In this document: positions 1-60,422 of the stretch, one piece after another
Position numbering within the stretch: the first letter of the stretch is position 1
How the letters are laid out: every line of letters starts with the position of its first letter
NCBI GenBank assembly: GCA_902583415.1
Contig: CACHVW010000002.1
Coordinates: forward strand, 1 to 60,422
Source of the DNA: an uncultured SAR116 cluster alpha proteobacterium
GTDB taxonomy: Bacteria; Pseudomonadota; Alphaproteobacteria; Puniceispirillales; Marisalimonadaceae
Direction: 5' to 3'
Length of the DNA stretch: 60,422 nucleotides
Program-made: the position numbers and the translations under genes
The notes under the pieces: generated by a model
Told to the model about the DNA's origin: nothing
What the model saw: only the letters and a program-made list of their open reading frames with translations
The model's database searches: none

Positions 1-116
1 AAAATGCTTAAAAATTACTCAGAATATAAATTTATTCAAGCAAAAAACAAATTTAACTTGTTAATAATTTGTAATAAATAAAGCTTAATTTATTTTCAAT
101 TTTGTGAGGTCAAAAA

Positions 117-737
117 ATGAGCGATACAAACTACATTATTTTAACAGTTGCATCTGTAAATTTTAGTTATAGGGAAGCCATGACTAAACTTATGTCTCAA
201 CATTCAAAAGATTTAATTGCAAACGCGGGAGCTAAAGGAACTCGTTTTGGTTCTATAGGAACCGGGGAACATGCTGGAAGCTTAATCTTTATCCAATTTT
301 ATGATGAGTTAAAAGACTATGAAAAAGCTATGGACTTTCAAGCTGAATCCCCTGTATTTAAAGAAATTATGGATAGTGGAAAAGTTAATGTCTATTTAAG
401 AAATATAGCAACTTCACTTCCAACAAAATTTGATAACAGTGGCGAGCATCCTAAATATATTGTTATATCAAGAGCAGAAGCTGCAATGTCTGATAAGACT
501 AAATTTCTAGATTGTATTAATGATACTGTTTCCTGTTTTAAAGATAATGGCGCAGTAACTTTGAGGTTTGGTAATTTACTAACTGGCTCCAATGCGGGTA
601 ATTTCTTACTTGGAGTAGGTTACCCATCAATGGAGGCCATAGAAAAAACTTATGATGAATTATTGGTCCATAGTTCTTATAAAGAACTCATGAATTTTGC
701 AAAGATGAATATGAGAAATATTATTAAAATTCTCTAA
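117..737 (+). CDS. Tandem alpha/beta-barrel-like protein, function unknown
   Basis: I do not recognise a named family. The 206-residue soluble protein is an internal duplication: residues about 5-97 and 112-206 share pattern and spacing, best seen in [13 protein letters not shown] (42-54) against [13 protein letters not shown] (149-161). Each half is followed by hydrophobic strands and an amphipathic helix, as in ferredoxin-like dimeric alpha/beta-barrel proteins (ABM, EthD, DUF1330 types). No catalytic residue is obvious. The start is supported by GAGGT ten bases upstream. It lies upstream of an AEC-type permease on the same strand, but an 82-base gap leaves co-transcription open. The fold assignment is inference. 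Confidence 0.7.
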
Positions 738-819
738 CATTAATATATTGGTTGCAATAAGTTGAATTTAACATTTTGATATTTCCATCTACATTTGTTG
801 CTTTGTTGGATAGTTATAA

Positions 820-1731
820 ATGTTTTTAAATTTATTTTTTTCAACCTTACCTCTTTTTGGTCTTGTTTTTATTGGTTACTTTTTAGGAAAATTTTCACTA
901 TTTAATGACACTGAAGCAAAAGTATTTTCTAAACTTGTTGCACTAATTGTGGTGCCTGCTTTTGGAATTAAAATAATTGGAAACTTCAATTATGAGTTCA
1001 TAAATTGGAAATTATATTTTTCCTACCTTTTAGCACAAGGGATAATCTACTTTATTGCATTTATTTTAGCAAAAAAAGTTTTTAAGAGAGAAAATCCAGA
1101 ATGTATTATAATTGGAATGACTGCGTCTTTTGGAAATCATCTCTTTTTTTTATATCCTATTTTATTGGTTGAATTTACAAATAAAGATATTGTACCAATT
1201 GAAACAGTTATTGCTGCTGACTTTATAACAGTTGGACTAAGTGTATGTGCTTTAGATTTTACTACTCAAAAACAAATGGATATCAAAAAAGCAATTATAA
1301 AACAGATTAAAAATCCTGCTTTTATAGGATTGGTACTTGGATTAATTGTTTATCATAGTTCTATAAATCTTCCTGAGAGTAGTAATAGATTAGTAAATTT
1401 TATATGTGCCTCAGGTGTACCATTAACTTTATTAGCGATGGGTATCTTACTTTCTTACAAGACAGATACAACACAAATACAATTATCTTTTTTAATTACA
1501 TTTTTAAAATTATTTGGGTTTTTGTTAGTATTAACTTTAATAGTTTGGTTATTAGATATAACTTTCACAGATGCAAAAACAACTTTAATGCTCTCTGCAA
1601 CACCCATTGGTGCGATGGGATTAGTATTTGCTTCTCTTTACAAAGTAAAAACAGATGCTGTTGTAAGGTCAGGTATTATGACATATATAATAGCACTTTT
1701 TTTAATACCTTTTGTAGGTAGTGTATTTTAG
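820..1731 (+). CDS. AEC family transporter (auxin efflux carrier type)
   Basis: A 303-residue, very hydrophobic inner-membrane protein with about ten predicted transmembrane segments and the five-plus-five layout of the AEC/PIN-like family. The family exports or exchanges small organic anions, including malate-type substrates; the substrate here cannot be told from sequence. Family-like features are the N-terminal PLFGLVFIGYFLGK segment, a central polar region (residues about 150-180) and the C-terminal small-residue repeat SATPIGAMGLVFA. No clear ribosome binding site is visible, so the start rests on the family's normal N-terminus. The gene is in accessory DNA among small proteins of unknown role. 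Confidence 0.8.
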   Translation: MFLNLFFSTLPLFGLVFIGYFLGKFSLFNDTEAKVFSKLVALIVVPAFGIKIIGNFNYEFINWKLYFSYLLAQGIIYFIAFILAKKVFKRENPECIIIGMTASFGNHLFFLYPILLVEFTNKDIVPIETVIAADFITVGLSVCALDFTTQKQMDIKKAIIKQIKNPAFIGLVLGLIVYHSSINLPESSNRLVNFICASGVPLTLLAMGILLSYKTDTTQIQLSFLITFLKLFGFLLVLTLIVWLLDITFTDAKTTLMLSATPIGAMGLVFASLYKVKTDAVVRSGIMTYIIALFLIPFVGSVF

Positions 1732-1779
1732 AAAATTAATAAATGGATATATCTTTTAAATTTTAAAATAAGAAGGAAT

Positions 1780-2178
1780 ATGATGGATACAATTATACAA
1801 AAAGATAGAGATGAAATGGAAATCATAGCTAAATCAAATAATGATTATCCAGTTCTTATGATTAATCAAAATAGATATTTAAAGGGTGAATTTCCAAATG
1901 GTGACCTATATTCAAAATGGAGGTCAATTAATAAAAAAATGATAAGTGAGGTTAAAGGAGAAGTTATATGGTCTCTGAAAGTGGAGGCTCCATACTTAAT
2001 TAACGGAAATCTAGAACCGTTAGACGAAATATTAGCTTTTTGGTATCCGTCTCATAAAGCTTTTTTATCAATGATTAATAGCTCTCATAGAAAAGATAAT
2101 TTTGAATTAAGAAAAAAGTTGATAGTCTATGCTGTAATTCATAGATGTGATGGAAGAAACGCTCCACAAATCAAATAG
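1780..2178 (+). CDS. DUF1330-like small protein
   Basis: A 132-residue soluble protein. The pattern of a hydrophobic strand (residues about 23-30), YLKGEFPNGDLYSKW, a long helix, then EILAFWYPSHKAFLSMINSS resembles DUF1330 and related dimeric alpha/beta-barrel proteins, where a YPS-x-A-F stretch precedes the last helix. No enzymatic residue can be assigned. AAGGA lies a few bases before two consecutive ATG codons (1780 and 1783), so either could initiate. It follows the AEC permease by 48 bases and ends about 50 bases before a 115-bp inverted repeat, so it is the last gene outside that repeat. Confidence 0.65.
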   Translation: MMDTIIQKDRDEMEIIAKSNNDYPVLMINQNRYLKGEFPNGDLYSKWRSINKKMISEVKGEVIWSLKVEAPYLINGNLEPLDEILAFWYPSHKAFLSMINSSHRKDNFELRKKLIVYAVIHRCDGRNAPQIK

Positions 2179-2227
2179 ACTTTCATAATGAAATACTAAC
2201 CATCTATATGATTCATAAAGCAAGGAT

Positions 2228-2342
2228 AGTGTAATCAGTGTCACTGGCACATAAGATGTGCTTACAGTGGCTGTATGAGTCTGTATGAGTCAGGGATGGG
2301 TGTAGATAGATATGTATTGTTAGGGTGTGCAGCAGATGGGGT
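2228..2342 (+). repeat. Left copy of a 115-bp inverted repeat
   Basis: This segment matches the reverse complement of 4434-4548 at 108 of 115 positions without gaps. It contains a hairpin, CACTGGCACAT then AAG then ATGTGC, closed by CAGTG, and a tandem CTGTATGAGT doublet. It ends ten bases from the stop codon of the lyase-like gene. A degenerate 37-base piece recurs at 3401-3438. Confidence 0.93.
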
Positions 2343-2352
2343 GAGAATTCAA

Positions 2353-3264
2353 TTATTTTAAATAATCTGGCATTTTGTCTGAGATTTTAATTCTATCAAA
2401 ATATAAAGTTTTTAGAGGCATCTTTAACTTCCAGTCAATTTTCCATGGTTCGTTGGTATAGCTTTTGCTACTTCCAGATTTACCTTTCCCTGTTTTATCT
2501 ATCCACCCTTTTACATCTGCTTTATAACCAGCTTTAATGTTTTCAATATATAACCAGCGACTTACATAAGAATGATAGATACCATATTTAAAATTAACAG
2601 CTTTAGATTTAAATTGTCCTACTTCTTTTTTAGAGATGACATTTTTTAATACATTTTTATTAAAACAAGGAACTTTAACTCTTTTTTTATTAATCCATAA
2701 GGTGGCTAAACTTTTTCCAACTTGAGGGTCATATTTATTTTTGTAAGATACAAAAAAATCTATATCTGTCCACTTGTCATACATTTTACTTATTGGATAT
2801 ATCCTCTTACATTTTCTTCCAATTGTATTAAATTCAAGATTTAAAAATATTCCACCCATTCCATCTTCTGCAAGACCAAACATCCAAACTGGGGGTCTCA
2901 CTTTTTTTATTTTTGCTTGGGCTATTGAAGTAAATCTTGTTGGATTAAAATCTTTAGGAACATAAATTGAAAAAGTGTAAAAAGCTTTGTGCCTATTTAC
3001 GTAATCAGTTCGTCTTTCTACTCTACCTCTATCCATGTTACAATCTGAATAACCATCTTCGCCCTTACCACAATCACCATGTCCTAACATAAATTTTTCA
3101 GAAAATTCTCCTTCTCTTACAATTTCTGTTTCTTTTGAAAAAGTTGGTTCACCAGTTGAACTTACTATTTCTGCACTTACAGGCAATTCTAAATATCCAA
3201 ATAATTCTTCTGCGTAAGATGAACTGATATGAATTAGAAAAAATAATAAAGTAATAAACTTCAT
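2353..3264 (-). CDS. Secreted polysaccharide-lyase-like protein
   Basis: A 303-residue protein with a clear signal peptide (residues 1-18, MKFITLLFFLIHISSSYA), so it is exported. The body is rich in beta-strands and has an Arg/Glu/Arg-rich stretch (RVERRTDY near 80-90), then a pattern of strands and WMFGLAEDG-type turns that resembles the heparin-lyase-I-like jelly roll of polysaccharide lyases. Several cysteines (GHGDCGKG, YSDCNM, RKCKRI, VPCFNK) may form disulfides. Substrate is unknown and the lyase call is tentative. GAGAG precedes the ATG. It is enclosed by the 115-bp inverted repeats, which suggests island cargo. Confidence 0.55.
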   Translation of the reverse strand: MKFITLLFFLIHISSSYAEELFGYLELPVSAEIVSSTGEPTFSKETEIVREGEFSEKFMLGHGDCGKGEDGYSDCNMDRGRVERRTDYVNRHKAFYTFSIYVPKDFNPTRFTSIAQAKIKKVRPPVWMFGLAEDGMGGIFLNLEFNTIGRKCKRIYPISKMYDKWTDIDFFVSYKNKYDPQVGKSLATLWINKKRVKVPCFNKNVLKNVISKKEVGQFKSKAVNFKYGIYHSYVSRWLYIENIKAGYKADVKGWIDKTGKGKSGSSKSYTNEPWKIDWKLKMPLKTLYFDRIKISDKMPDYLK

Positions 3265-3400
3265 TAACTCTCAACATTCTTTAATTAATAAATATATATA
3301 TGTAATTTTTTATTAAAATTTATATTAAATCAAGACTATTTTTATGTAATATCCTACTCATCCACATCATATCTTTATGCATGGTACATTAAGTTCTGGC

Positions 3401-3438
3401 TAGATATGTTTAGTTAAGGTGTGCAGCAGAAGAGGTGT
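3401..3438 (+). repeat. Degenerate third copy of the 115-bp repeat end
   Basis: A 37-base stretch beginning TAGATATGTTTAGTTA matches the right part of the 2228-2342 repeat (from 2306) at 32 of 37 bases in the same orientation. It lies between two minus-strand genes, just downstream of the 3509-3850 gene. The rest of the 3265-3508 gap is AT-rich with nothing else recognisable. Confidence 0.75.
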
Positions 3439-3508
3439 TATTCTATTGATACAGCATGTAGATAAATATTACCGTTAACCCAAGCATTATTGTGAATTTT
3501 TATATACT

Positions 3509-3850
3509 TCAATCATAATAATCCATTATGTTGATAGCTCTTGTTGCTGCTCTTTTAATAGTCATACCATGGAAAAAATTTTGGTTGTCTGCCATCATTT
3601 TTCCCAATAACTCTTGTCCTTTCTTATAGGCCACTTCATCTTTATACTCAAAAATTTGTGATATTGCATATCCACCTTGTTTATTCCAAACCCTATTAAA
3701 CCTCCATCTAATTAGTCCTACTTTTTTTAAACTCTTGTAAAAGTCATCAGCCATTTTTTCAAATTTACTAATATATAATTCCATGTCAGATTCACTTGTA
3801 AAATCAACTAAGGTATGACTTATAAGTTTAGCGCTAACAATCTCAACCAA
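3509..3850 (-). CDS. Small alpha/beta-barrel-like protein, function unknown
   Basis: A 113-residue soluble protein, not recognised by name. Strand-helix-strand spacing, a GGYAISQIFEYKDEVAYKKG segment and a C-terminal helix resemble dimeric alpha/beta-barrel proteins such as ABM-domain or NIPSNAP-like families. No active-site residue is evident. The start is TTG at 3850-3848, chosen because AAGGAG lies seven bases upstream and no ATG fits. The stop codon of a decayed NTF2-like gene is only 14 bases upstream, so the two were probably once co-transcribed. It sits inside the region bounded by the 115-bp inverted repeats. Confidence 0.6.
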   Translation of the reverse strand: MVEIVSAKLISHTLVDFTSESDMELYISKFEKMADDFYKSLKKVGLIRWRFNRVWNKQGGYAISQIFEYKDEVAYKKGQELLGKMMADNQNFFHGMTIKRAATRAINIMDYYD

Positions 3851-3864
3851 TATTTTCTCCTTTT

Positions 3865-4081
3865 TTAGACTAAAATTACACTAGAAACAGCATACATTTT
3901 CCAACCTTTATCTGTTTTGGTAAAGGCATAAAATGCAGTATATTTTTCTATTACTGATTTATCTTTTCTTATCCTCTTTAAATGCTATTATAACAACTTA
4001 AATATACATCATATTTATTACCTAACACAAAAATGTTAACGGATTCAGGTTCAATTTTCATCATATATGGTTGGAGAAGGT
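3865..4081 (-). pseudogene. Remnant of an NTF2/SnoaL-like gene
   Basis: No intact frame spans this stretch, but protein-like pieces can be read on the minus strand. The last piece, KYTAFYAFTKTDKGWKMYA..., ends at the stop at 3865-3867 and looks like the C-terminal strand pair of an NTF2/SnoaL-type protein. An upstream piece, KIEPESVNIFVLGNKYDVY, reads in another frame and stops before the join, implying at least one frameshift. The family call is inference from short fragments. A real but unusual small gene is less likely because of the internal stops. Confidence 0.5.
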
Positions 4082-4107
4082 TTTTATTTCTGCATAAGTC
4101 AGTATGC

Positions 4108-4326
4108 TTATTTAAATTGTTTTAACTCATAGAACCTTTTAATAACTTCTAATGCATTTAAATAAGTTGGCATCTCTATTCTGATGCCATCAAAATCAAC
4201 TTGGCCTTGACCCAGTTTTCTTGCCTTTTTAAAAAACTTCAATATGAGAAGTAGCTTTTTCTAATTGTTCTTTTGTAGGAGAAAAAATATTATTTTTTGT
4301 GATTTTGTATTAAGTTCACCCATCAT
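4108..4326 (-). pseudogene. Frameshifted remnant, possibly CitE/HpcH-type lyase C-terminus
   Basis: An AGAGG ribosome binding site precedes ATGATG at 4326-4321, but the frame stops after about 20 codons. Two single-base shifts, at runs of A and T, restore the reading IFSPTKEQLEKATSHIEVF then KKARKLGQGQVDFDGIRIE and MPTYLNALEVIKRFYEL, ending at 4108. The FSPT...A...G.G.V.FDG pattern resembles the C-terminal end of HpcH/HpaI aldolase or citrate-lyase-beta proteins, about 70 of some 290 residues. The family call is tentative; the frameshifts are read directly from the sequence. Sequencing error in homopolymers is an alternative. Confidence 0.5.
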
Positions 4327-4433
4327 TTTTTCCTCTTTTAATTTAAATTAATTATAAAAGTACATAATAAGTAATAACATATTTGAATATAAACCATTTA
4401 TTTTTATAAAAAATATCACTCAACTCTTTAAAA

Positions 4434-4548
4434 ACCCCATCTGCTGCACTCACTAACAATACATATCTATCTACACCCATCCCTGACTCATACAGACTCA
4501 TACGGCATCTGTAACCACATCTTATGTGCAAGTGACACTGATTACACT
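4434..4548 (-). repeat. Right copy of the 115-bp inverted repeat
   Basis: Reverse complement of 2228-2342 with seven mismatches and no gaps. The central hairpin core (CACAT-AAG-ATGTG) is kept, although flanking stem bases differ. Together the copies enclose about 2.1 kb: the lyase-like gene, a small gene and two gene remnants. A further 18-base piece of the repeat end (ACCCCATCTGTTGCAGAG) occurs at 4600-4617. Confidence 0.93.
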
Positions 4549-4868
4549 GACACTACTGTATGACTCTCTATGACTCATTAAAATGGTTAACACTATTTAC
4601 ACCCCATCTGTTGCAGAGCTTATGAATACTATACCTACAAGGGCGGGGTGGCACACGTGTGGGGTAGGATAACACTTATAGTGTTACAGTTAAGTAATAC
4701 ATATTCATGTTCACGTTCTCTATACTAAGAACGCTAATTTAGTTTGTAACATTTAGGGTAGACCAAACGGTAGACCATTTTGTGCCTGTTGACACAGATT
4801 CAGGAATACATAAACTGAGGGTAGAGCTTGTATTCAACTACAAGTGGTGCACTGTAGATGAGCATAAC
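4549..4868. other. Gene-free stretch with short palindromes and a recombinase-type motif
   Basis: I see no coding region here. It holds an 18-base fragment of the 115-bp repeat end (4600-4617), a hairpin TAACAC-TTATA-GTGTTA (4670-4686), an inverted pair GTTCT-N8-AGAAC (4715-4732), and a two-part motif at 4756-4781 (GGGTAGACCAAA, then CGGTAGACCATTTT). That motif matches the integrase start region (minus strand, 6512-6487) at 23 of 26 positions. These could be recombinase or excisionase binding sites, but that is inference. Confidence 0.5.
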
Positions 4869-4965
4869 TTCTCGCTACCCGCTCCATCTCATGTAAATCA
4901 GTCGCCCTAAGTAGTTGATATGTAAGCATATTTTGTAATGTGTGCTTGGAGGGTAGACCAAATGG
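4869..4965 (+). repeat. Left copy of a perfect 97-bp inverted repeat with a tRNA-Gly 3' end
   Basis: Identical to the reverse complement of 6498-6594 over 97 bases. It begins with TTCTCGCTACCCGCTCCA, the last 18 bases of the tRNA-Gly gene including CCA. An ATATG-TAAG-CATAT palindrome follows (4918-4931), then GGAGGG (4948-4953) and the ATG at 4962-4964 of the next gene. Identity stops one base after that ATG's following G. Base-by-base comparison supports the boundaries. Confidence 0.97.
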
Positions 4966-5351
4966 GTTTGTTTAAAGGTAAAGACAAGTTATCCATTTTC
5001 CAAAGGAAGCATGAAACCTATCTCTATGAATTAGTTATGGAAGAAATAGCTAACAATGAACGTCAAAAAGGCATATGGGGTCAAGCAATAGTTAAGTCAA
5101 ATGGTGATGAAAAAAAAGCTGAAGCTGAATATATCAAATTAAGAGTTGAAGCTTTGAAAGATGAAATAGAAATACAAAAACAGGAGGAGACTGAAAAACA
5201 AATTCTTAATGAAGAATTAGAAAAATTAGCAGAAGAAAATGAAAATAAGAAAATAATTGAAAATGCTACAGACAAAAGAGTATTTACAGTATCAGTCACT
5301 ATTTCATTGGTTGCCTTTTTAATAATAATTGTTCTACTAGCTAATAGTTAG
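4962..5351 (+). CDS. Small Glu/Lys-rich tail-anchored membrane protein
   Basis: A 129-residue protein of unknown function. The N-terminal half has the pattern ETYLYELVMEEIANNERQKG then W..A....GDE.KAEAEYIKLR, a motif I associate with small bacterial membrane-proximal proteins (recollection, not checked). Residues about 65-100 are a Glu/Lys-rich probable coiled coil. One C-terminal transmembrane helix (about 107-126) ends two residues from the C-terminus, so the body is probably cytoplasmic. The start at 4962 follows GGAGGG by eight bases; an in-frame ATG at 4938 lies upstream of that site and is less likely. Start and leader are identical to those of the integrase. It is convergent with the integrase, with a four-base gap. 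Confidence 0.7.
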   Translation: MGLFKGKDKLSIFQRKHETYLYELVMEEIANNERQKGIWGQAIVKSNGDEKKAEAEYIKLRVEALKDEIEIQKQEETEKQILNEELEKLAEENENKKIIENATDKRVFTVSVTISLVAFLIIIVLLANS

Positions 5352-5355
5352 TATT

Positions 5356-6501
5356 TTATAATGCTCTAATCCATTTGAGTAATACGTTAATATCATATCC
5401 TTTACCATAACCCTGTCCTATACTTCTTAAACTCCATCCACCTAATTGGTCAATAATTTCTGAGGGACATTCAATAGCTCTTAATCTGTCTCTAAAGCTA
5501 TGCCTAAGTCCATGAATTACATAATCATTTATCAGTTTCTCTTTAAGCCATTTATTTAAAGTTGCACTTGCTGAGTTAGTGTTGCATTCTTTTGGGGAAG
5601 TATATCTTGGGAAGGCATATATACTATCATTATTATACTCTAGGATTCTTTTACATGCCCAAAGCGATGCTCCTACAAGTGGTATACATCTTTCGCTTCC
5701 TTTAGTTTTTAGACGTCTCCATGGATGAGGAATGAGTCTTATATGAGGTATTTCAGTATTGAGATTAATGTCTGATTTTAGTAATCCAACACCTTCACCT
5801 AGTCTCATTCCAGTGTCACTTAACAATGCAATCAACCATCTTAAATCATCATCATATTCTCTACATAAAGATTGGATATACTTAATATCTTTTATTGGAA
5901 TTGGCTTTCTAATTTCTACATTATTGTTCTCTGGCATATAAGTTTTACTGAAAGCATTAATACAACTAATACCTTCTTCAGTTATTGATAGATTTATTAT
6001 TGAACGGATAGACGAGAATATTCTTTTAACAGATGATATCAATAAGCCTCTATCTATCAAGTAGTCACGGAACTTGGATGCATCTTTACTACTATAGACA
6101 TCAATAGGTAAATCACCCAATAACTCAATTACATATTTGATGTTTCTGTTAGCAGTACGGACAAATAACTTATTTTTACCTTCACCTTTAAGTTTCAGAT
6201 AAGTGGTGAGAGCTTCTGACAATAAAGGTGCATTTGAATTGATATTTAAAGGTGGTTTGCTCACAAGCATATGTTTGGCAGGAACTTGCATCTTAGTTAG
6301 CCTGATAGATGTCCAATAATCATCAAGCTTTTGATAGAGTGATTTACTTGAACGAATAGCTGATACATTTGATTTGGTTCTAAGGCATATAACTATACGG
6401 TCACTCTTATAATATGACCTTACATCACACGGAACACGCTTACTGAAATAGTAAACACCACGCTTTTTATATAAGTAAGAAACATTAAATTGGTCCACCA
6501 T
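5356..6501 (-). CDS. Tyrosine recombinase / integrase
   Basis: A 381-residue site-specific recombinase. The C-terminal catalytic domain shows Arg233 (SDTGMRLGEG), the HGLRH box (His330, Arg333), a Trp in place of the second His (GGWS, 356) and a candidate nucleophile Tyr in GQGYGKGY (365 or 369). The N-terminal part resembles the SAM-like core-binding domain of phage-type integrases. It starts 76 bases from the tRNA-Gly 3' end and reads away from the tRNA, the usual layout for an element integrated in that tRNA. ATG at 6501 is chosen because GGAGGG precedes it; the upstream in-frame ATG at 6525 lies ahead of that site. The tRNA promoter may also transcribe it. Confidence 0.93.
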   Translation of the reverse strand: MVDQFNVSYLYKKRGVYYFSKRVPCDVRSYYKSDRIVICLRTKSNVSAIRSSKSLYQKLDDYWTSIRLTKMQVPAKHMLVSKPPLNINSNAPLLSEALTTYLKLKGEGKNKLFVRTANRNIKYVIELLGDLPIDVYSSKDASKFRDYLIDRGLLISSVKRIFSSIRSIINLSITEEGISCINAFSKTYMPENNNVEIRKPIPIKDIKYIQSLCREYDDDLRWLIALLSDTGMRLGEGVGLLKSDINLNTEIPHIRLIPHPWRRLKTKGSERCIPLVGASLWACKRILEYNNDSIYAFPRYTSPKECNTNSASATLNKWLKEKLINDYVIHGLRHSFRDRLRAIECPSEIIDQLGGWSLRSIGQGYGKGYDINVLLKWIRAL

Positions 6502-6594
6502 TTGGTCTACCCTCCAAGCACACATTACAAAATATGCTTACATATCAACTACTTAGGGCGACTGATTTACATGAGATGGAGCGGGTAGCGAGAA
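6498..6594 (-). repeat. Right copy of the 97-bp inverted repeat
   Basis: Perfect reverse complement of 4869-4965. It covers the integrase ATG, its ribosome binding site, the leader, and the last 18 bases of the complete tRNA-Gly gene (6577-6594). Beyond 6594 the tRNA continues, while the left copy diverges, so the boundary falls inside the T-loop, a normal crossover region for tRNA-targeting integrases. Confidence 0.97.
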
Positions 6595-6650
6595 TCGAAC
6601 TCGCGTCATTAGCTTGGAAGGCTAAGGTCTTACCACTACACAATACCCGC
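6577..6650 (-). tRNA. tRNA-Gly (anticodon TCC)
   Basis: Cloverleaf on the minus strand: acceptor GCGGGTA/TACCCGC, anticodon stem TTAGC/GCTAA around loop CTTCCAA (anticodon TCC), T-arm GCGAG-TTCGATT-CTCGC, discriminator T and encoded CCA. It is the apparent integration target of the adjacent recombinase. The gene is complete; the island supplies none of its body upstream of the T-loop. Confidence 0.96.
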
Positions 6651-6660
6651 ATTTTTTTAT

Positions 6661-6689
6661 TTTATAAGGGTTAATATTTGAAATGTAAA
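6661..6689 (-). promoter_or_regulatory. Promoter of tRNA-Gly
   Basis: On the minus strand, TTTACA and TATAAA are separated by 17 bases, with the -10 ten bases before the tRNA 5' end. Read-through could also reach the integrase. Motif match only. Confidence 0.55.
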
Positions 6690-6733
6690 TACTAACTTTA
6701 TCAATTTTAAATTTGTTCTAAAATTTATTATAT

Positions 6734-7765
6734 CTAATTATTCCAGCCTAATAAATTTTGTTTAACTATTTCATTTAAAAATTTAATTGAATATTCGTTA
6801 TCATTTAAACAAGGAATATATTGAAAAGTTTTTCCACCATTCTCAAAAAATAATTCTTTTGCCTCAACATTTAGTTCTTCAAGTGTTTCCAGACAATCAG
6901 AGATGAAACCTGGTGCAATCAAAGCTATATTTTTAGAACCTTGTTTAGCTAATTCTATAATTGTTTCATCAGTATAGGGTTGAAGCCATTGTTCAGGGCC
7001 GAATCTAGATTGAAAAGTAACTAAAACTTTATTTTGTGGCCATTTTAATTCTTCTTTAAGTAATCTGGCAGTTTTAATACAATGACAATGATACGGATCA
7101 CCAGCCATGAAATATCTCTTGGGTATACCATGGAAAGATATAACTAACTTGTCTATTTTATCTCTATCTTTTAAATGTTTTTCAATAGTTAAAGCCAAAG
7201 CTTTTATGTAATTTTTATTATCAAACCAAGGAGATACTGTTCGGATATCTGGTTGCCATCTTTGTTTTAACAACCATTTAAAAACTTCATCTTTAACAGT
7301 TGCGGTAGTGCTAGCTGCATACTGAGGATAAAGTGGAACTAAAAGAATTTTTGAACAACCACTTTTTGTCATTTTATTTAAAATTGTGTCTATTCCTGGG
7401 TTTCCATATCTCATTGCATAGTCTATGAAAATATTAGGGTTGTTTTTAAAAGAATTTTGTATTTTGTTTGTTTGTTTAATTGTAAACCCTCTTAATGGTG
7501 ATCCATGGTTTTTTTCATCCCAAATTTTTTTGTAAGCTTTTCCAGATTTTGACGGCCTGAATGTAAGTATAGGTCCATTTAAAATTAACCACCATAAAGG
7601 TCGAAAAAGATCTACAACTCTCTTGTCCATAAGAAATTGTTTTAAATATTTTCTCATAGACCAATAATCAGTGCCATCAGGAGTTCCTAGATTAACAAGT
7701 AATACCCCAATCTTATTTTTATCTGGAAAAACTGGGTGATCATTAGGTTTTTTTATAATAGTCAA
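6734..7765 (-). CDS. hemH: Ferrochelatase
   Basis: Inserts ferrous iron into protoporphyrin IX, the last step of protohaem synthesis. The 343 residues match the family length. Visible motifs are the N-terminal VLLVNLGTPD, the catalytic histidine in ISFHGIP (His212) and the conserved acid in SDCLETLEE (Glu293). A Cys/His cluster, YHCHC (225-229), is noteworthy because some ferrochelatases bind a 2Fe-2S cluster through extra cysteines; whether this one does is unknown. It lies 20 bases downstream of hemA on the same strand, so the first and last haem-synthesis enzymes are probably co-transcribed. Confidence 0.96.
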   Translation of the reverse strand: MTIIKKPNDHPVFPDKNKIGVLLVNLGTPDGTDYWSMRKYLKQFLMDKRVVDLFRPLWWLILNGPILTFRPSKSGKAYKKIWDEKNHGSPLRGFTIKQTNKIQNSFKNNPNIFIDYAMRYGNPGIDTILNKMTKSGCSKILLVPLYPQYAASTTATVKDEVFKWLLKQRWQPDIRTVSPWFDNKNYIKALALTIEKHLKDRDKIDKLVISFHGIPKRYFMAGDPYHCHCIKTARLLKEELKWPQNKVLVTFQSRFGPEQWLQPYTDETIIELAKQGSKNIALIAPGFISDCLETLEELNVEAKELFFENGGKTFQYIPCLNDNEYSIKFLNEIVKQNLLGWNN

Positions 7766-7785
7766 TTTAATATCTTTTAAAATTA

Positions 7786-9006
7786 TTATGCAATATTTGA
7801 ATAAGTATATTTTTCAGTTTTTTTGAAAGCATATTTAAGTGCAATAGTTAAATCAGAAATCATTTTTTCTGTATGTAAAGGTCCTGGTGTAACTCTTAAT
7901 CTTTCTGTACCAACCGGAACAGTTGGATAATTAATTGGCTGTATGTAATGTTTAAACTCATTTAATAGAATATTACTAATTTCTTTACATCTTATAGGGT
8001 TATTTACCATTATTGGAACTATGTGACTCTTATTATCAATAAAATTTATGTTTTCTTTGGCCAGATATTTTTTGAGTAAAATTGTATTTTTTCTTTGCAA
8101 CTTTCTTTCTTTATCAGATTTTTTTAAATAAGAGATAGAAGTGTTTGCAGCCTTTAGAAGTGCAGGTGGTAATGCTGTTGTAAATATATATCCACTAGCA
8201 TAACTTCGTATAGCATCGCAGATTATGTTTGAAGATGCAATATACCCACCCATTGTTCCAAATGCTTTTCCTAATGTTCCTTGAATTATATCAATAGAAT
8301 TTTGTAATCCTAATTCTTCAGTTACACCTGATCCTTTTTTCCCATACATACCAACTGCGTGAACTTCATCTAAATAAGTTAATGCATTATATTTTTTTGC
8401 TATCTTCGATATTCCAGAGATATCTCCAAAATCACCATCCATAGAATAAATAGATTCAAATATAATAACTTTAGGTTTTTTTTCTGGATATTTTTTAATT
8501 AAGGCTTCTAAATGGTTTAAATCGTTATGTTTGAAAATTTCTTTTATGGCTTTTGATTTTTTTATACCTGAAATTATTGATGCATGATTTTTTTCGTCAG
8601 AAAAAACAACTACATTCCCTAATAAATTCAGAAGGGTACTTATTGTTGATTCATTTGCTACATACCCAGATGAAAATACTAATGCCTTTTCTTTCAAATG
8701 AAAATCAGCCAGCTCATTTTCTAATTCTACAATAGCATTACTATTTCCAGATATATTGCGTGTTCCGCCTGAACCTGTTCCCATCCTTTTAACTGAATTT
8801 ATCATTGAATTTATGACAAGTTTATTTTGACTCATTCCTAAATAATCATTTGAACACCAAACAATTATATCATTTTTTTTTGAGTCTGATATCCAAAAAG
8901 CATTGGGGTGCTTACCTACTTTTCTTTCAATCTCGTTGAAATGCCTGTATCTACCCTCGATTTTAAGTTTATTTAGGGATGATTTAAATATATCTGAATA
9001 ATTCAA
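7786..9006 (-). CDS. hemA: 5-aminolevulinate synthase
   Basis: Condenses glycine and succinyl-CoA to 5-aminolevulinate (C4 pathway), which in bacteria is typical of alphaproteobacteria. The 406-residue PLP enzyme shows NDYLGMS near 53-59, [12 protein letters not shown] (76-87), Asp213 and His216 in YLDEVHAVG, and the PLP lysine Lys247 in TLGKAFG. The start is TTG at 9006-9004, with a weak AGGT upstream; residues from MNYSDIF onward align with the family N-terminus. It is the first gene of a hemA-hemH pair and diverges from dksA across a 160-base gap. Confidence 0.96.
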
Positions 9007-9166
9007 TGATTTACCTACTAATTGATATTACTTAAATAATACTATATCTGAAATTTTCAACTTATTATTTATCAAATTTTAGTACAGATTTTCAGCAAAA
9101 AATTAAATTTTTATTTTCGTGCTTGAACTTTTTTAAAGTTTTTATATAAAAGTGATTATTTAAATT

Positions 9167-9676
9167 TTGGAAAGTATAAAGGTGAATTCGTCTAAAAAAA
9201 AACTAGATGTAAAAGTAGAAAATTTTGAAAGCGGTGCTGATAGAGGTGGTTTGCTGGGAAATAGAATAATTCTTCCAGAAGATTATGTGCCGTCTGTAGA
9301 TGAAGAGTTTATGAATGACAACCAGCTAGAGTATTTTAGGCAAAAACTACTAAATTGGAAATTAGAATTACTTGAAGAAGCAACTGATACTAAAGGCTCC
9401 TTATCAGCTGAAGGTTTGCAAAGACCTGACATAGCAGATAGGGCTCAGGTAGAATCAGACGCATCTATTCAGCTACGAACTAGAGACAGAGAAAGAAAAC
9501 TTATTAGCAAAATCGACGCGGCATTAAGAAGAATAGATTTAAAAACATACGGATATTGTGAAGAAACAGGTGAGCCGATTGGATTAGGTCGTTTGAAAGC
9601 AAGGCCAATTGCATCGCTAAGTGTTGATGCACAGGAACGTCATGAAAAGATGGAAAAAATCCATAAGGACGAATAA
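9167..9676 (+). CDS. dksA: DksA/TraR family RNA polymerase-binding regulator
   Basis: Binds the RNA polymerase secondary channel and, with ppGpp, adjusts rRNA and amino-acid promoters. The protein has the coiled-coil region (EYFRQKLLNWKLELLEEA and following) with acidic tip residues, then the C-terminal globule YGYCEETGEPIG..RLKARPIA. Only one of the four zinc cysteines of E. coli DksA remains, as is common in alphaproteobacterial members. TTG at 9167 is the longest start; GTG at 9182, preceded by GGAAAG, is an equally good or better start and would remove five residues. The first 35 residues are poorly conserved. Confidence 0.9.
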   Translation: MESIKVNSSKKKLDVKVENFESGADRGGLLGNRIILPEDYVPSVDEEFMNDNQLEYFRQKLLNWKLELLEEATDTKGSLSAEGLQRPDIADRAQVESDASIQLRTRDRERKLISKIDAALRRIDLKTYGYCEETGEPIGLGRLKARPIASLSVDAQERHEKMEKIHKDE

Positions 9677-9707
9677 TTTCTTATAAATTTAGACTTTAAT
9701 AACATAA

Positions 9708-9722
9708 GAACAAAATAAGAAC
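9708..9722 (+). promoter_or_regulatory. LexA (SOS) box upstream of recA
   Basis: GAAC AAAATAA GAAC is exactly the alphaproteobacterial LexA consensus GAAC-N7-GAAC (the other strand reads GTTC-N7-GTTC). It lies five bases before the -35 hexamer of the recA promoter, where bound LexA would block RNA polymerase. A further GAAC at 9737-9740 has the wrong spacing to belong. Confidence 0.85.
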
Positions 9723-9727
9723 ATTTG

Positions 9728-9756
9728 TTGACAAAAGAACAAAAGGTGAATATTGT
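9728..9756 (+). promoter_or_regulatory. recA promoter
   Basis: TTGACA (9728-9733), 17 bases, TATTGT (9751-9756). This is a near-consensus sigma70-type promoter about 60 bases before the recA ATG and next to the SOS box. Motif match only. Confidence 0.7.
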
Positions 9757-9814
9757 AATATAATATTTTATTAGTTGAAAGAATTGTAATCGTATGTCAG
9801 TAAGGAGATAGAGA

Positions 9815-10885
9815 ATGAGTGCTGAGGTTATTGAAATGTCAAATCAAGATAAAGATAGAAACATAGCTTTAGAGTCTGCAATAGGACAGATAGAAAAAGC
9901 TTTTGGTAAAGGTTCTGTTATGAAATTAGGCACATCTGGAGAAAATTTAGATGTGCAAGCTATATCTACCGGTTCACTAGGTCTAGATATAGCCCTTGGA
10001 ATAGGTGGTTTACCTAAAGGAAGAATTGTAGAAATTTATGGACCTGAAAGTTCAGGTAAAACAACGCTAGCATTGCATGTTGTAGCAGAAGCCCAAAAAA
10101 CAGGAGGGACTTGTGCATTTGTTGATGCAGAACATGCTCTTGATCCAGTATATGCAAAAAAATTAGGAGTAAATATTGATGATCTATTAATTTCTCAACC
10201 TGATGCAGGAGAACAGGCTTTGGAAATCGCTGATACATTAGTTAGATCAGGAGCTATATCTGTTTTAGTAGTTGATTCTGTAGCAGCATTAGTTCCTAGA
10301 GCTGAACTAGAAGGGGACATGGGTGATAGTCATATGGGACTACAGGCTAGATTGATGAGCCAAGCGTTAAGGAAATTAACATCATCAATATCTAAGTCTA
10401 ATTGTTTAGTAATATTTATTAATCAGATTAGACAAAAAATAGGAATTATGTTTGGTAACCCTGAAACAACTTCAGGTGGAAATGCTCTTAAATTTTATGC
10501 ATCTGTTAGATTGGATATAAGAAGAATAGGAGCAATTAAAGACAAAGATGATATAATAGGTAATCAAACCAGAGTTAAAGTTGTAAAAAATAAGGTTGCA
10601 CCTCCATTTAGAACAGTTGAGTTTGATATTATGTATGGTGAAGGTATTTCTAAAAATGGTGAGATAGTTGATCTAGGAGTATCTGCAGACATAATTGAGA
10701 AATCTGGGTCATGGTTTTCATATAATGATCAAAGGATAGGTCAAGGCAGAGAAAATGTTAAAAACTTTCTCAATGAAAATTCTGAGATCGCTACAGAAAT
10801 AGAGGATAAAATTAAAGGAAATACAGTTCTAGTTGAAGAAATTCTAATGAATCCAGAACAACAAATTCCTGAAGAAGAAAAATAA
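9815..10885 (+). CDS. recA: Recombinase A
   Basis: DNA strand-exchange protein and co-protease for LexA in the SOS response. The 356 residues include Walker A GPESSGKT (76-83), the Walker B-type [12 protein letters not shown], loop L1 ([18 protein letters not shown]), loop L2 ([19 protein letters not shown]) and an acidic C-terminal tail. AAGGAG precedes the ATG by seven bases. Expression should be LexA-regulated through the upstream GAAC-N7-GAAC box. It is followed after 70 bases by alaS on the same strand, a neighbourhood common in alphaproteobacteria. Confidence 0.98.
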
Positions 10886-10955
10886 TTTTATTGAAGTTTT
10901 GTGTTTTGTTAAATTGATGTTATCAAGAGGTGTAGATAATAAGCTAGTTTAACAC

Positions 10956-13628
10956 ATGAATAAAACTAAAAATTCAGTAAATGAAATTCGTTCTAAGTTC
11001 ATAAATTATTTTAATAAGAATAATCATGAAGTTATAACATCAAGTAATCTTGTGCCAAACAATGATCCCACTCTGCTGTTTACAAATGCAGGTATGGTTC
11101 AATTTAAAAATGTTTTTACTGGATTAGAAATAAGAGACTACAACAGAGCTGTAAGCTCACAAAAGTGTCTTCGTGCTGGTGGAAAACATAATGATCTTGA
11201 AAATGTAGGTAGAACAGCTAGGCATCATACATTTTTTGAAATGTTAGGTAATTTTTCATTTGGAGATTATTTCAAAGAAAAAGCGATATATCAAGCTTGG
11301 GAATTGTTAACAAAAGAATATGAACTCCCAAAAGAAAAGTTACTAGTTACAATTTTTCATGATGATAAAGAGGCTGAAAATTTATGGAAAAAAATTTCTG
11401 GATTAAGTGATGAAAAAATAATCAAAATTAGTACCAGTGATAATTTTTGGAGTATGGGCGACACAGGTCCATGTGGTCCTTGCTCTGAAATATTTTACGA
11501 TCATGGTCCTTTAATTGAAGGAGGACCTCCAGGTTCTAAAAATGAAGATGGTGATAGATTTATTGAAATTTGGAATTTAGTGTTTATGCAATTTGAACAA
11601 ATTTCAAAAAATGAAAGAGTTAATCTACCTAAGCCAAGTATTGATACAGGAATGGGTTTAGAAAGAATATCAGCCGTTCTGCAAAACACTCATAATAATT
11701 ATGAGACAGACATGATGAAAAATCTAGTTGAGGCTTCTTCATTAGTAACAGGTGTAGACAAAACAAAAGATAATATCGTATCTCATAGAGTAGTAGCGGA
11801 TCATTTAAGATCAATTTCTTTTTTAATTGCTGAGGGAGTTTTACCTAGCAATGAAGGTCGAGGATATGTATTAAGAAGAATAATGAGAAGAGCAATGCGC
11901 CACACACATCTTTTAGGCGCCAGTGATCCTGTTATATTCAAGTTAGTTCAATCCTTAATTGAACAAATGGGTGTTGCTTTTCCAGAATTAATTACTCAAA
12001 AATCAACTATAGAAAACACAATAAAGGATGAAGAAATTAAATTTAAAGATACCCTTGATAGGGGTATGAGTTTATTAATGAATGAAATAGACGAGAAAGT
12101 TTCTCCAGGTGTACTTTCAGGTCAAAAAGCTTTTGAATTATATGACACCTACGGCTTTCCATTAGATTTGACAGAAGATGTATTAAAATCATATGGGTGG
12201 AAGGTTGATCACCATGGTTTTGAAAAATCTATGAATGAACAAAAAATTAAAGCAAGACAGGCTTGGTCAGGTTCAGGTGATGATGCTTATAATCAAGATA
12301 TTTTAAAATTATTATTAGATTTACCACCTACTAGTTTTAGAGGATATGATGAGTATACTTTTGAAACTAAAATTGATCTAATTATAAAAAATAATAAAGT
12401 TTTAGATAACGTTTTAGCAAATGAAAAAGTTGAAATTATATGCAATGAGACAATTTTTTATGCTGAATCTGGTGGTCAGATATCTGATAAAGGGTTTATC
12501 GTAGGAAAAAATTTTAAGGCTAATATTTTAAATTCTAAAAAAATTTCTATTGGAAACAGTAAAATTATATTTGTTTCAACAATAGAAATTGTATCAGGAA
12601 AAATCACAGTTGGTGATATAATCAAACAAGTAATAGATTTAGGTTTCAGAAAACAAATATGCTCACATCATTCAGCAACTCATCTTCTTCATGAAGCATT
12701 AAGACAAAAATTAGGTTTGCATGTCGCTCAAAAAGGTTCATTGGTTACTAATGAAAAACTAAGATTTGATTTTAGTCATCAAAAACCAATTTCTTCAGAA
12801 TTAATTAAAGAAATTGAAGATGAAGTAAATAATAGAATATTTTATAACGATAAAGTTACCACTAAAGTTATGTCTCCTGATAAGGCTATTGAAAAAGGAG
12901 CTATAGCTCTATTTGGAGAAAAATATGGAGATGAAGTCAGAGTAGTATCAATTGGAAAAAGTATAGATAATGAAAGAGAGGCTTGGTCAGTTGAATTATG
13001 TGGAGGCACACACGTAAAAAACACCTCTGAAATTTCAACCTTTAAAATATTATCAGAGACTGGTGTTTCATCTGGAGTTCGTAGAATTGAAGCTTTAACA
13101 AATATGGCTGCAATAAACTATTATAATAACGAGATAGATAAAATTAGATATATAACTTCTTCTCTAAAAACAAATAGTACTCAAGTAACAAAAAAAATTG
13201 AGCAATTAGTCTCAGAAAATCAAAAAATGAACAAAGAATTAAAACTTCTTAAAAATAAATCACATCTTAATTATGATAATAATTCAACTAAAGAAACAAT
13301 AAATGGAATAGTATTTGAGTATAAAATATATGATGATTTAGTAGTTAAAGAATTAAAGCCTAACGCCGAAAATTTTATCAAAATCAATAATTCTAATATT
13401 GTTTGTTTAATTAGTAAAATTGATAATAAAGCTTCTATAGTAGTTGCTGTAGATAAATCACTCACTTCTAAATTTAGTGCAGTAGAAATGGTAAATGAAG
13501 TTTCAGCAATTTTAGGGGGTAAAGGAGGTGGTGGAAGACCGGATATGGCTCAATCTGGAGGATCAGATCCAAAAAATAGTCAACAAGCTATAAATAAGAT
13601 TAAAGATTACATTAAACTTAAAATTTAG
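10956..13628 (+). CDS. alaS: Alanyl-tRNA synthetase
   Basis: Attaches alanine to tRNA-Ala; class II synthetase of 890 residues, the usual length. Order: catalytic domain (VSSQKCLRAGGKHNDLENVG, then GRTARHHTFFEMLGNFSFGDYF), tRNA-recognition domain, editing domain with the zinc-type histidine motifs SHHSATHLLHEAL and ELCGGTHV, and a C-terminal C-Ala domain with the glycine-rich GGKGGGGRPDMAQ. All key motifs are intact. It sits between recA and an aminotransferase that starts eight bases after its stop, so the latter two are probably one transcript. Confidence 0.98.
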   Translation: MNKTKNSVNEIRSKFINYFNKNNHEVITSSNLVPNNDPTLLFTNAGMVQFKNVFTGLEIRDYNRAVSSQKCLRAGGKHNDLENVGRTARHHTFFEMLGNFSFGDYFKEKAIYQAWELLTKEYELPKEKLLVTIFHDDKEAENLWKKISGLSDEKIIKISTSDNFWSMGDTGPCGPCSEIFYDHGPLIEGGPPGSKNEDGDRFIEIWNLVFMQFEQISKNERVNLPKPSIDTGMGLERISAVLQNTHNNYETDMMKNLVEASSLVTGVDKTKDNIVSHRVVADHLRSISFLIAEGVLPSNEGRGYVLRRIMRRAMRHTHLLGASDPVIFKLVQSLIEQMGVAFPELITQKSTIENTIKDEEIKFKDTLDRGMSLLMNEIDEKVSPGVLSGQKAFELYDTYGFPLDLTEDVLKSYGWKVDHHGFEKSMNEQKIKARQAWSGSGDDAYNQDILKLLLDLPPTSFRGYDEYTFETKIDLIIKNNKVLDNVLANEKVEIICNETIFYAESGGQISDKGFIVGKNFKANILNSKKISIGNSKIIFVSTIEIVSGKITVGDIIKQVIDLGFRKQICSHHSATHLLHEALRQKLGLHVAQKGSLVTNEKLRFDFSHQKPISSELIKEIEDEVNNRIFYNDKVTTKVMSPDKAIEKGAIALFGEKYGDEVRVVSIGKSIDNEREAWSVELCGGTHVKNTSEISTFKILSETGVSSGVRRIEALTNMAAINYYNNEIDKIRYITSSLKTNSTQVTKKIEQLVSENQKMNKELKLLKNKSHLNYDNNSTKETINGIVFEYKIYDDLVVKELKPNAENFIKINNSNIVCLISKIDNKASIVVAVDKSLTSKFSAVEMVNEVSAILGGKGGGGRPDMAQSGGSDPKNSQQAINKIKDYIKLKI

Positions 13629-13636
13629 AGAATATA

Positions 13637-14806
13637 TTGTTAGATAATTTAAACGAAGAAATAATTTCCTTTAAAGAAACTGCAATTATGCAAATTGCAA
13701 ATTTTGGAAGAAAATATCAATTGGAGAGTGGAAACTATATTTATCCTGCTTGGTTTGGGGAAGGTGATACATCTACAAGTAATTTAATTAACAACAAAAC
13801 TATTGAAGCTTTAAACCAAGGAAAAACATTTTATACATATCAAAACGGTATACCTAAATTACGATCAGAAGTCTCAAAATATATGAATGAAGTTTTTAAT
13901 ATTAATACTAAGCCTGAACATCATAGTGTTGTCACTGGTGGAATGATGGGACTTAGGTTGATTTGTGATTTAATTATCAGTGATGGCGATGAAGTTGTAA
14001 TGGTTGGTCCTGTATGGCCTAACATAAGATCATCAGTTTTATTAAAAAAAGGTAATATAAAAGAAATTTCACTGAGATTAAAAGATAGTAACTGGATATT
14101 AGATTTTGAAGAACTATTGAACACAATTACGCATAAAACAAAAATGGTTTTTGTTAATAGCCCTGGAAATCCAACAGGATGGGTGATGTCAAAAAAACAG
14201 CAAGAAATCCTATTAAATCATGCTAGAGAAATGGATTGTTGGTTAATTTCTGATGAGGTTTATCATCAAATAATGTTTAACGAAGATGTATCACCAAGTT
14301 TTCTTCAATTATCTAAGCCAACAGATAAATTAATAGTCATCAACTCAGCTTCAAAGAGCTTCAATATGACAGGATGGAGAATAGGTTGGATAACACATCC
14401 TGAAGAGTTAGGGCCTCACATAGCTAAATTAGTCCAAATAACAACAACTGGTGTTCCAGAGTTTCTTCAAAATGGTCTAATTTCAGCATTGCAAAACTAT
14501 AAACTTCTTACCAAAGAAGTGCGTCAAAATTTAAAAAAATCTAGAGATATAATGTTTCAAAGATTAGTTGAATGGAAGCGAGTTGAGTGCAGTGTTCCAG
14601 AAGCTGCATTTTATGCTTTTTTTAAAGTAAAGGATGTAAAAGATTCTTTAGAATTTGCAAAAAAATTAATCATTGATACTAATGTTGGGGTAGCACCAGG
14701 AATTGCATTTGGAGAGTCAGGCGAAGGTCATTTAAGAATATGTTTTGCAGCTCAACAAAGCTTCATAAATGAAATTATGGATAGATTAGAGCCAGCCTTG
14801 AATTAA
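13637..14806 (+). CDS. Class I/II PLP-dependent aminotransferase
   Basis: A 389-residue fold-type I aminotransferase. Visible landmarks are the substrate-loop tyrosine in YTYQNGIPKLR, NSPGNPTGWVMS (Asn of the cofactor pocket), SDEVYHQI (Asp), the PLP lysine in NSASKSFNMTGWRIGW, and the C-terminal arginine in GHLRICFA that binds the substrate carboxylate. The family includes aspartate, alanine and aromatic aminotransferases, so the amino-acid substrate is not assigned. It starts with TTG eight bases after alaS and is convergent with the next gene. Two further aminotransferases in the window are only distantly similar. Confidence 0.88.
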   Translation: MLDNLNEEIISFKETAIMQIANFGRKYQLESGNYIYPAWFGEGDTSTSNLINNKTIEALNQGKTFYTYQNGIPKLRSEVSKYMNEVFNINTKPEHHSVVTGGMMGLRLICDLIISDGDEVVMVGPVWPNIRSSVLLKKGNIKEISLRLKDSNWILDFEELLNTITHKTKMVFVNSPGNPTGWVMSKKQQEILLNHAREMDCWLISDEVYHQIMFNEDVSPSFLQLSKPTDKLIVINSASKSFNMTGWRIGWITHPEELGPHIAKLVQITTTGVPEFLQNGLISALQNYKLLTKEVRQNLKKSRDIMFQRLVEWKRVECSVPEAAFYAFFKVKDVKDSLEFAKKLIIDTNVGVAPGIAFGESGEGHLRICFAAQQSFINEIMDRLEPALN

Positions 14807-14820
14807 AATCACCAAGGCTG
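14793..14820. terminator. Possible bidirectional hairpin between convergent genes
   Basis: CAGCCTTG and CAAGGCTG pair over eight bases around a 12-base loop that includes both stop codons. There is no clear T-run on either side, so termination is uncertain. Confidence 0.35.
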
Positions 14821-16173
14821 AATAGCATTTTTAAGTGCTTTATAACCTTCAATAAATCCAGGTCTATTACTACCGTATATTCCATCAAATATATTTAAAA
14901 CATTATCCAACCAATTTTTAAGTTCAATGTTATTAGGATTAGCATCTAAGTATGCGTCTCTGATTAAAACAAAATGAATTCTTGGGTCGTAAGGTTTTTT
15001 TGTCCCACCCATGGTTTCGTCACCATCAAGAAGTCTTAAAAGCATAGCATCAGCTGAACCTAGTGTTTGTTCATGAATAGGTGGTCCAGACATTCTATGC
15101 ATAACTGAAGTCATATCTCTGCCGTTACCAGTTATGTAACCCATAGACTTCCATGCCGTATCTATATCAATATCACTCTTAACATAACTAAGAATTTTTT
15201 TGCCAAAATCTCTTAATGGGTCAGATATATCAGCAAGTAAATCAGTCAATCTATCTCCGTCCAAATCAGTTGCTAAAACTATACATTCTTGTTTGTTAAT
15301 TATATCCCATACTAATAGTCCATAATTAGTATCAGAAATATGTTGTTCAATTCTTCCAGACCAATTTTCCATGCCATCCTTAAAGTCTTTAGGTAAAAGA
15401 GAAATTATCTTATCAATGTTTGTTTTATGTTCTTCGTAAGCATTTACAGCCCATTTTCGACCAACAGTGAATTTTGTACCTTCAAGAAGCCAAATTAATA
15501 TGCCCGCATTAATTCCATCTTCCATTGCTTGTGTTGGTTTAAAAGCAACTCTACCTAATTTACCTGTATCATTAATCATCTTTAAAAATAGTCGACAAGC
15601 ATAAGCCATTTGAATTCCAGGAGTATTCATTTCAGTATGCACAATACCAGTTTTTTCATTAACACTAAATTTAGATTTATCTTGTGAGTAGGGCAAACAT
15701 GGCATACATCTTACAACTGTGATTGGACCGTATGGACGAACGTTACAAAATACCCCTGCTTGTGTTCTTAAAGGAGCATTTCCAGACTTACCCATTACAA
15801 CAACTTTATTTCCAGACCCATTATTAACATATGCATCACCAGCAGTTGACCATTTTATAGATGTGTTTTGCATATTGCCAAACCAGCTTAATGCTTCAAG
15901 CCTTGTGTCATGTCGCATTTGTGACCACATTGGAACTGCATAAAATGGAAGATTTAAGATATCAGCGGCTGCTATAGTTCCTAATAATGCGTAAGCATCT
16001 GTCAATGAATGGCATACAGGATTTATAATTTCGTCATGTTTTCCACCTTTCCAAACAATTGCATTTGGATATCCATTCGGCCTTACCGCGGTCTTTTGGT
16101 AAAGTTGCCCAATAACAGTTTCTAAGTCACCACTTTCAGATTCAGTAACAGCTATTTTCATTAAATCTAACAT
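14809..16173 (-). CDS. Unrecognised 454-residue conserved-looking protein
   Basis: I do not recognise this protein. It is soluble, without signal peptide or transmembrane segment, and has normal composition for a globular enzyme. Striking segments include KHDEIINPVCHSLTDAYALL (near 45-65), a cysteine-rich FCNVRPYGPITVVRCMPCLP (about 140-160), ATDLDGDRLTDLLADISDP and GNGRDMTSVMHRMSGPPIHE. Several Cys, His and Asp clusters could bind metal, but none matches a motif I can name. AAGGA precedes the ATG. It is convergent with the aminotransferase and followed upstream by the LOG gene on the same strand. Confidence 0.75.
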   Translation of the reverse strand: MLDLMKIAVTESESGDLETVIGQLYQKTAVRPNGYPNAIVWKGGKHDEIINPVCHSLTDAYALLGTIAAADILNLPFYAVPMWSQMRHDTRLEALSWFGNMQNTSIKWSTAGDAYVNNGSGNKVVVMGKSGNAPLRTQAGVFCNVRPYGPITVVRCMPCLPYSQDKSKFSVNEKTGIVHTEMNTPGIQMAYACRLFLKMINDTGKLGRVAFKPTQAMEDGINAGILIWLLEGTKFTVGRKWAVNAYEEHKTNIDKIISLLPKDFKDGMENWSGRIEQHISDTNYGLLVWDIINKQECIVLATDLDGDRLTDLLADISDPLRDFGKKILSYVKSDIDIDTAWKSMGYITGNGRDMTSVMHRMSGPPIHEQTLGSADAMLLRLLDGDETMGGTKKPYDPRIHFVLIRDAYLDANPNNIELKNWLDNVLNIFDGIYGSNRPGFIEGYKALKNAIQPW

Positions 16174-16245
16174 TTTATGTCCTTATTTTTCTAAGAAAAT
16201 TTTTGGTTAAAGGTATATCTATACATACATAAATAAATACAATAT

Positions 16246-16806
16246 TTAAATATTTTTTAGAAATAATTTTAAAGAATTTTTGTTTCTCAATTCTTCAAAA
16301 TAATTCAAATTATACGATCCCATATATTCTTCTCTAATTAAATGATTAATCAAATAAATAAGAGGATCCCAAAAATTATTGAAATTAATAATACCAATTT
16401 TTTTATTAACAATTTGACTTAATTGGCACCAAGTTAAAACCTCGAAACATTCATCAAGTGTTCCTACACCGCCTGGTAAGATCAAGAAAGCATCAGATTT
16501 TTCATACATCATTTGTTTTCTTTGGTGCATATTCTCTGTAATTATTAAGTTAGTATTATATTTATTTGAATGTGTTGTCTCTTGTATATCTTTTGTAATT
16601 AAAAAATTAGGTATTATACCTGTTGTTTCTGCTCCATAGTTAATTGCTGTTTTTGATACCGATCCCATTATACCATTTTCACCACCACCAAAAACAATAT
16701 CAAAATTATTTTCTGCGATAATTTGACCAACATTTTTAGCAGATATTATGTTATCACTATTTTTGCCTGATTTAGAACCGCCAAATACACATATTTTTTT
16801 TTTCAA
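16246..16806 (-). CDS. LOG family protein (lysine decarboxylase-like Rossmann fold)
   Basis: Shows the two LOG-family signatures: GGSKSGKN near the N-terminus and PGGVGTLDECFEVLTW, the PGGxGTxxE motif, with GGGENGIMG between. Characterised members hydrolyse nucleoside 5'-monophosphates to the base and ribose 5-phosphate; plant-type members release cytokinins. The bacterial substrate is not settled here. The start is placed at TTG 16806, five bases after GAGG; a TTG at 16821 is in frame but lies before that site. It is divergent from the LysM gene across a short AT-rich gap. Confidence 0.85.
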   Translation of the reverse strand: MKKKICVFGGSKSGKNSDNIISAKNVGQIIAENNFDIVFGGGENGIMGSVSKTAINYGAETTGIIPNFLITKDIQETTHSNKYNTNLIITENMHQRKQMMYEKSDAFLILPGGVGTLDECFEVLTWCQLSQIVNKKIGIINFNNFWDPLIYLINHLIREEYMGSYNLNYFEELRNKNSLKLFLKNI

Positions 16807-16899
16807 AACTACCTCGTACAAATAACAAACTTAAAATATTTATATATTATTCTAATTATTTATCTTAAAATAAAATATCTGTTTTTTTCAAGGTTTTCT

Positions 16900-17928
16900 A
16901 TGAAGTCTTCAAAAGTAACATATTTTTTACTTACTGGTGCAATAATAGCAGCTTTAGCTCTGTTTGTAGTTTTTTATGAAACTGAAACTGTTGACGAAAA
17001 AGAAGTAGTTGTACCTTTGGTAAATAAAGTAGTTGATGCTAAGCCCATTGAAGTTAAAAAAACGAGAGAGGAAACAGCAGAAACAATTAAACTAGAAGTT
17101 GTTAGAGTAAAGCCAGACGGTAGCCTAGTCATTGCTGGTAAAGGAATACCAAATTCTAAAATAGAAATTATTTCTAATTCAGAAGTAATTGCTGTTACAA
17201 ACAGTGATAATATTGGAGATTTTGTTGCCGTTCCAGAAAAACAATTAAAAGCTGGTGAATATTTTTTATCTTTTAGGCAAACAACAAAAGATAATAAAGT
17301 TGTTTTTGCTAAGAAATCTGTTGCTATCAACGTAACTGGTAATCAAGATGATATTCCAATTGTTGCTCTTGTTGATGGTCAAGGTAAATTAGGTGCCAAA
17401 GTCATTCAAGCTCCTGGTTTAGGTAAAAAAGAAGAGACTAATAAAGATAATGAGAAATCTAATGAAAATCTTCTAAAAGAACCTCAAATTAAAATTTTAG
17501 CCATCACACATGACACAAAAATAGGTCAACTTGTTTTGTCAGGAATTGCTTATAAGGGTGTTCAGGTAAATGCTGGTTTTACTGGAAACGAAACTTCATC
17601 CACTAAAATAATTAATGGAGAATGGACCTTATCTATTCCTGGTAAATTAATTGCGGGAAAACAAAAAGTTTTTGCTGTTTTATTAGGTAAAAGTGGTAAA
17701 GTTTTAAGTGAAAACTCTTTTGTAATTAATGGTAAAAGTATTGAAAATGCAAATGGTAAAACATTAATTATTGTTCAAAAAGGTGATGCTCTTTGGAATA
17801 TAGCTTATCAAAGGTTAGGAATAGGAAATCGGTATATTGATATTGTTGAGCTAAATAAAGATAAAATTAAAAATCCAGATCTAATTTACCCAAAACAGCT
17901 TTTCATTATACCAAATAAAATTAATTAA
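16900..17928 (+). CDS. Membrane-anchored LysM-domain protein
   Basis: A 342-residue protein with a single N-terminal transmembrane or uncleaved signal segment (about 8-26), so most of it lies in the periplasm. Two Ig-like beta-sandwich stretches follow (about 60-145 and 195-275), each with G.GIPNSKIEI- or SGIAYKGVQV-type strands. A C-terminal LysM domain (about 287-340, VQKGDALWNIAYQRLG...NPDLIYPKQLFIIP) probably binds peptidoglycan. Similar proteins are often linked to cell-wall maintenance; the exact role is unknown. AAGG precedes the ATG. The next gene starts 11 bases after its stop. Confidence 0.85.
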   Translation: MKSSKVTYFLLTGAIIAALALFVVFYETETVDEKEVVVPLVNKVVDAKPIEVKKTREETAETIKLEVVRVKPDGSLVIAGKGIPNSKIEIISNSEVIAVTNSDNIGDFVAVPEKQLKAGEYFLSFRQTTKDNKVVFAKKSVAINVTGNQDDIPIVALVDGQGKLGAKVIQAPGLGKKEETNKDNEKSNENLLKEPQIKILAITHDTKIGQLVLSGIAYKGVQVNAGFTGNETSSTKIINGEWTLSIPGKLIAGKQKVFAVLLGKSGKVLSENSFVINGKSIENANGKTLIIVQKGDALWNIAYQRLGIGNRYIDIVELNKDKIKNPDLIYPKQLFIIPNKIN

Positions 17929-17939
17929 AATTATTTTTA

Positions 17940-18545
17940 ATGATTGACGCAAAATTAAATAAAATTTTAAAGCCTATTTTAGGTGTATTTGTACAAAAAC
18001 TATCAAAATTTAATATCAATCCAAACACAATATCTTTTATTGGTTTTGTTTTTGGTCTTTGTTGTTTTTACTCTATTGCAAACGCAATGTTTATTTATGC
18101 ATTTATTTTTTTATGTCTAAACAGACTTTGCGATGGATTAGATGGAGCGATGGCAAGATTGGTTGGAGAAACAGATCTTGGTGCATTTTATGATATTGTA
18201 CTAGACTTTTTGTTTTATTCATTGTTTCCTTTATCTTTTATAATTTTAGATTTAGATAACACTTATTCAATTTGTTTTTTATTATTCAGTTTTGTTGCTA
18301 CTCAAACAAGTTTTCTTGCCTCAGCATGGATTATTGAAAAAAATAAATTTTCAATTTCTGATGGTCAAAAAAAATCTTTTTTTTATGCTGGAGGAATTAC
18401 TGAAGGTTTTGAAACAATTATTTGTTTTATAATGATGATTTTTCTAAATGAGTTTGTAAACTATATAGCATATATTTTTGGTATATTATGTTGGATTACT
18501 TTTATAACTAGAGTTTTATTCATAAGAAAATTACTTAAACAATAA
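17940..18545 (+). CDS. CDP-alcohol phosphatidyltransferase family membrane protein
   Basis: A 201-residue inner-membrane enzyme with about five to six transmembrane segments. The family signature D..DG..AR....G...D...D is complete in CDGLDGAMARLVGETDLG then AFYDIVLDF. These residues bind two metal ions and the CDP-diacylglycerol head. Which alcohol is transferred (glycerol phosphate, inositol, serine or other) cannot be told. Length is typical of PgsA/PIS-type members. It follows the LysM gene closely and is probably co-transcribed with it. Confidence 0.87.
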   Translation: MIDAKLNKILKPILGVFVQKLSKFNINPNTISFIGFVFGLCCFYSIANAMFIYAFIFLCLNRLCDGLDGAMARLVGETDLGAFYDIVLDFLFYSLFPLSFIILDLDNTYSICFLLFSFVATQTSFLASAWIIEKNKFSISDGQKKSFFYAGGITEGFETIICFIMMIFLNEFVNYIAYIFGILCWITFITRVLFIRKLLKQ

Positions 18546-18631
18546 AATACAAATTTATTTTTTTCTTAAAATAGAATAAATGTTATAATTAAATAAACAA
18601 CTAACTATTAAAATATATTGGCTTAAATTAC

Positions 18632-19012
18632 ATGACTATAAATAAAAAACATTTAACAGATGAACAATATAGAATTACCCAACAGCATGGTACAGAACCA
18701 GCTTATTCTGGAGTTTATTGGGACAAAAAAGATCCTGGTGTTTATAATTGTATTTGTTGTGATACACCTCTTTTTTCTAGTGAAACTAAATATGACTCAG
18801 GTTCTGGTTGGCCCTCTTTTTATGAACCAGTTTCAGATAAAGTAATTGGTAAATCAGTTGATAATTCATTTTTCATGCAACGAACAGAAGTTCATTGTGC
18901 AGAATGCAATGCTCATTTAGGTCATGTATTCCCTGATGGCCCAAAACCCACAGGATTAAGGTATTGTATTAATTCTGCTTCTCTAATTTTTCAAAATGTT
19001 GAAGACAATTAA
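18632..19012 (+). CDS. msrB: Peptide-methionine (R)-S-oxide reductase
   Basis: Repairs oxidised methionine (R-sulfoxide) in proteins. The 126-residue protein is of typical length. Zinc-binding cysteines are Cys40, Cys43, Cys89 and Cys92 (CICC and CAEC), and the catalytic Cys112 lies in [11 protein letters not shown] after [10 protein letters not shown]. The resolving cysteine is less obvious, so recycling may differ from the classic form. No export signal is present, so it acts in the cytoplasm. It precedes the AroE-like gene by three bases, and the two are surely co-transcribed. Confidence 0.95.
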
Positions 19013-19015
19013 CTA

Positions 19016-19813
19016 ATGATTGGTACTACAAAAATTTATGGATGTCTTGCTGATCCAATTGATCATGTTAAAGCTCCAACTATTTTTACTTCTATTTTCA
19101 AAGAAAAAAACATTGATGCAATTATGATCCCTATTCATATAGAGAAAGATAATTTAAAAAACGTAATAGCTTCTTTAAAAAAAATCAAAAATTTTCAAGG
19201 AATGACAGTTACAATTCCTCATAAAACAAATATTGCCGATTTATGTGACCATCTTGAACAAGATGCTGAATTTACTAAATCTGTAAATTGGATCAAATTT
19301 GACAAAGATAGAAAACTAATTGGAAACAACTTTGATGGTCAGGGTTTTGTTATTGGATTTTTATCACAAAATTTTTTGATTAAACATAAAAAAATTTGTA
19401 TTTTTGGTGCAGGCGGTGCTGCTGTTTCTATTGCCTTCTCATTAGCAAAACAAAAAATTAAATCTTTAAAAATAATAAATCGAAATATTGATAAAGCAAA
19501 TGAATTGATGAAGAAAATAAAAGTTGTTGATAAAGATTTGTTTGTAAAAGTAATTGAATACAAAGATAATTACTCATTAAACGATGACGAAATAATAATT
19601 AATACTACTAGTTTAGGATTACATAAAGATGATAAACTACCTTTTGATGTTAATAAAACATCACCAAAAGCAGTCATTGCCGATATTATTATGCAACCTT
19701 CAGATACAGAGTTATTAAAGCAAGCAAAAAATTTAGGTCGGTCTGTTCATTATGGAAAATATATGATAGAAAGTCAGATTGATTTAGCTGGCAACTTTTT
19801 AGAGCTTTGGTAG
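19016..19813 (+). CDS. AroE-like (shikimate dehydrogenase family) protein
   Basis: A 265-residue two-domain protein: the N-terminal substrate domain contains GMTVTIPHK with the catalytic lysine and NNFDGQGF with the catalytic aspartate, and a Rossmann domain has FGAGGAAVS. The canonical shikimate-binding HSxSP motif is replaced by DHVKAP, and the usual N-T-D-G reads N-F-D-G. This marks a divergent AroE-like subfamily, so true shikimate dehydrogenase activity is doubtful unless no other aroE exists. It lies between msrB and gcrA in a compact same-strand run. Confidence 0.82.
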   Translation: MIGTTKIYGCLADPIDHVKAPTIFTSIFKEKNIDAIMIPIHIEKDNLKNVIASLKKIKNFQGMTVTIPHKTNIADLCDHLEQDAEFTKSVNWIKFDKDRKLIGNNFDGQGFVIGFLSQNFLIKHKKICIFGAGGAAVSIAFSLAKQKIKSLKIINRNIDKANELMKKIKVVDKDLFVKVIEYKDNYSLNDDEIIINTTSLGLHKDDKLPFDVNKTSPKAVIADIIMQPSDTELLKQAKNLGRSVHYGKYMIESQIDLAGNFLELW

Positions 19814-19826
19814 TAAAGGAGAAATA

Positions 19827-20225
19827 ATGGAAAACAACTTTGTTTGGGATGAAGATAAATTAAATAAATTAAGAAAACTTTGGGATGATGGTTTACCAAT
19901 TACAAAAATTGGAAATGAAATTGGTGTATCTAGAAATGCAATTGCTGGGAAAGCTCACAGAATGGGCTTGCCAAAAAGAAATTCTCCGATTTCCAAGTCA
20001 GGAGATCCTAGGAAAAATCAGGAAACTAATTATTCAGATAATAGTAGAGAGCTACCTTTAAAAATTATGTTAAGAGGTGTTGAATGGTCTAGAAACAGGT
20101 GTTGTTGGCCTATTGGTGATCCAAAATTACCTGGTTTTTCATTTTGTGGTACTTCAATAATTCCTGGAAGACCTTATTGTGAAGAACATTCAAATCTAGC
20201 ATATACTAATACCAGAGAAAGCTAA
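19827..20225 (+). CDS. gcrA: GcrA cell-cycle regulator
   Basis: An alphaproteobacterial transcription factor that binds sigma70 and acts at promoters containing methylated GANTC (CcrM) sites. The N-terminal helix-turn-helix is intact: VWDEDKLNKLRKLWDDG, then ITKIGNEIGVSRNAIAGK and AHRMGLPKR. A variable linker follows, and then the C-terminal CCWPIGDPKLPGFSFCG and CEEH region with its Cys/His cluster. The 132 residues are slightly short owing to the linker. AAAGGAG precedes the ATG. Its presence is one of the best taxonomic markers in the window. Confidence 0.95.
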   Translation: MENNFVWDEDKLNKLRKLWDDGLPITKIGNEIGVSRNAIAGKAHRMGLPKRNSPISKSGDPRKNQETNYSDNSRELPLKIMLRGVEWSRNRCCWPIGDPKLPGFSFCGTSIIPGRPYCEEHSNLAYTNTRES

Positions 20226-20237
20226 AATAATGTACTT

Positions 20238-22853
20238 ATGAAAAATGTAGTTAAAAAAAGATCTGACTATAAACCGTTATTTTGGCTGACCAAGGATACA
20301 TATTTAGAATTTTTAATATTTGATAAATTTACTATTGTCAATTCTCAAATAATTTTTCAAAAAAATAATTTTCAAAACATAAGTGATTATGATCTAGAAA
20401 GTCATCTAGAATTAAATGGAGTTGATTTAGTTACTACAAAATTTGAACTAATCCTTGATGATAATCCACCTAAAAATATAAAAATTGAGAGCCTAAAAAA
20501 ACAAAATGAAGCCGTCATAATACCGGTGCCACCTAATACATCTTTTGTTAAAATATTTACTGAAGTAAAAATATATCCTTCAGCTAATAATTCCTTGGAA
20601 GGATTATATCAAAGCAATAATATGCTATGCACTCAATGTGAAGCAGAAGGTTTCAGAAAAATTACTTGGTTTCCAGATCGACCTGATTGTTTGAGTTTGT
20701 TTACAGTTAGAATAGAGGTGACAGATAAATTTAAAACAATACTTAGTAATGGTAATTTAATTGAAGAAGGTATTATTAAAAATAAAAATGGGAAATATAA
20801 TAGGCAGTTTAAAGTTTGGCACGATCCATTTCCAAAGCCTTCTTATTTGTTTGCGTTAGTTGTTGGCAATTTAGAATCCAATTCTTCTAAATATTTAACA
20901 TCGTCTAAAAAAGAAATTAAAATCAATATTTTTAGTGAAATAGGAAATAAAAATTTTACTAATTACGCAATAAATAGTTTAAAAAAAGCGATGAGATGGG
21001 ATGAAGAAAAATATGGATTAGAATACGATTTAGATACTTTTATGATAGTAGCTGTTAGTCATTTCAACATGGGTGCTATGGAAAATAAAGGCTTAAATAT
21101 ATTTAACTCAAAGTTTGTTCTAGCAGATAAGAAAACTGCTACTGATAGAGATTTACAAAATATAGAAAGCATTGTTGCTCATGAGTATTTTCATAATTGG
21201 ACTGGGAATAGGGTAACTTGTAGAGATTGGTTTCAATTGACACTGAAAGAAGGCTTAACTGTTTTTAGAGATCAAGAATTTTCGGGTGATATGAACAACA
21301 GAGGTGTTAAAAGAATAGAAGATGTGTCATTACTAAGATCAATTCAGTTTGCAGAAGATGCTGGATCTAATAGTCATCCTATACGGCCTGATGAATATAA
21401 GGAAATTAACAATTTTTATACTCCAACAATCTATGAAAAAGGAGCTGAAGTTGTTAGAATGATTTATAATTATCTTGGTAAAACTTTGTATAAAAAAGGA
21501 ATGGATTTATATTTTAATAGACATGACGGAAAGGCAGTTACGTGTGAGGATTTTATAAAAGCATTAGCTGATGGAAGTAAATTAGATTTAAGTATGTTTG
21601 AAAAATGGTATTCCCAATCCGGCACACCAAATGTAATAATTACAAGAAAAAAAAATGACTTAGGGTTAGAACTTAATTTATCTCAAAAAATTAACAATAA
21701 AATTAGTAATTTACCAATTCCAATAAAAATTGCTTTTTTAAATAAAAAGGGATCTCTCGTTAAATTTAGTCTCAATAAGTCAAAATTAAGATATGAACAC
21801 GTCTATCTACTATCTAAAAGCAAAGATAAAGTATCTGTAACCTGTAATGAAAAAGAAATTACTCCTTCAATATTACGAGACTTCTCTGCTCCAATACTTT
21901 TAAAAACAGATATAAAAATTAATGAGTATATTCATATACTTAAATTTGATAATGATTCATTTAACAAATGGGATGCGGCTCAAAATTTATACCTAAACTG
22001 TTTCTTTAAAAAATTAAATTTAAATATTTTAATAAAAACATTAAGAGAATTAATTTTAGAAAAAAAAGTAAACTATTCATTAATGGCGTTTCTTCTAGAA
22101 TTACCAGCACGAACCACATTTGAAAATTTATCAAATGATGTAGATCCAATTTCAATATTCAAAAGAAAAAAGGATCTTATGAAAAAAATTGCCTCAGGTT
22201 TACAAGAAGTTTTTGAGATTAATGCTTTGAAACTATATAAGAGCAAAATACAAAATGATAAAAGTTTTGGAGAAAGACTTTTATTAGAAAAAATATTAAA
22301 ATATTTAATTCTAATTGAGAGCTCAATAGGAATTCAGATTGCAAAAAAAATAACAGCAAGTAAAAATATGACACTTTCAATTATAGGATTGAAATCATTA
22401 TGTTTGGCCAACAATCAGTTAGCATTAAATTACTTAAACGATTTTTACAAAAAATGGAAAAATAATCACTTAGTTATTGAGAAATGGTTTGAAATGATGT
22501 CGACTTTAAATATTGAATCACAAGGTTTAAATCTTATTAAACATCTTTTAAAACATAAAGATTTTGATTATAAAAATCCAAACAAACTTAGAGCAGTTTT
22601 AAGTACTTTTCAAAGAGAAAATGTATTATTGTTTCATGCAAACGATTCTTCTGGATATAAATTTGTTTCAGAACAGGTTGCAATTATTGATAAAAGCAAT
22701 CCTCAAGCTGCAGCTAGACTAGTTCTACCTCTGACAAGATTTAAAAATTACTCTTGTGAGAGGAAAAACAAAATTAAAGATATATTAAAAAGTATAAATA
22801 AACCATTCATCTCTAATGATTTGTCTGAAATAATTGAAAAAGCATTAATGTAG
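20238..22853 (+). CDS. pepN: Aminopeptidase N
   Basis: Zinc aminopeptidase of the M1 family that removes N-terminal residues from peptides in the cytoplasm. The 871 residues match bacterial PepN. Visible are the exopeptidase motif GAMEN (279-283), zinc ligands His315, His319 and Glu338 in HEYFH....LKEGL, catalytic Glu316, and the Tyr in PTIYEKGAEV. A helical C-terminal domain follows. It starts 12 bases after gcrA, so it may share that transcript, and is convergent with the helicase gene, whose stop codon directly abuts its own. Confidence 0.97.
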   Translation: MKNVVKKRSDYKPLFWLTKDTYLEFLIFDKFTIVNSQIIFQKNNFQNISDYDLESHLELNGVDLVTTKFELILDDNPPKNIKIESLKKQNEAVIIPVPPNTSFVKIFTEVKIYPSANNSLEGLYQSNNMLCTQCEAEGFRKITWFPDRPDCLSLFTVRIEVTDKFKTILSNGNLIEEGIIKNKNGKYNRQFKVWHDPFPKPSYLFALVVGNLESNSSKYLTSSKKEIKINIFSEIGNKNFTNYAINSLKKAMRWDEEKYGLEYDLDTFMIVAVSHFNMGAMENKGLNIFNSKFVLADKKTATDRDLQNIESIVAHEYFHNWTGNRVTCRDWFQLTLKEGLTVFRDQEFSGDMNNRGVKRIEDVSLLRSIQFAEDAGSNSHPIRPDEYKEINNFYTPTIYEKGAEVVRMIYNYLGKTLYKKGMDLYFNRHDGKAVTCEDFIKALADGSKLDLSMFEKWYSQSGTPNVIITRKKNDLGLELNLSQKINNKISNLPIPIKIAFLNKKGSLVKFSLNKSKLRYEHVYLLSKSKDKVSVTCNEKEITPSILRDFSAPILLKTDIKINEYIHILKFDNDSFNKWDAAQNLYLNCFFKKLNLNILIKTLRELILEKKVNYSLMAFLLELPARTTFENLSNDVDPISIFKRKKDLMKKIASGLQEVFEINALKLYKSKIQNDKSFGERLLLEKILKYLILIESSIGIQIAKKITASKNMTLSIIGLKSLCLANNQLALNYLNDFYKKWKNNHLVIEKWFEMMSTLNIESQGLNLIKHLLKHKDFDYKNPNKLRAVLSTFQRENVLLFHANDSSGYKFVSEQVAIIDKSNPQAAARLVLPLTRFKNYSCERKNKIKDILKSINKPFISNDLSEIIEKALM

Positions 22854-24119
22854 TTATTTTGTGTTCAAAAAGTCTGGAATTTTACCGCTTTCCTTAAAAT
22901 TTAAATAATTTTCCTCAGGCAAGAGAATTGGTTTAGGTTTCTTTTTAACTTTTTGTTTAATTTGATTAGAGTTTTGATTTTCGGATTTTTGGGAAAAAAT
23001 TATTTTATCAAGGGTTGTTTTTTTGACTTTTTTCTTTATGAGTTTTTCTATTGAATTGATTGTTTTATTATCATTATCATCATATAGCGTATATGCTTTA
23101 CCTTGTTTGCCTGCTCTTCCAGTACGGCCGATACGATGAACATAATCTTCCGGGTTCTTTGGGACGTCATAATTAAATACATGGCTTAATCCATCTATAT
23201 CAATACCTCTTGCAGCCACATCAGAGGCAATAAGAATTTTAGCTGATTTGTCTTTAAAGATTTCAAGAGACTTAATTCTTAAATTTTGTTCCATATCTCC
23301 ATGAAGAGAAACTGTATTAAAATTATATTTTTTTAAAAATTTACTAACTTTTTCAATGTCAGCTTTCCTATTACAAAAAATCACAGCACTTTTTATAGGA
23401 TCAATACATAATAATTTTTTTAGATCAAGCATTTTATTATTACTACTTGTTTTAATAAAAGTACTATCAATGTTTTTTGATGTTGAAGAATATGGGTTTA
23501 TAGAGATCTCCTTTGGATTAATTAATAAATCCTTACCTATATTTCTTATTTCATTTGAAAGAGTTGCAGAGAAAAATAATGTTTGTCTTATTTTAGGTAG
23601 TAGTTTGTTAATTTTAATTACATCGGGAATGAAACCCATATCTAACATTCTATCTGCTTCATCAATAACAAGTAATTTTACATCTTTTATTATAACTTTA
23701 CCTCGTTCTATATGGTCTAAAAGTCTACCAGGTGTTGCAATTAATACATCTACACCTTTTGCTAATTTATTTTCTTGTTCTGTAAATGATGTTCCTCCAA
23801 TCAACAATACCATTTGAAGCTTTAGATATTTATTTATTTTATTAAACTCTTCAGACACTTGCATAGCTAATTCTCTAGTTGGAGCTAGAACTAGAGAACG
23901 TGGCATTCTAGATTTAGATTTTCTAGAGTTTAAAATCTCAATCAAGGGCATAATAAATGATCCAGTTTTACCTGTACCTGTTTGTGCGCAACCTAAAATA
24001 TCCCTTCCCATCAAAATATTTGGTATAGCTTTTTTTTGAATTTCAGTTGGTTCTTTATATCCAATTTTATTAATAGATAACAAAATTTCTTTGCACAAAC
24101 CTAGATCTTTGAATTTCAC
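22854..24119 (-). CDS. DEAD-box RNA helicase (RhlE-like)
   Basis: ATP-dependent RNA helicase for ribosome assembly or RNA turnover. The 421 residues include the Q motif, motif I AQTGTGKT, PTRELAM, motif II DEAD (IDEADRMLDMGF), SAT, and motif VI HRIGRTGR, followed by a Lys-rich tail typical of RhlE-type proteins. The exact subfamily is inferred from the tail and length. It is convergent with pepN and downstream of parE on the same strand, with a 74-base gap. Confidence 0.92.
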   Translation of the reverse strand: MKFKDLGLCKEILLSINKIGYKEPTEIQKKAIPNILMGRDILGCAQTGTGKTGSFIMPLIEILNSRKSKSRMPRSLVLAPTRELAMQVSEEFNKINKYLKLQMVLLIGGTSFTEQENKLAKGVDVLIATPGRLLDHIERGKVIIKDVKLLVIDEADRMLDMGFIPDVIKINKLLPKIRQTLFFSATLSNEIRNIGKDLLINPKEISINPYSSTSKNIDSTFIKTSSNNKMLDLKKLLCIDPIKSAVIFCNRKADIEKVSKFLKKYNFNTVSLHGDMEQNLRIKSLEIFKDKSAKILIASDVAARGIDIDGLSHVFNYDVPKNPEDYVHRIGRTGRAGKQGKAYTLYDDNDNKTINSIEKLIKKKVKKTTLDKIIFSQKSENQNSNQIKQKVKKKPKPILLPEENYLNFKESGKIPDFLNTK

Positions 24120-24193
24120 AATTATGACCTCATTTAAATTTTATGTTTTTAATGATTTTAAAAAAGTACGCATAATTTATTGAACTCTGAAAT

Positions 24194-26152
24194 TTAAATA
24201 TCAAACTCACTTATACTACCTGCATTTTCTTGAATATACTTAAATCTAAGCTCTGGTTTTCTTCCCATAAGAATATTTACTAAATTGTCAATTTCTCTTC
24301 TTTTGTCAGCCTCATTAATATCTCTTTTAGGAATAGTTACCTTAAGTAATTTTCTTGTTTTTGGAGACATAGTTGTCTCTTTTAACTGAGCTGGTGGCAT
24401 TTCGCCTAACCCTTTAAAACGACTAATTAATCCTTTACCATTAAATTTTTCATTTATAATTTTATTTTTATTTTCTTCGGTTTGAGCATAAAAGTATTGG
24501 TCATTAAAAGCAATTCTATACAAGGGTGGTTGAGCTATGTATAAATGTCCTTTTTCAATGATTTCTGGATAATTGTTGTAAAAAAAAGTTAATAGTAAAG
24601 CTGCAATGTGTGCTCCATCAACATCTGCATCCGTCATAATTATTATTTTGTTATATCTTAGGTTATCAATACTTTTAGATTTACTTTGATCTAGTCCTAT
24701 AGCTTGTTTTAAATCATTAATTTCTTGATTTTGTGACATTTTTTCGCTTGTAGCACTAGCTACATTCAATATTTTACCCTTCAGTGGTAATACAGCTTGG
24801 GTTGTTCTTTCTCTGGCTTGTTTTGCAGATCCTCCTGCACTATCACCCTCAACTATGAACAGTTCAGTCTCTTCAAAACTATCATTTGAACAATCAGCCA
24901 ACTTTCCAGGTAAACGTACTTTTTTAGAAATAGTTTTACGTGAAATCTCTTTTTCTTTCTTTTTTCTTTTTCTTTCTTCATAATTATTAATAGTTCTATT
25001 TAATAAATCCTCTCCTACTTCTTTAAAGTTTGATAACCAAGTCTCAAACCTATCTTTGATCGCTGTTTCTACAATTTTTGTGGTAAAAGTATTAACAAGT
25101 TTTTCTTTTGTTTGGCCTTGGAATTGTGGTTCTTTAATAAAAACTGATAAAATTGTTGCTGTGGAAACCATTAAATCGTCATATAAAATTTCATTAGCTT
25201 TTTTAAAACCTCTTTGCTCAGCAAAATTTCTTATACCTTTGGTCATTGCTAACCTTAAACCAGTTTCATGTGTTCCACCAAGTGGGGTGTGTACAGTGTT
25301 GCAAAAAGTTTCAGTAAAACCAGTTTGGTGATCAGCTAACCAACTTACAACCCATTCAACTGTTTCATCATCAATCTTAACATTTCCATGAAAAAAAGAA
25401 GAGGTAAAAAACGGAATTGAAGAAGTTTTTTGTTTCATATAATCCAAAATTCCATTGATGTAGCAAAGTTTTTTAGAAGATGGTAAAGTATTATTTGTTC
25501 TTAATAGTGTCTCTTCACATGTCCAATTGATTTGCACTCCTTTGAAGAGATAAGCTTTGCTTTCTAACATATTAAATATTTTAATTGGATTAAATAAATT
25601 ATTTTCACCAAATATTTCACTATCAGGTTTGAAAGTAATTGATGTTCCATTATCTTTCTTTATTTTATCTTTTTTTGTAAGTGGTGTAGTTGGTAATCCT
25701 TTAGAGAACTCTTGAACATATAAGTATCCATCACGTATAACTTCTACCTTCATGAATGAAGAAAGAGCATTAACAACTGAAGCACCAACGCCATGTAATC
25801 CTCCTGATGTTGTATAATTTTTACTTGTAAATTTCCCACCAGAATGGAGAGTTGTCATTATAATTTCTAAAGCTGATTTGTTCTTAAATTTAGGATGATT
25901 ATCTACTGGTATACCTCTACCATTATCTGAAACTATAATTGTATTATCATTAATTAGATTTACATCTATTTTAGTAGCGTGTTTAGCAACTACCTCATCC
26001 ATTGAATTATCAATTATTTCAGTTGCAAGATGGTGTAAAGCATTATTGTCAGTGCCACCAATATACATACCTGGTCTATGACGAACAGGTTCTAATCCCT
26101 CTAAAATTTCAATTTCAGAAGCATTATAACTATCTAACAAATTTTTTTTCAT
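24194..26152 (-). CDS. parE: DNA topoisomerase IV subunit B
   Basis: ATPase subunit of topoisomerase IV, which unlinks sister chromosomes. The 652 residues contain the GHKL ATPase site (EIIDNSMDE, VSDNGRGIPVD, GGLHGVGASVVNALS) and the TOPRIM domain (FIVEGDSAGGSAKQARERT, IIMTDADVDGAHI). ParE rather than GyrB is favoured by the short C-terminal part without the GyrB insertion and by the opening LEGLEPVRHRPGMYIGG. The 112 amino-terminal residues are intact. parC is not in the window. Confidence 0.93.
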   Translation of the reverse strand: MKKNLLDSYNASEIEILEGLEPVRHRPGMYIGGTDNNALHHLATEIIDNSMDEVVAKHATKIDVNLINDNTIIVSDNGRGIPVDNHPKFKNKSALEIIMTTLHSGGKFTSKNYTTSGGLHGVGASVVNALSSFMKVEVIRDGYLYVQEFSKGLPTTPLTKKDKIKKDNGTSITFKPDSEIFGENNLFNPIKIFNMLESKAYLFKGVQINWTCEETLLRTNNTLPSSKKLCYINGILDYMKQKTSSIPFFTSSFFHGNVKIDDETVEWVVSWLADHQTGFTETFCNTVHTPLGGTHETGLRLAMTKGIRNFAEQRGFKKANEILYDDLMVSTATILSVFIKEPQFQGQTKEKLVNTFTTKIVETAIKDRFETWLSNFKEVGEDLLNRTINNYEERKRKKKEKEISRKTISKKVRLPGKLADCSNDSFEETELFIVEGDSAGGSAKQARERTTQAVLPLKGKILNVASATSEKMSQNQEINDLKQAIGLDQSKSKSIDNLRYNKIIIMTDADVDGAHIAALLLTFFYNNYPEIIEKGHLYIAQPPLYRIAFNDQYFYAQTEENKNKIINEKFNGKGLISRFKGLGEMPPAQLKETTMSPKTRKLLKVTIPKRDINEADKRREIDNLVNILMGRKPELRFKYIQENAGSISEFDI

Positions 26153-26230
26153 ATAAATAATTTAACTTTATTTTGTGTGTAAAAAAAATATACATACAAT
26201 ATTTAGCAATATTTAGACAAGTTTCAAATA

Positions 26231-26260
26231 AAAAAACCCAACACGTGGTTGGGTTTTTTT
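26231..26260 (-). terminator. Rho-independent terminator of glnA
   Basis: AAAAAACCCAAC and GTTGGGTTTTTT form a 12-base stem around a five-base loop, 17 bases after the glnA stop codon. The A-rich and T-rich arms would serve either strand. Confidence 0.92.
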
Positions 26261-26276
26261 AATAATTTATTTTAAT

Positions 26277-27686
26277 TTAACTAGAGTAATACATTTTAAA
26301 TTCAACTGGATGTGGAGCATGTTCAAACTCAATAACTTCCTCCATTTTAAGGTCAATATATGCTTCAATTTGATCTTCTGTAAACACATCTCCTTTAGTT
26401 AGGAAAGACATGTCACTTTTCAAAGAATCCACCGCTTCTCTTAGTGAACCGCAAACTGTGGGAATATCTTGTAATTCACTTTCGGGAAGTTCATAAAGAT
26501 CTTTATCCATTGGTTCACCAGGATGTATTTTATTTTGTATGCCATCTAAACCTGCCATTAACATTGCAGAAAACGCTAAGTAAGGATTAGCAGTGGCATC
26601 TGGAAATCTTACCTCTACCCTTTTACCATTAGGACTTCCAACAAAAGGTATTCTACAAGAAGCTGATCTATTTCTTGCTGAATATGCTAAAAGTACAGGA
26701 GCTTCAAAACCAGGAATTAGTCTTTTGTAAGAATTTGTTGATGGATTAGTAAAACAATTGATTGCTTTTGCGTGTTTTATAATACCACCGATATAGTGTA
26801 AACACGTTTCTGATAAACCGGAATATTCGCCGCCAGCAAATACTGGTTTACCATTTTTCCAAATTGATTGGTGAGTATGCATCCCAGTACCATTATCTCC
26901 AGCTACAGGTTTTGGCATAAAAGTAGCTGTTTGTCCAAATGAGCTAGCTACGTTATGAACTGCATATTTGTATAGTTGGACATTATCTGCGGTGTCTATC
27001 AGGGTACCAAATTTTAAACCTAACTCGTGTTGAGATGGTGCCACTTCATGGTGATGCTTTTCCATTGGCACTCCCATATCAACTAATGATAATACCATTT
27101 CACTTCTTAAGTCCTGTGCAGAATCTACTGGTGGAACAGGGAAATAACCACCTTTAATACCAGGCCTATGACCCATATTACCTTCTTCAAAATCGCTACC
27201 CGAGTTGTATGGACCTTCAGCAGAATTTATTTTGTAAAATGTTGAATTCATTTCAGCTTGATATTTAACATCGTCAAAAACAAAAAACTCAGGTTCAGGA
27301 CCAAAGTAAGCTGTATCACCAACTCCTAAACTTTCCATATATTTCAAGGCTGCTTTTGCTGTTGATCTGGGGTCTCTTTCGTAAGGACTACCTGATATGG
27401 GATCTAAAACATCGCAAAAAATTGATAGTGTTGGCTGTGAAAAAAAGGGATCAACTATTGATCTTGAACAATCAGGCATTAGCTTCATGTCGGACTCATT
27501 TATTGCTTTCCAGCCAGCAATTGATGAACCATCAAACATAAATCCTTCTGCCAACGATTCTTCATCTATCGTACTTACGTGCTGGGATAAGTGTTGCATT
27601 TTACCTCTTGGGTCAGTAAATCTTAAATCTACAAACTGGATTTCCTTTTCTTTAATTGTATCCATGATTTTTTTTGCGTCAGACAT
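26277..27686 (-). CDS. glnA: Glutamine synthetase type I
   Basis: Makes glutamine from glutamate, ammonia and ATP, the main entry of ammonium at low supply. The 469 residues match the bacterial GSI-beta class. Visible are FDGSSIAGW, the ATP/metal segment [27 protein letters not shown], the [12 protein letters not shown] substrate loop and the adenylylation Tyr398 in [11 protein letters not shown]. The tyrosine implies GlnE-type covalent control. GGAG precedes the ATG. It lies 24 bases downstream of glnB and ends in a strong terminator, forming a classical glnB-glnA operon. Confidence 0.97.
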
Positions 27687-27710
27687 TTTAATTACTCCAT
27701 TTTGTGTATG

Positions 27711-28070
<360 letters not shown>

Positions 28071-28156
28071 TCATATATTTAAATATTTATTTAATAAAAT
28101 AAATTTTATATATAGATTAAGATTAGAAAAAAATGATTAAAAATTAAGCATAAATT

Positions 28157-29332
28157 TTAATTGAAAAATCCCTTAATTCTTGAAACAGCTTCTTCAATTG
28201 CCGAATCTGAATTAGCACATGATAACCTTATATAACCTTCACCATGTTCACCAAAAGATGTACCTGCAACTGTGGCAACTCCTAAATCATCTAACAGAAT
28301 ATTTTGAATTTCTGTAGAGTTTTTACCCGTTCCGGTTATGTTTGGAAAACAATAAAAAGCTCCATTTGGTTTTTGACAAGAAAATCCATTTATTTCATTT
28401 AATTTGGTATACATTAAATGAGCACGTCTTTTAAAGTGATTATTCATTTCTGAAACACAGTTTTGAGGACCGTTTAATGCTTCCAAAGCTGCATATTGAG
28501 CGCTTGAATTAACACATGAATGAATATTAACAGCTAGTTTCTCTGCTATGTCGTACAATTTTCTTGGGAAAATACCATAACCTAAGCGCCATCCAGTCAT
28601 AGCATATGTTTTTGACCATCCATTTAAAATTATTAGCCTTTCTCTAAGCTCAGGAAATTGCAACATTGATGTAAAATTATTTTCACCAAAACAGAATTGA
28701 TCATAAATTTCGTCACTCATTAAAACAACATTTGGGTATTCTTTTAGACCTACAACTAACTTTTCTAGTTCACTTTTAGGAACAACTCCACCTGTTGGGT
28801 TTGCTGGACTATTAATAATAATTAAACTAGTGTTAATATTAATTTTATTTAGTATGTCTTCAGCAGAAAATGAAAAGCCTTTGTCCTCGCTTAATTGATA
28901 AGGTATTGATTTTGCGCCTGAATAATTTATGGCTGATTCGTAAATTGGGAAACCTGGGTTCGGGTATAAGATTTCTTTATTTTTTTCACCCATTAACATA
29001 GCTGAAAAAAATATTATAACCTTACCACCTGGAACAATCATAATATTGTCTGGTGAAATATTTTGATTATATCTTTTTTTAATATCATTAGAAACGGCTT
29101 CTCTTAGATTTGGAATACCAGTAGATTGCGTATAACCATGATGTCCATCTCTAAGAGCTTTTATGCCTGCCTCAACAATATGTTCAGGTGTTTTAAAGTC
29201 TGGCTGACCTATTCCTAGGTTGATTATGTTTTGTCCCATAGAAGCTAATTTATTTGCCTTTGCTAATACAGTAAAAGCAGTTTCAGTTCCAAGATCATAA
29301 CTTCTAGATGCTAACTCATAATTACTTTTCAT
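28157..29332 (-). CDS. Class I/II PLP-dependent aminotransferase
   Basis: A 391-residue fold-type I aminotransferase. Landmarks include NLGIGQPDF, GYTQSTGIPNLREAV, NSPANPTGGV, SDEIYDQF, the PLP lysine in GWSKTYAMTGWRLGYG and the C-terminal carboxylate-binding arginine in GYIRLSCA. The pattern is close to alanine- and aspartate-type aminotransferases of the 1-gamma group, but the substrate is not certain. It lies just upstream of glnB-glnA on the same strand with a 107-base gap, so it may share nitrogen-linked expression, and is divergent from tRNA-His. Confidence 0.87.
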   Translation of the reverse strand: MKSNYELASRSYDLGTETAFTVLAKANKLASMGQNIINLGIGQPDFKTPEHIVEAGIKALRDGHHGYTQSTGIPNLREAVSNDIKKRYNQNISPDNIMIVPGGKVIIFFSAMLMGEKNKEILYPNPGFPIYESAINYSGAKSIPYQLSEDKGFSFSAEDILNKININTSLIIINSPANPTGGVVPKSELEKLVVGLKEYPNVVLMSDEIYDQFCFGENNFTSMLQFPELRERLIILNGWSKTYAMTGWRLGYGIFPRKLYDIAEKLAVNIHSCVNSSAQYAALEALNGPQNCVSEMNNHFKRRAHLMYTKLNEINGFSCQKPNGAFYCFPNITGTGKNSTEIQNILLDDLGVATVAGTSFGEHGEGYIRLSCANSDSAIEEAVSRIKGFFN

Positions 29333-29443
29333 TTAATATACCTTGATTAATTGCAAATTATTAAATATTTATACCTATCCATATTTAAAATAAAGATTTT
29401 ATTAAATTATTTAATTTAAATATGAATGATTAAAAACTACTAT

Positions 29444-29521
29444 GGCGGGTGTAGCTCAGTTGGTTAGAGCGCGGGTTTGTGGTACCTGAGGTCGCCGGTT
29501 CGAAGCCGGTCACTCGCCCCA
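29444..29521 (+). tRNA. tRNA-His (anticodon GTG)
   Basis: Complete cloverleaf with G-1 opposite C73, the hallmark of tRNA-His, acceptor GCGGGTG/CACTCGC, anticodon loop TTGTGGT (GTG), T-arm GCCGG-TTCGAAG-CCGGT, and encoded CCA. No clear promoter is visible in the AT-rich upstream region. Confidence 0.96.
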
Positions 29522-29543
29522 TTCTAATTTTAATCATTCTAAC

Positions 29544-29572
29544 TTGACCTTTGTGCTTTCGTAAGTTAGCTA
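29544..29572 (+). promoter_or_regulatory. Possible tRNA-Leu promoter
   Basis: TTGACC, 17 bases, TAGCTA, ending 25 bases before tRNA-Leu. The -35 is good and the -10 is weak; read-through from tRNA-His is the alternative. Confidence 0.4.
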
Positions 29573-29597
29573 TTTGATAAATATGTTAAGTTTATAT

Positions 29598-29682
29598 GCG
29601 GGCGTGGCGGAACTGGTAGACGCGCAAGATTTAGGTTCTTGTATCGAAAGGTGTGGGGGTTCAAGTCCCTTCGCCCGCACCA
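29598..29682 (+). tRNA. tRNA-Leu (anticodon TAG)
   Basis: Acceptor GCGGGCG/CGCCCGC, anticodon stem CAAGA/TCTTG around TTTAGGT (TAG), a long variable arm as expected for leucine, discriminator A and encoded CCA. Confidence 0.96.
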
Positions 29683-29724
29683 ATTATTTAAAAATGACTT
29701 TCAGTTTTAAGAGGTAAATTCAAA

Positions 29725-31158
29725 ATGGCTGTTACGGAAACCTTATCAGAGGGATTAAAACGAGAATATGAAGTAATAATAACTAAGAAAGAAATTGAAA
29801 AATTAGTTGATCAAAAGCTTGAGAGTATAGCTAAGGAGGCAAATCTTCCAGGTTTTAGACCAGGAAAAGTTCCTGTTTCAGTTGTTAAAAACAGGTTTGG
29901 AAAACAAATTCTTGGTGAGGTAGTTAGAGAATCGGTAGATGCTGCTACGAAAAATACAATGGAAAAAAACAAATTAACAGCATCTTCTCAACCAAAAATA
30001 GAAATAGTATCATTTGAAGAAGGCGAGGATTTAAAGGCAAAACTATTAGTTGAAATCATGCCTGATTTTGAAATACCAGATTTATCATCTTTAGATATAA
30101 CTAAACTAGTTGTAAATGTAAGTGATAAGGACATTAATGATGCAGTTGAAAAAATCGCACAAGAAAATGTTGGTACAAGAGAAATTGCAAAAGACAGACC
30201 CGCAAAAAAAGGTGATACTCTTGTAATTGATTTTATTGGTAGGATTGATGGTGAATTATTTGAAGGTGGGGAAGCTAAAGGTCACAACTTAAAATTAGGA
30301 TCAAACACTTTTATACCTGGATTTGAAGATGCATTGCTTGGATCTTTAAAAGGAAAAACCACTCAAGTAAAAGTTACTTTTCCAAAAGATTATCAAGCAA
30401 ATAATTTGGCGGGTAAAGATGCTATTTTTGAAACTAAAGTCAATGAAATTAAAGAAGATGTTGAAGTTAAAATAGATGATGAATTTGCAAAAACATTAGG
30501 CATGAATGATTTAGAAGCTCTAAAAAAAGCTGTTTCGGAGCAGATTTCAAAACAGCATCAGCAACAAAGTCGAGATAAAGCAAAAAGACAAATTTTAGAC
30601 AAGTTAGCTGATACAGTGTCTTTTGATCTACCTGAGACCTTAGAAAAAGAAGAATACAATAATATATGCAAGGCTATGAACCCTAATTCAAAACCAGACA
30701 CAGATAAAAGCGACGAAACAAATCCAGACCCTGACAAAGGCATGTCAAAAGAAGAAAAATTAGATGCCTCTGCAATAGCAAAAAGAAGAGTTAGGTTAGG
30801 GTTATTACTTTCGGAAATAGGAAGAAAGAACAATATTAAAGTAGAAGAAGAAGATACAAGAAATGCAATGATGAGAGAAATACAAAAATATCCTGGTCAG
30901 GAAAAGCAAATTATGGATTATTTGAAGAATAATCCTGAAGCACAACAGCAACTATCAGGTCCAATATTTGAAGATAAAATTGTAGACTTTATTTTAGAAT
31001 TAGCAAACGTGAAAGAAAAAACGGTATCTGTTGATGAACTTTATAAAGAAGAAGAAATGGATTTAAAAAAAGAGGCTACAAAAGCTAAAAGATCAAATAA
31101 AGTTGTTGATAAAAATAAAACAAAAAAAACAACGAAAAAAGTATCAAAAAAATCTTGA
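29725..31158 (+). CDS. tig: Trigger factor
   Basis: Ribosome-bound chaperone and peptidyl-prolyl isomerase. The 477 residues show the ribosome-binding signature GFRPGKVP (near 42-49), the FKBP-type domain (GDTLVIDFIGRIDGE...LGSNTFIPGFEDALLG, about 165-245) and the helical C-terminal chaperone arms. The C-terminus carries an extra Lys/Thr-rich tail of about 30 residues (from EATKAKRSNK onward), a feature of many alphaproteobacterial members; its role is unknown. AAGAGG precedes the ATG. It starts the conserved tig-clpP-clpX-lon-hup gene order. Confidence 0.97.
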   Translation: MAVTETLSEGLKREYEVIITKKEIEKLVDQKLESIAKEANLPGFRPGKVPVSVVKNRFGKQILGEVVRESVDAATKNTMEKNKLTASSQPKIEIVSFEEGEDLKAKLLVEIMPDFEIPDLSSLDITKLVVNVSDKDINDAVEKIAQENVGTREIAKDRPAKKGDTLVIDFIGRIDGELFEGGEAKGHNLKLGSNTFIPGFEDALLGSLKGKTTQVKVTFPKDYQANNLAGKDAIFETKVNEIKEDVEVKIDDEFAKTLGMNDLEALKKAVSEQISKQHQQQSRDKAKRQILDKLADTVSFDLPETLEKEEYNNICKAMNPNSKPDTDKSDETNPDPDKGMSKEEKLDASAIAKRRVRLGLLLSEIGRKNNIKVEEEDTRNAMMREIQKYPGQEKQIMDYLKNNPEAQQQLSGPIFEDKIVDFILELANVKEKTVSVDELYKEEEMDLKKEATKAKRSNKVVDKNKTKKTTKKVSKKS

Positions 31159-31196
31159 TCTAGAGACATAAACTATTAATTGAGGAGTTCAAAAAT

Positions 31197-31835
31197 ATGA
31201 TCGAAAAAAATTATAATCCAGTTTCTTCAATAAAAAGTATTGGTGCATTAGTTCCAATGGTGGTCGAACAAACAAGCCGGGGTGAAAGATCGTATGATAT
31301 TTATTCGAGGCTCTTAAAAGAGAGAATTATTTTTCTTGTTGGTCCGGTTGATGATAATTTAGCTTCATTAGTATGTGCTCAATTATTATTTTTAGAGGCA
31401 GAAAACCCAAAAAAAGATATATCAATGTATATTAATTCACCAGGTGGTGTGGTTACTTCTGGATTGTCGATATACGATACAATGGAGTATATTCGTCCTG
31501 ATGTTTCAACTGTTTGTATTGGTCAGGCAGCAAGTATGGGATCGCTGTTATTGACAGCTGGTGCGAAAAACAAAAGATACTGTTTACCTAATGCAAGAAT
31601 AATGACTCATCAACCTTCTGGAGGATACCAAGGTCAAGCAAGTGATATTGAAATTCATGCTAAAGAAATAATTAATTTGAGGTCTAGACTAAATGGCATT
31701 TATGTTAAACATTCTGGCAAGAAAATTGCAGAAATTGAAGCTTTAATGGACAGAGATACTTTCTTATCCCCTGAAGATGCTGTTAAGATTGGTTTAATAG
31801 ATGAAGTTGTAGAGAAAAGGCCTAGTGTTAAATAA
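31197..31835 (+). CDS. clpP: ATP-dependent Clp protease proteolytic subunit
   Basis: Serine protease barrel that degrades proteins fed by ClpX or ClpA. The 212 residues contain catalytic Ser113 ([11 protein letters not shown]) and His138 (IMTHQPSGG), with the catalytic aspartate in the later helix region. A short N-terminal extension precedes the axial-loop residues [13 protein letters not shown], as is usual before self-processing. GAGGAG precedes the ATG. It is 38 bases after tig and 78 before clpX, on the same strand. Confidence 0.98.
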
Positions 31836-31913
31836 AGGTAATTAATATATTTATATTGATTTTTAAAATAAACTTATAGATTATTAAGTAATAAAGAGTT
31901 TAGAGGTGAAATT

Positions 31914-33182
31914 ATGGATGAACAAAAGAACGAAGGAAAAAACAAAACAACTTTGTATTGTTCATTTTGCGGTAAAAGTCAACATGAGGTTAAAAAGCTA
32001 ATTGCTGGTCCTACAGTGTTTATTTGCGATGAATGTGTTGAACTGTGTATGGACATTATTAAAGAAGAACACCAGTCAACAATTACAAAAAATAAAGAAG
32101 GCATTCCTTCTCCTGTTGAAATTTGTAAAATATTAGACGATTACGTCATTGGTCAAACAAAAGCAAAAAGAGTACTTTCGGTTGCAGTTCATAACCATTA
32201 CAAAAGGTTAGCAAATACAATTGACGTAAATGACATTGAAATTTCAAAATCAAATATTCTTTTGGTAGGTCCAACTGGTTGTGGAAAAACTTTATTGGCC
32301 CAAACATTGGCAAAAATATTAGATGTACCTTTTACAATGGCCGACGCGACAACACTTACAGAAGCTGGTTATGTTGGTGAGGATGTTGAGAACATAATTT
32401 TAAAGTTGTTACAAGCTTCTGATTATAATGTTGAAAGAGCTCAAAAAGGCATTGTTTACATAGATGAAGTTGATAAGATTTCCAGAAAGTCAGAGAATCC
32501 ATCTATTACCAGAGATGTTAGTGGAGAAGGTGTACAGCAAGCTTTACTTAAAATTATGGAAGGTACTATTGCATCTGTTCCACCCCAAGGCGGTAGAAAA
32601 CATCCGCAGCAAGAATTCCTTCAGGTAGATACCACTAATATTCTATTTATTTGTGGTGGAGCCTTTGCAGGTTTAGATAAAATTATAGCAAATAGAAATA
32701 AAGGCTCTTCCATTGGTTTTGGAGCTGAAATAATTAATTCATTAGAAACTTCCATATCTGAAATGCTGAAAGATGTTGAACCTGGTGATTTGGTTAAATA
32801 TGGACTTATACCTGAATTTATAGGAAGGTTACCCGTTCTAGCATCATTAGAAGATCTTGATGAAGAAGCCTTAGTTACAATTTTAACAAAACCTAAAAAT
32901 GCCCTCCTAAAACAGTACCAGAAACTATTTGAAATGGAAAATACAAACCTAGAATTTAGAGAAAATGCATTAAAAGCAATTGCTCAAAAAGCTATAAGTT
33001 TAAAAACAGGAGCAAGAGGTTTACGTTCTATAATTGAAAATATACTTATGGATACAATGTTTGAATTACCTTCTGAGCCTGATATTAATGAAGTTGTTAT
33101 AAATGAAGAAGTTGTCACAAAGGGTTCTAAGCCAATTTTAGTTCACGAAAAAAAGACAAAAGAAATAAAAAGTTCAGTTTAG
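31914..33182 (+). CDS. clpX: ATP-dependent Clp protease ATP-binding subunit ClpX
   Basis: AAA+ unfoldase partner of ClpP. The 422 residues start with the zinc-binding domain (Cys16, Cys19, Cys38, Cys41), followed by Walker A GPTGCGKT (119-126), pore-loop GYVGEDVE, Walker B YIDEVDKI, the IGF-type loop that docks to ClpP (SSIGFGAE) and sensor-2 TGARGLRSI. All motifs are intact. AGAGGT precedes the ATG. In alphaproteobacteria ClpXP degrades CtrA and other cell-cycle proteins, in keeping with gcrA elsewhere in the window. Confidence 0.98.
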
Positions 33183-33270
33183 TTTATTTTGAACTTGAAG
33201 TTTAGAAAAGAATTATCATTTATATCTAAATATCAATTGTAAACGTATAAAACCTCTGAAGGATATTACC

Positions 33271-35658
33271 TTGACTAGTAAAACATACCCAATTTTACCT
33301 CTAAGAGATATTGTCATTTTTCCAAATATGATTGCACCATTATTTGTAGGCAGGCTTAAGTCAATAAATGCTCTTGAAACTGTAATGGAAGAAAATAATG
33401 AGATAGTGTTACTAACCCAAAAAAAATCTTCAACCGAAGATCCTAATGATAAAGACCTATTTAAAATGGGTACTCTTGGAACAATACTACAAATGCTTAA
33501 ATTACCTGATGGCACTGTAAAAGTACTAGTTGAAGGCAAATTTAGGTGTAAAATTGAAAAAATAATCTCGGCAGATAACTATTTAAGTGCAAAATTAAAT
33601 ATTTTAAAAACAGACATTTCGTTAAAAAAGGGTCAGGATGACATTATAAACCGTCTAAAAAATACTTTTGAAAGGTTTTCCAAACTTAATAGCAAAATTA
33701 ACTCTGACATTTTATCGACAATATCTGATATTGATAACTCAGATGTTTTATCTGATACAATTGTTAATCATTTGGTTCTTCCCATTGATGAAAAACAATC
33801 TTTTCTTGAAATGACTGATGAAGTTAAAAGAGTTAAAACTCTTACTTCAAAAATTGAGAAAGAAATTGAGATTATCAGCTCAGAAAGAAAAATTAGAAAT
33901 AATGTAAAAAAACAGATGGAAAAAACACAAAGAGAGTATTACTTAAACGAGCAATTAAAAGCTATCCAAAAAGAACTTGGTACATCCGAGGATGGTAAAA
34001 ATGAATTTGAAGAGTTTGAAGACAAAATTAATAAAGTGAAGCTTAGTAAAGAAGCAAAGGGAAAGGCATTATCTGAGTTAAAAAAATTAAAAAATATGAG
34101 TCCAATGAGTGCTGAAGCATCGGTTGTTAGGTCATATATCGATTGGTTAGTTTCAATTCCATGGAAGAAAACAAATAAAGTAAAATCCGATATTGTTAGT
34201 GCAAGAAAAATTCTAGACGATGATCATTATGGGTTAGAAAAAGTTAAGGATAGGATTATTGAGTTTCTTGCTGTTCAAAAAAGAACTAGTGAAATCAAGG
34301 GTCCAATTTTATGTTTAGTTGGCCCACCAGGGGTTGGCAAAACTTCATTGGGAAAATCAATTGCACAAGCTACTGGAAGACAATATATAAGAATGGCTTT
34401 AGGTGGACTTCGAGATGAAGCAGAAATCAGAGGTCATAGAAGAACTTATATAGGATCATTGCCAGGTAAAATTATTCACGGTATGAAAAAATCATCATCT
34501 ATTAACCCATTGTTTTTATTAGATGAAATAGATAAATTAGGAAATGATTATAGAGGTGATCCTTCATCAGCTTTGTTAGAGGTTCTAGACCCAGAACAAA
34601 ATAAAACATTTCAAGATCATTATCTTGAGGTTGACTATGATTTATCAAAAGTTTTCTTTATTACAACTTCAAACACTTTAAATATGCCGCAAGCCTTGTT
34701 GGATAGGATGGAGGTTATTAGATTATCTGGGTATACGGAAGATGAAAAACTTGAAATTGCTAAAAGACACTTATTAAAAAAACAAATGGATAATTGCAAA
34801 CTTAAAAAAACAGAGTTTTCAATAAATGATGAGGCTCTTAAAATGATTATTCAGTCATATACTAGGGAAGCTGGTGTTCGAAATTTAGAAAGACAATTAG
34901 CTAAATTAACTCGAAAGGTCTTAACATCAATTGAAAAAAATGAAGCAAAATCAATTTCCGTTAATAAAAATAATTTATCTGATCTATTAGGTGTTCCTAT
35001 TTACCAAAGACTTGAGATAGAAAATGAAGATTTAGTTGGAATTACAACTGGATTGGCTTGGACTGAGGTTGGTGGTGAATTATTGTCAATAGAAGCCGTA
35101 AAAGTAAAAGGAAAAGGTAAAGTGACAGCTACAGGAAAACTTGGTGATGTTATGAAAGAGTCAGTCCAGGCTGCTGAATTTTTTATAAGATCTAAAGCTT
35201 TTTCTTTTGGTCTAGATCCTTTCGATATTGAAAAATTAGATGTTCATGTGCACGTACCTGAAGGTGCAACTCCTAAGGACGGCCCATCTGCAGGCGTTGC
35301 TATGGTTACAAGTATAGTATCAGCTTTGACCGACATAAAAGTTAAAAATTCAGTTGGTATGACTGGTGAAATTACTCTTAGAGGAAGGGTCTTACCTATT
35401 GGAGGTTTAAAAGAAAAACTTTTAGCAGCAAAAAGAGGTGGCATTAAAACAGTTTTAATACCTGAAGATAATAAAAAAGATCTGATTGAAATACCTGACA
35501 ATATTAAAAACAAATTAAAAATTATAGCAGTTAGTTCTATTGATGAGGTTATATCAAATGCTTTAGTAGATGATCCGCAAGAGTTAAGAATGTTAGAGCC
35601 TAGTAAAATAACAAAAAATGAGAGTAATAATCCAGATAAAACGAGTGTTTCTCATTAA
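33271..35658 (+). CDS. lon: Lon protease
   Basis: ATP-dependent protease for misfolded and regulatory proteins. The 795 residues comprise the N-terminal substrate domain (ILPLRDIVIFPNMIAPLFVGR), a coiled middle region, the AAA+ domain with Walker A GPPGVGKTS and Walker B FLLDEIDKL, and the protease domain with Ser673 (PKDGPSAGVAM) and Lys716 (GLKEKLLAA). The start is TTG at 33271, preceded by GAAGGA at suitable distance and matching the family N-terminus. It lies 88 bases after clpX and 105 before the HU start. Confidence 0.98.
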   Translation: MTSKTYPILPLRDIVIFPNMIAPLFVGRLKSINALETVMEENNEIVLLTQKKSSTEDPNDKDLFKMGTLGTILQMLKLPDGTVKVLVEGKFRCKIEKIISADNYLSAKLNILKTDISLKKGQDDIINRLKNTFERFSKLNSKINSDILSTISDIDNSDVLSDTIVNHLVLPIDEKQSFLEMTDEVKRVKTLTSKIEKEIEIISSERKIRNNVKKQMEKTQREYYLNEQLKAIQKELGTSEDGKNEFEEFEDKINKVKLSKEAKGKALSELKKLKNMSPMSAEASVVRSYIDWLVSIPWKKTNKVKSDIVSARKILDDDHYGLEKVKDRIIEFLAVQKRTSEIKGPILCLVGPPGVGKTSLGKSIAQATGRQYIRMALGGLRDEAEIRGHRRTYIGSLPGKIIHGMKKSSSINPLFLLDEIDKLGNDYRGDPSSALLEVLDPEQNKTFQDHYLEVDYDLSKVFFITTSNTLNMPQALLDRMEVIRLSGYTEDEKLEIAKRHLLKKQMDNCKLKKTEFSINDEALKMIIQSYTREAGVRNLERQLAKLTRKVLTSIEKNEAKSISVNKNNLSDLLGVPIYQRLEIENEDLVGITTGLAWTEVGGELLSIEAVKVKGKGKVTATGKLGDVMKESVQAAEFFIRSKAFSFGLDPFDIEKLDVHVHVPEGATPKDGPSAGVAMVTSIVSALTDIKVKNSVGMTGEITLRGRVLPIGGLKEKLLAAKRGGIKTVLIPEDNKKDLIEIPDNIKNKLKIIAVSSIDEVISNALVDDPQELRMLEPSKITKNESNNPDKTSVSH

Positions 35659-35763
35659 TTTTTTTACTTTTTTATTTTCTTGTTAATAATTAGCTTTTTT
35701 TTCTAGTCTTATAGGGTAATATCAGATAGTTTATATAATTATTAACATATTATGGAGGTACGA

Positions 35764-36036
35764 ATGAATAAGAATGAATTAGTTGCAAGTGTTGCTGACG
35801 CATCAGGACTTTCCAAAGTAGACGCTGCAAAAGCAGTTGATGGGGTTTTTGAGTCAATCACCAATGCTTTAAAATCAGGTGGTGATGTGCGTATAGTTGG
35901 TTTTGGAACTTTTTCTGTTGCTAACCGTGCCGCTACAACTGGTAGAAATCCTAGAACAGGTGAAACAATTCAAATTAAAGCATCTAAGCAACCTAAATTT
36001 AAGGCTGGAAGTCCTCTAAAAGCTGCTGTTAATTAG
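35764..36036 (+). CDS. hup: HU-family DNA-binding protein
   Basis: Small nucleoid protein that bends DNA as a dimer. The 90 residues fit the family and include GGDVRIVGFGTFSVANRAA and the arm signature GRNPRTGETIQIKA followed by PKFKAG. The ATG at 35764 is the start because GGAGGT lies directly upstream; the in-frame ATG at 35752 precedes that site and would add only MEVR. A strong terminator follows. Its place after lon is conserved in many proteobacteria (hupB). Confidence 0.96.
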   Translation: MNKNELVASVADASGLSKVDAAKAVDGVFESITNALKSGGDVRIVGFGTFSVANRAATTGRNPRTGETIQIKASKQPKFKAGSPLKAAVN

Positions 36037-36048
36037 ATAAATTTTCTT

Positions 36049-36582
36049 TTAATAACAAGGCGTCTTTTCAAAGACGCCTTTTTTAAAACTTCCCCTTTGT
36101 TTTATAGCTATATTTTTACCTTCAATTTGACCATCGTAAAAACTTAAAGGTATAAGTTCTTCTCCAAATATATATAACAATTCTTTATCTTTTAATAAGA
36201 AATTTGGATTTTTGGGTGATCGGTATTTCTCATTTCCTACCGAAAAGGTCTCATAAAATAAAAAGCCATCTTTTTTTAGTAAAGTTATTAATTTTTTTAT
36301 TTTAGGTCTAAATAAGTAATTAACAACTATAATCACATCATAATATTCCCTAACTAATGGCCATTCTTTGTTGGTTTCGAGATCAAAACAGATTGTATTA
36401 ATGTTATTTAAATTTTTATAATTATTTAATTTCTCTTGATCTTTATCAATAGCTGTTACTAAAATATTTTTTTTAGATAGTGGGATGCTATTCCTTCCAT
36501 TTCCAGAAGCAAAATCTAATAGATTTATTTTTTTCCTAATCTTTAAAGATTTTATCTGATTAAAAATCCATTTTGAGTGCAT
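36049..36582 (-). CDS. Class I SAM-dependent methyltransferase
   Basis: A 177-residue protein with motif I LLDFASGNGRNSIPL (about 21-35), an acidic residue after the second strand (VTAIDKD), and YDVIIVVNYLFR as motif IV, in the order of class I methyltransferases. It resembles the short TehB-like group; the substrate is unknown. AAGGA precedes the ATG. The last ten codons (GVFEKTPCY and stop) coincide with the hup terminator hairpin read from the other strand, so the gene may have extended into, or adapted to, that element. Confidence 0.8.
   Translation of the reverse strand: MHSKWIFNQIKSLKIRKKINLLDFASGNGRNSIPLSKKNILVTAIDKDQEKLNNYKNLNNINTICFDLETNKEWPLVREYYDVIIVVNYLFRPKIKKLITLLKKDGFLFYETFSVGNEKYRSPKNPNFLLKDKELLYIFGEELIPLSFYDGQIEGKNIAIKQRGSFKKGVFEKTPCY
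36057..36084 (+). terminator. Rho-independent terminator of hup
   Basis: AAGGCGTCTT and AAGACGCCTT pair over ten bases around TTCA, followed by six T's, 20 bases after the hup stop codon. The same bases encode the C-terminus of the convergent methyltransferase. Confidence 0.92.
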
Positions 36583-36633
36583 TAAAATTTTTCCTTATTT
36601 CTAAATTTTATTTATTAAATAATAAGTTAATTA

Positions 36634-36662
36634 TTGTTTTCGTTTAAAAAATTACGTATAAA
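36634..36662 (+). promoter_or_regulatory. Promoter of tRNA-Val
   Basis: TTGTTT, 17 bases, TATAAA, with the -10 ending 11 bases before the tRNA. Good spacing and -10 match. Confidence 0.6.
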
Positions 36663-36673
36663 TTTCATTTTAA

Positions 36674-36749
36674 GGGCGGTTAGCTCAGTTGGTAGAGCAT
36701 CTCGTTTACACCGAGAGGGTCGGCGGTTCGAGACCGTCACCGCCCACCA
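36674..36749 (+). tRNA. tRNA-Val (anticodon TAC)
   Basis: Acceptor GGGCGGT/ACCGCCC, anticodon stem TCTCG/CGAGA around TTTACAC (TAC), T-arm GGCGG-TTCGAGA-CCGTC, discriminator A and encoded CCA. Confidence 0.96.
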
Positions 36750-36846
36750 AAATATACACAAAATTTTTATATAACTCTTTGATAGTCATAAAATGGTTTT
36801 TGTTGTCTAATCTTAATAATGTGATTTTAATTATTGGAGTAGATAA

Positions 36847-37566
36847 ATGTCAATTTCAAAAATGCCAGTTTGTATGATTACTGGTTTAGGTGAAGGTACA
36901 GGAGGGTATACTGCTAGACGGTTTGCAAAAGCTGGATATAGAGTAGCAATGTTAGCCAGAACTGAGGAAAGATTGAGAAAATTTGAACAAGAATTGCCTG
37001 GTTCTAAGGGATATGTATGCGATGTTTCAAATTTAAAACATTTAGAGGATATATGTAAAAAAATTAAAAATGAAATGTCAGCTCCAGAAGTTCTCATTCA
37101 TAATGCAGTGAAAGGAAACTTTGAACACTTATTGAAAGGCAAGCCAGAGTGGTTAGAAAAAAACTTTAGAATTAATACAACCTCACTAATGTATTTATCT
37201 CACTTTTTGATACCGGACATGTTAAAAAACAAAAAAGGAGTTATAATTGTAACTGGTAATACAGCTGCTCATAGGGGGGTGGCTATGACACCATATTTTG
37301 CTCCCACCAAAGCCGCTCAAAGAATTCTTGCACAGTCATTAGCCCGCGATTTTGGTCCTAAAGGCATTCATGTTGCTTATATTACTATTGATGCATCAAT
37401 AAATACTCCATGGACTAGGGGTAGAATAGAACATCAAAAAAATAAAAATGATATTGAATTTGCTCAACCACAGGATATAGCCGAAGAAATATTTAGAATT
37501 TCACAACAAAAGCGTTCTGCTTGGTCATTTGATGTAGAGTTAAGGCCTGATATTGAAAAATGGTAA
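36847..37566 (+). CDS. SDR-type oxidoreductase with altered active site
   Basis: A 239-residue Rossmann-fold protein with the cofactor loop TGLGEGTGGYTARRFA (about 12-27), CDVS for the adenine pocket and the NAAG-like position reading HNAVKG. The classic catalytic Tyr-x3-Lys reads Phe-x3-Lys, with a Tyr one residue earlier (PYFAPTKAAQR), and the catalytic Ser region reads TGNTAAHRG. It may therefore be a divergent SDR or lack ordinary dehydrogenase activity. The C-terminal VELRPDIEKW is family-like. Substrate unknown. It is convergent with the ferredoxin reductase gene, separated by one base. Confidence 0.82.
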   Translation: MSISKMPVCMITGLGEGTGGYTARRFAKAGYRVAMLARTEERLRKFEQELPGSKGYVCDVSNLKHLEDICKKIKNEMSAPEVLIHNAVKGNFEHLLKGKPEWLEKNFRINTTSLMYLSHFLIPDMLKNKKGVIIVTGNTAAHRGVAMTPYFAPTKAAQRILAQSLARDFGPKGIHVAYITIDASINTPWTRGRIEHQKNKNDIEFAQPQDIAEEIFRISQQKRSAWSFDVELRPDIEKW

Positions 37567-37567
37567 T

Positions 37568-38344
37568 CTAACCTACAAAAGCTTTTTCCAAAACAAATTC
37601 ACCTGGATGATTATTAGCTCCTTCACGGAAATTATTTTTGACCATAATTTCTTTAAGATCATTGTTTAATCCCATTGAACCACAAAACATAAATCTATCA
37701 TCAGATGAAATTGATTTTATTTTTAAATCATTGAATAATTTATTTGATAATATAAGTTCAGTAATCCTGCCATTAAAAATATAATGATCTCTCGTTGTAG
37801 AATGATAACTTAATAATTTATTATCAATAAATTCTTTGACTAATTTATCATTCTTACATTCTTGAATTATACTTTGACTATACGATAATTCATTAATTAT
37901 TCTACATGTATGTGTTACAATTATATTATCAAATCTTTCATAAGTTTCTGGTTCTCTTATGAGTGCTGCAAATGGAGCAAATCCTGTTCCTGAGGAAAGT
38001 AAAAATAATCTTTTCCCAGGTTTTAATGCGTCTAAAACCAACGTCCCTGTTGATTTAGGCATCATAATAATTTCATCACCAATTTTTATGTTTTTTAATT
38101 TTGAAGTTAATGGTCCATCTTTTACAATAATTGAATAAAATTCTATTTCTTCAGACCAACTTGGTGAACAAATTGAGTAAGCTCTTAATATTGGTTTGTT
38201 ATCACTATCAAGAAGGCCAATCATAACAAACTCACCTGATCTAAACTTGAAATTTTTTGGTCGAGTGATTCGAAAAGAAAATAAATTTTCTGTCCAATGT
38301 TTTACTTGCGTTACTTTTTGAAAATTTTTTGAAAATTTTGACAA
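37568..38344 (-). CDS. fpr: Ferredoxin-NADP reductase
   Basis: Transfers electrons between NADPH and ferredoxin or flavodoxin. The 258-residue protein has the FAD motif RAYSICSP (usually RxYS), the NADP motif SSGTGFAPFAALIREP, and the C-terminal GEFVLEKAFVG typical of bacterial Fpr. The MFCGSMGLNNDLK segment fits the nicotinamide side. TTG is the start, with AGGA upstream. It follows the epimerase-like gene by 19 bases on the same strand and is probably co-transcribed. Confidence 0.93.
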   Translation of the reverse strand: MSKFSKNFQKVTQVKHWTENLFSFRITRPKNFKFRSGEFVMIGLLDSDNKPILRAYSICSPSWSEEIEFYSIIVKDGPLTSKLKNIKIGDEIIMMPKSTGTLVLDALKPGKRLFLLSSGTGFAPFAALIREPETYERFDNIIVTHTCRIINELSYSQSIIQECKNDKLVKEFIDNKLLSYHSTTRDHYIFNGRITELILSNKLFNDLKIKSISSDDRFMFCGSMGLNNDLKEIMVKNNFREGANNHPGEFVLEKAFVG

Positions 38345-38363
38345 AATTTTATCCTAGGTGAAA

Positions 38364-39191
38364 TTAATCACTATCTAATAATGATTTAGTCAAGCTGAGT
38401 AAAGCAAATTTATAATCGGGATATTTGAATTTATAACTAATCTTATGATTAATAATATTACTTTTTACAGTCCTATTTACTTCATAGAAATACTTTAACA
38501 TTTTAGAAACTTTTTTAGGCTCATATCTAACAACTTTTGGTTCAACTAAATTTAATTCATTACAAACGAATTTTATTGCGTCAAAATTACTTACTTTTTT
38601 TTGGTCACTTATATTTAAAATTTTTTCATCATAGTTATTTTTTATAAATTGAAGGGTTAATGAAGACAAGTCTTCAACATGTATTCTATTCGAGATATAA
38701 TCTTCTTTAACGATAATTTTATTATCTCCTTGGAGATATTTGATCATTGGGTGTCTATTTGGACCATAAATACCTGATATTCTGAAAATCGACGTATTTG
38801 GATTTACTTTAACCCATTCTTTCTCGCATCTAAGTCTTGTTAAACCTCTTTTATATTTGGGTGATGGTTTTGAACTCTCATCGACTATTCCGCTTCCATA
38901 TACTGATGTAGCAGAATAGTAAATAATAATGTTATTATTTAGAGAAATTGATTTTCTGTATTTTTTTAAAACAGGATCCATACCTTCTTCATTGAATGGT
39001 ACAGTCGAAATTATATTTTCATTAGTTAATTTTTTTTCAACATTATTAGAATCAATGAAATTTAGGTAATGTATATTTTTTTCAGGATTTGAAATATTTC
39101 TAGTAATTATTGAAACTTCATACCCATATCTTAGGGCATCTTTAGCTAAAAATTTAGCTGTATAGCCATTTCCTATAATTGTTAATTTCAT
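38364..39191 (-). CDS. NAD-dependent epimerase/dehydratase-like protein
   Basis: A 275-residue extended/atypical SDR with the N-terminal nucleotide loop IIGNGYTAKFLAKDA, a YYSATSVYGSG strand, RISGIYGPNRHP, and SNRIHVEDL, resembling YeeZ-like SDR proteins. Substrate unknown. The start is set at the ATG at 39191 (MKLTIIGNG), the normal SDR N-terminus. An in-frame upstream ATG at 39329 would add 46 residues but would read through the cobalamin riboswitch on the other strand and has no family support. Confidence 0.78.
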   Translation of the reverse strand: MKLTIIGNGYTAKFLAKDALRYGYEVSIITRNISNPEKNIHYLNFIDSNNVEKKLTNENIISTVPFNEEGMDPVLKKYRKSISLNNNIIIYYSATSVYGSGIVDESSKPSPKYKRGLTRLRCEKEWVKVNPNTSIFRISGIYGPNRHPMIKYLQGDNKIIVKEDYISNRIHVEDLSSLTLQFIKNNYDEKILNISDQKKVSNFDAIKFVCNELNLVEPKVVRYEPKKVSKMLKYFYEVNRTVKSNIINHKISYKFKYPDYKFALLSLTKSLLDSD

Positions 39192-39250
39192 AATTAAATT
39201 TATTTTACTTGCATTTTGTATGTAATTAAACCTATTAATTAAATGTTTAT

Positions 39251-39430
39251 GGTGCTTCGAAGATTTCTTCAAGCTTAAAATGGGAATTTGGTAACTCACA
39301 TAAGTTATAAGCCAAAGCTGTCCCCGCAACTGTAAATGCTGAGTAAGGGCTAAAATACCACTGGATATTTTCTGGGAAGGTTGCCTAAACTATGAAGCGT
39401 GAGCCAGGAGACCTGCCATTAACAGTCGCT
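39251..39430 (+). promoter_or_regulatory. Cobalamin (adenosylcobalamin) riboswitch
   Basis: Shows the conserved pieces of the B12 element in order: GGTGCTT near the 5' end, AAGCCAAAGCTGTCCCCGCA with CAACTGTAA, GGAAGGTTGC, and the B12 box AGCCAGGAGACCTGCC (39402-39417). Downstream, AACCTCC (39436-39442) can pair with the receptor's GGGGGTT ribosome binding site (39522-39528), suggesting translational control. A 12-base palindrome GAGCTTAAGCTC lies between (39494-39505). The element family is clear; the pairing is a proposal. Confidence 0.93.
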
Positions 39431-39531
39431 TTGTCAACCTCCGGGAAGAGTGGATGACACGTGTAATATTAATCGTCTAGCGACAATTTATTTGAGCTTA
39501 AGCTCTTAACTTATTTTGCTAGGGGGTTAAT

Positions 39532-41499
39532 ATGTCACGAGTAATCGTTTTCATAATATCTATTTTATTTAATATATCTCATTCTTTTTCTAATGACGAA
39601 AAACCTATTCGAATTACAATTTATCCTTCAATGGTTGAGAGAGGTGTTGTTGGTAGTTCTACTAAAATAATAAATTATAGAACCATAAGTAATTCTTCTT
39701 ATAAAACTCTTGGTGACTTATTATCAAAAAACTCAGGAGTTTTTTTTGAAAAATTATACTATGGTATGGACGCAAAATCAACTGTAAGAATGAGAGGTTT
39801 CGGTGAGCAAGCATCAAGAAATATTATGATACTTGTGGATGGAGTTCGTTTATCTGATATGACTATTGCTGGTGCAAATTTATCAAGAATTCCAATTGAT
39901 AATATTTATGAAATTCAAATTTTAAAAGGTGGATCTTCGACTGTAGTTCATGGTGACGGAGCTGTCGGTGGATCAATAAATATTATTACAAAAAATCCTA
40001 AATACTTAAAAGATCAAGTTAATATTAAATCATCTTTTAAATCCTTTGATACAAAAGAAAATTCTATTTCAATTAATAAAATAATGAACAAGTTTATATT
40101 ACAAACTTTTACATCAACTACTGATAGTAAAGGCTACAGGGAAAATAATAAGTTTGAAAATGACACATTTCAATTTGATTTATCTTATTTAAGAGATCCT
40201 CTAACAAGATATTCCGCAAGTATAAATTACTCTGACGAATATACTGGATTGCCAGGAAGTATAACATTAACTGACTTTTATACTCGTCCTAGATTTGTAA
40301 GATCAGGTTCTATCGACAGTTTTGCAGAAGAAAAAATACAATCTTGGAAGTTAAATAATGAAAAAAAAGTTACTAGAGGGAAAGTTTTAACTACTATTAG
40401 GTATGAAGAAAAAGATCAAAAAACTTCATCGATGTACAGTGGAGTGAACATTAGAGCAAAGACTGACTTAAGCACGTACACTTTGAACTCCAAATTAAAC
40501 AGAAAATTTACCGATAATAATCTTTACATGGACGCTAACGTAGGTATTGATCATTATAATTCCACTTACAGAGCTATAGGTAACAATTGGGCTGGAACAC
40601 CTTATCATAATATTGCAACTCAAAAAATATTTGAACCGTTTGGTTTAATTAAATTTTCAAATATAAACACTCCTAATATTGAATATGAGGCTGGTTTTAG
40701 ACAACATTATTACGATTTAGATGCTGACAATTATACAAACAAAAGCAGTTTATTGTCTCGAGTAAGGCAAAATCATGCTTGGTCATTAGGTTTTAACTAT
40801 ACCTTAGATAATAACAAAAATATTTTTGGTCATATTGCAAGATCATTCAGATCACCAAGATTAGATGAAATTATTTCTCTAGTTAATCCTAGTCCTACGT
40901 CTACTGATATTAAACATCAATACTCCCATGACATTGAAATTGGTCACAATATAAAATTGGATAAAACAAATTTTAGCATAGCTTTATTTAGATCACTTAT
41001 AAAAAATCAGATTGTTTATAATTCCGCTGCATTCGCTAATCAAAATTTTGATCCTTCAATCCATCAGGGTATCGAATTAGAATTCGACAGATTAATTAAT
41101 CCAAATTTTAAATTTATTTCTAATTTGAATTATATTGACTCATATTTTACTGAAGGAGTTGAAAAAGGTAATGAGACACCGTACGTACCAAGATTATCTG
41201 GAAATTCTTCCATTCATTATAATTTTGACAAACAAACTAATTTCTCGTTTGATTACAAATATATTGGTAAGAAAAGATCTGGCAATGATCCAAATTATAT
41301 ATTATCTAAATCTAAGTCTTATCAGCTTGTGGATTTTAATATTAATTACAAAACAAAAAATTTTACTGTTAAAGGATCAATTAATAATTTATTAGATAAA
41401 AAATATTATACAAATTTAATTAAAAGTTGGGATAATAAAGCTTATGTATATCCCCAACCTGGAAGAACTTTGTTTTTGGGTTTAGAAGCGAAATTTTAA
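39532..41499 (+). CDS. btuB: TonB-dependent cobalamin receptor (BtuB-like)
   Basis: Outer-membrane receptor for vitamin B12 or related corrinoids. The 655 residues comprise a signal peptide (about 1-20), a TonB plug (LGDLLSKNSGVFF, VRMRGFGEQASRNIMILVDG, ILKGGSSTVVHGDGAVGGSI, about 60-155) and a 22-strand beta-barrel ending in phenylalanine (PGRTLFLGLEAKF). The TonB box may lie in KPIRITIYPS. Substrate assignment rests on the upstream cobalamin riboswitch. AGGGGG precedes the ATG. The inner-membrane ABC parts (btuCDF) are not seen in the window. Confidence 0.9.
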   Translation: MSRVIVFIISILFNISHSFSNDEKPIRITIYPSMVERGVVGSSTKIINYRTISNSSYKTLGDLLSKNSGVFFEKLYYGMDAKSTVRMRGFGEQASRNIMILVDGVRLSDMTIAGANLSRIPIDNIYEIQILKGGSSTVVHGDGAVGGSINIITKNPKYLKDQVNIKSSFKSFDTKENSISINKIMNKFILQTFTSTTDSKGYRENNKFENDTFQFDLSYLRDPLTRYSASINYSDEYTGLPGSITLTDFYTRPRFVRSGSIDSFAEEKIQSWKLNNEKKVTRGKVLTTIRYEEKDQKTSSMYSGVNIRAKTDLSTYTLNSKLNRKFTDNNLYMDANVGIDHYNSTYRAIGNNWAGTPYHNIATQKIFEPFGLIKFSNINTPNIEYEAGFRQHYYDLDADNYTNKSSLLSRVRQNHAWSLGFNYTLDNNKNIFGHIARSFRSPRLDEIISLVNPSPTSTDIKHQYSHDIEIGHNIKLDKTNFSIALFRSLIKNQIVYNSAAFANQNFDPSIHQGIELEFDRLINPNFKFISNLNYIDSYFTEGVEKGNETPYVPRLSGNSSIHYNFDKQTNFSFDYKYIGKKRSGNDPNYILSKSKSYQLVDFNINYKTKNFTVKGSINNLLDKKYYTNLIKSWDNKAYVYPQPGRTLFLGLEAKF

Positions 41500-41542
41500 C
41501 AAAATTATTGTGTTAATTACTGATGTGGTTTAACTAATTATA

Positions 41543-42055
41543 ATGAATAAAAAAAATATAATTAAAAATTTTTTATTGTTTTTAGGGTGTGTAAGTATTG
41601 TGCTACTTTTCCGTTTGATTCCTCATCCGCCGAATTTTACACCAGTAATTGCTCTAAGTTTATATTTACCATTTATATTTGGCGTTTGGTCTATACCTTT
41701 TTGTGTATTAGGTTTTGCTATGACAGATTACCTTATTGGGTTTCATAGCATGTTGATTTGGACTTGGGGAGCTTTGGCTTTTATAGGATATACTTCTAAA
41801 TTTTGTAAAAAAATATTTTCAAGAATATTTTTAAGTTTTATTGGTGCTGTTATTTTTTTCATTATTTCTAATTTTGGTGTATGGATTTCTGGTACATATT
41901 ATGAAACTTCACTACAAGGATTATTAAACTGTTACATAATGGCTATTCCGTTTTTCACTAATACATTATTAAGTACAATGATTTTTGCAGTAATTTTTGA
42001 ATTATTCATATTAAGTAAAATCTATCATATTACCCCAATTTTCAATAAAAAATAA
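41543..42055 (+). CDS. DUF6580-like membrane protein, possible corrinoid transport
   Basis: A 170-residue inner-membrane protein with five or so transmembrane segments. The opening RLIPHPPNFTPVIALSLYLP and the polar DYLIGFHSMLIWTWG resemble DUF6580 proteins, some of which are predicted ECF-transporter S-component-like. It follows the riboswitch-controlled receptor by 43 bases, so it probably shares its B12-repressed expression. A role in moving corrinoids across the inner membrane fits, but is inferred from position only; no ATPase is adjacent. Confidence 0.7.
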   Translation: MNKKNIIKNFLLFLGCVSIVLLFRLIPHPPNFTPVIALSLYLPFIFGVWSIPFCVLGFAMTDYLIGFHSMLIWTWGALAFIGYTSKFCKKIFSRIFLSFIGAVIFFIISNFGVWISGTYYETSLQGLLNCYIMAIPFFTNTLLSTMIFAVIFELFILSKIYHITPIFNKK

Positions 42056-42091
42056 AATACATATTTGTTTCTTAAATTAATTATTCTTTTC

Positions 42092-42120
42092 TTGACCAAA
42101 ACTTTAACTACCTCTATCAA
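42092..42120 (+). promoter_or_regulatory. Promoter of tRNA-Asp
   Basis: TTGACC, 17 bases, TATCAA, with the -10 ending 19 bases before the tRNA. Motif match only. Confidence 0.55.
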
Positions 42121-42139
42121 GTATTTAGAAACCTTTTTA

Positions 42140-42216
<77 letters not shown>

Positions 42217-42289
42217 TTATCTTATAAATTTTATAAATTGCTTTTTAACTTGTTAATAATTAAAACTATTTACTTATAATTAACTTAAA

Positions 42290-42712
42290 ATGATGGCAAA
42301 TATGAAGCTTCAATTACACCACATTAATTTGTCTACTGATAAAGTAGATGAAATGAATGATTTTTACTTAAATGTTATGAAACTTAAGACAGAAACTGAA
42401 GGATTACCAATTTTAGAGAAGAAAAAAGGTTACTCTGGAGATGTTGCTTTTGTATCAGATGGTAAAATACAAACACATCTAGCGCAAAAAGATTTGGATG
42501 TTTGTTTTAAAACTGGTCACACAATAAACCCACTTGAAAAAGGTCACATAGCCTACAGAACAGATGATCTAGAAGCTTTTAAAAAACATTTAAATGAATT
42601 GAACATCAATTTTTCAGATTGGGGCGAAACTGCAGTAGCAGGATGGAAGCAAATATTTTTTCATGATCCAGATGGAAATATAATTGAAGTACATGAAATA
42701 GAACAAACATAA
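42290..42712 (+). CDS. VOC-family (glyoxalase/dioxygenase fold) protein
   Basis: A 140-residue single VOC module. His at the first strand (LQLHHINLSTDKVDEMNDFY) and the C-terminal FFHDPDGNIIEVHE glutamate fit the metal-ligand positions of glyoxalase I and extradiol-type proteins; a middle His occurs in HIAYRTDD. The actual reaction is unknown. Several ATG codons (42290, 42293, 42302) lie close together without a clear ribosome binding site; MKLQLHHIN at 42302 best matches the family start. It stands at the head of the same-strand block of metabolic genes up to the terminator at 47582. Confidence 0.82.
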   Translation: MMANMKLQLHHINLSTDKVDEMNDFYLNVMKLKTETEGLPILEKKKGYSGDVAFVSDGKIQTHLAQKDLDVCFKTGHTINPLEKGHIAYRTDDLEAFKKHLNELNINFSDWGETAVAGWKQIFFHDPDGNIIEVHEIEQT

Positions 42713-42757
42713 CTTTAAATCATAATTTAAAAATCATTATGAGAATGGTAGTCGAAT

Positions 42758-43939
42758 TTGAAAAAACCCAATATTAATTTGTTGGCAGTAATTGTAGCTG
42801 TACCGGTAATTGGAATGACAATTATAGCGCCTGCTTTAACTATTATAAAAAATGATCTCAATATATCTTTTGAAAATACACAATTAATTTTAACACTATA
42901 TTTTACTTTCCTAGCATTTGGTCAAATATTATCTGGACCATTTTCTGATAAATATGGAAGAAAACCAATTTTACTCTTGGGGGCTTCGATCTATTCAATC
43001 TCTGCTTTTTTTGCATCCTTATCATCTAATATAGATATTTTATTAATTCTTAGATGTTTTCAAGGATTTGGTGCTGCAGCATGTTTATCTGTTGGAAGAA
43101 CTATTTTAAGTGATTGTTATGAGATAAAAGAGGCGGCAAAGGAAATGTCAAAAATGACAGCTATAATGGCAGTCATTCCAATTTCTTGTTTTATCTTTGG
43201 AGGATTTCTTGCCGAATTTTTAGGCTGGAGAACTAATTTAATTGCTTTAGGCTTAATAAGTCTAATTTTGATAATAGCTATGTCATTTTTATTAAATGAG
43301 ACACTAATAAAAAAAGCTAAAAACGTAAGTTTTAAAAAAATGTTTATAGTTTATAGGGGATTATTAAAAAACCCATCTTTTAATTTTTTTACGATAACTA
43401 CTGCAATGCAGACTTCTATGTTCTTTGCAATGAATGGTTTCATGCCATATGAATTTGAAAGAAAAGGAGTGAGTATGTCAGAGTTTGGAATATGGTTTTC
43501 ATTTACATCTTTGGGATATATTTTTGGAAATATTGTAAATAGCAAATTATGTCCAAAAGTGGGTCTAGAAAGAATGTGTCTTTTGGGAACAGTTTGCTCT
43601 TTTTGTACTGTATTGATATTTTTTGGGAATAATAATTTATTCCAAAATGGTTCTGTTGTTTTAGCATTAATCTGCATGTTGTTTGGATGCTCAAACGGCT
43701 TTGCAGTAGCAAATAGTATGACTGGGGCAATAAATTCGTCTAAATTCAATAAAGGTGCAGCTAGTGGTTTAATGGGTGCTTTCCAAGTTGGTTCTGGAGG
43801 GCTGGCTGGCTTTCTTATAATATATTTTGGAGGAGCTCAAAATTTTAATATTTGTCTATATGCATTATTTATTTTGTCAGGTATTTCAATAATATCCTCT
43901 TATTTGACATCACAAATAAAAAAAATGAGTATTTTATAA
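42758..43939 (+). CDS. MFS transporter, Bcr/CflA type
   Basis: A 393-residue inner-membrane permease with about 12 transmembrane segments. The loop 2-3 signature GPFSDKYGRKPILLLG and the Bcr/CflA-like LRCFQGFGAAACLSVGRTILSD (residues about 100-120) are present. The subfamily exports drugs or metabolites by proton antiport; the substrate is unknown. The start is TTG at 42758. The next gene, a metal-dependent hydrolase, begins immediately after its stop, so import or export of that enzyme's substrate or product is plausible (inference). Confidence 0.88.
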   Translation: MKKPNINLLAVIVAVPVIGMTIIAPALTIIKNDLNISFENTQLILTLYFTFLAFGQILSGPFSDKYGRKPILLLGASIYSISAFFASLSSNIDILLILRCFQGFGAAACLSVGRTILSDCYEIKEAAKEMSKMTAIMAVIPISCFIFGGFLAEFLGWRTNLIALGLISLILIIAMSFLLNETLIKKAKNVSFKKMFIVYRGLLKNPSFNFFTITTAMQTSMFFAMNGFMPYEFERKGVSMSEFGIWFSFTSLGYIFGNIVNSKLCPKVGLERMCLLGTVCSFCTVLIFFGNNNLFQNGSVVLALICMLFGCSNGFAVANSMTGAINSSKFNKGAASGLMGAFQVGSGGLAGFLIIYFGGAQNFNICLYALFILSGISIISSYLTSQIKKMSIL

Positions 43940-44854
43940 ATGCCTCATTATGAAAATATTGAAATAGTAGACTCTCATCATCATTTCTGGGATTTAAATA
44001 AAAATTATTATCCTTTCTTATGCGACAAAATAGATCCAAATTTTTTTTTAGGTAACTACGAAATAATTAGACAAAATTATCTTCCTGTTGATTATGAGAA
44101 GGACATAATAAATCATAATGTTATTGGTACTATTCATTGTGAAGCAGAGTGGGATAGGAATAACCAGGTTGGTGAGACAAAATGGATAGAGAATTTAGCT
44201 AAGAGAAATAAATTTCCAAATGCTATTATAGGTCATGCTTGGTTTCATACAAAAAATGCAGAGATAATAATTGCTGAACAAGCAAGTTTTAATATGGTTA
44301 AGAGTATACGCTCAAAACCAAATGTAAAATTTGCAAAAAATTCTACTGATTATCAATATGATGGTTCTATGCAAGATACGAATTGGAGAAACGGTTTAAA
44401 ATTACTAGAAAAATATAATTTAAATTATGATTTAAGAGTTCCTACATGGCATTTAGAAGAAGCAGTTGAAATTGTAAGATTAATACCAAACACTAAAGTC
44501 ATTATTAATCATTGTGGTTTTCCCTGGGATAGATCTGTGGATGGAATGGAATTTTGGAGAAAAGGGATAAAAGCATTATCCTTAGAGCCTAATACATTTA
44601 TAAAATTATCTGAATTTGGGGTAAAAGGAGAGAAGTGGAATTTCAATGAGAATGCGAGTATAATTTACGAATTAATAGATTTATTTAGTCCAAAAAGGTG
44701 CATGTTTGCAAGCAATTTTCCTGTTAGTAAACTTAAAATAACATTTGATAATTTATTTTGTAATTATAAAAAAATTGTAGAAAAATTCTCAAGAGACGAG
44801 AAGAAAAACTTGTTTTCTGAAACTGCCATTGAGACTTATAATTTAGATAAATAA
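43940..44854 (+). CDS. Amidohydrolase (COG3618-type metal-dependent hydrolase)
   Basis: A 304-residue TIM-barrel hydrolase. The first-strand metal motif VDSHHHFWDL, the CEAEW.....G segment, IGHAWFH, VIINHCGFPWDRS (His) and MFASNFPVSKL (near the C-terminal metal Asp/Asn position) match the amidohydrolase_2/COG3618 family, which includes lactonases for sugar lactones and decarboxylases. The substrate is not assigned. It abuts the MFS gene and precedes a HisC-like aminotransferase. Confidence 0.87.
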   Translation: MPHYENIEIVDSHHHFWDLNKNYYPFLCDKIDPNFFLGNYEIIRQNYLPVDYEKDIINHNVIGTIHCEAEWDRNNQVGETKWIENLAKRNKFPNAIIGHAWFHTKNAEIIIAEQASFNMVKSIRSKPNVKFAKNSTDYQYDGSMQDTNWRNGLKLLEKYNLNYDLRVPTWHLEEAVEIVRLIPNTKVIINHCGFPWDRSVDGMEFWRKGIKALSLEPNTFIKLSEFGVKGEKWNFNENASIIYELIDLFSPKRCMFASNFPVSKLKITFDNLFCNYKKIVEKFSRDEKKNLFSETAIETYNLDK

Positions 44855-44950
44855 TTGTTAAAGAAAAATTAATTACATACTTATTACTCAATAATTTAAA
44901 TTTTTTTTTAATTGTGCTAATTAATCATTTTATTTCGTGTGGAGTTATTA

Positions 44951-46048
44951 TTGAGTATTCAATTTACTGATATTGTTAATAAATTACCAGCCTCTGTACC
45001 TTTTGTAGGTCCGGAAGCTCAAGAAAGAAGTATTGATCAACTTTTTAAAGCTCGCATTGGAGCTAACGAGAGTGTTTTTGGACCTTCAGAAAAAGCAATT
45101 TCAGCTATGAAAAAATACTTAAGTGATGTCTGGATGTATGGTGATCCAGAAAATTTTGATTTGAAACATGCGCTGGCAAAAAAACATAAAGTAAACTTTG
45201 AAAATATCGTTGTAGGTGAAGGAATTGACGGCTTACTTGGATATCTGGTTAGATTGATAATAGAAAAAGGGGATAATGTTGTTACTACTGATGGCGCTTA
45301 TCCAACTTTTAATTATCATGTAGAGGGATTTGGAGGAAATTTACATAAAGTACCTTTCTGTAATGACACGGAGGACCTACAGAAATTACTAGATAAAGTT
45401 ATAGAAACATCAGCTAAAATTTTATATGTATCAAATCCTAACAATCCAATGGGAACAATTAACAAGCCGTCAGATGTTCAAACATTAATCCAGAATCTTC
45501 CAGAGACCACCCTGTTATGTTTGGATGAAGCTTATATTGATTTTCTAGATGATGATTTTGTACCTAAGATTTCATTGGAGACAAAAAATGTGATTAGAAT
45601 GAGAACTTTTTCAAAAGCATATGGAATGGCTGGATTAAGGGTTGGTTACGCAATAGGAGAAAAAGACTTAATCTTGAATTTTGAAAAAATAAGAAATCAT
45701 TTTGGCATTTCAAGAATTTCTCAAGTAGGCGCATTAGCTTCCCTAAAAGATTATGATTTTATCAATGATGTAATTAAAAAAGTAAAATTATCGAGAAATA
45801 GAATTGCTGATATTGCAAATAATAATAATTGTAAATTTATTCCTTCTTTTACAAATTTTGTAGCAATTGATTGTTTAAAAGATAGTAAATTTGCAAAAAA
45901 AGTACTTGAAAATTTAATTAACAAAGGTGTTTTTGTAAGAATGCCATATTCATTTCCTCAAAATAGGTGTATAAGAGTGACAGTAGGATTAGACAAAGAT
46001 ATTGATTTATTTGAAAAATATTTTCCAATAGCATTAAAAGAAAGCTAA
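44951..46048 (+). CDS. HisC-like PLP-dependent aminotransferase
   Basis: A 365-residue fold-type I aminotransferase related to histidinol-phosphate aminotransferase. Visible are ARIGANESVFGPSEKA, VVGEGIDGLLGYL, SNPNNPMGT, LDEAYIDFL, and the PLP lysine in RTFSKAYGMAGLRVGYA. HisC itself belongs to a larger his operon that is absent here, so a different substrate in this block is likely. The start is taken as TTG 44951, after GGAG by six bases, rather than the GTG at 44939, which lies in front of that site. Confidence 0.87.
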   Translation: MSIQFTDIVNKLPASVPFVGPEAQERSIDQLFKARIGANESVFGPSEKAISAMKKYLSDVWMYGDPENFDLKHALAKKHKVNFENIVVGEGIDGLLGYLVRLIIEKGDNVVTTDGAYPTFNYHVEGFGGNLHKVPFCNDTEDLQKLLDKVIETSAKILYVSNPNNPMGTINKPSDVQTLIQNLPETTLLCLDEAYIDFLDDDFVPKISLETKNVIRMRTFSKAYGMAGLRVGYAIGEKDLILNFEKIRNHFGISRISQVGALASLKDYDFINDVIKKVKLSRNRIADIANNNNCKFIPSFTNFVAIDCLKDSKFAKKVLENLINKGVFVRMPYSFPQNRCIRVTVGLDKDIDLFEKYFPIALKES

Positions 46049-46112
46049 TTAAATAACATATCTCAAATCTTAAAATGAAATAATTAATCTAAATAAACTA
46101 GGGAGTTTTTAT

Positions 46113-47558
46113 ATGTCAACAAATTATCCAGATACCCATCTTTTTCTTAATGGAGAATGGAGAGAACCTGTAGCAAAAGAGAGTCTTGAAATAATAAATC
46201 CAGCAACAGAAGAAGTTATTGGTAAAGTATCACATGCTAGAAAAGAAGATTTAGATATCGCTCTAAATGCTGCTGAAAAAGCTTTTGACAGTTGGAAAAT
46301 TATATCTGCTTATGAAAGATCAAAAATATTGAGAAAGGCTGCTGACATAGTCCGTAGTAAAGCGGATCACATCGCCACAATTATGACTATGGAGCAAGGT
46401 AAACCTGTTATTGAAGCCAAGATGGAAACAATGGGTGCAGCAGACTCTATTGATTGGTATGCAGAGGAGGGAAGAAGAGCATATGGAAGGATAATCCCTT
46501 CAAGAGCTCCAGAGGGTGTATACCAATTTGTTTTTAAAGAACCTGTTGGTGTGGTTGCAGCTTTTACTCCTTGGAATTTTCCTTTAAATCAAGTCGTTAA
46601 AAAAGTTGCCGCAGCCTTTGCCGCTGGTTGTACTGCAATTGTAAAAGGACCTGAAGAAACACCTGCAAGTGTAGCTGAGTTGATTAAAGCTTTTGATGAA
46701 GCTGGAATGCCTAAAGGTTCAATAAATTTAGTTTATGGAATACCTGCTGAAATTTCTGAATATTTAATTGCTCACCCTGTCGTAAGAAAAGTTACTTTTA
46801 CTGGCTCTACAGCAGTTGGGAAACTTTTAGCATCTCAAGCAGGAAAGCATATGAAAAGAGTTACTATGGAGCTCGGTGGTCATTCTCCCGCAATTGTTTG
46901 TGAAGATGCGGATGTCAAAACAGCAGTGAAGATATTGAGTGCAAATAAGTTCAGAAATGCTGGACAGGTTTGTATTTCACCAACTAGATTTTTGGTGCAT
47001 GACTCAGTTTATGATGAATTTGTTGATGGTTTTGTAAAACAAGCTGAATCTCTTAATGTTGGCAATGGTCTTGATGAGGGTGTCAAAATGGGACCCTTAG
47101 CACATGATAGAAGACTAACCGCAATAGAGGGTTTTGTAGCAGATGCTGTTGAAACTGGAGCAAAAATATTAACTGGTGGTAAAAGAAAAGGTAATAAAGG
47201 TTACTTTTTTGAACCAACCGTTATGACAAATGTGAGTAAAGATTCTAGAATTATGAATGAAGAACCATTTGGTCCATTAGCACCTATAAATTCATTTAGT
47301 TCAATTGATGAAGTTGTAGAAGAATCTAACCGTTTAAATTATGGTTTAGCTGCCTACGCTTATACAAACTCTGCAAAAACCGCTCAAGATCTAGGTCAAA
47401 AAATTGAGAGTGGTCAAGTATCAATCAACCATCATGGTTTAGGATTAGTAGACACTCCATTTGGTGGTGTTAAAGATTCTGGATATGGATCAGAAGGTGG
47501 TCCAGAAGGCTTAGATGCCTACATGACTACAAAATTAGTCTCGCAAACTGGTTTATAA
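46113..47558 (+). CDS. NAD(P)-dependent aldehyde dehydrogenase (GabD-like)
   Basis: A 481-residue aldehyde dehydrogenase that oxidises an aldehyde to the acid. Motifs include FTPWNFPLNQ (cofactor), FTGSTAVGK, the catalytic glutamate in MELGGHSP, the catalytic cysteine in NAGQVCISPTR and EEPFGPL. Overall it resembles succinate-semialdehyde dehydrogenases, though substrate is not proven. GGGAG precedes the ATG. It lies 64 bases after the aminotransferase and ends in a strong terminator, closing the block that begins with the VOC gene; an aminotransferase followed by an aldehyde dehydrogenase suits amine or amino-acid breakdown. Confidence 0.92.
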   Translation: MSTNYPDTHLFLNGEWREPVAKESLEIINPATEEVIGKVSHARKEDLDIALNAAEKAFDSWKIISAYERSKILRKAADIVRSKADHIATIMTMEQGKPVIEAKMETMGAADSIDWYAEEGRRAYGRIIPSRAPEGVYQFVFKEPVGVVAAFTPWNFPLNQVVKKVAAAFAAGCTAIVKGPEETPASVAELIKAFDEAGMPKGSINLVYGIPAEISEYLIAHPVVRKVTFTGSTAVGKLLASQAGKHMKRVTMELGGHSPAIVCEDADVKTAVKILSANKFRNAGQVCISPTRFLVHDSVYDEFVDGFVKQAESLNVGNGLDEGVKMGPLAHDRRLTAIEGFVADAVETGAKILTGGKRKGNKGYFFEPTVMTNVSKDSRIMNEEPFGPLAPINSFSSIDEVVEESNRLNYGLAAYAYTNSAKTAQDLGQKIESGQVSINHHGLGLVDTPFGGVKDSGYGSEGGPEGLDAYMTTKLVSQTGL

Positions 47559-47581
47559 ATTAACCAAGATGTAAAAAAATT

Positions 47582-47610
47582 AAGCAGTCTACAAATAGAC
47601 TGCTTTTTTT
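47582..47610 (+). terminator. Rho-independent terminator after the aldehyde dehydrogenase
   Basis: AAGCAGTCTA and TAGACTGCTT pair over ten bases around CAAA, followed by a T-run, 23 bases after the stop codon. Confidence 0.93.
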
Positions 47611-47689
47611 AAAGATAAAATTTTTATTTAAAAATAATTAAAATTAATCTAGCATATGTCATAACGATTATTTTATAGGTAGTTAAATT

Positions 47690-48517
47690 ATGGAATGGGT
47701 ACCTGCACCAACACCAATAAATGAAAATAGAAGAGCTCAAGCTGTTGAGAAAACTGGTATAATTGGTACGGATCAAATTTATTTATTTGATATTTATGTT
47801 GAAATTGCAAAAGATATTAGTGGCTATGATGCAGGAAGTTTTAGTTTATATGATTCTAAAAACCAATGTATGATTTCTGAAATTGGAAAGTCAGAACCAA
47901 GAGAGATACATCGTAAGGCTGATAAGGCTGCAAGTATTTGCTCATATGTTTTGCTAGAAAAAAATCCACTAATTGTATTTGACTTAAAAAAACATGATAT
48001 TTTTAAATATCACCCGGCTGTCGAGTCTGGCATGGTACACAGCTATTGTGGATTTCCAGTAAGAAATAAAGATGGCTATGCTATGGGAACTTTTTGTATT
48101 TTTCATTTTGCGGGTATAAAAGAGTTATCATCTGAAAAACTTAGTTTGATTGAAAAATTAGTTTCTAGATTAGCCCTTCAGATAGATACACAAACCGAAC
48201 AAAAAGAATTGACATCTCAAAAAATTTCAAAATCAATTGATGTTTTTCTTGAGAGTAATTCTGAATTCCAAATTATTGATTATAAAACTTTTATAGATAT
48301 TTGCAGTGGCCTTACCTTACCTAGAGAAAATACAATTAATCTAATCAAAAATGGATTATGTGAGCTTAAAAATGAAACCGTTATTCTGTCTTCTAAAGGT
48401 AATGAATTGCAAGAAAAAATGAATATATTTACAAAAGTCCATAATCAGATAAAGGTTGAAGGTAATGAGGCTAATACACTAATAGACAGTGCACTTGATA
48501 AATTAGGTGAGCTGTAA
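47690..48517 (+). CDS. GAF-domain protein with unknown C-terminal region
   Basis: A 275-residue soluble protein. Residues about 20-165 are a GAF sensor domain: AGSFSLYDSKNQCMISEIG, AASICSYVLLEKNPLIVFDL, and SYCGFPVRNKDGYAMGTFCI, resembling free-standing GAF proteins. A helical linker then leads to a C-terminal part (about 180-275) without kinase, HTH or cyclase motif. It therefore probably signals through a partner. AGGTAG precedes the ATG. Its stop overlaps the start of the next gene by one base, so the two are translationally coupled. Confidence 0.78.
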   Translation: MEWVPAPTPINENRRAQAVEKTGIIGTDQIYLFDIYVEIAKDISGYDAGSFSLYDSKNQCMISEIGKSEPREIHRKADKAASICSYVLLEKNPLIVFDLKKHDIFKYHPAVESGMVHSYCGFPVRNKDGYAMGTFCIFHFAGIKELSSEKLSLIEKLVSRLALQIDTQTEQKELTSQKISKSIDVFLESNSEFQIIDYKTFIDICSGLTLPRENTINLIKNGLCELKNETVILSSKGNELQEKMNIFTKVHNQIKVEGNEANTLIDSALDKLGEL

Positions 48518-48849
48518 TGTTTGCAAAGGTTTATCAATATAAATTTGGAACAGTAGCAGAGGCAAAAGTTGCAGCCTCTTTTTGTGCGGATAATTTAGGA
48601 AAAAAAATAACTAAATATAATTTTCAATCTTTAAATGTAATGATTGGAAAAGAAGGTGATTTATCAATATTTATTAAATTTGATACAATTGATAGACTAA
48701 AAAAATATGAAACAGAGTCTGATGCATTTATAAAAGAATTAAAACAAACATTTGTATTTAAAGAAAATCAATACGCTGGAGTTTTTGTCTATAACTATGA
48801 AGCTGAAGCAACTTCATCTGAAATTAAAATTACAACACCCGCGGCATAA
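48517..48849 (+). CDS. Small alpha/beta-barrel-like protein, function unknown
   Basis: A 110-residue soluble protein without recognised family. Pattern: strand (FAKVYQYKFG), helix (VAEAKVAASFCADNLGKK), strands (LNVMIGKEGDLSIFIKF), helix (TIDRLKKYETESDAFIKEL), strand (YAGVFVYNYE). This matches one half of dimeric alpha/beta-barrel proteins and recalls the repeat in the 117-737 protein. Its ATG overlaps the GAF stop (TAATG), which points to a functional pair. It is followed by a double cyclic-nucleotide-binding gene after 82 bases. Confidence 0.65.
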   Translation: MFAKVYQYKFGTVAEAKVAASFCADNLGKKITKYNFQSLNVMIGKEGDLSIFIKFDTIDRLKKYETESDAFIKELKQTFVFKENQYAGVFVYNYEAEATSSEIKITTPAA

Positions 48850-48931
48850 GAATTTTTTCAAATTAAACTAATTCACTATAGATTTTTTCTACATTTAATT
48901 TTTAAAAACAATAATCTTTATTGAGGTTATT

Positions 48932-49708
48932 ATGGAAATACAAGAGAAAAAAAAAGACAATATTATACTTAAAAAATATATACCATTGCTAAAAAAGTAC
49001 TATAAAATTCTAGAATTAACAAAAGAAAATATCAAATATGATCAAGATTATGAAGAATGTTTTATAATTAAAGAAGGTTCAGTATTAGCAAGAGATACAT
49101 CTGGTAAAACATTTACTTTAAAGCCTGGACATCCTATTGGATTTGCTGAAGCAATGGTTTCTAGATCTTATGAACTAGAGTATATCTTAAAAGAAGATAC
49201 ATCTGTATATGCTTTTAAGAGTAGTGAAATAAGGAAGGCTTTGGCTACTTCATCTTCCCTTACTAGGGGTATTGCTAAATATTCCATAGATAGGATTTTT
49301 AATACAAAAAAGAGTAAAACTTATCACCTTATAGATGACGGCTTTTTATCTAAACAAAAAGAACGTTTTCCTATGATAGAATTTGCTGACGATCAAACTA
49401 TATTTATGCGAAATCAAAAACCCAAATTCTTCTTTTATGTTGAATCAGGTAAGGTTGAACTTTATTCAAGAACGGATAAAATAGTTGCAACTTATTATCC
49501 AGGTGACTCGTTTGGAGAAATGGCTTTATTCACCGATAGCTATAGATCTGCGACAGCAAAATCAGTTGGTAAGTCTACGCTTCAATTGGTTAGTAGGGAT
49601 TATATTAAAGAATATTTTGAAAATGAAGATCCATTTGTTAAGTTTAGTCTTATATGTATCTTGGAAAGATTGCGGGCAATGAACAATCTTAGAAATTTGA
49701 TTTTATAA
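48932..49708 (+). CDS. Tandem cyclic-nucleotide-binding-domain protein
   Basis: A 258-residue protein built of two CRP-like cNMP-binding folds and no DNA-binding domain. The second (about 140-245) has the phosphate-binding cassette pattern PGDSFGEMALFTDSYRSATA with the Glu and Arg that bind cyclic nucleotides. The first (about 35-115) has only a degenerate cassette (GHPIGFAEAMVSRSYELEY), lacking the Arg. It may sense cAMP or cGMP or have a structural role. GAGG precedes the ATG. It follows the GAF pair and ends in tandem 9-base repeats before dgoK. Confidence 0.8.
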   Translation: MEIQEKKKDNIILKKYIPLLKKYYKILELTKENIKYDQDYEECFIIKEGSVLARDTSGKTFTLKPGHPIGFAEAMVSRSYELEYILKEDTSVYAFKSSEIRKALATSSSLTRGIAKYSIDRIFNTKKSKTYHLIDDGFLSKQKERFPMIEFADDQTIFMRNQKPKFFFYVESGKVELYSRTDKIVATYYPGDSFGEMALFTDSYRSATAKSVGKSTLQLVSRDYIKEYFENEDPFVKFSLICILERLRAMNNLRNLIL

Positions 49709-49726
49709 TTTTTATAATTTTTATAA
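49701..49726 (+). repeat. Three tandem TTTTTATAA-type units
   Basis: Units at 49701-49708 (eight bases), 49709-49717 and 49718-49726. The first contains the stop of the cNMP-binding gene and the last lies three bases before the dgoK ATG, which has no ribosome binding site. Copy number could vary by slippage. Confidence 0.7.
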
Positions 49727-49729
49727 TTT

Positions 49730-50644
49730 ATGGAAAAATTGTTTGACAAATGGATAGCTGTTGACTGGGGAACTAGCTCTTTTCGTGCATATCTAGTCCA
49801 AAATAATAAAGTTTCTGACACTATAGAAACTAAGGATGGAATTAAATTTGTTAAAAGCCATCTTTTTGAACAGACTTTACTAAGTTTGATTGATCGATGG
49901 TTAGATAATGATGAAATAACAGAAATTTTATCTAGTGGTATGGTAGGCTCCAAACAAGGTTGGGAAGAAGCTCCATATCAACAAACCCCATGTAATCTCA
50001 AAAAATTAAACTACATAACACCAACCTTAAAAAATACTAGAATCTCACTTAAGATTTTTTCAGGTGTATCTCAAATCCATCAGCCAGATGTTATGCGTGG
50101 TGAAGAAACTCAAATTGCTGGATTTTTGCATGAAACCCCAAATTTCAATGGCTCTATTTGTTTACCTGGAACACATAGTAAATGGGTTGAAATAAGAAAT
50201 AATAATATTATAAAATTTAAAACTTTTATGACTGGTGAATTATTTGAAATAATTTCTAAAAATTCTGTATTAATACACAGTGTTGATGCAGAAAAAATTG
50301 ATAAGATAGAGCTGCTCAATTCGGTTGATAAAATTTTTCAAAATCCAGAATTATTTAGTAATGCATTATTTCAGCTAAGAGCGGATGATCTAATTAACAC
50401 CAAAGGTCCTACAATTTATAAATCTAGATTATCTGGATATTTGTTAGCTATTGAATTGCTAGGCAGCGTGGAGTTTTGGAAAAACAATGACATAGTTTTG
50501 ATAGGTAATCCAGATTTGACAGAAATGTATCAATTCGTATTAAATAAAAAGGTCAAGTCTATCAAAAAATTCTTATCAAGTGATATGGTATTAAAAGGGC
50601 TGAAAATTTTTAAAAAAAATTTAAATAAGTATAAACATGAATAA
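49730..50644 (+). CDS. dgoK: 2-dehydro-3-deoxygalactonokinase
   Basis: Phosphorylates 2-keto-3-deoxygalactonate in the De Ley-Doudoroff pathway of galactonate use. The 304 residues show the ASKHA-type N-terminus WIAVDWGTSSFRAYLV, the family stretch SSGMVGSKQGWEEAPY, MRGEETQIAGF, and CLPGTHSKWVEI. It overlaps the aldolase gene by eight bases, the expected dgoK-dgoA pair. Its start lacks a ribosome binding site and directly follows AT tandem repeats. No galactonate dehydratase or permease is adjacent. Confidence 0.92.
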   Translation: MEKLFDKWIAVDWGTSSFRAYLVQNNKVSDTIETKDGIKFVKSHLFEQTLLSLIDRWLDNDEITEILSSGMVGSKQGWEEAPYQQTPCNLKKLNYITPTLKNTRISLKIFSGVSQIHQPDVMRGEETQIAGFLHETPNFNGSICLPGTHSKWVEIRNNNIIKFKTFMTGELFEIISKNSVLIHSVDAEKIDKIELLNSVDKIFQNPELFSNALFQLRADDLINTKGPTIYKSRLSGYLLAIELLGSVEFWKNNDIVLIGNPDLTEMYQFVLNKKVKSIKKFLSSDMVLKGLKIFKKNLNKYKHE

Positions 50645-51269
50645 AAACAATTTATTTGAATCAAGAAGACCTTTGATTGCTATATTGAGAGGAATAAAAC
50701 CCTTGGAGGCCGAAAGTGTTTCAGATGTACTCATTGAAGCAGGTATTAGTATAATAGAGGTGCCTCTTAATTCACCTCAACCTTTTGAAACAATAGAAAG
50801 AATGGTAAAATTTCACGGTGAAAATGGTGTTTTTGGAGCTGGAACAGTTTTAACAGAATATGACGTTTATAGAGTTCAAGAAGTTGGAGGAAAAATTATT
50901 GTTTCTCCAAATTTGAATACCCTTGTTATTAAAAAAACAAAAGAATTAAATATGTATAGTATACCAGGAGTTTTTACGGCAACTGAGTGTTTTGATGCTT
51001 TGGACAGTGGAGCTGATGCGCTTAAATTTTTTCCAGCTTCCCTATTAAAGGAAGAAAATTTCAAAGCATTAAATGCAGTTTTGCCGGAAAATACTATTTC
51101 AATTGCCGTAGGTGGCATTAGTGAAAATACATTTCCAAGCTGGTTGAAAGTAAATATCAATGGTTTTGGCTTAGGATCAAATCTATATAAACCTGGTATG
51201 TTGGTTGAAGAAATAAAGTTAAAAGCAGAAAATATCGTAAAATTTTATGATAACTGTGTCCGGAGTTAA
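50637..51269 (+). CDS. dgoA: 2-dehydro-3-deoxy-6-phosphogalactonate aldolase
   Basis: Cleaves the product of DgoK to pyruvate and glyceraldehyde 3-phosphate. The 210-residue class I aldolase of the KDPG family shows AILRGIKPLEAESV, IIEVPLNSPQPFETI (with the catalytic Glu), GAGTVLTEYDV, the KFFPASLL segment with the Schiff-base lysine and AVGGISENTF. It overlaps dgoK by eight bases. The downstream gene, fdsB, starts 13 bases after its stop, so sugar-acid breakdown and formate oxidation may be on one transcript. Confidence 0.93.
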   Translation: MNKNNLFESRRPLIAILRGIKPLEAESVSDVLIEAGISIIEVPLNSPQPFETIERMVKFHGENGVFGAGTVLTEYDVYRVQEVGGKIIVSPNLNTLVIKKTKELNMYSIPGVFTATECFDALDSGADALKFFPASLLKEENFKALNAVLPENTISIAVGGISENTFPSWLKVNINGFGLGSNLYKPGMLVEEIKLKAENIVKFYDNCVRS

Positions 51270-51282
51270 ATAAAGTTTTGTA

Positions 51283-52935
51283 ATGTCAGAAGATAAATTC
51301 AATAAAGATTTTAAAAGTAAAACTACAACTGAAGATCAAATTTTACTTGAAAAAATTCTATCACCCTTAGATTTAAGACGTGATTTATTAATTGAGCATT
51401 TACATAAAATCCAAGACTATTTTGGTTTTTTATCGGAAAAAAATTTAGCTCTTTTAGCTAAAATTTTAAAATTAAGCAAAGTTGAGGTATATGAAGTTGC
51501 ATCTTTTTATGCCCATTTTGACATAGTTAAAGAAGGAGATATTCCTCCTCCTAAAACAACTATAAGAGTATGTAACTCTTTATCTTGTCAAATTAATGGA
51601 TCTACAACACTAAAAAATAAAATAATTAAAAGATTTCAAGATCAAGATATTAGAGTTCTTGACGCTCCTTGTATGGGACGTTGTGCCTTTGCCCCAGCAT
51701 TAGAGATAGGTCATTTTCATGTTGAAAATGCAAACTTAGAAAAAGTTTCTGAAGCAATTGAAAAGAAATGGATAAGCCCAATAATACCAAATTATCAATC
51801 TTTTTATGATTATATTAATAAAGGTGGATATCAGAAACTTAAATCAGTTAAAAATCAGAAAGATATTTGGTATGATAATATTATTAAAGCTGATTTAAGA
51901 GGTCTTGGAGGTGCAGGTTTTAGAACAGCAAAAAAATGGAAACTGGTTTCTAATGAAAAGAGACCTAGATATTTAGCAGTTAACGGTGATGAAGGAGAAC
52001 CTGGAACATTTAAAGATAAATATTATCTTGAAAAAGAACCTCACATGTTTTTAGAAGGAATGTTGATGGCAGCAACTTACATTAATGCTGAAAAATGTTT
52101 TATTTATATAAGAGATGAATACCCTGCAGTTTTAAAAATTTTAAAAGATGAAATTATAAAACTAGAAAATGAAAAAATTGTTCCTCTAAATTATATTGAT
52201 TTAAGAAGAGGTGCTGGAGCTTACATATGTGGTGAAGAAAGTGCAATGATAGAAAGTATAGAGGGTAAAAGGGGTTTGCCTAGACATCGTCCACCTTACG
52301 TTGGTCAATCTGGTATTTTTGGGAAACCAACATTAGTTCATAATGTTGAAACTCTTTATTGGGTTGCAAGAATAATAAGAGAAGGTCCTGAAATTTTTAC
52401 AGACTTTACCAAAAATAATTGCATGGGACTAAGAAGTTACTCTGTTTCTGGGAGAGTGAAAAATCCAGGTTTATATTTACTTCCTTCTGGCTCTACTATT
52501 TTAGATATAATTGAAGCTTCTGGAGGAATGATTGAAGGACATCATTTTAAAGCTTACCAACCTGGGGGGGCATCCTCTGGTCTTTTACCTGCAACTATAA
52601 ATGATGTTCCATTAGATTTTGGTACTCTTGATGAATATAACACATTTATTGGTTCTGCAGCTGTTGTGGTTTTATCTGATAAAGATAAAATAAGAGACGT
52701 GGCTTTAAATATGATTGAATTTTTTAAATCTGAAAGTTGTGGTCAATGCACTCCTTGCAGAGTAGGGTGTGAAAAGGCTGTTACTATCATGAAACAAAAA
52801 GATTGGGATTTCTCTCTTCTTGAGGATTTATGCGAAGTAATGGAAAGCTCATCAATTTGTGGATTAGGTCAGGCTGCAACAAATCCTATAAAATCAAGTA
52901 TCTACTACTTCAGTGAAGAGTTAAAAAATGAATAA
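51283..52935 (+). CDS. fdsB: NAD-dependent formate dehydrogenase, fused gamma-beta subunit
   Basis: Carries electrons from the molybdenum subunit to NAD+. The 550 residues fuse a NuoE-like thioredoxin-fold 2Fe-2S domain (VCNSLSCQ...APCMGRC, residues about 1-160) to a NuoF-like part with the FMN/NADH site GLGGAGFRTAKKW, NGDEGEPGTFKD and GAGAYICGEE, an SLBB region, and the 4Fe-4S motif SCGQCTPCRVGC. In many operons these are separate fdsG and fdsB genes; here they are one chain. It overlaps fdsA by eight bases. Complex I subunits are an alternative but the partner below rules this out. Confidence 0.92.
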   Translation: MSEDKFNKDFKSKTTTEDQILLEKILSPLDLRRDLLIEHLHKIQDYFGFLSEKNLALLAKILKLSKVEVYEVASFYAHFDIVKEGDIPPPKTTIRVCNSLSCQINGSTTLKNKIIKRFQDQDIRVLDAPCMGRCAFAPALEIGHFHVENANLEKVSEAIEKKWISPIIPNYQSFYDYINKGGYQKLKSVKNQKDIWYDNIIKADLRGLGGAGFRTAKKWKLVSNEKRPRYLAVNGDEGEPGTFKDKYYLEKEPHMFLEGMLMAATYINAEKCFIYIRDEYPAVLKILKDEIIKLENEKIVPLNYIDLRRGAGAYICGEESAMIESIEGKRGLPRHRPPYVGQSGIFGKPTLVHNVETLYWVARIIREGPEIFTDFTKNNCMGLRSYSVSGRVKNPGLYLLPSGSTILDIIEASGGMIEGHHFKAYQPGGASSGLLPATINDVPLDFGTLDEYNTFIGSAAVVVLSDKDKIRDVALNMIEFFKSESCGQCTPCRVGCEKAVTIMKQKDWDFSLLEDLCEVMESSSICGLGQAATNPIKSSIYYFSEELKNE

Positions 52936-55684
52936 TCAAATTTCATTTTTTCTTAATACTAAAAAAGTTGAAGCTAATAATAATGAAACAATTTGGGATA
53001 TCTCTAAAAGAGAAGGAATAGATATTCCTCATCTTTGCCACAGTAATAAAAATGGTTATAAACCGGATGGTAATTGCAGGGCATGTGTTGTAGAGATTCA
53101 AGGAGAAAAAACATTAGCAGCTTCTTGTATAAGAAAACCAACACTGGGAATGAAAGTCTTTACTAACACTCCTAAAGTTGAAAATTCTCAAAACTTAATT
53201 TTAGAATTTCTTCTATCAGATCAACCTAAAAATAAACATAAAATTTTTCAGGGAAACCATTTTTGGAATATACTCAAAAAGAAAAAGATTAATAAATCCA
53301 GATTTTTACAAAAAAATAAATACCATGTTCCATTCATAGATCAAAGTCACCCTGCAATGACTGTGTCCTTAGATGCGTGCATACAATGTGGGTTATGCAT
53401 TAGAGCGTGTAGAGATGTGCAGGTAAATGATGTGCTAGGAATGTCTGGAAGGGGAGCTGACAGCTATCCTGTTTTCGATATGAATAATCCAATGGGTGAT
53501 AGCAGTTGTGTTGGTTGTGGTGAATGCGTCCAAGCTTGTCCAACTGGCGCTCTTATTGAAACTTCTTTATTAGATAAAAATAATGATCAGACAATTTTTC
53601 CTGAAAAAAAAATAAAGAGTTTATGTCCCTTTTGTGGTGTTGGTTGCCAAACCTTAGTAAGTGTAAAGGATAATAAAATAGTAGCGGTTGATGGCCAAAA
53701 TGGTCCTGCTAACGAAAATAGACTATGTGTTAAAGGACGTTTTGGCTTCGATTATATAAATAGTCCACAAAGATTAACCACCCCACTAATTAGAATTAGC
53801 AAAAAAACAAAATCTTGGGACATATCAATTGATGATAAAGATATTTATAAATATTTTAGAAAAGCTTCATGGCAAGAAGCTCTAGATTTTGCTTCTAATC
53901 GATTTACTAAAATTTTAAAAAATAATGACAAAAATTCTTTAGCAGGTTTTGGATCAGCAAAAGGTTCGAATGAAGAAGCATATATATTTCAAAAATTGAT
54001 AAGGACTGGTTTTAAGACAAATAATGTAGATCATTGTACACGACTTTGTCATGCATCTTCTGTAGCTGCATTATTACAATCAGTTGGATCAGCAGCTGTG
54101 TCAGCTCCATTTACAGCTGTAAAAGATACTGAGTGTATAATTTTAATAGGAGCAAGACCTGAACAAAATCATCCTGTTGCAGCTTCATATTTCAAACAAG
54201 CAGTCAAAAACGGAACAAAATTAATTATTTTAGATCCAAGAAAGCAAAGCCTATCAAGATACGCGACACATCATTTGCAATTTAATCCAGGACAGGATTT
54301 AGCTTTGTTAAATGCTATGATTTTTACAATTATTGAAGAAAATTTAACAAATAAAGAATATATAGAAAATCATACAGAAGGGTTCAAACAATTAGAAAAA
54401 GAGATAAAAAAATTTAATCCTATTTTAATGGAAAATTTAAGTGGAATACCAAAAGAAATAATTAGAAAAGTTGCAAGAATATATGCAAAGGCAAAAACAT
54501 CAATTATCTTTTGGGGAATGGGTATTTCACAACATGTACATGGAACTCAAAATGCTTTTTCATTAATAAATTTAGCATTGATCACAGGACATCTAGGAAA
54601 ACCAGGCACAGGTTTACACCCTTTAAGAGGACAAAATAATGTACAAGGTGCTTCTGATGCAGGGCTAATACCTATGTCATATCCAGATTATAATTCTGTT
54701 AAAATAAAAACAAATAAGGAAAAAATGGAAAAATTTTGGAATTCAAATTTAGATCTCAATGAAGGCAAAACAGTTGTAGAAATTATTAAGGATATCGATG
54801 CAGGTCTAATTAAAGGGTTGTATGTTCAAGGTGAAAATCCTGCAATGTCAGATCCAGATTTAATACAAACTAGAAAAGGTTTAGCCAAGTTAGATCATTT
54901 AGTTGTTCAAGATATATTTATGACTGAAACAGCATGGTTTGCAGATGTAATTTTACCGGCAACTGCTCATGCTGAAAAATTAGGAACTTATACTAATACT
55001 AATAGACAAGTACAAATAGGAAGAAATGTAATAGAACCTCCAAAAGGTGTAAAACAAGATTGGTGGATCATTCAAGAAATTGCTAAAAGAATAGGATTAA
55101 ATTGGAATTATACTTCTCCAAAAGAAATCTTTAATGAAATGAAATTAATAATGCCTTCTTTAAATAATATCTCTTGGGAAAGGTTAGAAAAAGAAAATTA
55201 TGTGACTTACCCTGTAAAAAGTGAGAATCTTCTGGGTGAGGATATTATATTTCACGATGGTTTTCCAACGCCAAATAAGTTAGGTAAAATTATGCCGGTA
55301 GATATCATTTATCCTAATGACGAAATAAGCAGTGATTTCCCAATGATATTATCGACAGGTAGATTGTTAGAGCATTGGCATACTGGTACTATGACAAGAA
55401 GAGCATTAGTTTTAGATGAACTTGAGCCAGTTCCTATAATTTTCATTAATGAAATAGACAGTAAATTTTATGATCTTGATTTAACCAGAGAAGTAACAAT
55501 TGAAACAAGGCGAGGAAAGATAAAATTAAAAATTAGACATGACAATGACCTTCTTCCTGGTATGTTATTTTTACCATTTTGTTTTAAGGAAGCTGCAGCA
55601 AATATTTTGACAAATTCAGATTTAGACCCTATTGGGAAAATTCCAGAGTTTAAATATAACGCCGCTAGAATCTATCAAATATAA
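52928..55684 (+). CDS. fdsA: Formate dehydrogenase alpha (catalytic) subunit
   Basis: Molybdenum or tungsten bis-MGD enzyme oxidising formate to CO2. In order: 2Fe-2S ferredoxin domain (Cys37, 50, 53, 67), NuoG-like His/Cys segment, two 4Fe-4S clusters (Cys151, 154, 157, 161; Cys194, 197, 200, 204), the proximal cluster (Cys233, 236, 240, 267), then the catalytic domain with Cys374-His375 (HCTRLCHASS). The metal ligand is cysteine, not selenocysteine. The C-terminal MGD-binding domain is complete. Residues fit a cytoplasmic, NAD-coupled enzyme; the fdsC/fdhD sulfur-transfer and fdsD genes are not in the window. Confidence 0.95.
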   Translation: MNNQISFFLNTKKVEANNNETIWDISKREGIDIPHLCHSNKNGYKPDGNCRACVVEIQGEKTLAASCIRKPTLGMKVFTNTPKVENSQNLILEFLLSDQPKNKHKIFQGNHFWNILKKKKINKSRFLQKNKYHVPFIDQSHPAMTVSLDACIQCGLCIRACRDVQVNDVLGMSGRGADSYPVFDMNNPMGDSSCVGCGECVQACPTGALIETSLLDKNNDQTIFPEKKIKSLCPFCGVGCQTLVSVKDNKIVAVDGQNGPANENRLCVKGRFGFDYINSPQRLTTPLIRISKKTKSWDISIDDKDIYKYFRKASWQEALDFASNRFTKILKNNDKNSLAGFGSAKGSNEEAYIFQKLIRTGFKTNNVDHCTRLCHASSVAALLQSVGSAAVSAPFTAVKDTECIILIGARPEQNHPVAASYFKQAVKNGTKLIILDPRKQSLSRYATHHLQFNPGQDLALLNAMIFTIIEENLTNKEYIENHTEGFKQLEKEIKKFNPILMENLSGIPKEIIRKVARIYAKAKTSIIFWGMGISQHVHGTQNAFSLINLALITGHLGKPGTGLHPLRGQNNVQGASDAGLIPMSYPDYNSVKIKTNKEKMEKFWNSNLDLNEGKTVVEIIKDIDAGLIKGLYVQGENPAMSDPDLIQTRKGLAKLDHLVVQDIFMTETAWFADVILPATAHAEKLGTYTNTNRQVQIGRNVIEPPKGVKQDWWIIQEIAKRIGLNWNYTSPKEIFNEMKLIMPSLNNISWERLEKENYVTYPVKSENLLGEDIIFHDGFPTPNKLGKIMPVDIIYPNDEISSDFPMILSTGRLLEHWHTGTMTRRALVLDELEPVPIIFINEIDSKFYDLDLTREVTIETRRGKIKLKIRHDNDLLPGMLFLPFCFKEAAANILTNSDLDPIGKIPEFKYNAARIYQI

Positions 55685-55741
55685 ATTCAAATATGTTGAA
55701 ATTTGTTAAAAGATTTATTTCTGATTAAAAAGAGTTTTTTT

Positions 55742-56764
55742 ATGTTTAAGGTTACAAAAATTAAAGAATTTTTAAAAGGAAATATTAAAATTCCTCAATT
55801 CGATCATGTAATTGCTGATAAAGCTAGAGATTTTCAAAAACAACTAACTAAACCTGAAGGAAGTCTTGGAAAATTAGAGGATATTGCTATTTGGATGGCA
55901 GGTTGGCAAAAAACTATTAAACCAACTATAAAAAACCCACATTGTATAATCTTCGCAGGTAATCACGGTATATCAAATAAGGGTGTTTCAGCATATCCAT
56001 CTGAAGTAACCGCTCAAATGGTAGAAAACTTTAAACAAGGTGGAGCTGCAATAAATCAACTCTGTAAATTAGCAAAAATTAAATTATCTGTAATTCCAAT
56101 AGATTTGGACAAACCTACAATGGATTTTTCTGAAAGCAAAGCTATGAGCGAAGAAGAGGTAATTTCCTTCATGCAATTGGGTTTTGACTCAATCCCTTCT
56201 AGCTGTGATTTACTTATTTTAGGTGAAATGGGAATTTCAAATACGACATCTGCAACTTCCATTTCCTGCGCTCTATTTAACGAACGTGTTGATGTAATGA
56301 CGGGTATTGGGACAGGTATTAATAAAGTCCAACTATCTAAGAAAATAAAAATAATTAATAATGCTCTTCAGTTGCATGGAAAAAAATTTAAAGACCCAGT
56401 TAGTATATTGTCATGTTATGGAGGTAAAGAAATTGCAGCTATTGCAGGATCGGTAATTTCTGCCAGAATAAAGTCTATTCCAGTACTTTTGGATGGATTT
56501 ATAACTACAGCTGCAGCCTCTACTTTAATAAGTTTTGAAAAAAATATTTTAGATCATTGTTTAGTTTCTCATTTATCTGCTGAACCAGGTCATGCTAGGA
56601 TATTAAATAATCTTAAAAAAGAACCAATTTTAGATTTGAATCTAAGACTTGGAGAGGGGAGCGGAGCAGCGATAGCTTCACATATATTAAGAGCAGCTTT
56701 AGCTACACACAATGGTATGTCTACTTTTGGCAATGCAAAAGTTTCTAAAAAAATAACTTCATGA
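55742..56764 (+). CDS. cobT: Nicotinate-nucleotide-dimethylbenzimidazole phosphoribosyltransferase
   Basis: Activates the lower ligand base of cobalamin as alpha-ribazole phosphate. The 340 residues show KPEGSLGKLEDIAIW, FAGNHGISNKGVSAYP, GEMGISNTTSATSI and the C-terminal LRLGEGSGAAIA with the catalytic glutamate. The ATG at 55742 is chosen: AAGAG precedes it, and it starts like family members; the longer frame from 55703 begins with TTG without support. It overlaps cobS by four bases, giving cobT-cobS-cobC in order. Confidence 0.95.
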   Translation: MFKVTKIKEFLKGNIKIPQFDHVIADKARDFQKQLTKPEGSLGKLEDIAIWMAGWQKTIKPTIKNPHCIIFAGNHGISNKGVSAYPSEVTAQMVENFKQGGAAINQLCKLAKIKLSVIPIDLDKPTMDFSESKAMSEEEVISFMQLGFDSIPSSCDLLILGEMGISNTTSATSISCALFNERVDVMTGIGTGINKVQLSKKIKIINNALQLHGKKFKDPVSILSCYGGKEIAAIAGSVISARIKSIPVLLDGFITTAAASTLISFEKNILDHCLVSHLSAEPGHARILNNLKKEPILDLNLRLGEGSGAAIASHILRAALATHNGMSTFGNAKVSKKITS

Positions 56765-57546
56765 AAACAATTTTAAAAAATAGAGTTGTGTTAGATTTTT
56801 TTGCTAGTCTTATGTTTTTTACAAGAATACCAGTTAATTGGAAATTCTTTTCAAACAAACCACCAAATCTTACAAATGCAGCATGGAGTTTTCCTTTAAT
56901 AGGTTATATAATAGGTATTATATCAGGATTTATAGGTGAACTATTTATTAATATAAATTTATCAATATTTTTATCTTGTACGATAGCAATCGCATTTAGT
57001 GTTATGATTACTGGAGCTTTCCATGAAGATGGTTTGGCTGATATTGCGGATGGTTTTGGGGCAGGCGGTTCACCAGAAAAAATTAACAAAATAATACATG
57101 ACAGTCGTCTTGGAACTTATGGAACAACAGCATTAACCTTGGGATTATTAATACGACTAGGGCTAGCAATAAATTTGGTAGAATTAGGTTATTCATTAAT
57201 ATTGATTTTATCTTCTAGTATTGCTTCAGGAAAATTATCGATAATTTTCACAAGAAATTATTTTACTGTCTCAACTTTTTCAAAAACAGGTAGTATTATT
57301 GAGACTGTTTCTACTAAAATGCTAGTAATAGCCTCTTTAATCTGGCTAATACCAGTAGTTTGTTTTTTTCCTTTCTGGGGTGTTTTAATAGGAGTTTTTT
57401 TTATTTCAGGAGTGATTTTTTTTATAGGTAAAATGTCTCAAAAAAAAATAGGTGGTATTACTGGAGATGTACTTGGAGCAATTGCCTTTACAACTGAATT
57501 AGTTTTTTTGCTTGGGATAATAATTTATTTAAGGCATTTATATTGA
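56761..57546 (+). CDS. cobS: Adenosylcobinamide-GDP ribazoletransferase (cobalamin synthase)
   Basis: Joins adenosylcobinamide-GDP with alpha-ribazole (phosphate). The 261-residue inner-membrane protein has about seven transmembrane segments. Characteristic are FFTRIPVNW, the AFHEDGLADIADGFGAGGSPEK metal-binding stretch, DSRLGTYGTTAL and the C-terminal GGITGDVLGA. It overlaps its neighbours by four bases on each side, indicating translational coupling with cobT and cobC. Confidence 0.95.
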   Translation: MKTILKNRVVLDFFASLMFFTRIPVNWKFFSNKPPNLTNAAWSFPLIGYIIGIISGFIGELFININLSIFLSCTIAIAFSVMITGAFHEDGLADIADGFGAGGSPEKINKIIHDSRLGTYGTTALTLGLLIRLGLAINLVELGYSLILILSSSIASGKLSIIFTRNYFTVSTFSKTGSIIETVSTKMLVIASLIWLIPVVCFFPFWGVLIGVFFISGVIFFIGKMSQKKIGGITGDVLGAIAFTTELVFLLGIIIYLRHLY

Positions 57547-58166
57547 TGGATACTTGTAGATTATATCTTATACGTCATGCTCCAGTTAAAAAAAAAGATG
57601 GTTATGTCCCAGAAAATAATCCCAAAGCAATTATAAATTCTAATCATTTTAAAAAGCTTGCCGCATATATTCCACATAATAGTTTATGTTATGTTAGTCC
57701 TTTAAAAAGAGCTATTCAAACTGCTCAAGAATTGTCCAAATATAGAAATTTCAAGGAAATAGTAATTGAAAAAAAATTGAGAGAGCAAAACTTTGGAGAA
57801 TGGCAAGGAAAAAAAATTTCATTAATTTGGGAAGAAATAAAAAAATTTAAAACTCAACATAACTTTTCATTTCTATGTCCTGAAAATTGTCCTCCAAAAG
57901 GTGAAAGTTTTCTGGATCAATGTAAACGCGTTTCTGAATTTATTAATAATTTTAATTTTCACGATCATACGTCATTGATTTTTATTTCCCATTCCGGAAC
58001 AATTAGAGCTATTTTGTCTCAAATTTTGGACTTGGATCCTAACAAAGCAATAGGAATAGAGATTTCTAATTTAAGCATTACCTCTATAGAGGTTCTTAAG
58101 AAAGATAATATCAGAAATAAAGGTGGTAAATATCGGTTATTAAGTGTTAACAACCAATTTATATAA
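57543..58166 (+). CDS. cobC: Histidine phosphatase, CobC-like
   Basis: A 207-residue phosphoglycerate-mutase-fold phosphatase: the RHA signature with catalytic His in LYLIRHAPV, YVSPLKRAIQTAQEL with its Arg, REQNFGEWQGKKISLIWEE, and ISHSGTIRAIL with the second His. The place right after cobS points to alpha-ribazole phosphate phosphatase. By sequence alone, other small phosphatases remain possible. It overlaps cobS by four bases. Confidence 0.87.
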   Translation: MMDTCRLYLIRHAPVKKKDGYVPENNPKAIINSNHFKKLAAYIPHNSLCYVSPLKRAIQTAQELSKYRNFKEIVIEKKLREQNFGEWQGKKISLIWEEIKKFKTQHNFSFLCPENCPPKGESFLDQCKRVSEFINNFNFHDHTSLIFISHSGTIRAILSQILDLDPNKAIGIEISNLSITSIEVLKKDNIRNKGGKYRLLSVNNQFI

Positions 58167-58205
58167 ATGATATATAATAAAGTTTGGGGATGTTATAAAA
58201 TTAAA

Positions 58206-58712
58206 ATGAAAAATTGGCAAAATAGACTTTATAAAACATTAAAAAATGACGGAATTAAACTATTTAGCTATGTCCCTGATGCTGGACATAAGATATTAAT
58301 AGATAATGCAACAAAAGACAATTCAGTCATAGCTATTCCCTTAACATCAGAAGAAGAGGGCATAGGAATTGCTGCTGGTTCGTACCTAGGAGGCTCTAAA
58401 GCTGTTTTGTTAATGCAGAGTAGCGGAGTCGGAAATTGTATTAATCAATTATCATTAATAAAACACGGTCAATTTCCTTTTTTAACTATCATAACAATGA
58501 GAGGTGATTTTGGTGAAGGTAATCCTTGGCAATTTGCAATGGGTGAAGCAGTAATACCAACTTTAAATTCAATGGGAGTAAGTTGTATTAAAATTGAAAA
58601 AAAAGAAGATGTTGAAAGTACAATAAAAGCTGCTTTGACAATGGTATTTAAGTCAGAGAGATCTGTTGCTGTTTTACTTTCACAGAAATTAATCGGAGCT
58701 AAAATTTTTTAG
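58206..58712 (+). CDS. comD: TPP-dependent decarboxylase, alpha subunit (ComD-like)
   Basis: A 168-residue PYR-domain subunit of a two-subunit thiamine-diphosphate decarboxylase, as in sulfopyruvate or phosphonopyruvate decarboxylase. Features are LFSYVPDAGHK, the cofactor-activating glutamate in TSEEEGIGIAAG, LLMQSSGVGNCINQL and MRGDFGEGNPWQ. The start is set at ATG 58206, the normal family N-terminus; an in-frame ATG at 58167 would add 13 residues. Substrate is not proven. Its beta subunit follows after 14 bases. Confidence 0.85.
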   Translation: MKNWQNRLYKTLKNDGIKLFSYVPDAGHKILIDNATKDNSVIAIPLTSEEEGIGIAAGSYLGGSKAVLLMQSSGVGNCINQLSLIKHGQFPFLTIITMRGDFGEGNPWQFAMGEAVIPTLNSMGVSCIKIEKKEDVESTIKAALTMVFKSERSVAVLLSQKLIGAKIF

Positions 58713-58726
58713 TAAAATTTTAAAAA

Positions 58727-59299
58727 ATGGTTTTATTAGACAGAAAAAAAGCAATTCCTATTTTGATTGGTGATAATAAGAGATTTCTTATTATTTCAGG
58801 TTTGGCAGGGCCAGCAAAGGATATTGGTTTTTTAACTAAAGAAAGTCCAAATACTTTTTTATTTGGGGGTGCCATGGGAGGTGCGTTGCCAACCTCTCTT
58901 GGTCTTGCTCTATCAAGACCCAATGATAGAGTTCTTTGTGTTTCAGGTGATGGTGATATTTTAATGTCTATGGGTTGTCTAGCCACAATAGCAACTATTA
59001 AACCAAAGAACCTTATCATTATTTGTGTAGACAATGCATTATATTTGGAAACAGGTGGACAGACATCTCATACAGGTTTAGGTGTAAATTTAGATATGAT
59101 TGCAAAGGGGTGTGGCTTTCCTATTACTAAAACTATAATAACGGAGCAGGAATTATTAGAAGGAAAAAAAATTCTTGATAATTTTAGTGGTCCAGCTTTT
59201 ATACTATTAAAGGTTAATAAATCAAGTCCTCCTAAATATTCCAGAAATTGGAATGCTTCAGAGGAAAAATTAAAATTCAGAAAAAATTTAATAAATTAA
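58727..59299 (+). CDS. comE: TPP-dependent decarboxylase, beta subunit (ComE-like)
   Basis: A 190-residue PP-domain subunit with the thiamine-diphosphate motif GDGDILMSMGCLATIATIKP then NLIIICVDN (GDG...N), plus GGAMGGALPTSLGLALSRP. With the preceding gene it would form a complete decarboxylase. The closest functional analogues are sulfopyruvate (coenzyme M or sulfolactate route) and phosphonopyruvate decarboxylases. The gene ends the long same-strand run starting at dgoK. No obvious ribosome binding site. Confidence 0.85.
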   Translation: MVLLDRKKAIPILIGDNKRFLIISGLAGPAKDIGFLTKESPNTFLFGGAMGGALPTSLGLALSRPNDRVLCVSGDGDILMSMGCLATIATIKPKNLIIICVDNALYLETGGQTSHTGLGVNLDMIAKGCGFPITKTIITEQELLEGKKILDNFSGPAFILLKVNKSSPPKYSRNWNASEEKLKFRKNLIN

Positions 59300-59336
59300 A
59301 TATTTATCTTTGATTAAATTAGTAAATATGTTAACT

Positions 59337-59360
59337 AAATAGTTTCCTAGTAAACTATTT
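59337..59360. promoter_or_regulatory. Putative MarR operator
   Basis: AAATAGTTT and AAACTATTT form a perfect nine-base inverted repeat around CCTAGT, 14 bases before the marR start codon. The size and position suit autorepression by a winged-helix dimer. Confidence 0.7.
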
Positions 59361-59373
59361 TGCAGGTATTGTT

Positions 59374-59808
59374 TTGAAAGAATCATTTGAAGATAATATA
59401 GGTTTGTTAATTCACGATGTGGCTCGATTACTTCGTGTTTTATATGATCGTCAAATGGCTTCTATAGGTCTAACCAGATCTCAATGGTGGCTATTGACTT
59501 ATTTATATTTTAAAGATGGCATAAAACAATCCGAACTTGCAATTCTTATGGACATGGAAAAAGCACCATTAAGTAGACTTTTAGATCGCATGGAATTAAA
59601 GGGATGGGTTGAAAGAAAAAGTGAAAGTAAAGATCGAAGAATAAAAAACATTTATTTATCTGAAAGAATTAAACCTCTTATAAATTCCATGAGAAACAAA
59701 GCAGCATCTTATAGAAAAGATTCTTTATCAATATTAAATAATCAAGATCTCAACAAGTTAAGGGATTTACTACAGATTTTAAAAAAAGATTTATCTTCAA
59801 AAGTATAA
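59374..59808 (+). CDS. MarR family transcriptional regulator
   Basis: A 144-residue winged-helix regulator. The pattern LTRSQWWLLTYLYFKDGIKQ, SELAILMDMEKAPLSRLLDRM and the wing WVERKSESKDRRIKNIYLS are typical. It probably represses itself and the efflux genes that follow, releasing DNA when a small hydrophobic or phenolic ligand binds (family knowledge). The start is TTG at 59374, with AGGT upstream. The EmrA-type adaptor follows after 18 bases. Confidence 0.92.
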   Translation: MKESFEDNIGLLIHDVARLLRVLYDRQMASIGLTRSQWWLLTYLYFKDGIKQSELAILMDMEKAPLSRLLDRMELKGWVERKSESKDRRIKNIYLSERIKPLINSMRNKAASYRKDSLSILNNQDLNKLRDLLQILKKDLSSKV

Positions 59809-59826
59809 TTTAAAGGAAAAGAGTTA

Positions 59827-60422
59827 ATGTCAAATGAAGTTGATAAAGAATTAAAATCTGACAAAAGAGTAGTTAGATTTTTGTTGTTAATTTTACTTCC
59901 GACTTTAGTTGTGCTCACAACTATGGGTTATTTTTATTCTTTAGGTAGGTTTATATCAACTGAAAATGCATACATAAAAGCTCCTATTATTTCTGTTCAA
60001 TCGGAGGTTTCTGGAAGAGTAGATACGGTATTTATTAGGGATAATCAAAGAGTAAAAAAGGGAGATAAACTTTTTAAAATTGATACTAAAAAACTTGAAA
60101 TGGATTTAAGTGAACAAAAACAGAATCTTATAAATACAATTAAAGAAATTGAGAATAGAAAATCAAAATACAACGAGGCGAAAGAAAAAGTAAAATTAGC
60201 AAAAGAAGAAATTAAATTTTACTCTTCTGAAATTAAGAGAGTGAAATCTCTAGTGAATGTTGAGATTAAATTAGCAAAGGAAAAGGTTGAATATCTGAGA
60301 TTAGAGCTAAATAGAATTAAAAATTTAGTTAAAAAAGGAGTTGGTCTTAAAAGTAAACTTGATGAAGCAAAATATCTTTATAATTCTGCTTTGGCTAATT
60401 TAAAATATGTAAATTTAAATAA
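59827..60422 (+). CDS. HlyD/EmrA-type efflux adaptor (partial, runs off the window)
   Basis: The frame is open from ATG 59827 to the end of the window (198 complete codons). It shows an N-terminal transmembrane segment (about 16-38), the biotinyl-lipoyl-like stretch STENAYIKAPIISVQSEVSGRV, RDNQRVKKGDKLFKID and a long alpha-hairpin coiled coil, as in EmrA. Such adaptors link an inner-membrane pump (EmrB, MFS) to a TolC-type outer-membrane channel. GGAAAAGAG precedes the start. With marR upstream, it is likely a drug-responsive emrAB-type operon; emrB would lie beyond the window. Confidence 0.88.
   Translation, partial: MSNEVDKELKSDKRVVRFLLLILLPTLVVLTTMGYFYSLGRFISTENAYIKAPIISVQSEVSGRVDTVFIRDNQRVKKGDKLFKIDTKKLEMDLSEQKQNLINTIKEIENRKSKYNEAKEKVKLAKEEIKFYSSEIKRVKSLVNVEIKLAKEKVEYLRLELNRIKNLVKKGVGLKSKLDEAKYLYNSALANLKYVNLN

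Follow-up and report, generated by a model that had tools for sequence, protein, structure and literature searches.

Why would two unrelated genes carry one and the same leader in mirror image, each with the end of a tRNA gene attached? The locus that raises this question lies in the window, the whole 60,422-bp stretch of DNA analysed here (contig CACHVW010000002.1 of an uncultured SAR116 cluster alphaproteobacterium), where a first-pass annotation had pointed to an inverted repeat and had offered a phase switch, an inverted second integration or a self-contained element as explanations. Comparison with relatives revealed dozens of elements that carry a mirrored copy of tRNA end plus leader; their tRNA genes are those for Gly, Leu, Phe, Arg, Asn and Thr and, once, selenocysteine. 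In complete elements this copy is a whole second attachment site (attP) whose arms stay in step with those of the first.

The mirrored leader in the window

Positions 4869-4965 are, as annotated, the perfect reverse complement of 6498-6594 over 97 bp, with 1532 bp between the arms, and chance would not be expected to produce so long a match. The repeat does begin with the last 18 bases of a tRNA-Gly(tcc) gene (6577-6650, minus strand; called by ARAGORN), and the window sequence bears out that the arms give two unrelated genes a common leader, ribosome site and ATG. Identity runs through the ATG but ends at the G that follows it, not one base beyond ATGG as had been stated. The arm next to the tRNA starts an open frame for a 381-aa tyrosine integrase (5356-6501, minus strand) with the Pfam domains DUF6538 and Phage_integrase; with regard to an IntI-type integrase as in integrons, its best NCBIfam match scored 26 of 220 bits, far under the cut-off. 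The other arm starts a convergent gene of 129 aa (4962-5351, plus strand, from the ORF list), and the two frames stop at 5356 and 5351, leaving the four-base gap described earlier. Judged by eye, the product of this second gene is charged with a C-terminal hydrophobic stretch; it fell into no convincing family, with a Pfam match under the cut-off (E 0.0053), a PHROG of unknown function (E 0.0014) and no NCBIfam match up to E 0.01. Both frames are open upstream of the likely ATG (4938-5351 and 6525-5356), and both genes could begin with the octapeptide MCAWRVDQ.

Attachment sites of complete elements

Six complete elements were aligned at their sites, and in all of them attL reads left flank, core, P', an internal site reads P, core, P', and attR reads P, core, flank. 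The core consists of about 14-18 bp of tRNA end and recurs as direct repeats at the element ends, with core-to-core lengths of 3146 to 6886 bp; on the left, five of the six are flanked by a called tRNA and the sixth, L075, which sits downstream within an array, by other DNA. The alignment shows that the full attP is P-core-P' and that an integrated element holds a second, intact attP in inverted orientation. The 97-bp arms of the window therefore correspond to core-P', and the internal copy, joined to P, to a whole inverted attP. On the same comparison, P' bounds the integrase module and P the cargo module, with the internal attP between them. Since the complete relatives are each one element with three sites, in which the inverted copy is the internal attP, an inverted second integration becomes superfluous, and the idea of a self-contained element pointed in the right direction. 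The contrast that had been drawn with normal tRNA islands, on the ground that these have direct repeats, fails, as complete family members have direct and inverted repeats.

Inverted P arms of 197-435 bp and 94.7-100% identity enclose the cargo in seven elements (L075, L079, L080, L088, L103, L106 and L122, the last being counted among these pairs and excluded from the six aligned elements). Among the 19 elements that have a P' repeat and a downstream sequence of 8 kb or more, just 5 had such a pair, a number that a looser search did not raise; the rest may have longer cargo or decayed ends. Each complete element has one full integrase, and L122 has a further integrase-like ORF of 276 aa.

Applied to the window, this comparison places attL at 6498-6594 (minus strand), with the core at 6577-6594, the 3' end of the target tRNA gene, followed by the P' leader with ribosome site and integrase ATG. 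The internal inverted site, attP2, comprises the second arm of the repeat (4869-4965, plus strand; core at 4869-4886, then P') and, abutting the core, the inner part of the P arm (4755-4868, plus strand). Beyond the arm at 4869 lies more element DNA (about 4430-4868), which, by comparison with the relatives, makes the arm part of a complete attachment site. Its outer P region (4430-4754, plus strand) has a homologue in the corresponding position next to a second element, on contig C66, and further copies on C49, and an inverted copy of part of it (2210-2342, minus strand; 89% to 4434-4566) is possibly a remnant of the cargo module's far end. The likely cargo is a polysaccharide-lyase-like gene (2353-3264) with a DUF6974 gene (3509-3850), together 2353-3850 on the minus strand, and the relative L106 carries a near-identical DUF6974 protein as cargo. 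A direct core copy with up to three mismatches was not found in the window stretch searched, and no attR was detectable there; the contig starts at window base 1.

Distribution of the family

For the survey, regions were hand-picked among the matches listed, with long matches favoured and part of the matches taken. The 118 integrase hits became 117 after removal of one duplicate and comprised 25 fragments and 92 near full-length copies. In 75 of the 92, the window's included, the integrase directly follows a called tRNA (Gly, Leu, Phe, Arg, Asn or Thr); among the other 17, four are cut by the contig start (L013, L093, L120 and L155) and five adjoin other or partial tRNA ends (L075, L077, L092, L096 and L143). 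A near-identical inverted copy of tRNA end plus leader, of at least 45 bp and at most 3 kb after the integrase, was present in 60 of the 92; where the downstream sequence reached 3 kb or more, it was present in 37 of 53. The 32 copies that failed this rule include some in which the copy is farther off (L122, L126), shorter (L112, L127, L140) or cut by a contig end (L104, L064); at the tRNA-Gly(gcc) loci L101, L132, L133, L134 and L153 it was not found despite at least 6 kb of downstream sequence. As a control, none of 30 sampled alphaproteobacterial PF00589 recombinases (39 genomes) had such a flanking repeat, a sample with no tRNA at any locus, so that tRNA-linked integrases are not represented in it. 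Among 30 DUF6538 loci of the phylum, three had the repeat, one being the window's own, in a search that reached 1.5 kb past the domain and thus often put long integrases out of range. These elements are a recurrent family of small mobile elements that sit behind tRNA genes, in marine alphaproteobacteria and in some others of the class.

An integrase match (E <= 0.001, fragments counted) occurs in 81 of 101 related genomes. The named genome collection yielded 18 loci, 16 of them in SAR116 cluster draft assemblies and two in SCGC alphaproteobacterial drafts, which, going by their naming, we take to be single-cell assemblies. A class-wide sample gave matches at E <= 1e-40 in 13 of 389 genomes, six of them outside the order. 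The inverted leader copy was present at five of seven loci outside the order, at tRNA-Gly(ccc), tRNA-Thr, tRNA-SeC, tRNA-Phe and a tRNA-Arg-like end, where the integrase carries a stop, and was absent from the two loci at tRNA-Leu; genome G672 also shows it. In G251, a family element (L172/L254) lies behind a gene that ARAGORN called as a selenocysteine tRNA. The window's own genome has three integrase matches, two of them full length, and the second full-length integrase, on C66, is bracketed by an inverted repeat of 81 bp (98.8%) with arms before the ATG and just past the stop. Homologues of the DNA at about 4430-4868 lie beside the C66 element, on C49 and on C64, and some P-region homologues in this genome are relics whose core resembles a tRNA-Arg end.

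A phage origin was considered and rejected: 17 stretches in viral contigs matched a pattern and none encoded a relative in a search for close relatives, and the 20 phage records listed of 556 matched only the query's tRNA end.

Could the repeat be an artefact of assembly or amplification in draft or single-cell genomes? The window is contig C2 of a fragmented 1.5-Mb genome (117 contigs, estimated 68% complete), the 18 named relatives are all drafts, and several contigs end in or near such repeats. However, the same architecture recurs in other alphaproteobacterial families outside the order and in the single-contig genomes G058, G063 and G069, which hold four of the six complete elements (L103 in G058, L088 in G063, L075 and L079 in G069). 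This rules out an artefact as the general cause, and we regard it as a vanishingly small risk for the layout described here. As a separate case, the tRNA-Leu(taa) gene of L076 (G068, contig C47), with about 450 bp upstream of it, recurs about 5.2 kb on as a 576-bp inverted repeat of 99.7% identity, which may be a real rearrangement or a draft-assembly chimera.

Twin arms and the genes between them

In 55 of the 60 elements, those with arms of at least 55 bp and at least 85% identity, arm identity had a median of 98.9% and a minimum of 88.7%, and 22 of the 55 pairs were perfect. Across 84 element pairs, which overlap and are not independent, 1288 sites had changed in both arms versus 109 at which the arms of one element disagree. 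This implies that one arm is copied onto the other or that the arms are made anew. Identity of the twins is not obligatory, because the twin P' of L087 and of L088 are not homologous; the internal P' of L088 is unlike the one in its attL. Downstream in L088, in its single-contig genome, lies a perfect inverted repeat of 931 bp (4856-5786 and 7888-8818 relative to the integrase), possibly the arms of a second, larger element.

What stands between integrase and second arm varies. Among the 60 elements, 20 have less than 60 bp there, 23 a convergent ORF and 17 something else; the 23 ORFs have at least 60 aa and start near the second leader, and most, not all, abut the integrase. Relatives with integrases 84-90% identical to that of the window share the leader but have different second genes, and module genes include DUF6974, DUF1330, DUF2938, polyketide-cyclase-like, Rieske and amidohydrolase genes (some sequences being partial, and the Rieske gene not convergent). 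Such widely differing gene families, and the 23 elements of 60 in which a convergent ORF of at least 60 aa begins at the second leader, would suit a structural relic, that is, a head-to-head duplication of attP that arose once and was kept mainly since the second gene profits from the promoter in P and the leader, while the mirror orientation plays no part in recombination. Yet the 20 elements without a second gene still keep the inverted arm, mostly near-identical, and identity extends to the cargo-side P arms, and we consider this reading improbable.

Small DUF6974 proteins recur as cargo or second gene (window 3509-3850, L106, L108 and L089), and similar-looking ORFs were seen by eye on the own-genome contigs L011 and L012. 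The larger elements encode a protein of 455-508 aa (L080 3106-4473, L103 3796-5322 and L122 6971-8404, relative to the integrase start). Its motifs (DYSQ..., HDSF) recall, in our estimation, family-A DNA polymerase; none of the three had a Pfam match, and the L080 copy, the only one compared with PHROGs, gave 1e-42 against PHROG 4756, a family of unknown function.

A promoter-like sequence in P

Counted from the core end, a TTGACA-N16-TAAACT site, exact or slightly varied, lies in P at about -73 to -91 in most elements with enough sequence. The strict pattern TTGACn-N16-TAnnnT was present between -100 and -60 in 38 and missing in 11 of the 49 elements (those of the 60 in which the sequence extends 120 bp or more past the second arm), compared with a mean of 0.05 and a maximum of 1 in 200 rounds of dinucleotide shuffles. 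Outside the order, it was found in only one of five P arms of sufficient length. A consensus of the 49 sites has the TTGAC box as its best conserved part, and a P' block, TTGATaTgtAAGCAT, is partly conserved. Within the order, this establishes a conserved pattern in which a putative sigma70-like promoter in P is aimed through the core at P' with its ribosome site and ATG. The window's version lies at 4789-4816 (plus strand) and points through core and P' to the second gene. Taken alone, the region around it has 9 promoter-like sites versus 12.4 in shuffles; support for the candidate comes from its conservation in the family, not from the single match.

Repeated motifs (GGTAGACCA in the window) are found both in P and across the start codon in P', and we infer that they bind the integrase. 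The repeated motif GGTAGACCAAACGGTAGACC at 4757-4776 in the P arm resembles the motif over the start codons in P' and may play an arm-type role.

The arrangement of sites shows that integration parts the integrase from the conserved promoter-like sequence, whereas the second gene keeps P. Our most likely reading, held tentatively and at a little under an even chance, is that the family comprises promoter-splitting, self-silencing, tRNA-targeting elements whose twin mirrored attPs are kept identical by exchange. In the circle, both genes of the integrase module would be read from a promoter in P. Integration via the site in front of the integrase would cut the integrase off from P, with read-through from the tRNA remaining, and the second gene would retain its promoter. 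Exchange between the twin arms, by site-specific inversion or gene conversion, would keep them identical, and an integrase left behind P would keep recombining until it is parked beside the tRNA or broken. For the parts taken jointly (a working promoter, repression of the integrase, use of the twin for inversion or conversion, and an orientation latch) our confidence likewise stops short of one half, because no more than 5 of 19 elements had the pair of P arms and no more than one of five P arms outside the order had the strict promoter pattern.

Orientation of the integrase module

In a survey with one genome per species, the tRNA-proximal gene was the integrase at 75 loci and the second gene at one (L087 in G076); the corresponding binomial p of 2e-21 takes the loci as independent, and the elements share ancestry. 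An integrase that recombines until parked or broken would explain why it nearly always comes first. Part of this bias needs no latch: of 1273 tRNA-linked integrases in general, 736 lie behind the tRNA in the same direction, more than in any other layout (PMC2951348).

The bias bears directly on the phase switch of the first-pass annotation, in which the integrase would flip its own module at comparable rates both ways and thereby swap the gene beside the tRNA. Inverted identical sites, whose activity is inferred, do flank the module, both start signals would survive a flip, and one copy, L087, has the second gene first. A freely switching module is nevertheless hard to reconcile with 75 integrase-first copies against this one, and L087 is not a simple flip of the others: its order is tRNA, second gene, and integrase backed by a full attP, with a tRNA-side leader that is not a copy of P'. 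We therefore give a phase switch very little credence. Slightly less still goes to the idea that the circle flips during replication through its two inverted sites to gain extra copies, like the yeast 2-micron plasmid with its FRT sites. The circle would be halved by two, and only two, inverted recombinase sites; however, no replication gene was recognised in the ORFs put to Pfam, and this scheme predicts random integration orientation, which is not what was observed.

The main rival, unlikely but ahead of the other alternatives, is a single-strand route. Here the element would move as single-stranded DNA, and pairing of its two inverted attPs would create the double-stranded site for integrase-mediated joining to the tRNA, a mechanism comparable to that of CTXphi or of integron cassettes. 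The integrase-first orientation, for which the bias is strong, would then be set by strand polarity, and hairpin repair would keep the arms identical; the arms span the whole attP, are near-perfect and would be able to pair, and CTXphi folds two opposed attP-like sites in its (+) strand (PMC3089051). Against this, the sites are 1.1-4.4 kb apart versus about 90 bp in CTXphi, and no relaxase or replication initiator was recognised in the 11 of 41 complete-element ORFs put to Pfam. A route in CTXphi style would use host XerCD; the element carries its own integrase.

Eight integrases were found behind a P arm (L079, L080, L087, L090, L117, L125, L151 and, assigned by eye, L122 at 14781), three of which (L079, L080 and L122) occupy downstream places in tandem arrays. 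Six of the integrases behind P were flagged by a loose promoter rule, which also hit upstream of 11 tRNA-adjacent integrases. Stops occur in three of the eight and in four of the 75 tRNA-adjacent ones (Fisher p 0.018, a small, post hoc comparison of classes assigned partly by eye and with common ancestry), an excess that is suggestive. Five of the eight are intact, so an integrase driven from P is tolerated.

Discussion

Our data suggest a compact model in which an integrase would switch itself off by position and a single-gene cargo slot would be read from the promoter of an attachment site. They bear on how very small elements (3-7 kb) shape the genomes of ocean bacteria, and the repeats may explain why several draft contigs end beside tRNA islands. 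Stated more broadly, we consider it possible, with slightly less assurance than the preferred reading, that these elements form a symmetrical class with either a self-silencing orientation latch or twin sites that fold for single-stranded integration by a tRNA-targeting integrase. If true, latch or folding would be a mode of integration control without a description in the literature searched.

Textbook integrative elements have one attP, which is split on integration. Inverted twin attPs in a tRNA element are not described in the literature searched, which consisted mostly of titles and the starts of abstracts with subscription journals mostly uncovered, and the same literature held no paper on DUF6538. 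The family fits the broad class of tRNA-targeting integrative elements with a tyrosine integrase of the Campbell type, and shares with such islands and prophages insertion at a tRNA 3' end with the tRNA restored, an integrase directly behind the tRNA, repeated motifs over the integrase start and, in the six complete relatives, direct core repeats at the ends; by analogy, autoregulation of the integrase is plausible. The yeast 2-micron plasmid, which replicates and does not integrate into the chromosome, encodes the tyrosine recombinase FLP, and its two inverted FRT sites divide the circle; the family resembles it in having a tyrosine recombinase and two inverted sites that would halve a circle, and differs in that it integrates into the chromosome. 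Tycheposons, too, carry cargo at tRNA genes of aquatic bacteria and have a tyrosine recombinase. They measure 4-200 kb, and an inverted attP goes unmentioned in the available part of a text on them (PMC10872708).

In KplE1, attL overlaps the promoter of the integrase gene intS (PMC2951348). Unlike such Campbell-type islands, complete members of the family hold a second, whole attP in inverted orientation, and inverted arms enclose each of their two modules. Two oppositely oriented attachment sites on one element are also found in CTXphi (attP1 and attP2); as described in PMC3089051, these are short, dif-like, about 90 bp apart and recombined by the host's XerC and XerD, whereas the present elements have whole, arm-bearing attPs at least 1.1 kb apart, their own integrase and a tRNA target. 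SEs, finally, are likewise integrative elements with tyrosine recombinases and inverted end motifs, and carry a four-gene set (IntA, Tfp, IntB and Srap) and a 6-bp spacer (PMC10214605); the family described here has, in contrast, a single integrase and a core formed by the 3' end of a tRNA gene.
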